The notes under the pieces: generated by a model
Told to the model about the DNA's origin: nothing
The model's input: the letters and a program-made list of their open reading frames with translations, nothing else
Databases searched by the model: none
Program-made: the position numbers and the translations under genes
Shown: positions 1-24,788 of the stretch, in pieces
How positions within the stretch are numbered: position 1 is the stretch's first letter
How the letters are laid out: each line of letters opens with the position of its first letter
Source of the DNA: a virus
Strand: one strand, 5' to 3'
Length of the DNA: 24,788 bases
Virus record (IMG/VR): IMGVR_UViG_3300028388_001115
Location: 1-24,788 of that record

Positions 1-561
1 CTGGCCGATGACTTGAGTTATGTTAGTGAAATAGGTAGTGATGGTGGTGGCAATGATGAGTTTGAAATTCCTAAGGATATCACCGCATTAGCAGGATATA
101 TTCCTGAATATGGCGGAGCTAATTCTGGATATTGGTCTACTTATGCTAATTACCAGATCGATCAGTTTGAAGATATTATTATTGGTGATGTGATTGGATG
201 GGATTATGTTAAAGTAGGTTATGATCCATCTACTCACACTAAAACAGATTTAGAAACAAATATAGTCGGTAGTGTTTTAACCAATTCTGTTGGTACTAGA
301 ATCAGAGTGAGAAGATTTGAATTTCCAAAGGACACAGCTAAAAGGGGTCTAATGAAATTCTATTTCGAATACCTTGATGGAAGTACTTTAAATGCCCAGG
401 AAGAAATATGGTTAGAGACTGATATTACAGATAAATATTATATAGCAAACTATGATATAACAGGTTTTGAGAGTGGTTCTGTGCAACAGATAAATATACA
501 ACCAGAGCCTAGGCTATCAAATAATGCACAAGCTACAGTACCAAGCGGTCATACTTGGTAA
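1..561 (+). CDS. C-terminal part of an unrecognised phage structural protein (5' partial)
   Basis: The reading frame is open from base 1 (it begins L-A-D-D-L-S-Y) and stops at 559-561, so the true start lies outside the window. A TTG at 13 is in frame but has no supporting ribosome site. About 186 residues are visible, acidic and rich in Tyr, Asp, Thr and Gly, with no signal peptide or membrane segment. That composition is typical of beta-rich baseplate or tail proteins. It sits directly upstream of gp8, where T4-like phages carry baseplate wedge genes (gp6, gp7), so a baseplate role is inferred from position only. I do not recognise the family. The last codons overlap a small inverted repeat (CCAAG 541-545 and CTTGG 554-558) that is too weak to call a terminator. 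Confidence 0.7.
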   Translation: MADDLSYVSEIGSDGGGNDEFEIPKDITALAGYIPEYGGANSGYWSTYANYQIDQFEDIIIGDVIGWDYVKVGYDPSTHTKTDLETNIVGSVLTNSVGTRIRVRRFEFPKDTAKRGLMKFYFEYLDGSTLNAQEEIWLETDITDKYYIANYDITGFESGSVQQINIQPEPRLSNNAQATVPSGHTW

Positions 562-591
562 TTGTATAATTAATTTTTTTAGGAGCGTAAA

Positions 592-1926
592 ATGACTGCA
601 ATTATAACCAGTAAATTTAGAACAAGAAACGCAAAAGACTTCAAAGATGATTTTTCTGCTGTTACAACAGAAGATAACTTTTATCTTTTCGTGGGTGAGC
701 CAGAAGAGTGGACAACTCCATATTCTGATACCTCTCCACCAGCCCCCACCGATACGATACAAGAGAAGAGAAAGGCGTGGAGATCTATGATGGGTCTAAA
801 ACGTATTAATGATTCTTATGTTGCTAATGTGATCAGAAGATATACATGGGAAACCAATACGGTATATGCACAGTATAGTGATGATGATGCAGATCTTTTC
901 AATCATCCCACACAAGCTGAGACAACTGCCGCAAATTTAGGTGGTTATAATGTGGGGCCAATATATACTGTCACAAGTGACTTTAAGGTTTATAAGTGCT
1001 TAGATAATAATGGTGGTGCTGTTTCGACAGTTGAGCCATCTGGAACATCAACATCACCATTTGATCCAGGCGATGGTTATGTATGGAAATATATGTTCAC
1101 TGTTTCATCCACTGATATATTGAAATTTGTTACTCAAGACTGGATTCCTGTCAGATATCTCACATCAGATGATGGATCTTTTCAATGGGACGTACAACAA
1201 GCGGCATCTGCAGACGTGATACAGAATATTACTGTTGTTAATGGTGGTAGTGGATATGTTGATGTGGCTGATGGTGATATATCTAGTGGTACATCCGACA
1301 CAGTTGTTTTAGGTACTGGTGGAGACTCGAATGACGATTCTTATAATGCGAGTACGATTCATATAACAGGTGGTACTGGTATCGGTCAACAAAGAGTAAT
1401 TAGTGATTGGGATAGTGGTACTCAAACCGTGACTGTTTCATCTAACTGGGACATAATTCCTGACAACACCAGCACATATGAAATTGTCCCAACCGTGTCT
1501 ATATCAGGTGATGGTAGTGATGCTACAGCGAAAGCAGTAGTAGTGGCTGGGGTTATTACATCTGTTCAAGTAACAAATGCTGGTAGTGATTATCATTTTG
1601 CAACTGCTACTGTTGTTGGTGGTAATGTTAGACTAGGTGGAACAACTGCTACAGTAACAGCTCAAATCGGGCCAAAAGATGGTCATGGTGCTAATGCGAT
1701 AGAAGAGCTTGGAGCTTCTAATATAATGTTGAATGTACAGCTAGCTTATGCTGAGGGTTCAGGTGATTTTCCAACAGCTAATGAGTATAGAAGATTGGGT
1801 GTAGTATTAGATCCAAAAGATTATGGTACATCAACATCATCTACAGCATCAACATTAAGAGCTACTAGTCAGTTGGAACTTTCTAGTGTTAGTGGAACGT
1901 ATAGCAGAAGATCTAGGAGGTGGTGA
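592..1926 (+). CDS. gp8: Baseplate wedge protein gp8, N-terminal part (frame 1 segment)
   Basis: gp8 is a wedge component of the T4-type baseplate. The opening residues (MTAIITSKFRT) match the T4 gp8 style (AIVTSKFRT). Further matches follow: a W-x-x-MMG segment near residues 63-67, the I-x-R-x-x-W motif near 81, and the PGDGYVWKYMF motif (T4: PGDGYVWEYLF) near residue 160. Residues about 210-365 hold beta-rich inserts absent from T4 gp8, including NGGSGY and a TGGTGIGQQR...WDIIPDNTSTYEI module. These explain why the joined product (about 519 aa) is longer than T4's roughly 334. AGGAG at 581-585 supports the ATG at 592. The frame ends early at TGA 1924-1926 after an uncharacteristic basic tail (SRRSRRW). 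The conserved C-terminus continues in the +1 frame (1886-2149). The gene is therefore frameshifted, either by programmed shift, mutation or sequence error. Confidence 0.88.
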   Translation: MTAIITSKFRTRNAKDFKDDFSAVTTEDNFYLFVGEPEEWTTPYSDTSPPAPTDTIQEKRKAWRSMMGLKRINDSYVANVIRRYTWETNTVYAQYSDDDADLFNHPTQAETTAANLGGYNVGPIYTVTSDFKVYKCLDNNGGAVSTVEPSGTSTSPFDPGDGYVWKYMFTVSSTDILKFVTQDWIPVRYLTSDDGSFQWDVQQAASADVIQNITVVNGGSGYVDVADGDISSGTSDTVVLGTGGDSNDDSYNASTIHITGGTGIGQQRVISDWDSGTQTVTVSSNWDIIPDNTSTYEIVPTVSISGDGSDATAKAVVVAGVITSVQVTNAGSDYHFATATVVGGNVRLGGTTATVTAQIGPKDGHGANAIEELGASNIMLNVQLAYAEGSGDFPTANEYRRLGVVLDPKDYGTSTSSTASTLRATSQLELSSVSGTYSRRSRRW

Positions 1927-2149
1927 TGTTCTATTGACATACTATCAAACAGATTCTACTGGTTATGGAGTATTTACATCTACAGATACGATTACAGGTG
2001 GTACTAGTGGTGCAACTGGTACAGTTGATCAGGTCAATACACCAGAAGTTGAAGCATATTCGGGTGATATATTGTATCTTGAGAATAGACGTCCGATTGC
2101 TAGAGCGAGTGATCAGTTAGAAGATATTAAAGTTATCATTGCATTTTAG
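1886..2149 (+). CDS. gp8: Baseplate wedge protein gp8, C-terminal part (+1 frame segment)
   Basis: This frame, open from 1859 to 2149, encodes the missing end of gp8. Its last residues, GDILYLENRRPI followed by SDQLEDIKVIIAF, correspond to the T4 gp8 C-terminus (GEMIYMENRPPI then DQTEEINI..F, recalled from memory). It also carries a DTITGGTSGATGTV module like those in gp13 and gp14 of this window. The GTG at 1886 is only the first possible start codon and has no convincing ribosome site, so independent translation is unlikely. The reading most consistent with codon use is frame 1 through about ...SSVSGTY and then this frame from about AEDLGGGDVLLTYY, placing the shift near 1900-1905. A shift at the TGA itself (1924) is the alternative. 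It abuts the next gene, 11 bases upstream. Confidence 0.8.
   Translation: MLVERIAEDLGGGDVLLTYYQTDSTGYGVFTSTDTITGGTSGATGTVDQVNTPEVEAYSGDILYLENRRPIARASDQLEDIKVIIAF
1915..1926 (+). other. Candidate +1 frameshift signal in gp8 (AGGAGG-TGG-TGA)
   Basis: A perfect Shine-Dalgarno hexamer AGGAGG lies in frame at 1915-1920, one codon (TGG) before the frame-1 stop TGA (1924-1926). Skipping one base there resumes at GAT-GTT-CTA in the gp8 C-terminal frame. Bacterial prfB uses an internal SD upstream of an in-frame TGA for +1 shifting, but with a six-base SD-to-stop distance and a CTT slippery codon. Here the distance is three bases and the P-site codon is TGG, so the match is only partial. The hexamer could equally arise by chance from the Gly-Gly codons GGA-GGT in the other frame. 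Confidence 0.25.
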
Positions 2150-2160
2150 TACGAGGTTAT

Positions 2161-2439
2161 ATGTTCGACTTTAAAACATTCATAATGGAACAAAAAATTA
2201 AGAAAGGTAGTAAGATAAAGGATTTTGTAATTACACAATATATACCAGTATCTTATGACGATCTTGGTACAGTAATAGGTGGAGAACTCAAGCTAGTTAA
2301 TCAAAAAACAGGTGAAGAGGTTTTTGTTACAAATGATAAATCTCTGAGAAATTCTGAGTGGTGGGTATCATATAAGAATAGAAGAATAACAGACAAAAAA
2401 CTTGCTAATGTACTAAAGAAGCTAGAAAAATTATTATGA
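2161..2439 (+). CDS. Hypothetical 92-residue protein between gp8 and the giant tail protein
   Basis: The product is a small, lysine-rich, basic protein (M-F-D-F-K-T-F-I-M start, ending K-L-E-K-L-L). GAGG at 2153-2156 supports the ATG at 2161, and a second in-frame ATG occurs eight codons later (MEQKIKKG). The middle reads like a compact beta fold (VITQYIPVSYDDLGTVIGG, then LVNQKTGEEVFV). The last 25 residues look helical and basic. There is no signal peptide or membrane segment. It is co-directional with gp8 and followed by a late promoter at 2459, so it is probably the last gene of the gp8 transcription unit. I do not recognise it. A baseplate accessory or morphogenesis role would be inferred from position alone. 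Confidence 0.75.
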   Translation: MFDFKTFIMEQKIKKGSKIKDFVITQYIPVSYDDLGTVIGGELKLVNQKTGEEVFVTNDKSLRNSEWWVSYKNRRITDKKLANVLKKLEKLL

Positions 2440-2458
2440 TATTATTTAAAAATATCTA

Positions 2459-2466
2459 TATAAATA
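2459..2466 (+). promoter_or_regulatory. T4-type late promoter TATAAATA upstream of the giant structural gene
   Basis: This is an exact match to the T4 late-promoter octamer, in the 70-base gap before the ATG at 2510. A six-base-pair hairpin (GATATT 2438-2443 with AATATC 2451-2456) lies just upstream, overlapping the previous stop codon. Recognition by a gp55-like late sigma factor is inferred from the T4 family. No such gene is in the window. Confidence 0.75.
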
Positions 2467-2509
2467 TAAAGAATATATTATTAAATTATAATTACTGGAC
2501 TTAAACAAT

Positions 2510-5500
2510 ATGTCAATTAAAGAAATTATAAGTCAAGATCCTTATTTCGATGACTTTGACGAAGATAAAAAGTTTTATCGAATTTTATTTCGTCCAGGAT
2601 ATGCCGTTCAAGCTAGAGAACTAACTCAAATGCAGACTCTTTTACAACACCAAATACAAAAATTTGGTGAGCATGTATTCAAAGAGGGGTCAATGGTCAT
2701 TCCAGGATACATTAATTTCGATACCAATATATCATATGTAAAAGTAGAGAACGATTCACTACATACAGATACGTGGTTGGAAAATAATATTATAGGGAAT
2801 ATTGTTCAAAACGGTGACGGAATTAAAGCTCTTGTACTAGAAGCAATGTTGCCTTTTGGTTCTGAGACAAGTACAATTCTTTTCATAAAATATCTTAATG
2901 CGAATGAGACAGTTTCTACATTTGATGTCTCTGAGACATTAACCGAGACAACAACTGCGATTACTTTCACAACAATAGCCGCAGATGCTGTTGGAAAATC
3001 ATCAATGGCTACAATAGGTAAAGGTGTTTACTTTTTACATGGACACTTTGTTCTAGTTGATGAGCAGAAAATAGTGTTAGAGCCTTTTAGCAATACACCT
3101 AGTTATCGAGTGGGTTTGACTGTTGTTGATAGTGTTAAGACTCCTGATGATGATAATTCATTGAATGATAATGCTACAGGTTCACCAAATTTTGCGGCTC
3201 CTGGGGCACACAGATTGCATATTGATGCTACATTGACTAAGAGAGCATTAGATACTATCGGCGAATCAGAAGAAGAAGATTTTGTGGAATTATTAAGAGT
3301 TGTTGATGGCGAAGCACAATCAAAAGTTGATTCATCAGACTATAGTATTCTTGAAAAAACTCTAGCTAGAAGAACTTATGATGAATCTGGAAATTATACT
3401 GTGGATCCATTTATAGTTGATGTTGTTGAACATGCGAGTGACAATACAAAATTAACTCTTAATGTTGATCCTGGAATTGCATATGTCCAAGGATATGAAA
3501 TTAGAACAATAGCAAAAAATCAAGTAGATATTAATAAAGCTAGGGAGACAGATTTCAGTAATAATGCGACCGTCGATACTTCCTATGGTAATTATGTTAG
3601 GGTAACACAGGTATATGGAATGCCAGACTTTACTGAGTATTCAGAAGTCAATTTATATGACGATCCTACGAACGCCAGGGGGTCAAATCCTGGCTCTACA
3701 GGGTTGATAGGTACAGCTAGGGTTAGGGGAATTGAGTACCAGAGCGGTGATCCTGCTGAGACTACTGGTATATTCAAACTTTATCTTTTTGACATCAATA
3801 CTAATGATGGCGAGAGTTTTGAGAATGTAAAATACATATATGGAAACTCGACAGATTATGGTGTATTTACATGCAGAATTAAATCTCTCGAAATACCTAT
3901 GGATGGTTTCTTAAAGGCATGGGACAGTGCTGTTAGTGATGAATTGACTGGTGGTGCAACTAAGTGGCTAACTAATCCCGATAAAAGATTGGTTGCTGGT
4001 GATTGGATATATATACCAGACTTGGATGTTTTTGCGGAAGTAAATACAACACCAACAGATGATATTACATTAGAAGTAACAACTGCTAGCTCAACTGCTA
4101 TAGATACTGCGATAAGTGGTACTAGTTTCAGTAATGAAACATATTCATTTGTAAAAGTTATAAGTGCATTAGAGCAGACTAGAAAAAATAGTTTAATATG
4201 GAGATTACCGCAACAAAATATAGAAACAATTCGTGGAGAGATACTTTCTAATATTGATACAACATATAGTGTTGCTAGGGAATTTGATGATGAAACAATA
4301 TCCTCCGCAAAAGTGACTGTTTCATGTAATACGAATGAGACGTTTGTTGATTATTCTATAAATGATTATATTGTCACAGTGGTATCGGGTGGTTGGACTG
4401 GTGTTTCATCAGGTAATACTTATGTTGCTGGTGATATTATTAGTGCTGATGATTATGATGTCACTTTTCCATCCTCTACCCAAGCACAATTTGCCTTTGA
4501 TGCCGTAGCAAATACTTCACATATTAATTTAAAAGCTGGTGTTACAAAAACACAAGGAACAGCTTCGCAAGAAAAAAGTAAAACTGTTGCCTCACAGGTT
4601 GATCATTTTGGTAGTTCGGATGAGAACTTGACATCGGTTACTCTTTCACAAGCTGATATATATTCTATAACAAAGATTACCATGTCCGCAAATTTTTCAA
4701 CTGCGGCTGTTACTGGTGATACAGATATTACAGATAGATATATTTTAGATGATGGACAGAGAGATAATTTTTATGACTTAGGTTCTCTTCAATTAAAACC
4801 AGATGCTACACAACCTACTGGTAGAATTAGAGTAGAATATAATTATTTTGAACATGGTGGTAATGGTAATTACTTTTCTGTCGATTCATATGGTATAGAT
4901 TATGAAAATATACCAACATATATATCACCCGAGACTGGTGAAAAATTTTATCTTAGAAACTGTTTAGATTTCAGACCTAAAATTTCATCAGATGGTGAGA
5001 CATTTGATAACTCGACAGGTTCATTAACTGAATTACCAATAACATCAACTAGATTAGACTTTCATTATTACTTGAATAGAATAGATAAACTTTATCTAAC
5101 TAGGACTGGTATTTTTAAAATCATTGAAGGTGTGCCTGCTCTAATACCAAATGAGCCGGAAGATCCTGATGATGGTATGGTTCTATATAAATTAAATGTT
5201 AGAGCATACACTGTTGATCCGGATGATATCATACTCGAATTCGTGGAAAACAAAAGATACACAATGAGAGATATCGGTAAACTCGAAAGAAGAATTGAGA
5301 ATTTAGAATACTATACATCTTTAAGTTTACTAGAGAAAGAAACTGAGAACTTAATCATCAAAGACAGTGAGGGACTTGATAGATTCAAGAATGGTTTTGT
5401 TGTAGATCCATTCACTGGTCATGGTGTTGGGGATGTGTTATCAGGTGATTATAGATGTTCAATAGATTTTCTTGATAGAGAGTGTCGTCCATTATTTGTA

Positions 5501-8500
5501 CAGAATAATGTAAATCTAATAGAATATGATGCCGAGGCCATAAGAGATTATTATAGGGATTTGACTGGTGATGCTTCATTACCAACACCATCAGCACAGA
5601 GTGCTGGTTCTAACTATCAGGTTACTGGTGATTTGGTTACATTACCGTATACAGAAGCGGTGATGATAAATCAACCCGTTGCTAGTAATACTGTGAATGT
5701 GAATCCATTTGCTGTTTTCAACTTTTGGGGCTTAATAAATTTATCTCCATCTAACGATCAATGGAAAGATACCAAGAGATTGCCTGATAGAATCATACAT
5801 CAAGAAGGAAATTATGATTCTGTTAAAAATGTTGTTGAGGGGTATGGTACTATTTGGAATGAGTGGGAGACTCAATGGTCAGCCACTTCTAGTACTAGTG
5901 AAATACTTTCACAGACTCAAGAGATTGCCAACTTTGAAACTTTTCATAGAGATATCAATGGTAACATTGATTCTACGTATACAAATGTTCAAGCTGGTGA
6001 ATTGGGCAAGTGGCCTTATAGATGGACTACAGTTTCGAGAGTTACTAACACAAATACAACACAGCAATCAAGAACGGGTGTAAGACTTAAAGCTATACCT
6101 AGAACAATCACAAGAGATTTGGGTGACAAAGTTGTCAACATCGCATACATACCATTTATTAGAACCAGAGAAGTTCAATTCCAAGCACGTGGTTTGAAAC
6201 CAAATACTAGAGTATATGCTTTCTTTGATGATGTGGATGTCAATTCTTATTGCTCTCCTTGGAGTGATTTTAGTGTGCCAGAGTCGTATAATTCTGTAAC
6301 CGCTGGAGATGATTTGATCACTGATGCGAGTGGCGATGTATCGGGTACATTTAAGATACCTAATGATCAAGGTGCGGAAAGATTTGGTTCTGTTAGTTTT
6401 AAGACTGGACAGAGAATATTTCGATTAACTGATAGATCTTCTAATGATGATCAGTTTACAACAATTGCAAATGCTAATTACACAGCACAAGGTATTCAAG
6501 AAACAAAAGAAAAAAGTATTATATCCACTAGAGTCGCTGATGTAGTTAGTATTCCACAGACTGAAACAAGACTGCTTTCTGATTCATCTACTAATATAGA
6601 TGTTCAGCAGAGTCCATGGATTGATCCAATAGCACAGAGTTTTCTAGTAAATTCAAGCGGAGGTGCTTTCATCACGTCACTAGATATTTTCGTGGAAAAT
6701 AAAGATGATAATATTCCTTTAAGAGTTCAAATTAGAGAAATGGTCAATGGTTATCCTGCACGGGAAGTATTACCTTTTGGAGATGTTACGGTATCAGCAA
6801 GTGATGTTCATACAAATGTTGTCACTAATGGTATTTTATATATTGATGGTGCTGAACAAGTTGGGGCTCCTACGTCCGATAAATTCACAGCTACTAATAT
6901 TGCCTTTCCGTCGCCTGTATATCTAAAAGACAAAACTGAATATGCGATTATAGTTTTATCTAATTCCAATAACTACACATTGTGGATTGCTACAGTCGGT
7001 CAAGTAGATCCTAATACAGGTGTGGTGTATAAAATAATTGGTACAGATAGACCTGTTACAGAACAACCTTATGGTGGTTCATTTTTCAAATCACAAAATG
7101 CAAGTACATGGACAGCGGATCAATATGTTGATATGATGTTCAAAATGTATCAAGCAGATTTTGAAACTTCTACCAGTGGTATTTTTATTGCTTGTAATGA
7201 TCCAAATGATATTGAGAGATATACTTTATTAGATTCTAATCCGATTCAAACCAAATCGGGATCAAATAAAATTCGTATCAATCACTTGAATCATGGTTAT
7301 GCTAAAACTACTACAGAAATGTTGGTGGAGATTAGTGGTGCTGTTGATACAAACGGAATACCAGCAAGTGAAATCAATGGAATACATGATGTTGTAGATG
7401 CTGATCTATATTCATATACTATAGTAACATCGACAACAGCCGCTACATCAAGTGGTTTTGGTGGTGGTAATGCTGTGTATGCTTCTAAGAACAGACCAAT
7501 GGATGTTGCGAAAGCAATGATCAACAATATAGTGTTACCTGATACATCATTGGGTTTTGAAATCAGAACAACAACAAGACGTGGTGTTCATGATAATGGT
7601 TTTGTTTCTGAGCCTAACAAGATGTTCAATGAGACTAGTTATGTATCTATACCTGTAAATGAAAATTTCAGATTTGATACTCCAAAACAAATACTTTCAT
7701 TACCTAATGAAACAGAATATACTACACCCACATTTACTATAGAAGATTCGAGTACCCCGTCACCATCATTGTATATAAGAGGTGTTCTGTCATCATCAAA
7801 TAGTAATATTAGTCCTGTGATTGATGTGAACAATATGTCTTTGGTTGTTGTTGGTAATAAATTAGATGACCCAACAGCTTATGGCACAAATTCAATTAAT
7901 TATTCTGATATTGATGATGAAGATATTATCAGTGGTTTAGATCCTGCTGACATAACATTCAATGGTACTTCAATAACTTGTGCTACTGGTTCAACTGGTT
8001 TAACTACAGCATTTAGTAAACTAAGTCCTGGTAAATTTCTTGAGTTAGAAAATGTACCTAGTATAGCGAGTCCAACAAAAGATGGGTTTTATGAAATTGA
8101 TAGTGTAAGTTATGACACTGGTACAGGTGATGCCACAATAAAATTAAAAACATCTATGCCTGGTGGAAGTACCGTCGGTACAAATAGTGAGTCAAATATC
8201 GTTTATTGGAATAGATTTATTTCTGAAACTAATCCTAAGAATGGTAGTCTCACATCTAAATATTTGACTAGAAGAGTTGCTTTAGCAAATCCTTCAACAG
8301 CATTGAGAATTAGTTTTGGGGCATATAAATCAAACACCAGTGATATTACTGTATATTATAAAACACTTCCTGTTGATTCGACATCACAATTAGATAATAT
8401 AGAATGGGTACAGGCAAGTTATGATTATACACCTGCTGATAGCAGTGACTATAATAACATGAAAGAGTATATAGCCACTATTGATGACATAGCACAATTC

Positions 8501-8593
8501 AATGCCTTTGCGATCAAGATTGCTTTCAGTGGAACAAACCCTGCTGATGTACCTAGAATTATAGACCTTAGAGCAATAGCATTGGATGAATAA
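2510..8593 (+). CDS. Giant DUF4815-like baseplate/tail structural protein (2027 aa)
   Basis: The N-terminal region (KEIISQDPYFDDF, then KFYRILFRPGYAVQARELTQ at residues about 20-45) matches the large structural proteins of T4-like marine phages that carry a DUF4815-type domain. Residues about 916-950 contain YTMRDIGKLERRIENLEYY, a predicted coiled coil that is a hallmark of these proteins. A later domain starts near residue 1370 (DPIAQSFLV, then NGYPAREVLPFG). It resembles the receptor- or fibre-associated beta module with the NGYP motif in the same families. The C-terminal 500 residues are beta-rich. The start at 2510 has only a weak ribosome site, but a late promoter (2459) precedes it. At 2027 residues it is far longer than any T4 wedge protein (gp7 is about 1030). 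A baseplate periphery or fibre-attachment role in place of T4 gp9-gp11 is inferred from position. It could instead be a gp7/gp10 analogue. Confidence 0.85.
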   Translation: MSIKEIISQDPYFDDFDEDKKFYRILFRPGYAVQARELTQMQTLLQHQIQKFGEHVFKEGSMVIPGYINFDTNISYVKVENDSLHTDTWLENNIIGNIVQNGDGIKALVLEAMLPFGSETSTILFIKYLNANETVSTFDVSETLTETTTAITFTTIAADAVGKSSMATIGKGVYFLHGHFVLVDEQKIVLEPFSNTPSYRVGLTVVDSVKTPDDDNSLNDNATGSPNFAAPGAHRLHIDATLTKRALDTIGESEEEDFVELLRVVDGEAQSKVDSSDYSILEKTLARRTYDESGNYTVDPFIVDVVEHASDNTKLTLNVDPGIAYVQGYEIRTIAKNQVDINKARETDFSNNATVDTSYGNYVRVTQVYGMPDFTEYSEVNLYDDPTNARGSNPGSTGLIGTARVRGIEYQSGDPAETTGIFKLYLFDINTNDGESFENVKYIYGNSTDYGVFTCRIKSLEIPMDGFLKAWDSAVSDELTGGATKWLTNPDKRLVAGDWIYIPDLDVFAEVNTTPTDDITLEVTTASSTAIDTAISGTSFSNETYSFVKVISALEQTRKNSLIWRLPQQNIETIRGEILSNIDTTYSVAREFDDETISSAKVTVSCNTNETFVDYSINDYIVTVVSGGWTGVSSGNTYVAGDIISADDYDVTFPSSTQAQFAFDAVANTSHINLKAGVTKTQGTASQEKSKTVASQVDHFGSSDENLTSVTLSQADIYSITKITMSANFSTAAVTGDTDITDRYILDDGQRDNFYDLGSLQLKPDATQPTGRIRVEYNYFEHGGNGNYFSVDSYGIDYENIPTYISPETGEKFYLRNCLDFRPKISSDGETFDNSTGSLTELPITSTRLDFHYYLNRIDKLYLTRTGIFKIIEGVPALIPNEPEDPDDGMVLYKLNVRAYTVDPDDIILEFVENKRYTMRDIGKLERRIENLEYYTSLSLLEKETENLIIKDSEGLDRFKNGFVVDPFTGHGVGDVLSGDYRCSIDFLDRECRPLFVQNNVNLIEYDAEAIRDYYRDLTGDASLPTPSAQSAGSNYQVTGDLVTLPYTEAVMINQPVASNTVNVNPFAVFNFWGLINLSPSNDQWKDTKRLPDRIIHQEGNYDSVKNVVEGYGTIWNEWETQWSATSSTSEILSQTQEIANFETFHRDINGNIDSTYTNVQAGELGKWPYRWTTVSRVTNTNTTQQSRTGVRLKAIPRTITRDLGDKVVNIAYIPFIRTREVQFQARGLKPNTRVYAFFDDVDVNSYCSPWSDFSVPESYNSVTAGDDLITDASGDVSGTFKIPNDQGAERFGSVSFKTGQRIFRLTDRSSNDDQFTTIANANYTAQGIQETKEKSIISTRVADVVSIPQTETRLLSDSSTNIDVQQSPWIDPIAQSFLVNSSGGAFITSLDIFVENKDDNIPLRVQIREMVNGYPAREVLPFGDVTVSASDVHTNVVTNGILYIDGAEQVGAPTSDKFTATNIAFPSPVYLKDKTEYAIIVLSNSNNYTLWIATVGQVDPNTGVVYKIIGTDRPVTEQPYGGSFFKSQNASTWTADQYVDMMFKMYQADFETSTSGIFIACNDPNDIERYTLLDSNPIQTKSGSNKIRINHLNHGYAKTTTEMLVEISGAVDTNGIPASEINGIHDVVDADLYSYTIVTSTTAATSSGFGGGNAVYASKNRPMDVAKAMINNIVLPDTSLGFEIRTTTRRGVHDNGFVSEPNKMFNETSYVSIPVNENFRFDTPKQILSLPNETEYTTPTFTIEDSSTPSPSLYIRGVLSSSNSNISPVIDVNNMSLVVVGNKLDDPTAYGTNSINYSDIDDEDIISGLDPADITFNGTSITCATGSTGLTTAFSKLSPGKFLELENVPSIASPTKDGFYEIDSVSYDTGTGDATIKLKTSMPGGSTVGTNSESNIVYWNRFISETNPKNGSLTSKYLTRRVALANPSTALRISFGAYKSNTSDITVYYKTLPVDSTSQLDNIEWVQASYDYTPADSSDYNNMKEYIATIDDIAQFNAFAIKIAFSGTNPADVPRIIDLRAIALDE

Positions 8594-8594
8594 T

Positions 8595-8846
8595 ATGAGT
8601 AAATTTAAAGATGTTCCATATTCACAAGTAGAGGGTCATGATAAATTGATTCGTGATAACTATAGTAAAGCAATAATCAATACAGATGAACACGCTTTAC
8701 AGTTACATAGAAAAAATAGAAGAGCATTAAAAGAAAGGGTGAGACTTCTTTCTGAGTTAAATTCTTCTCAGCAGGATAAGATAAATAAATTAGAGAAAGA
8801 AGTAGAAAATTTAAAAACATTAGTTTACGATTTTTTGGAAAAATAA
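8595..8846 (+). CDS. Small coiled-coil virion-associated protein (83 aa)
   Basis: I chose the ATG at 8595 (MSKFKDVPYSQVEGH), one base after the giant gene's stop. An in-frame ATG at 8586 overlaps that stop and would add three residues. The N-terminal segment, VEGHDKLIRDNYSKAIINTD, has the pattern G-H-x-x-L-(I/V)-R-D-x-x-S-x-A-I-I-N. I recall this pattern from small unannotated proteins in structural clusters of marine T4-like phages. The rest is a long charged helix, with heptad-like leucines in RVRLLSELNSSQQDKINKLE. Translation is probably coupled to the giant gene, since no clear Shine-Dalgarno is seen. The function is unknown. A fibre-attachment or chaperone role would be a guess. Confidence 0.75.
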   Translation: MSKFKDVPYSQVEGHDKLIRDNYSKAIINTDEHALQLHRKNRRALKERVRLLSELNSSQQDKINKLEKEVENLKTLVYDFLEK

Positions 8847-9047
8847 ATGGCTGTTACAAATATCGAAAAGCATGATTCTTTTGGTACATGGAGAGATAAA
8901 ACAAATGAGATTAGTGTAGACTTGGGAGACATTTCTACATTAGTGACACCAACAACTACAAGTGTTGTGGCTGCCCTAAACTCTATTGTGACTTATTCAG
9001 ATGATAATGCGAGAAGAGCAGTTATTATTGGTATAGCTTTATCATAA
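8847..9047 (+). CDS. Small structural-cluster protein with FGTWRDKTNEIS motif (66 aa)
   Basis: The ATG at 8847 directly follows the previous stop (8844-8846), so translation is probably coupled. The motif F-x-T-W-R-x-K-T-N-E-I near residues 11-22, followed by TTTSVVAALNSIV, resembles a short segment found near the start of many tail-fibre-like proteins in marine phages. I know that pattern only by memory. Here it stands alone as a 66-residue protein ahead of the fibre genes. It may be a fibre-root or adaptor piece, or the remnant of a longer fibre. There is no membrane segment. It ends right at the AAGGAG (9046-9051) that serves the next gene. Confidence 0.7.
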   Translation: MAVTNIEKHDSFGTWRDKTNEISVDLGDISTLVTPTTTSVVAALNSIVTYSDDNARRAVIIGIALS

Positions 9048-9059
9048 GGAGAAAATAAA

Positions 9060-9398
9060 ATGACTGTTAATGGTGAATTTAAAAATGCAGTATTATCAGC
9101 CGTTGGTACAAGTGCTGAAACATTATACACCGCCCCTGTTGGTGTAGATAGTCTAGTTATGCAATTAGATATTGCAAACATATTATCCACTGGTGTTCAG
9201 GTTGATGTTACTTTGACAAAATCTGGTGGTTCACCAGTTTATATGTTAAAAGACGTTCCCGTACCTGCTGGTTCAACATTGCGTGTAACAGAATCTCAAA
9301 AGATTGTTTTAGAAGCAGAGGATTTAATACAAATTACTGCATCCGATGTAAGTGCTGTTGATGTTGTTGCCTCTTTTATAGAAGATATTAATAGTTAA
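9060..9398 (+). CDS. Beta-rich small virion protein of unknown function (112 aa)
   Basis: A strong ribosome site (AAGGAG 9046-9051) precedes the ATG at 9060. The sequence alternates hydrophobic and polar residues (ETLYTAPVGVDSLVMQLDIAN, VDVTLTKS, VPVPAGSTLRV, KIVLEAEDLIQITAS, VDVVASFIED). This is the pattern of a compact beta-sandwich like those seen in phage decoration or fibre-tip proteins, with a characteristic LYTAPVG and PVPAGSTL pair. Similar short proteins next to tail-fibre genes are familiar from marine phages. I cannot name the family. The position, directly before two tail-fibre genes, suggests a virion or fibre accessory role. Confidence 0.72.
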   Translation: MTVNGEFKNAVLSAVGTSAETLYTAPVGVDSLVMQLDIANILSTGVQVDVTLTKSGGSPVYMLKDVPVPAGSTLRVTESQKIVLEAEDLIQITASDVSAVDVVASFIEDINS

Positions 9399-9413
9399 TA
9401 AAGAGTATATAGA

Positions 9414-11843
9414 ATGTCTTATTTAGGAAATATAGATCCGAAAACACTATTTGCTGAAAATGTTCGTGATGATTTAGTACCTGATGGTACTACCACATTA
9501 TTCAATTTGACACAAGAAGTGCCTGGTGGATATGAAAGTAATATTTTTGTATTTAGAAAGGAACATCAATTTATCCGATTGCTTTCGGATGTTGCTACAT
9601 TGACATTAGATGACACAACACAGACTATAGAGTGTTCCGATGAAAATGATTCTGTCATTCTAACTAGAATACAGGTAGGTGATTTCATCAAAATTTCGGG
9701 TGCGGTTGATGCTGGTAATAATAAAATTACTCAAGTTACTGCTGTTTCATATGCCGATCCAGTTACAACAATAACAGTTTCTGATGCTCTCGTTGATGAG
9801 ACTGGTGGTACAATTACGATTGATATTTCTCAAGATAAAACATGGGAAGTTTTGGAGCCAGAGACCGATTATATTATTACTGGTACAGGTTCTAACTATA
9901 ATAAACAAATACAATTATCAGAAGCCCCCGATGAGGAAGATTATGTCTATGTAGTCCATAAAGGAAATGCTACATACAATTTTGTACCGAGTGCTAAGTC
10001 AGTGGGGCCAGATCAATTACAAGAAAACCTTAGAGATTTTTCTATTGATAGATTTAGTGGAGATGGTGCTACTACTATTTTTGAATTACACACAGAGCCA
10101 ATTAATAGCAAAGCAATCATGGTTACTGTTGATGGAGTTTTGCTCGATGGTGATGATAATATGGACTCAAGCGGGCCATTTACTGGTGACTGGTTCTTAG
10201 ATTCATCTCCTGCATCAGGTGAAACTAGACCACATGCTCCACAAGGAAAATATTTAACCTTTTCAGTTGCTCCTAGTAGTGGTGCTGAGATAAGAGTATT
10301 ATTTTTAGGTTTCAGTACAATATCAAGAAGAGCTTCACTAAGTGCTGGTCAAGTAAGTACAGTTCCTACAGCATCTATAGGTGCAACACAGCTTGCTAAT
10401 GGTGGTGTTACTGGTGCGAAAATCGCAAATGACACTATAGTCAATGAGAAATTAGTTGATAATACAATCAAGGGTGAAAAGATACTACTTGATAATAATG
10501 AGGATCTCAGAGGTTTACAATCTGATACAGTTACAGAACAAGCATTATTAAAAATTGATGCTAGTGAGAAAACAGTATTACAAGCATTGGCTACTATTAT
10601 ACTAAATGTTGCTAGTACAGATACTTTAGATGTTTCTGCTAGTGCTATAAAAGCATTGGTAGCTGATTATGATCTAGGTACATCAGGTGATAAATTTGGT
10701 GATTTATTTTTATCAGGTGATGCTTCTGTTGATGGTGCTGTAAGTGCTACTGGTAATGTTACAGGTGCTAATATAACTACACTAACATCTGATGTTTCGT
10801 CATTAGAAACTAATTTAGATGCTATCAATGGTGGTAGATCATCATATGATAATCTATTGCCTGCTGGTGCGGTGATGCCTTATGCTGGTGCGAGTGCTCC
10901 TACTGGATGGTTACTTTGTAATGGACAAGCTGTTTCACGATCAACATATTCAGATCTATTTGCGATTTGTGGAAGTACGTATGGTGGTGGTAATGGTAGT
11001 ACGACATTTAATGTTCCTGATATGAGACAAAGATTCCCATTGGGTAAAGCGGATTCTGGTGAGGGTTCTACTCTAGGTGGAGGTGGTGGTGTTGCTGTTA
11101 CTGGTACATCTACTAGTATAGGTCATACACATGGTTTTAGTCATACACACGATTTGTCTGCTAGTGGTGCGGCTCCAAGTCATACTCATGGTGCAGGTAC
11201 TATAGCGGTTACAGTATTATCACATAGTCATAGTTTACAAGCCCATACCCATGATATCGATCATTATCACTTTGTCAATCCTCATTTTCATAGAATTAAT
11301 TCAAATGAGTTTACTATAAAAGTTCCTGGAGCGTATGCTGGTAGTGTTGCTCCTAGCTTTCCTAGTGCCTTTACTAATGCAGATTCATTGAGTAACAGAC
11401 GATTTTTAATTTCAGATACAGATGGTACTCCCTATGATGTTGTTTTACAATCTACATCTTATGATGCCTCAAAAGCATTTACAAAAAGATGGATTGGTGC
11501 TGATGATCATGACTATGCGAAAACGAATTTACCATCTTCTCCATATAGTGCTAAAGATGGTGGTGCTGATTTAGCTTCTCCTGGAACTGCGAATGTTACT
11601 ACACAGAGAGCCCAAACTTATGGTAGTAATTTTCCACCGAGTAGTTTTAAATTAAATTCTGGTACACCCAGTACATCAAGTACTTCTAATGTATCTCCAG
11701 GTGCTACAGTAAGCGGAAGTACTGGTGTTCCGGATGCTTCATCTACTATAACATCAACTGGTAGTACAACAAGTATATCAACATCAACTAGTGATGTTGG
11801 TAGTCCTCCTTATAGAGTTTTGAATTATATTATAAAGGTATAA
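9414..11843 (+). CDS. Tail fibre protein with tail-collar domain and histidine-rich tip (809 aa)
   Basis: The N-terminal half has repeated beta modules of the type DG(T/A)TT-x-F-x-L...(V)DGVLLD (near residues 24-60 and 210-250). These are common in marine phage fibre shafts. Near residues 310-350 is a QLANGGVTGAKIANDTI stretch typical of trimeric fibre repeats. Residues about 481-550 form a phage tail-collar domain (GAVMPYAG, PTGWLLCNGQAVSR, YSDLF, TFNVPDMRQRFPLG). Residues about 569-630 contain many H-x-H pairs (GHTHGF, SHTHDL, SHTHGA, SHSHSL, AHTHDI). In T4 gp12, H-x-H motifs in the trimer tip bind metal. The C-terminus PPYRVLNYIIK is the usual collar-protein ending. It is likely an adhesin, functionally like T4 gp12 or gp10/gp12 combined, and that assignment is inferred. 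AAGAG at 9401-9405 supports the start. Confidence 0.88.
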   Translation: MSYLGNIDPKTLFAENVRDDLVPDGTTTLFNLTQEVPGGYESNIFVFRKEHQFIRLLSDVATLTLDDTTQTIECSDENDSVILTRIQVGDFIKISGAVDAGNNKITQVTAVSYADPVTTITVSDALVDETGGTITIDISQDKTWEVLEPETDYIITGTGSNYNKQIQLSEAPDEEDYVYVVHKGNATYNFVPSAKSVGPDQLQENLRDFSIDRFSGDGATTIFELHTEPINSKAIMVTVDGVLLDGDDNMDSSGPFTGDWFLDSSPASGETRPHAPQGKYLTFSVAPSSGAEIRVLFLGFSTISRRASLSAGQVSTVPTASIGATQLANGGVTGAKIANDTIVNEKLVDNTIKGEKILLDNNEDLRGLQSDTVTEQALLKIDASEKTVLQALATIILNVASTDTLDVSASAIKALVADYDLGTSGDKFGDLFLSGDASVDGAVSATGNVTGANITTLTSDVSSLETNLDAINGGRSSYDNLLPAGAVMPYAGASAPTGWLLCNGQAVSRSTYSDLFAICGSTYGGGNGSTTFNVPDMRQRFPLGKADSGEGSTLGGGGGVAVTGTSTSIGHTHGFSHTHDLSASGAAPSHTHGAGTIAVTVLSHSHSLQAHTHDIDHYHFVNPHFHRINSNEFTIKVPGAYAGSVAPSFPSAFTNADSLSNRRFLISDTDGTPYDVVLQSTSYDASKAFTKRWIGADDHDYAKTNLPSSPYSAKDGGADLASPGTANVTTQRAQTYGSNFPPSSFKLNSGTPSTSSTSNVSPGATVSGSTGVPDASSTITSTGSTTSISTSTSDVGSPPYRVLNYIIKV

Positions 11844-11844
11844 A

Positions 11845-13845
11845 ATGGGATTAGGTAGACAACAAACGGTAGGTGTAATTGACAAACAGTCATTGACTAC
11901 AGACGGAAGTACTGTCGAATTTACATTATCATATCAGGTTGGTAGTGTTAATTCAATGTTGATTATAAAAAATAACACTGTGCTTGAGCCAGGGCCGGGA
12001 GCAGACTTTACCATATCAGAGGGTGGTAAGAAAGTTGTTTTCTCGAGTGCTCCTGGTGGTGCTGATAGTGTTTTTATAATTTTTCTTGGAAAGGAATTAC
12101 AGGTAGCAAGATCATCAGGACTAGAGCCTGCTTATGAGACTGCTGTTGGTGATGGTGTTACTACTGATTTTACTCTAACTAACGGGCCGTTGGTTCAAGA
12201 ATCCCTAATCATTTTCGTGGATAAAACTCTACAAAGACTAACTGACGATTTCACATTATCGGGTAGTACAGTTTCTTTCGTAAGTCCACCAGCCTCTAGT
12301 GCTGATATTGATTTTTATATTCATGGTATAGAGAGAGTTGATACCAATGTTTTAGATAGTTGGTCGGTTGATGCTACAAAGGCATTAGTGCCTGATGGGA
12401 CTAGTCAAGATATAGGTTCTAGTACTTCTCCTATAGGTGATTTATTTGTCGGTGGTGATGTTTCTATATCAGGAGATTTTACTGTAAGTGGTACAACAAC
12501 TACAATAGATACAACTGATCTCTTGGTTGACGATAATCAAATAGTATTAAATAGTAACTATACTAGTGGTTCTCCTATATTGAATTTAGGTATTGATGGC
12601 GAACGTGGTGATGATCCAAATGCACAGATGATATGGAACGAGGTAACAGATACATGGCAATGTGGTACTGTTGGTGATTTAGTTGATATCGTTCGTGATG
12701 GTGATACTTTAGATTCTTTAAATGGTGAAACAGGAGCTACCCAAACATTTTCAACTGGTTCTAGTGGTACAGACTTCAATATATCTAGTGGTTCTAATAC
12801 TCATACATTAGCAGGATCAAAAACTTTTAGTACTGCTCCGACATTAAGTAGTGTAACAGCTTCACGTGTTTTGACTACTAACTCAAGTAGTAAAATAACA
12901 GTATCAGGAGTTACTACTACAGAATTAACATCTCTGAATAACTTAAATGATATCAATAGTAATTATACTGAAAAAACTACTGTAAGTAATGGTGATTTAT
13001 TATTGGTAGAAGATTCAGACGATTCATATAATAAAAAGAAAATGACTGCGGCCACTTTTGGTGCTGTCATAACTGGAACTATTTTGCCTTATGCTAGTGC
13101 TGATGGTGATCCTTCTAATCTACCAAGTGGCTATTTATATTGTAATGGAGACGCTGTATCAAGAACTACATACTCAGATTTATTCGCTGTTTGCGGGACA
13201 GCATTTGGTGTTGGTGATGGCAGCACAACATTTAATGTTCCTGATATGTCAAATAGATTTATGTTAGGTTCGCAAGGAATGGGAGCCGCAACGCCACCTG
13301 CTGTTCCTGATGTTGGTGATACTGGTGGTAGTTTTGATCATACTCATAGCGTTCCTGCTCACTATCATGGCATGAGTGCGGGTTCAACTCTCAATGTAAC
13401 TAGTAGTGGCGCACACGTACATTCAATATCACATGATCATGGAGCTGTTACTAGCAGTAATCAAAGTGCGAATCATACACATTGGATGTGTAGTGGTGAT
13501 GTACTAACATCAGGTACTCCCGGAACAACTATGAGTACGTCTGGAACTGGTAATGGCTTAGCAAGATCATCTACAGTAAATTCCAGTAATATTGATTATG
13601 AATTGAGATCCGCTGGTAATACTCCGAATAGAGCAGCCACTTCTGGAAATACATCGGATCATACACATACAGTCAATTTACCTAACTATACTGGTAATTC
13701 AGTAACTGCTTCGCATACTCATGCCGCTGGTGACTTTAGTGGTCATATTGGTTTGGTGACTGGTGGTAGTGATGGTGACGCATCAATGACATCTGGTAGT
13801 AATAATCCACCATATTTAAAGGTAAACTTTATTATAAAAACATAA
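11845..13845 (+). CDS. Second tail fibre protein with tail-collar domain (666 aa)
   Basis: This gene starts one base after the previous fibre gene, with AAGG at 11834-11837. The order of parts is: two DG-TT-F-x-L beta modules (residues about 14-90 and 102-170), then a SGDFTVSGTTTTIDTTDLLV...NSNYTSG module (about 210-275) widespread in phage fibre proteins, then a tail-collar domain (about 411-480: ILPYAS, SGYLYCNGDAVSR, TFNVPDMSNRFMLG). A tip with H-x-H pairs follows (DHTHSV, AHYHGM, AHVHSI, NHTHW, DHTHTV, SHTHAA), and the end is PPYLKVNFIIKT. The collar and C-terminal parts are paralogous to the preceding gene while the shafts differ, pointing to duplication followed by shaft exchange. It is probably a host-recognition fibre, with metal-binding histidines by analogy to T4 gp12. 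Confidence 0.88.
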   Translation: MGLGRQQTVGVIDKQSLTTDGSTVEFTLSYQVGSVNSMLIIKNNTVLEPGPGADFTISEGGKKVVFSSAPGGADSVFIIFLGKELQVARSSGLEPAYETAVGDGVTTDFTLTNGPLVQESLIIFVDKTLQRLTDDFTLSGSTVSFVSPPASSADIDFYIHGIERVDTNVLDSWSVDATKALVPDGTSQDIGSSTSPIGDLFVGGDVSISGDFTVSGTTTTIDTTDLLVDDNQIVLNSNYTSGSPILNLGIDGERGDDPNAQMIWNEVTDTWQCGTVGDLVDIVRDGDTLDSLNGETGATQTFSTGSSGTDFNISSGSNTHTLAGSKTFSTAPTLSSVTASRVLTTNSSSKITVSGVTTTELTSLNNLNDINSNYTEKTTVSNGDLLLVEDSDDSYNKKKMTAATFGAVITGTILPYASADGDPSNLPSGYLYCNGDAVSRTTYSDLFAVCGTAFGVGDGSTTFNVPDMSNRFMLGSQGMGAATPPAVPDVGDTGGSFDHTHSVPAHYHGMSAGSTLNVTSSGAHVHSISHDHGAVTSSNQSANHTHWMCSGDVLTSGTPGTTMSTSGTGNGLARSSTVNSSNIDYELRSAGNTPNRAATSGNTSDHTHTVNLPNYTGNSVTASHTHAAGDFSGHIGLVTGGSDGDASMTSGSNNPPYLKVNFIIKT

Positions 13846-13864
13846 TAAATATAAGGTATATTTA

Positions 13865-14284
13865 GTGACTAAAAAGAAGAAAACATTATCAAATGATATT
13901 AAAGATCTGATTGAATATATCGAAAGTGATATACAAAATCATAAAGTTATATTAGATGCGGTAAATAAAAATGCTGGCAGTATAATGAAAATTCTTGATA
14001 GTCAAGATGATGTATTAATGGACATTAAATATACACAAAAGCATATATCGGACAATACAAATGATATAGCGGTGGCATTGGCAACATATAGTGAGCAAAA
14101 TACTAAGTTAGTTGATGCGGTCGCTGGCAAAAAGCAAGTACCTATATCTGTATTTTTGATGGTGTTATTAATAGTTGGTATAGCTTCATTGGCTATGTTA
14201 GTGAGTATAAGTAATGTTGAATTGATTATTAACCCTAATCAAATAGAGATAAAGAATTCAGAAAATGGCACTACCAAGAAGTAG
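13865..14284 (+). CDS. Membrane-anchored helical protein of unknown function (139 aa)
   Basis: The start is GTG at 13865 with ATAAGG (13851-13856) eight bases upstream. The N-terminal 90 residues are charged and helical (KKKKTLSNDIKDLIEYIE, then VLMDIKYTQKHISDNTNDIA), probably a coiled coil. One clear transmembrane segment follows at residues about 92-116 (VPISVFLMVLLIVGIASLAM). A short polar tail (NPNQIEIKNSENGTTKK) ends the protein. The lysine-rich N-terminus suggests it stays cytoplasmic. The gene overlaps gp13 by 20 bases, so the two are translationally coupled and expressed late. I do not recognise a family. Possible roles are membrane tethering during assembly, a spanin- or holin-accessory function, or superinfection exclusion; none is shown by the sequence. 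Confidence 0.8.
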   Translation: MTKKKKTLSNDIKDLIEYIESDIQNHKVILDAVNKNAGSIMKILDSQDDVLMDIKYTQKHISDNTNDIAVALATYSEQNTKLVDAVAGKKQVPISVFLMVLLIVGIASLAMLVSISNVELIINPNQIEIKNSENGTTKK

Positions 14285-15239
14285 AGAACAATTAAAGGAT
14301 TACTGTTTAAGAAAATTGGGATATCCAGTTATTGAGATCAATGTTGATAATGAACAGCTTGAAGATAGACTCGATGAATCATTGGCTTATTTCCAAGATT
14401 TTCATTTTGACGGCGTTCAAAGAATATATTTAAAACATGAGGTAACAGCATCAAGATTCAAGACATCTTCCATCACTGGAACTTTTGAAGTTGGTGAAAA
14501 AATAACTGGCGGAACATCTGGTTCAGAAGCACATATATCATCTCTTGATGGTACTGATATACTTTTCTCTTTAGTTACTAGGGTGGAGAATCATGGTTTC
14601 ATTGCTGGTGAAACATTGACTGGTGGAAGAAGTGGAGCCACTGCTGTTCTATCTTCCGCAACTGATTATATTACATTGGGTGATATTGATAATGGTTATA
14701 TACCAACAACAGATCAGATATTAAGTGTTATAGAAATTTTCCCTCTTTCATCTTATAATAGTTCTTCATCTAAAATGTTTGATGTCAGGTATCAATTCGC
14801 TTTGAATAATATGCACACATTAACTGGAATGAATCTAATTGGTTATGACATGTTTAAACGTCATCTAGCATTATTTAGTGAATTATTCGAGGGCGACAAA
14901 TTTTTGCGTCATAATCGAAAACAAGACAGATTATATATTGATGCTGATTGGGGTGAGGATATTAGAATCGGTGACTATATTGTAGCTGAGTGTTATGCTA
15001 TACTAAATCCTGAGACATTCACAGAAGTATATTCTGATTTGTGGTTAAGAAGATACACCGAGCAACTTTTCAAACAACAATGGGGTTCTAATCTAAAGAA
15101 ATATAATAATATGCAACTTCCTGGTGGTGTTACACTTGATGGACAAACTATATATCAGGAAGCTACAGGAGAAATACAAAGATTAGAAGATGAAATGGAG
15201 TCAAGATATCAAGAGCCTCCTAATTTTATAGTAGGATAA
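14265..15239 (+). CDS. gp13: Neck protein gp13 (head completion)
   Basis: gp13 closes the filled head together with gp14 and forms the neck to which the tail docks. The N-terminal region (SREQLKDYCLRKLGYPVIEINV...QLEDRLDESLAYFQDFHFDG) matches the T4 gp13 pattern of a helical start followed by an I-x-x-R-(L/I)-D-E-(S/A) helix. The length of 324 aa is close to T4's 309. Two tandem copies of an F-x-x-G-(E)-x-(I/L)-T-G-G-x-S-G module (residues about 74-91 and 112-129) are inserted after the N-terminal helices. The C-terminal half (MFDVRYQFALNNMH, GDYIVAECYAILNPE, YSDLWLRRYTEQLFKQQWGSNL) is the conserved core. The position immediately ahead of gp14-gp15 confirms the call. The start overlaps the upstream membrane gene. 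Confidence 0.92.
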   Translation: MALPRSREQLKDYCLRKLGYPVIEINVDNEQLEDRLDESLAYFQDFHFDGVQRIYLKHEVTASRFKTSSITGTFEVGEKITGGTSGSEAHISSLDGTDILFSLVTRVENHGFIAGETLTGGRSGATAVLSSATDYITLGDIDNGYIPTTDQILSVIEIFPLSSYNSSSSKMFDVRYQFALNNMHTLTGMNLIGYDMFKRHLALFSELFEGDKFLRHNRKQDRLYIDADWGEDIRIGDYIVAECYAILNPETFTEVYSDLWLRRYTEQLFKQQWGSNLKKYNNMQLPGGVTLDGQTIYQEATGEIQRLEDEMESRYQEPPNFIVG

Positions 15240-15248
15240 GGAATTATC

Positions 15249-16109
15249 ATGTCAACAAATCCATATTTCAATACAATAAATTATCAACCTGAACAAGATT
15301 TACAAGAATCTTTAATTATAGAATCCATTAAAATATATGGTCAAGATTTTATTTATGTTAAAAGAGATAGTGTTGCAGAAGATGTAATATATAGTGAAGA
15401 TCCCCTAAGTAAATTTGTGGATACCTATGACATCGAGATGTATATATCTACAGTGGATGATTTCGAGGGTGAGGGTGATCTTTTTTCAAAATTTGGAGTA
15501 GAAATTAGAGATAGAGCAACTTTAGTGGTCGCTCAAAGCCGATTTATTTCAGCATGTGATCGTGAATTAATCAGACCAAGAGAAGGAGATATAATCTATT
15601 TTCCTCTAACAAAAGGAATTTTTGAGATACATCATGTTGAGGATGAATCAATATTTTATCAACTCGGAAGATTACATGTATTTACATTGACGATAGAGCA
15701 GTTTGAATATTCAAATGAATTATTCCAGACTGGATATACTGACATTGATGAAATAGCAAATAATTCACAATATTCATATGAATTAATTCTTAACACAGGT
15801 TCAGGAATTTTCTTGAAAGATGAATCTATTTATGTAGGTTCTTCTTTAAGTACATCTAGTGTGACAGCTAAAGTCCATTCATTAGATAGTGTAAATAAAA
15901 AATTGCGTATTATGAATATTAAGGGGCAATTTCTTCCAGGACAAACAATAACTGGTGATACGAGCGGGGCTTCATGGACTATCGGTAGCGGTGATGATCA
16001 ACAACTAATACAAGATACACTTGCAGATAATTTAGAATTAGAAGAGAGTGCTGATAATGATATATTTGATTTTAGTGAAGTAGATCCTTATAGTGAAGGA
16101 GATTATTAA
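15249..16109 (+). CDS. gp14: Neck protein gp14 (head completion)
   Basis: The N-terminus (NPYFNTINYQPEQDLQESLIIESIKIYG) and the middle (LFSKFGVEIRDRATLVVAQSRF, then REGDIIYFPL, KGIFEIHHVE) match gp14 neck proteins. These act with gp13 to seal the DNA-filled capsid. The length is 286 aa against T4's 256. The excess is largely a C-terminal beta insert, including FLPGQTITGDTSGASWTI (residues about 228-245), the same module type as in gp13 and gp8. AAGGA at 15237-15241 supports the start, and the final stop overlaps the next start by one base (TAATG). The acidic C-terminus (SEVDPYSEGDY) is typical of this family in marine phages, as far as I recall. Confidence 0.92.
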   Translation: MSTNPYFNTINYQPEQDLQESLIIESIKIYGQDFIYVKRDSVAEDVIYSEDPLSKFVDTYDIEMYISTVDDFEGEGDLFSKFGVEIRDRATLVVAQSRFISACDRELIRPREGDIIYFPLTKGIFEIHHVEDESIFYQLGRLHVFTLTIEQFEYSNELFQTGYTDIDEIANNSQYSYELILNTGSGIFLKDESIYVGSSLSTSSVTAKVHSLDSVNKKLRIMNIKGQFLPGQTITGDTSGASWTIGSGDDQQLIQDTLADNLELEESADNDIFDFSEVDPYSEGDY

Positions 16110-16933
16110 TGTTTAATTCCACATTTTATCATTCTACATTAGCCAATATTACAATCGCTTTTGGTTCATTATTTAATGATATTAATGTAATGCGTTTTGA
16201 TTCATCTGGAAATGAAGAGTCGAGAATAAAAGTACCAATACATTATGGGCCGAAAGAAAAATATTTAGCTAGATTAGCACAAGATCCGGATTTGAGAAAA
16301 CAGACTGCTATTACTTTGCCTAGAATAACATTTCAGAGGACTGGAATAGAATATGATTCATCGAGAAAATTAAATAATGTTCATAAAAATAGAGTTAGAC
16401 ATGATAACCTTTTCTCAAAAACACAATTCATACCAACACCATATAATATAAATTATACATTAAGTGTAATGACAAAAAATGCTAGAGATGGCGATCAGAT
16501 AATTGAGCAGATATTACCATACTTCAATCCGTCGTTTGATGTTAGTATTAAAACTGTAAATGAATTAGATTATAGTGATGACATGCCTGTTATTCTCAAT
16601 AGTATTTCAGAAGAAGACACATACGAGGGTGATTTTATCGAGCGTCGTGCTATCATATGGACATTAGAATTTACGATAAAAGCAAACCTATACGGGCCAG
16701 TATCACAGACAGGTATTATTAGAAAGGTACAAGTTGATATCGGTGTCACGTCAGAATCACCTATAGATGATGATGTCGTTGATTCAACTCCACGTGTTGT
16801 TAGAATCACCGTTCAACCAGATCCTATAGATGCTAATCCCTCTGATTCTTATGATTATTTTGAAACACTAGAAATATTTAATGATGGTAAGAAGTTTGAT
16901 CCTGTTTCTGGTGATGATGTTGATATAGAATAA
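16109..16933 (+). CDS. gp15: Tail completion/sheath stabiliser protein gp15
   Basis: gp15 caps the finished tail and connects it to the neck. The N-terminal signature (FNSTFYHSTLANITIAFGSLFNDI, then IKVPIHYGPKEKYLARL) is characteristic of gp15. The central region (LPRITFQRTGIEYDSSRKLN, PTPYNINYTLSVMTKN, QIIEQILPYFNP) agrees over its whole length. At 274 aa it is nearly identical in size to T4 gp15 (272). The start overlaps gp14's stop (TAATG), giving translational coupling in the order gp13-gp14-gp15 as in T4. The gap after it holds a late promoter inside an inverted repeat, marking the end of the neck unit. Confidence 0.94.
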   Translation: MFNSTFYHSTLANITIAFGSLFNDINVMRFDSSGNEESRIKVPIHYGPKEKYLARLAQDPDLRKQTAITLPRITFQRTGIEYDSSRKLNNVHKNRVRHDNLFSKTQFIPTPYNINYTLSVMTKNARDGDQIIEQILPYFNPSFDVSIKTVNELDYSDDMPVILNSISEEDTYEGDFIERRAIIWTLEFTIKANLYGPVSQTGIIRKVQVDIGVTSESPIDDDVVDSTPRVVRITVQPDPIDANPSDSYDYFETLEIFNDGKKFDPVSGDDVDIE

Positions 16934-16961
16934 TATTGTGTATAAATATATAACAATATTA
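16931..16961. repeat. Perfect 9-bp inverted repeat enclosing the gp16 late promoter
   Basis: TAATATTGT (16931-16939) and ACAATATTA (16953-16961) are exact reverse complements separated by 13 bases that contain TATAAATA. The left arm overlaps the gp15 stop codon (16931-16933). The right arm ends on the first base of the gp16 ribosome site AGGAG (16961-16965). Read-through RNA from gp15 could fold this hairpin against the ribosome site, whereas RNA started at the late promoter would lack the left arm. It could also serve as a weak terminator. Confidence 0.6.
16941..16948 (+). promoter_or_regulatory. T4-type late promoter TATAAATA upstream of terminase gp16
   Basis: This is an exact octamer, 24 bases before the gp16 ATG and inside the spacer of the inverted repeat at 16931-16961. 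With T4 spacing, transcription would start near 16954, so the 5' leader would begin within the right arm and carry AGGAG (16961-16965). It likely drives gp16 and gp17. Confidence 0.75.
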
Positions 16962-16972
16962 GGAGAATTATA

Positions 16973-17458
16973 ATGAGTGATGACGAAAAAATATTAAAGA
17001 AAGATGAAATAGAAGAGCTTAACAGTACTGATGTTGTTCCGTACAAACAGGAGAACAATACCGAAGTAATTGAAAAAAATAATCAAGAGGTTATTGATCA
17101 AGAATTTAATAAGCGTTCTGTGGATTTAAGAAATGATTATGAGTATGCCCGAACAAATATATATGATACTATATCACAAGGCAGTGATGCTCTATTCGAA
17201 CTAACAAACCTTGCGAAAAATTCACAGAGTCCTAGAGCATACGAAGTGCTTGCGAAATTGATGGATACTATCACAAACAGTAATGAAAAACTTGTTAATA
17301 TACACCAACAAGTAAAAGATATTGAGAAGGTGGAGAAGGGTTCGCAAAATTCACAATCCGCTGGGACTATAAACAATATAGTTTTTCATGGAACTACAGA
17401 AGAGTTATTTGATGCGATTGAAGATAAAAGGAAAGACAAAAATAATGGCGGTTCATGA
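16973..17458 (+). CDS. gp16: Terminase small subunit gp16
   Basis: gp16 binds concatemeric phage DNA and stimulates the gp17 packaging motor. The product is 161 aa against T4's 164. It has an acidic, disordered N-terminus, a central helical region (RNDYEYARTNIYDTISQGSDALFELTNLAKNSQSPRAYEVLAKLMDTITNSNEKL at about 50-105) that in the T4 family forms the oligomerising coiled coil, and a conserved C-terminus (NNIVFHGTTEELFDAI) near residues 135-150. AGGAG at 16961-16965 supports the ATG at 16973. It overlaps the chosen gp17 start by 14 bases, the usual coupled arrangement for the two terminase genes. Confidence 0.92.
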   Translation: MSDDEKILKKDEIEELNSTDVVPYKQENNTEVIEKNNQEVIDQEFNKRSVDLRNDYEYARTNIYDTISQGSDALFELTNLAKNSQSPRAYEVLAKLMDTITNSNEKLVNIHQQVKDIEKVEKGSQNSQSAGTINNIVFHGTTEELFDAIEDKRKDKNNGGS

Positions 17459-19136
17459 TCATCCTTCACAAAAATATGATAACTACTTATCTAATCCTAA
17501 ACTAAAGGCAGCCAATGTTAAGGTAGCATTTACACAAGAACAAGTAGATGAGTATATGAGATGTAAACACGATATATTATATTTCATGGAGAATTATATT
17601 AAAATCGTAACATTAGATGATGGACTTGTTCAGTTTCAACCATATGAGTTTCAACAAAAAATAGTTAGACTAGTACACAACAATAGATTTTTCATTGGTA
17701 AAATTGGCCGTCAGATGGGCAAGACGACGATTGTTGGGGCATATCTGCTATGGGTTGTATTGTTTCATAAATTACAAAGTGTTGCTATACTTGCTAACAA
17801 GGGCAAAACAGCAATGGGTATTTTAGGTAAGATACAAAAATCATATGAGAATTTACCATTATGGCTACAACAAGGTATCAAAGAATGGAATAAGGGTTCT
17901 CTTATATTAGAGAATGGTTCTAAAATTGTCGCTGATTCAACTGGTGGTTCTGCTGGTCGTTCTGAATCTCATAATATAGTGTTCTTAGATGAGTTTGCTT
18001 TCGTACCAAGAAATGTAGCTGAAGAATTTATGACATCGGTATATCCTGTAATTACTGCAGGAACAAACACTAAGATAATAATGATATCAACTCCAAAGGG
18101 TATGAACTTATTCTATAAGTATTGGGTAGATGCCAAAAATAAGAGAAACAAATATAAACCTTTTGAGGCTCATTGGTCAGAAGTTCCTGGGAGAGACAAA
18201 GCATGGGAGAAAGAGACAAGAGCGAATATAGGTGATGAAAAGTTTGAACAAGAATTTAATACGGAGTTTCTTGGTAGTACTAATACACTAATTTCCGCTT
18301 CAAAACTAAATGAACTAGTTTATGTTGAGCCAGTCAAAACTTATAAAACACAGGGTGATAATATAGTCAAAATATATGATACTCCTAAACCGAATCGAGC
18401 ATATATTATTTCTGTGGATTCGGGTGAGGGTACTGGTCTTGATTATTCTGCTTTCACGGTTATAGATGTTACTGATACACCATATAATATAGTTAGTACG
18501 TTCAAAAGCTCTGATGTATCACCATTAATTTTTCCGGATATTATAGTCAATATAGCCAAGATATATAATAACTCACATCTACTAATCGAATCTAATGGAA
18601 TTGGTACACAGGTGATCAATACCATATATAATGATCTCGAATATGAATATGTTTTTGCAACATCATCGAGAGGTAGAGGTGGACAAACAATTTCCGCAGG
18701 ATTCAATAAAAGTTCCAAGCTAGGAATAAAAATGAGTGGTGCTGTCAAAAAGATTGGGTGTTCAAACTTAAAGAGTATGATTGAAACAGATGGTATAATG
18801 ATCAATGACTATAATATCATTGAAGAGTTTAGTACTTTTGTCGCAAACAAGAAAAATACTTATGAAGCAGAGAGTGGCCATCATGATGATCTAGTTATGA
18901 CAATGGTACTATTTGGATGGCTCACCAAGCAACAATATTTTAAGGATATTACATCAATAGATATAAGAAAAAAATTATATGGTAATAGACTAAAGGATAT
19001 TGAAGAACAGATAATGCCACCTACCATACAATTTCAGCAACCTACTGAATTTAATGAATCTTTTTTAGATTCAGAGGGGGTTAGATGGGAGGTTGTAGAA
19101 GAATTTGATTACCATTCGGATGATTTTGATTGGTAA
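17445..19136 (+). CDS. gp17: Terminase large subunit gp17 (packaging ATPase and nuclease)
   Basis: I chose the ATG at 17445 (MAVHDHPSQKYDNYL), preceded by AAAGGAAAG at 17427-17434. An in-frame ATG at 17388 would create a 71-base overlap. The 563-aa product has an ATPase domain with Walker A GRQMGKTT at residues 88-95 (T4: SRQLGKTT) and Walker B IVFLDEFAF with D182-E183. A likely coupling motif (STPKG) follows. The C-terminal RNase H-like nuclease has acidic residues D325 (SVDSGEGTGLDYSA), E382 (IESNGIG) and D481-D482 (GHHDDLVMT). These correspond to the three catalytic acids of T4 gp17. All key residues are intact. It docks on the gp20 portal to translocate and cut DNA. Confidence 0.97.
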   Translation: MAVHDHPSQKYDNYLSNPKLKAANVKVAFTQEQVDEYMRCKHDILYFMENYIKIVTLDDGLVQFQPYEFQQKIVRLVHNNRFFIGKIGRQMGKTTIVGAYLLWVVLFHKLQSVAILANKGKTAMGILGKIQKSYENLPLWLQQGIKEWNKGSLILENGSKIVADSTGGSAGRSESHNIVFLDEFAFVPRNVAEEFMTSVYPVITAGTNTKIIMISTPKGMNLFYKYWVDAKNKRNKYKPFEAHWSEVPGRDKAWEKETRANIGDEKFEQEFNTEFLGSTNTLISASKLNELVYVEPVKTYKTQGDNIVKIYDTPKPNRAYIISVDSGEGTGLDYSAFTVIDVTDTPYNIVSTFKSSDVSPLIFPDIIVNIAKIYNNSHLLIESNGIGTQVINTIYNDLEYEYVFATSSRGRGGQTISAGFNKSSKLGIKMSGAVKKIGCSNLKSMIETDGIMINDYNIIEEFSTFVANKKNTYEAESGHHDDLVMTMVLFGWLTKQQYFKDITSIDIRKKLYGNRLKDIEEQIMPPTIQFQQPTEFNESFLDSEGVRWEVVEEFDYHSDDFDW

Positions 19137-19161
19137 TTTATAATTTTAATGAATTATAAAT
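19136..19161 (+). terminator. AT-only hairpin after gp17, overlapping the gp18 late promoter
   Basis: ATTTATAATT (19136-19145) pairs perfectly with AATTATAAAT (19152-19161) around a six-base loop, starting at the last base of the gp17 stop codon. The right arm contains most of the late promoter TATAAATA. No T-run follows, and the stem is all A-T pairs, so termination is uncertain. It may mark the unit boundary or protect the 3' end of the gp17 message. Confidence 0.3.
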
Positions 19162-19162
19162 A
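19155..19162 (+). promoter_or_regulatory. T4-type late promoter TATAAATA upstream of tail sheath gp18
   Basis: This exact octamer lies in the 92-base gap between gp17 and gp18, leaving a leader of about 60 bases before the ATG at 19229. A strong ribosome site, AAGGAG, sits near 19215. Placement ahead of an abundantly made structural protein fits a strong late promoter. Confidence 0.75.
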
Positions 19163-19228
19163 TTATATAGTACAAGATTTAATTCTATGGGTTTTGGATT
19201 TATAAGATTATTTAAAGGAGAATAAAAA

Positions 19229-21133
19229 ATGACATTTCAAGTAAGTCCGGGAGTAAATGTTAGAGAGATTGATCTCACTACAATCGTTCCCGCATCAAGC
19301 ACAACAGCCGCTGGGTTTGCTGGTGCTTTCAAATGGGGTGCTTTAAACGAAGTAACTCTTGTGTCATCTGAGTTAGAACTTATCGAAAAGTTTGGAAAAC
19401 CAGATACAGACACAGCACCTAGTTGGTTTTCGGCCGCTAACTTTCTTTCATACGGTAACAGATTGAGACTAGTTAGAATCGCTGACGAAACTGCCGCATT
19501 AAACGCAACAACAGAAGCAACAACTGGGTCGGGTACTGCTGGTACAGGTTTGTTGGTTAAGAATGATGAGCATTATGAAAATAACTATGCTGATGGTTCT
19601 GCTAATGTTGGTGAGTGGATAGCTAGACATCCTGGAGCATTGGGTAATAGTTTGCGTGTTTCCACATGTCCATCTGTGAAGGCTTTCGGTAATACATTAG
19701 CTGGAACATTATCATCATCTGGAACTGCTGTTACAGGTACTACTACATCATTTGAAACAGAGCTTGAAGTTGGTAGTATATTAATAATGCCCGATGGTAG
19801 TGAAATTAAAGTTACGGCTATTACATCAGATACAGCTTTAACGCTTGCATCCGCACCAGACACAGCATTGTCAAGTGATACTGTTGTATGTAAATGGGAA
19901 TATGCTGATCAAATCGGTGTTGCTCCTGGTACATCTGACTTTGTTAGTGCTAGAGCTGGTTCACTTGATGAGCTTCATGTCATCGTTGTTGATGAAGATG
20001 GTGCTTTCACTGGTGTTCCTGGTTCTATATTAGAAAGATTCGCATTTGTATCAAAAGCATCTGACGCAAAAAATGAATCGGGTGCGAGTAACTATTATGT
20101 AGAAGTTATAAACAGAACATCTGATTATGTTAGATGGGCTGATCATACACCTACTACTAACTATGGTACGGCTGCCGCCAATACAACATTTACTACACCT
20201 GACGCTCCTAGCTCATTTAGTTTTGCTGGTGGTGCCGATGGAAATAGTACAGTAGATTCTGCTGATAAAATTGCTGGGTTTGATCTATTCAAAGACAAAG
20301 AGCAAGTTGATGTTTCTTTGATGATAACTGGTGAAGCAGAAGCCGCTACGGCATTGCATGTGATTGAAAATATATGTGAATATAGAAAAGACTGTATAGC
20401 ATTTATTAGTCCTGAGAAAGCTGATGTTGTTGATAATCCTGGAAGCGAAGTTACTGATAGTATAGCTTTCAGAAATTCACTGACTTCTTCATCTTATGCT
20501 GTAATGGATAACAACTGGAAGTATCAATACGACAAGTATAATGATACGTATAGATGGGTTCCTGTTAATGCTGATATAGCTGGTCTTTGTGTAAGAACTG
20601 ATACAGAAAGAGACGCTTGGTGGTCGCCTGCTGGTCTTAATCGTGGTCATATCAAGAGTACAATTAAGTTAGCATACAATCCAACTAAAGCTCAAAGAGA
20701 TGATTTGTATGTCAAGGGTATCAATCCTGTTGTTCAGTTTCCTGGAGAGGGTACTGTTCTATATGGTGATAAAACTCTATTAAACAAACCATCTGCCTTT
20801 GACAGAATTAATGTTAGAAGATTGTTTATTATACTAGAAAAATCAATATCCGAAGCGGCTAAGTATAGTCTGTTCGAATTTAATGATGATATCACAAGGG
20901 CACAGTTTAAGAATATGGTTGATCCATTCTTAGCTGATGTTCAAGGTAGAAGAGGTATATATGACTATAGAGTTGTATGTGACACAACAAATAACACACC
21001 AGAAGTAATTGATAGAAATGAATTTATCGGTGACATCTATATTAAACCAGCAAGGTCAATCAACTTTATTAGATTGAATTTTGTTGCTGTTAGAACTGGG
21101 GTAGATTTTGAGATTGTCGTGGGTCAATTCTAA
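19229..21133 (+). CDS. gp18: Tail sheath protein gp18
   Basis: gp18 polymerises around the tail tube and contracts on infection. The N-terminus (VSPGVNVREIDLTTIVPASSTTAAGFAG, then GKPDTDTAPSWFSAANFLSYGNRLRLVRI) is the classic T4-family sheath signature. The C-terminal region (RDAWWSPAGLNRG, FPGEGTVLYGDKTLL, FDRINVRRLFIILEKSISEAAKYSLFEFND, ending IYIKPARSINFIRLNFVAVRTGVDFEI) contains the inter-subunit handshake strands of contractile sheaths. The 634-aa length is near T4's 659. Residues about 157-225 hold a GTLSSSGTAVTGTTTSFETEL module that looks like a surface beta insert. An AAGGAG site and its own late promoter precede it, and a strong terminator follows at 21144. Confidence 0.96.
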   Translation: MTFQVSPGVNVREIDLTTIVPASSTTAAGFAGAFKWGALNEVTLVSSELELIEKFGKPDTDTAPSWFSAANFLSYGNRLRLVRIADETAALNATTEATTGSGTAGTGLLVKNDEHYENNYADGSANVGEWIARHPGALGNSLRVSTCPSVKAFGNTLAGTLSSSGTAVTGTTTSFETELEVGSILIMPDGSEIKVTAITSDTALTLASAPDTALSSDTVVCKWEYADQIGVAPGTSDFVSARAGSLDELHVIVVDEDGAFTGVPGSILERFAFVSKASDAKNESGASNYYVEVINRTSDYVRWADHTPTTNYGTAAANTTFTTPDAPSSFSFAGGADGNSTVDSADKIAGFDLFKDKEQVDVSLMITGEAEAATALHVIENICEYRKDCIAFISPEKADVVDNPGSEVTDSIAFRNSLTSSSYAVMDNNWKYQYDKYNDTYRWVPVNADIAGLCVRTDTERDAWWSPAGLNRGHIKSTIKLAYNPTKAQRDDLYVKGINPVVQFPGEGTVLYGDKTLLNKPSAFDRINVRRLFIILEKSISEAAKYSLFEFNDDITRAQFKNMVDPFLADVQGRRGIYDYRVVCDTTNNTPEVIDRNEFIGDIYIKPARSINFIRLNFVAVRTGVDFEIVVGQF

Positions 21134-21143
21134 TAATCTTATC

Positions 21144-21162
21144 GGGTGGAATATTTCCACCC
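21144..21162 (+). terminator. Rho-independent-type terminator after gp18
   Basis: GGGTGGAA (21144-21151) and TTCCACCC (21155-21162) form a perfect eight-base-pair stem with a three-base loop, ten bases after the gp18 stop. The downstream sequence is ATTTAAAATT, so the U-tract is short. It is one of the few G-C-rich elements in this AT-rich region, and it separates gp18 from the gp19 promoter. Confidence 0.75.
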
Positions 21163-21176
21163 ATTTAAAATTAGTA

Positions 21177-21184
21177 TATAAATA
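21177..21184 (+). promoter_or_regulatory. T4-type late promoter TATAAATA upstream of tail tube gp19
   Basis: This exact octamer lies between the gp18 terminator and gp19, 38 bases before the ATG at 21223. The GGGAGAA at about 21209 supplies the ribosome site. Having its own terminator-promoter junction lets gp19 be made at a different level from gp18. Confidence 0.75.
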
Positions 21185-21222
21185 TTAAGTATAAAGAAAT
21201 TTAAATTAGGGAGAAATTAGAA

Positions 21223-21771
21223 ATGTCATTTAATATAAGCGATTTCCGAGCGAATTTTGCCTTTGGTGGTGCCAGACCATCGCAGTTTGATGTGATCATC
21301 ACTGCTCCTGGTTCACTTGTGGGTGTTAATATAGCCGCAAACAAATTGCGTTTCACATGTAAGGCAGCCTCAATACCAACATCAGAATTGGGGGAAGTCC
21401 AAGCATTTTATTTTGGTCGTCCAACCAAATATGCTGGCAACAGAACTTTCGAAGATTGGACTGTGACAGTCATGAACGATGAGGATTGGATTGTTAGAAA
21501 TGCTCTTGAGCAATGGAACAATGCTATCAATGCACATGAGGAAAATGTTCGACATAACGGTGCTAATGCAACAGCTTCATCATATAAAGGTGTCGCAATC
21601 GTTCGACAATATGGTAAAGAGAATGAAATTTTACAGACATACACATTAAAAGGTGTTTGGCCAAAGAATGTTGGTGAAATAGAATTAAACTGGGAGAACG
21701 CAAACCAGATTGAAGAATTTCAAACAATATTCACGTATGATGATTGGATACGTGGGGCCGATATAGTTTAA
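21223..21771 (+). CDS. gp19: Tail tube protein gp19
   Basis: gp19 forms the hexameric rings of the inner tail tube. The sequence shows the family pattern over its full length: FRANFAFGGARPSQFDVIITAPG at the start, LRFTCKAASIPTSELGEVQAFYFGRPTKYAGNRTFEDWTVTVMND in the middle, and IELNWENANQIEEFQTIFTYDDWI at the end. The length of 182 aa is slightly above T4's 163. It lies directly after the sheath gene as in T4, with its own late promoter (21177) and a following hairpin (21780-21810) before the portal gene. All parts appear intact. Confidence 0.96.
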   Translation: MSFNISDFRANFAFGGARPSQFDVIITAPGSLVGVNIAANKLRFTCKAASIPTSELGEVQAFYFGRPTKYAGNRTFEDWTVTVMNDEDWIVRNALEQWNNAINAHEENVRHNGANATASSYKGVAIVRQYGKENEILQTYTLKGVWPKNVGEIELNWENANQIEEFQTIFTYDDWIRGADIV

Positions 21772-21779
21772 TTTGACGA

Positions 21780-21810
21780 GGCATATATATTAATAGCGAA
21801 TGTATATGCC
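21780..21810 (+). terminator. Hairpin terminator between gp19 and gp20
   Basis: GGCATATATATT (21780-21791) pairs with AATGTATATGCC (21799-21810), 12 pairs including one G-T wobble, around a seven-base loop. TTT follows at 21811-21813. It begins nine bases after the gp19 stop. The U-run is short, so it may be a partial terminator. No exact late promoter is seen between it and gp20, which suggests that some read-through is needed. Confidence 0.6.
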
Positions 21811-21839
21811 TTTAACCTTAATATGTATGGACTATTATT

Positions 21840-23369
21840 ATGTTAGAAAATATATTTGGTTTTGTATTCAAGAAAACCAAAGATGAGAAAAAAGCAACCA
21901 AACGTGCCAGTTTTGTTCAACCAACTTCGACAGATGGCTCTATATTAGTACCTAACTCAGAGGGTACGTTTGGTGGAACTACATTTAATATCACGGGTAA
22001 TATTAGAAATGAGATCGAACTCATCAACAAATACCGTGAAATGGAATTACAACCCGAAGTTGACAGTGCGATAGATGATATTGTCAATGATGCTATCACT
22101 GTGGATTTCCACCGACCACCCGTTTCATTGAATCTCGATAATGTGAAGTTATCCGATCCGATAAAGAAAAGTATATTGGATGAATTTGATACTTGCCTGA
22201 AACTTTTAGATTTTCAGAATCAGTCGTATGATATTTTCAGACGCTGGTATGTTGATGGTAGACTGAATTTTCATGTTATCATTGACGATAAACATCCTAG
22301 ACAAGGTATCAAAGAATTGAGGTATATCGATCCAAGACAAGTCAAAAAAATAATAGAGACGGAAGAATTTGTAGACGATAAAACTGGTATTAAATTATCT
22401 AGGATCAAAGATGAATATTTCTTATACACAGGAAATATCAATAATTTTGTTGGACGAACATCCAATATTTCATCTATACAATATGGTGATTCAAATGCAC
22501 TAAAAATATCAAGTGATTCTATACTATATACACATAGTGGAAAATTAAGTACAGATAATTCACTTGTTCTTAGTTATCTACACAAAGCTATCAAAGCATA
22601 TAACCAATTAAGAATGATGGAAGATGCTCTTGTTATATATAGAATGACGAGAGCCCCCGAACGTAGAATATTCTACATTGATGTTGGTAATTTGCCTAGA
22701 ACAAAAGCAGAAGAATATCTAAAACAAACAATGACGAAATATAAAAATCGTTTGATGTACAATTCTGCTACTGGTGAAACTAGAGATGATAAACGATACA
22801 TGGCAATGACAGAGGATTTTTGGTTGCCACGACGTGAGGGTTCACAGGGTACAGAAATTACTACACTACCAGGAGGTCAAAACTTAGGGGAGATAACAGA
22901 CGTTGAGTATTTTCAGAAAGCATTATATAAATCATTGAATGTACCTGTTACGAGATTAGATGCCGAGAATGGTTTCAATATGGGTAGATCTAGTGAAATT
23001 ACTAGAGATGAGTTAAAGTTCCATAAATTTATTGTTAGGTTGAGACATAGATTCTCTATTCTTTTAGATAACCTACTAGAAAAACAATTAATCCTCAAAG
23101 GTATAACTACAAAAGAAGATTGGAAAAATATTAAAGAAGATGTGTTTTATGACTTTGCATCTGATGTATATTTCTCACAACTCAAAGATTTTGAAATACT
23201 ACAACAAAAAGTTGAGATAGTAGATCGAATGAGAGACATGATTGGAACATATGTCAGTAAAGAATATGTTCAGAAAGAGATTCTTAAATTGTCAGATGAC
23301 GAGTTAGAAAAAATGAATAAACAAATAGAAGATGAGAAATCATCATCTGATAATGATGATGGATTTTAA
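21840..23369 (+). CDS. gp20: Portal vertex protein gp20
   Basis: gp20 forms the dodecameric portal at one capsid vertex. It starts prohead assembly and is the channel used by gp17. Characteristic segments are INKYREMELQPEVDSAIDDIVNDAI (about 63-87), YDIFRRWYVDGRLNFHVIID (about 130-150), ELRYIDPRQVKKI, YRMTRAPERRIFYIDVGNLPRTKAEEYL (about 268-296), and EDFWLPRREGSQGTEITTLPGGQNLGEI (about 326-352). The 509-aa length is close to T4's 524. No clear Shine-Dalgarno stands before the ATG at 21840, and no exact late promoter precedes it. The C-terminus is acidic (DEKSSSDNDDGF). The stop leads straight into AAAGGAG for the next small gene. Confidence 0.96.
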   Translation: MLENIFGFVFKKTKDEKKATKRASFVQPTSTDGSILVPNSEGTFGGTTFNITGNIRNEIELINKYREMELQPEVDSAIDDIVNDAITVDFHRPPVSLNLDNVKLSDPIKKSILDEFDTCLKLLDFQNQSYDIFRRWYVDGRLNFHVIIDDKHPRQGIKELRYIDPRQVKKIIETEEFVDDKTGIKLSRIKDEYFLYTGNINNFVGRTSNISSIQYGDSNALKISSDSILYTHSGKLSTDNSLVLSYLHKAIKAYNQLRMMEDALVIYRMTRAPERRIFYIDVGNLPRTKAEEYLKQTMTKYKNRLMYNSATGETRDDKRYMAMTEDFWLPRREGSQGTEITTLPGGQNLGEITDVEYFQKALYKSLNVPVTRLDAENGFNMGRSSEITRDELKFHKFIVRLRHRFSILLDNLLEKQLILKGITTKEDWKNIKEDVFYDFASDVYFSQLKDFEILQQKVEIVDRMRDMIGTYVSKEYVQKEILKLSDDELEKMNKQIEDEKSSSDNDDGF

Positions 23370-23382
23370 AAGGAGTAAATAT

Positions 23383-23538
23383 ATGAAATTTGGAGCATTT
23401 GGTGTACCATATAAAGGTAAAGAACATAAGCCAAAGAAGGCGAAAAAGGAAACAAAGGTAAGTAAATCCGAGGAAAAGACTGAGACTGTTGAAGAAACTG
23501 CTGATGTTGCTGTTTTAGAATCAGAATTTAAAGAATAA
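23383..23538 (+). CDS. Small lysine/glutamate-rich head-region protein (51 aa)
   Basis: The ATG at 23383 (MKFGAFGVPYKGKEHKPKKAKKETK) has a strong ribosome site (AGGAG 23371-23375). Upstream in-frame ATGs lie inside gp20 and are not supported. The N-terminus is Gly/Phe-rich, the centre is lysine-rich, and the C-terminal half is glutamate-rich (SEEKTETVEETADVAVLESEFKE), so the protein is probably disordered. It lies between portal and prohead-core genes, where T4 has the small core gene 67. The run of charges suggests a core or DNA-associated peptide, but I do not recognise a family. It is followed by a late promoter at 23561. Confidence 0.65.
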   Translation: MKFGAFGVPYKGKEHKPKKAKKETKVSKSEEKTETVEETADVAVLESEFKE

Positions 23539-23560
23539 TTGGATTTAAAATTTAATCATT

Positions 23561-23568
23561 TATAAATA
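23561..23568 (+). promoter_or_regulatory. T4-type late promoter TATAAATA very close to the gp67-like gene
   Basis: This exact octamer ends only 13 bases before the ATG at 23582. With T4 spacing (box at -13 to -6) the transcript would start near 23574, inside the GGAGGG ribosome site (23572-23577), giving a leader of about eight bases. It likely drives the gp67-like gene and gp21. Confidence 0.7.
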
Positions 23569-23581
23569 AATGGAGGGTAAA

Positions 23582-23725
23582 ATGTCATCCCCACTAAAGA
23601 AGATGTTAAAAGATATAAGAAAGGGTAAGCTAGCTGATAGCAAGAAAGAATTTAAGAAGATTTTGAGTGACAAAGCTAGGAAGTTAGTGGAAAAAGAGAA
23701 AGACAAAATTAGGACAATAGACTAA
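23582..23725 (+). CDS. gp67: gp67-like prohead core protein (47 aa)
   Basis: This short ORF reads MSSPLKKMLKDIRKGKL, then ADSKKEFKKILSDKARKLVE, ending KIRTID. GGAGGG at 23572-23577 serves the ATG, and the stop overlaps the gp21 start (TAATG at 23723-23727). The pattern of a short helix, then KxxLxxxKKxFxxIL, then a K/E-rich helix parallels the N-terminal half of T4 gp67 (LIEAIKSNDLVAARKLF). In T4, gp67 is an internal core protein cut by gp21. T4's acidic C-terminal half is absent here. Position between portal and protease supports the assignment, but the similarity is by eye and modest. Confidence 0.6.
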   Translation: MSSPLKKMLKDIRKGKLADSKKEFKKILSDKARKLVEKEKDKIRTID

Positions 23726-24375
23726 TGAAACTTATTACAGAATCATCAGAAAGTATCAAGGTTCTTAAAGAAGAAAGAAACGGCACTAAACAATACCATA
23801 TAGAGGGTGTGTTTATGCAGTCGGATGTTTCCAATAGAAATAAAAGAATCTATCCGAAACCTATTCTTGTGAAAGAGATGAAGAGATACACTGAGGATTG
23901 TATCAAGAAAAATAGGGCTATGGGTGAGCTAGGTCATCCCGAGGGGCCTCAAATTAATCTTGAGCGTGTTTCACATATGATTACCAAATTATGGGAAGAT
24001 GGTAATAATGTGATGGGTGTCGCTAAGATTTTGGATACTCCTTATGGTAAAATTGTTAAGAATTTTATTGATGAGGGGATATCACTAGGTGTTTCTTCAC
24101 GTGGTCTAGGTTCCTGTAAACGTAATGACAATGGTTATGACGAAATACAAGAAGATTTTTGGTTAAGTACTGTGGATATAGTTGCAGATCCATCCGCACC
24201 TGATGCTTTCGTGAATGGTGTTATGGAAGGTAAAGAATGGATTTATGATAACGGTATTATCAAAGAAATGGATATCGAGAACTATAAGAAGAGTATCAAA
24301 AAAGCTGAGAGAAGAAGATTAGAGGAAGCCAAACTTTGTGCTTTTCAAAATTTTCTCAAAAAGTTAAAATATTAA
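23725..24375 (+). CDS. gp21: Prohead core protease gp21
   Basis: gp21 is the serine protease that sits in the prohead core, digests the scaffold and trims capsid proteins before packaging. The 216-aa product matches T4's 212. The key segments are RNKRIYPKPILVKEM (about 38-52), the histidine in MGELGHPEGP (H71), the serine segment GVSSRGLGS (S124 or S125), and VDIVADPSAPDAFV (about 150-163), all typical of the T4 prohead protease family with an HK97-protease-like fold. The start overlaps the stop of the gp67-like gene, implying translational coupling. The C-terminus is lysine- and arginine-rich. It is followed by a late promoter at 24382. Confidence 0.95.
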   Translation: MKLITESSESIKVLKEERNGTKQYHIEGVFMQSDVSNRNKRIYPKPILVKEMKRYTEDCIKKNRAMGELGHPEGPQINLERVSHMITKLWEDGNNVMGVAKILDTPYGKIVKNFIDEGISLGVSSRGLGSCKRNDNGYDEIQEDFWLSTVDIVADPSAPDAFVNGVMEGKEWIYDNGIIKEMDIENYKKSIKKAERRRLEEAKLCAFQNFLKKLKY

Positions 24376-24381
24376 TAAAAT

Positions 24382-24389
24382 TATAAATA
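24382..24389 (+). promoter_or_regulatory. T4-type late promoter TATAAATA upstream of the scaffold gene
   Basis: This exact octamer lies in the 50-base gap after gp21, 36 bases before the ATG at 24426. The AAAAGGAG at 24411-24418 is the ribosome site. An imperfect A/T inverted repeat (24364-24372 with 24402-24411) surrounds it, but base composition makes that unremarkable. Confidence 0.72.
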
Positions 24390-24425
24390 TTATGGTAACA
24401 TATATTTTTAAAAAGGAGAATTAAA

Positions 24426-24788
24426 ATGCCAGGATTAAGAAAAAAATCTGCGGTTCATGAAGAAGCTAGTGCGAAAGCAAAAGCTGATCTTCCTACTCAC
24501 GATCTGGGAGTAGAAGATGAAGAAGCGGATAATGAAACTTTAAAGAAAAAGGTCGGACAGCGAGAACTCGATAAGGGTGCTACTGCTAAGGCAAACGCTG
24601 ATCTTCCTACACAAGATGTTGCTGATGCTGATTACGAAGCCGATGGGATCAAAGTAGCTAACGACATGAAAGATGGTACAGTTTCAGAAGAAAAAGACGA
24701 GCAAGATATGGAAGTCGAAAAGAAACCTGAGCCTGCTGCTGACGGTAAAAAAGTCGCCGATGATATGGAAGACGGTACTATTGAGGAA
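24426..24788 (+). CDS. gp22: Probable prohead scaffold protein gp22, N-terminal part (3' partial)
   Basis: An ATG at 24426 with a strong AAAAGGAG site opens a frame that runs to the window end, 121 codons. The protein is highly charged (Lys, Glu, Asp, Ala) and low in hydrophobic residues, as expected for a core scaffold that is later digested. It contains two internal repeats: ASAKAKADLPTHD (residues 14-26) with ATAKANADLPTQD (52-64), and DGIKVANDMKDGTVSEE (73-89) with DGKKVADDMEDGTIEE (106-121). T4 places the scaffold gene 22 directly after 21. The identity rests on that position and composition, since the conserved helical scaffold region would lie beyond the window. It could instead be an extra core protein inserted before gp22. 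Confidence 0.6.
   Translation, partial: MPGLRKKSAVHEEASAKAKADLPTHDLGVEDEEADNETLKKKVGQRELDKGATAKANADLPTQDVADADYEADGIKVANDMKDGTVSEEKDEQDMEVEKKPEPAADGKKVADDMEDGTIEE

Follow-up and report, generated by a model that had tools for sequence, protein, structure and literature searches.

The stretch of DNA analysed here (the window) is a whole virus record of IMG/VR, 24,788 bases long, and is taken to be a fragment of a phage genome. It contains a T4-like late cluster, with genes for a gp8-like protein (PF09215), gp13, gp14, gp15, gp16, gp17, the sheath, the tube, the portal, and the prohead protease. The features considered below lie on the plus strand. The gene for gp15, the tail sheath stabiliser (16109–16933; PF16724, phrog_227), ends with a TAA stop codon at 16931–16933, and the gene for gp16, the terminase small subunit (16973–17458; PF11053, phrog_735), starts with the ATG at 16973. 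The AT-rich gap of 39 bases between them contains a late promoter octamer of the T4 type, TATAAATA (16941–16948), recognised by its motif and its non-coding placement, and a Shine–Dalgarno (SD) sequence, AGGAG (16961–16965). The large terminase subunit, gp17, follows at 17388–19136. This listed start overlaps gp16, and most relatives align only from about residue 17–33; the in-frame ATG at 17445 is likely to be the true start.

The octamer is enclosed by a perfect 9-bp inverted repeat, with a left arm TAATATTGT (16931–16939) and a right arm ACAATATTA (16953–16961) that form nine perfect pairs, one of them G-C, around a loop of 13 nt. In the first-pass annotation of this DNA, the octamer was described as lying symmetrically between the arms and the right arm as touching the AGGAG of gp16. 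In fact the octamer is off-centre, with 1 nt on its left and 4 nt on its right; the contact with AGGAG exists, but consists of the first A (16961), the one SD base that belongs to the arm. The left arm opens with the three bases of the TAA stop codon of gp15, and the distance from stop to arm is thus zero.

The probable late promoter in front of gp16

The octamer occurs seven times in the 24,788-base window, versus 5.2 expected by chance. Six copies are on the plus strand (at 2459, 16941, 19155, 21177, 23561, and 24382), all six wholly in non-coding DNA, which was defined as the 1066 bases outside the ORFs taken as genes (4.3% of the window); the seventh copy is on the minus strand. Because all of the plus-strand copies fall within this 4.3%, they are very probably real promoters. 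The copy at 16941–16948, in intergenic DNA upstream of late genes, is accordingly graded as very probably a true T4-type late promoter. With T4 late-promoter spacing, transcription would start at about 16954, inside the right arm, and RNA from this promoter would therefore lack the left arm. The first-pass annotation had proposed that transcripts from the internal promoter lack this arm, and the geometry agrees, although it is from the sequence that we infer both the promoter activity and the start site.

The corresponding motif in cyanophages is NATAAATA, according to a published account (PMC2984593). With T4-type late promoters the window shares the exact octamer, an intergenic position, and the plus strand; it differs in the unusual place of the promoter, just downstream of gp15. 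This can be seen in a set of 101 distinct sequences downstream of gp15, made up of that of the window and 100 others in which gp15 is 34–52% identical. The octamer TATAAATA lies within 90 nt of the gp15 stop in two of the 101, the window and a locus designated L139. A gp16 match starts at most 300 nt after gp15 in 79 of the 101, and the rest have another gene there or no recognised gp16. Among the 84 sequences in which the next start could be placed, the gap after gp15 has a median of 1 nt and reaches at least 30 nt in three; in T4, the gp15–gp16 gap is 8 bases and has no promoter. Since the promoter is absent from nearly all of the relatives examined, it looks like a local gain, and may have arisen in the gp15–gp16 gap within this phage lineage. 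Such a promoter would give the terminase genes, and any genes beyond them, an additional late transcript. For the window itself this changes little: one more late promoter, in an unusual position.

The arms are without comparative support. It had been suggested that the arms of related phages be compared for compensatory changes, and that relatives with the promoter and without paired arms would refute the proposed lock. No sequence among the 100 others has the promoter together with arms downstream of gp15, which, given how distant these relatives are, is an absence of support and not a disproof. The named counter-example does exist: in L139, a single distant phage (gp15 39% identical), the promoter is present, the best enclosing stem has 4 pairs, and there are no arms. 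A close relative in which conservation of the arms could be followed was absent from the best 80 matches listed for gp15, gp16, gp17, or portal queries; for gp17, the best segments among these 80 were 46–54% identical; in genome G022, identity is 61% over the first half of gp17. Likewise, the repeat with three free positions matched no other IMG/VR contig, in a search that may skip records very near the window.

Chance, folding, and possible function of the repeat

Perfect 9-bp repeats with loops of 3–25 nt number five in the window and 0–6 (mean 3.5) in 10 dinucleotide shuffles; the count is not above chance. With the promoter and the composition of its flanks given, a 9-bp repeat enclosing this octamer arises in 25 of 5000 flank shuffles (0.5%), or roughly 3% once the six promoters are allowed for. 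The repeat scores 10 (pairs plus G-C pairs); when 50 left flanks from the gp13 promoters of other phages were set against the same right side, two reached this value. The perfect arms around a late promoter that were first noticed are thus real and their significance is near chance; the repeat is a mild oddity, found post hoc, and the evidence overall is weak. The best explanation, which we hold with moderate confidence, is that the palindrome is an ordinary by-product of an AT-rich 39-base gap in which both a TATAAATA box and a leader have to fit, and no regulatory role would need to be assigned to it. Another 9-bp repeat lies at 19136–19161 and shares bases of its right arm with the late promoter at 19155.

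The alternative with a known precedent is a translational switch. In T4, genes e, soc, 49, and I-TevI have transcript-dependent inhibitory hairpins with a late promoter between the arms, as described in two reports (PMC3014915, PMC2988022); the first-pass annotation had cited e and soc correctly. As in these T4 genes, the window has TATAAATA between the arms, and the transcripts that start from it would lack the 5′ arm, given a start site placed by T4 spacing. In the T4 hairpins, as far as these accounts go, the SD and/or the AUG is inside the helix and the earlier (early or middle) transcripts are silenced, whereas in the window the SD lies beyond the end of a weak stem and the upstream genes are presumably late. 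In a weak switch of this type, the hairpin would form in mRNA that reads through from the neck genes and would make it harder for 30S subunits to load on gp16, while the promoter transcripts escape.

Folding predictions bear on this in both directions. Taken by itself, the 53-nt stretch folds into a hairpin of −6.9 kcal/mol (z −1.8), a value that 13 of 200 shuffles attain; within 111 nt of context, shuffles fold just as well (z −0.52). In favour of a switch, the prediction lengthens the stem to 13 pairs, interrupted by a single bulge; however, the local fold pairs only A16961 of AGGAG and leaves the SD and the start codon outside the helix. To open the SD of gp16, the read-through leader needs 1.95 kcal/mol and the promoter transcript 0.34, so that the two differ by 1.6; the same calculation for T4 e gives 14.2 and 4.3 kcal/mol (difference 9.9). 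For T4 soc the values are 1.76 and 1.47 kcal/mol, a difference of 0.3 in spite of its being a published hairpin case, and the SD-energy measure can therefore miss true cases. Opening the wider region from −20 to +13 at gp16 costs 8.0 versus 1.8 kcal/mol, which makes it 6.25 kcal/mol dearer in read-through RNA, and a modest effect on gp16 translation could therefore persist. Similarly, the right arm occupies −20 to −12 relative to the gp16 start, within the 30S contact region, so that some inhibition of gp16 would be conceivable. Among 160 pairs of late promoter and gene, the 75th and 90th percentiles of the difference are 1.3 and 4.2 kcal/mol for the SD (window 1.6) and 4.6 and 8.9 kcal/mol for −20 to +13 (window 6.25), in a survey that merged unrelated genes, included the pairs of the window and of T4, and dropped pairs without an SD-like site.

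A stem beside a free SD has one published parallel in seg43 of Aeromonas phage 25, where a very stable hairpin lies directly upstream of an unsequestered SD; its effect is left unsettled in that report (PMC2988022), and its very high stability differs from the −6.9 kcal/mol of the window hairpin. If folded in read-through mRNA, the hairpin of the window would likewise form a weak stem beside the SD and not over it. The gp15 stop codon starts the left arm, so that ribosomes finishing gp15, judging by its position, would sit on this arm and should melt the stem. This is unlike the gp13 hairpins of relatives considered below, which are stronger versions of the arrangement and in which 6–25 nt separate the upstream stop from the left arm (for the 15 of 44 in which the stop could be placed). 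Taken with the lack of comparative support for the arms, these points make a weak switch at gp16 unlikely, and the lock as proposed, a read-through hairpin hiding the gp16 ribosome site, is poorly supported: the SD is not sequestered, the fold is weak, and the gp15 stop is inside the left arm. The delay of terminase relative to neck proteins, which was to follow from it, is not expected either, because the genes upstream appear to be late structural genes themselves, and both transcripts would then be late.

It is highly improbable that the repeat serves as an operator with two-fold symmetry, bound by a protein across the late promoter and comparable to the one through which I-TevI represses its own T4 late promoter. 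The palindrome does span the promoter, and T4 does have a protein that occludes a late promoter (PMC2988022); the I-TevI operator resembles its homing site and is not described as a palindrome in the passages on it. Near copies of the arm (at most one mismatch) are somewhat commoner in the window than in shuffles (33 versus 23 expected, a number reached in 2 of 100 shuffles), but most of them lie in genes. The exact arm sequence is present at its two repeat positions only, the record contains the 31-base repeat a single time, and the search of IMG/VR found it nowhere else. A second copy, looked for in the record as a hint of an operator, was not there.

Finally, transcription of the neck genes might end at the repeat and begin anew, for terminase, from the promoter in the loop, a reading that is barely tenable here. 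In its favour, at gp13 of the cyanophage isolate S-RIM44 and of many uncultured relatives, the loop of a hairpin contains the late promoter motif, and a T run comes after the stem. Against it, the stem in the window has a single G-C pair and is followed by GGAGAATTATAATG, without a T run, and no terminator-like site was found at the gp15–gp16 junction. An intrinsic terminator, for which a G+C-rich stem and a T run were looked for, was rejected at the repeat. Elsewhere in the window, hairpins at 21144–21162 (GGGTGGAATATTTCCACCC, before the promoter at 21177) and 21779–21811 (AGGCATATA..TGTATATGCCT, before the portal gene) are candidate transcript ends, neither of them called terminator-like. 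After the promoter at 23561 lies a lysine-rich ORF of 47 codons (23582–23725), which may encode a prohead core protein; its stop codon and the beginning of the prohead protease gene overlap.

Promoter-in-loop hairpins at gp13 of relatives

A survey of late promoters in the collected loci led to gp13, the first neck gene. A late-promoter-like octamer is present in 90 of 171 distinct gp13 leaders, and 44 of these 90 have a stem that covers the SD. In three groups of uncultured T4-like phages, the gp13 late promoter lies in the loop of a strong, covarying hairpin of this kind. Such a stem was called when it had at least 7 pairs, when its right arm covered at least 3 SD bases, and when it was matched in at most 2% of left-flank shuffles; the proportion of 44 in 90 is no population estimate, the loci having been fetched with gp13 of hairpin-bearing groups as the query. 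Examples are L337:1440-1503, L258:1440-1503, L361, L364, L365, L237, and L240, among others. In the other octamer-bearing gp13 leaders, mostly no such stem was seen, and a few, such as L036 and L069, have AT stems around the gp13 promoter that leave the SD free, like that of the window.

The arms differ from group to group: CTCCAAGG/CCTTGGAG, CTCCTTGG/CCAAGGAG, CTCCTCTT/AAGAGGAG, and CTCCCC/GGGGAG, with further pairs CTCCTATGTTC/GAACATAGGAG (around the octamer TATACATA) and CTCCTGATGC/GCATCAGGAG. Across 21 distinct arm pairs, the inner five pairs, which are not fixed by the SD, are Watson–Crick in 88 of 105 cells, versus a mean of 46 and a maximum of 62 in 2000 re-pairings, a count inflated by the choice of the 44 leaders for having a stem. 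A fairer swap test, run in Python on 89 promoter-bearing leaders thinned to 50 dissimilar ones, gave a score of 8.34 with their own flanks and 5.90 with swapped flanks, the highest of 5000 permutations being 6.8. When two groups were taken whole (gp13 identity of at least 65%), 13 of 13 and 25 of 25 distinct leaders scored at least 10, in groups chosen because their first members showed the hairpin. An alignment of 18 gp13 leaders with MAFFT misplaced the arms and so gave no consensus fold.

The pattern CTCCN{0,14}TATAAATAN{4,34}GGAG occurs exactly once in 18 of 24 whole records, which were selected and include some near-duplicates, and never in the other six; every match is the sequence of a gp13 leader, and a backwards control of the pattern had no match in the 24 records. 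Among 18 hand-chosen named phages, the CTCC..GGAG form, searched with ATAAATA, was absent from gp13 in all and present elsewhere in the genome in seven; control matches in two of the 18 indicate that this looser pattern is partly noise. S-RIM44 has the terminator-like hairpin AAGTCCCTGCCTG-ATAAATA-CAGGTAGGGACTTTTT just upstream of gp13 (W07 112783-112815), and ACG-2014j (L437, upstream of 1201) has, by eye, a similar terminator-like hairpin around CTAAATAG in the same place. At the gp13 junction, T4 and RB49 have, also by eye, an ordinary hairpin that lacks the octamer.

For the six gp13 leaders included in the energy survey, read-through RNA needs 10 to 15 kcal/mol more than promoter RNA to open the SD, much as in T4 e, and a transcript-dependent lock is plausible at gp13 of these relatives. 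A T run of at least 4 T follows the hairpin in 29 of the 44 leaders, and one of at least 5 T in 24; 15 of the 44 are without such a run. Because of these T runs, many gp13 hairpins may act as terminators of upstream transcription, either instead of hiding the SD or in addition to it. A literature search, mostly of journals open without subscription, found no report of a gp13 hairpin.

Like the window, these uncultured phages have an inverted repeat that encloses a late promoter ahead of a late operon. In contrast, the gp13 hairpins have the SD in the right arm and 3–6 G-C pairs, they covary and are conserved within groups, and their upstream stop is at a distance from the left arm, whereas the window has none of these features and the gene concerned is gp16. 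The gp13 cases set a standard, with the SD within an arm, G-C pairs in the stem, and an upstream stop set apart from it, of which the window repeat falls short. In addition, TATAAATA is missing from the 74 bases ahead of the window's own gp13 gene (14265). The mechanism described for a few T4 genes (e, soc, 49, and homing endonucleases) appears, with covarying arms, before the neck operon of many uncultured phages, where such a hairpin would shield an essential late operon from transcripts reading in from upstream. One could suppose, more broadly, that several T4-like groups guard the neck–terminase operon by a hairpin with the promoter in its loop and the SD in its arm, and that the phage of the window, without one at gp13, has begun a weak version at gp16; we consider this combined proposal improbable.

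Two other settings of late promoters were met in the same material. In G022:C1, around 26632 (L493 upstream of 1001), NATAAATA precedes a lysozyme gene (PF00959), a setting shared with T4 gene e. It is the only non-coding NATAAATA of this 168-kb genome with an enclosing stem that scores at least 11 (0.17 expected), and the stem ends just short of the SD. Upstream regions of the lysozyme relatives (28 loci) are, by eye, mostly unlike one another. The gp17 gene is interrupted after residue 290 in L076:2813-5468 and G022:C1:158757-161365; the insert in L076 includes a gene for a 193-aa HNH endonuclease (PF13392), whose own late promoter is enclosed by a CTTTCTTT/AAAGAAAG hairpin.
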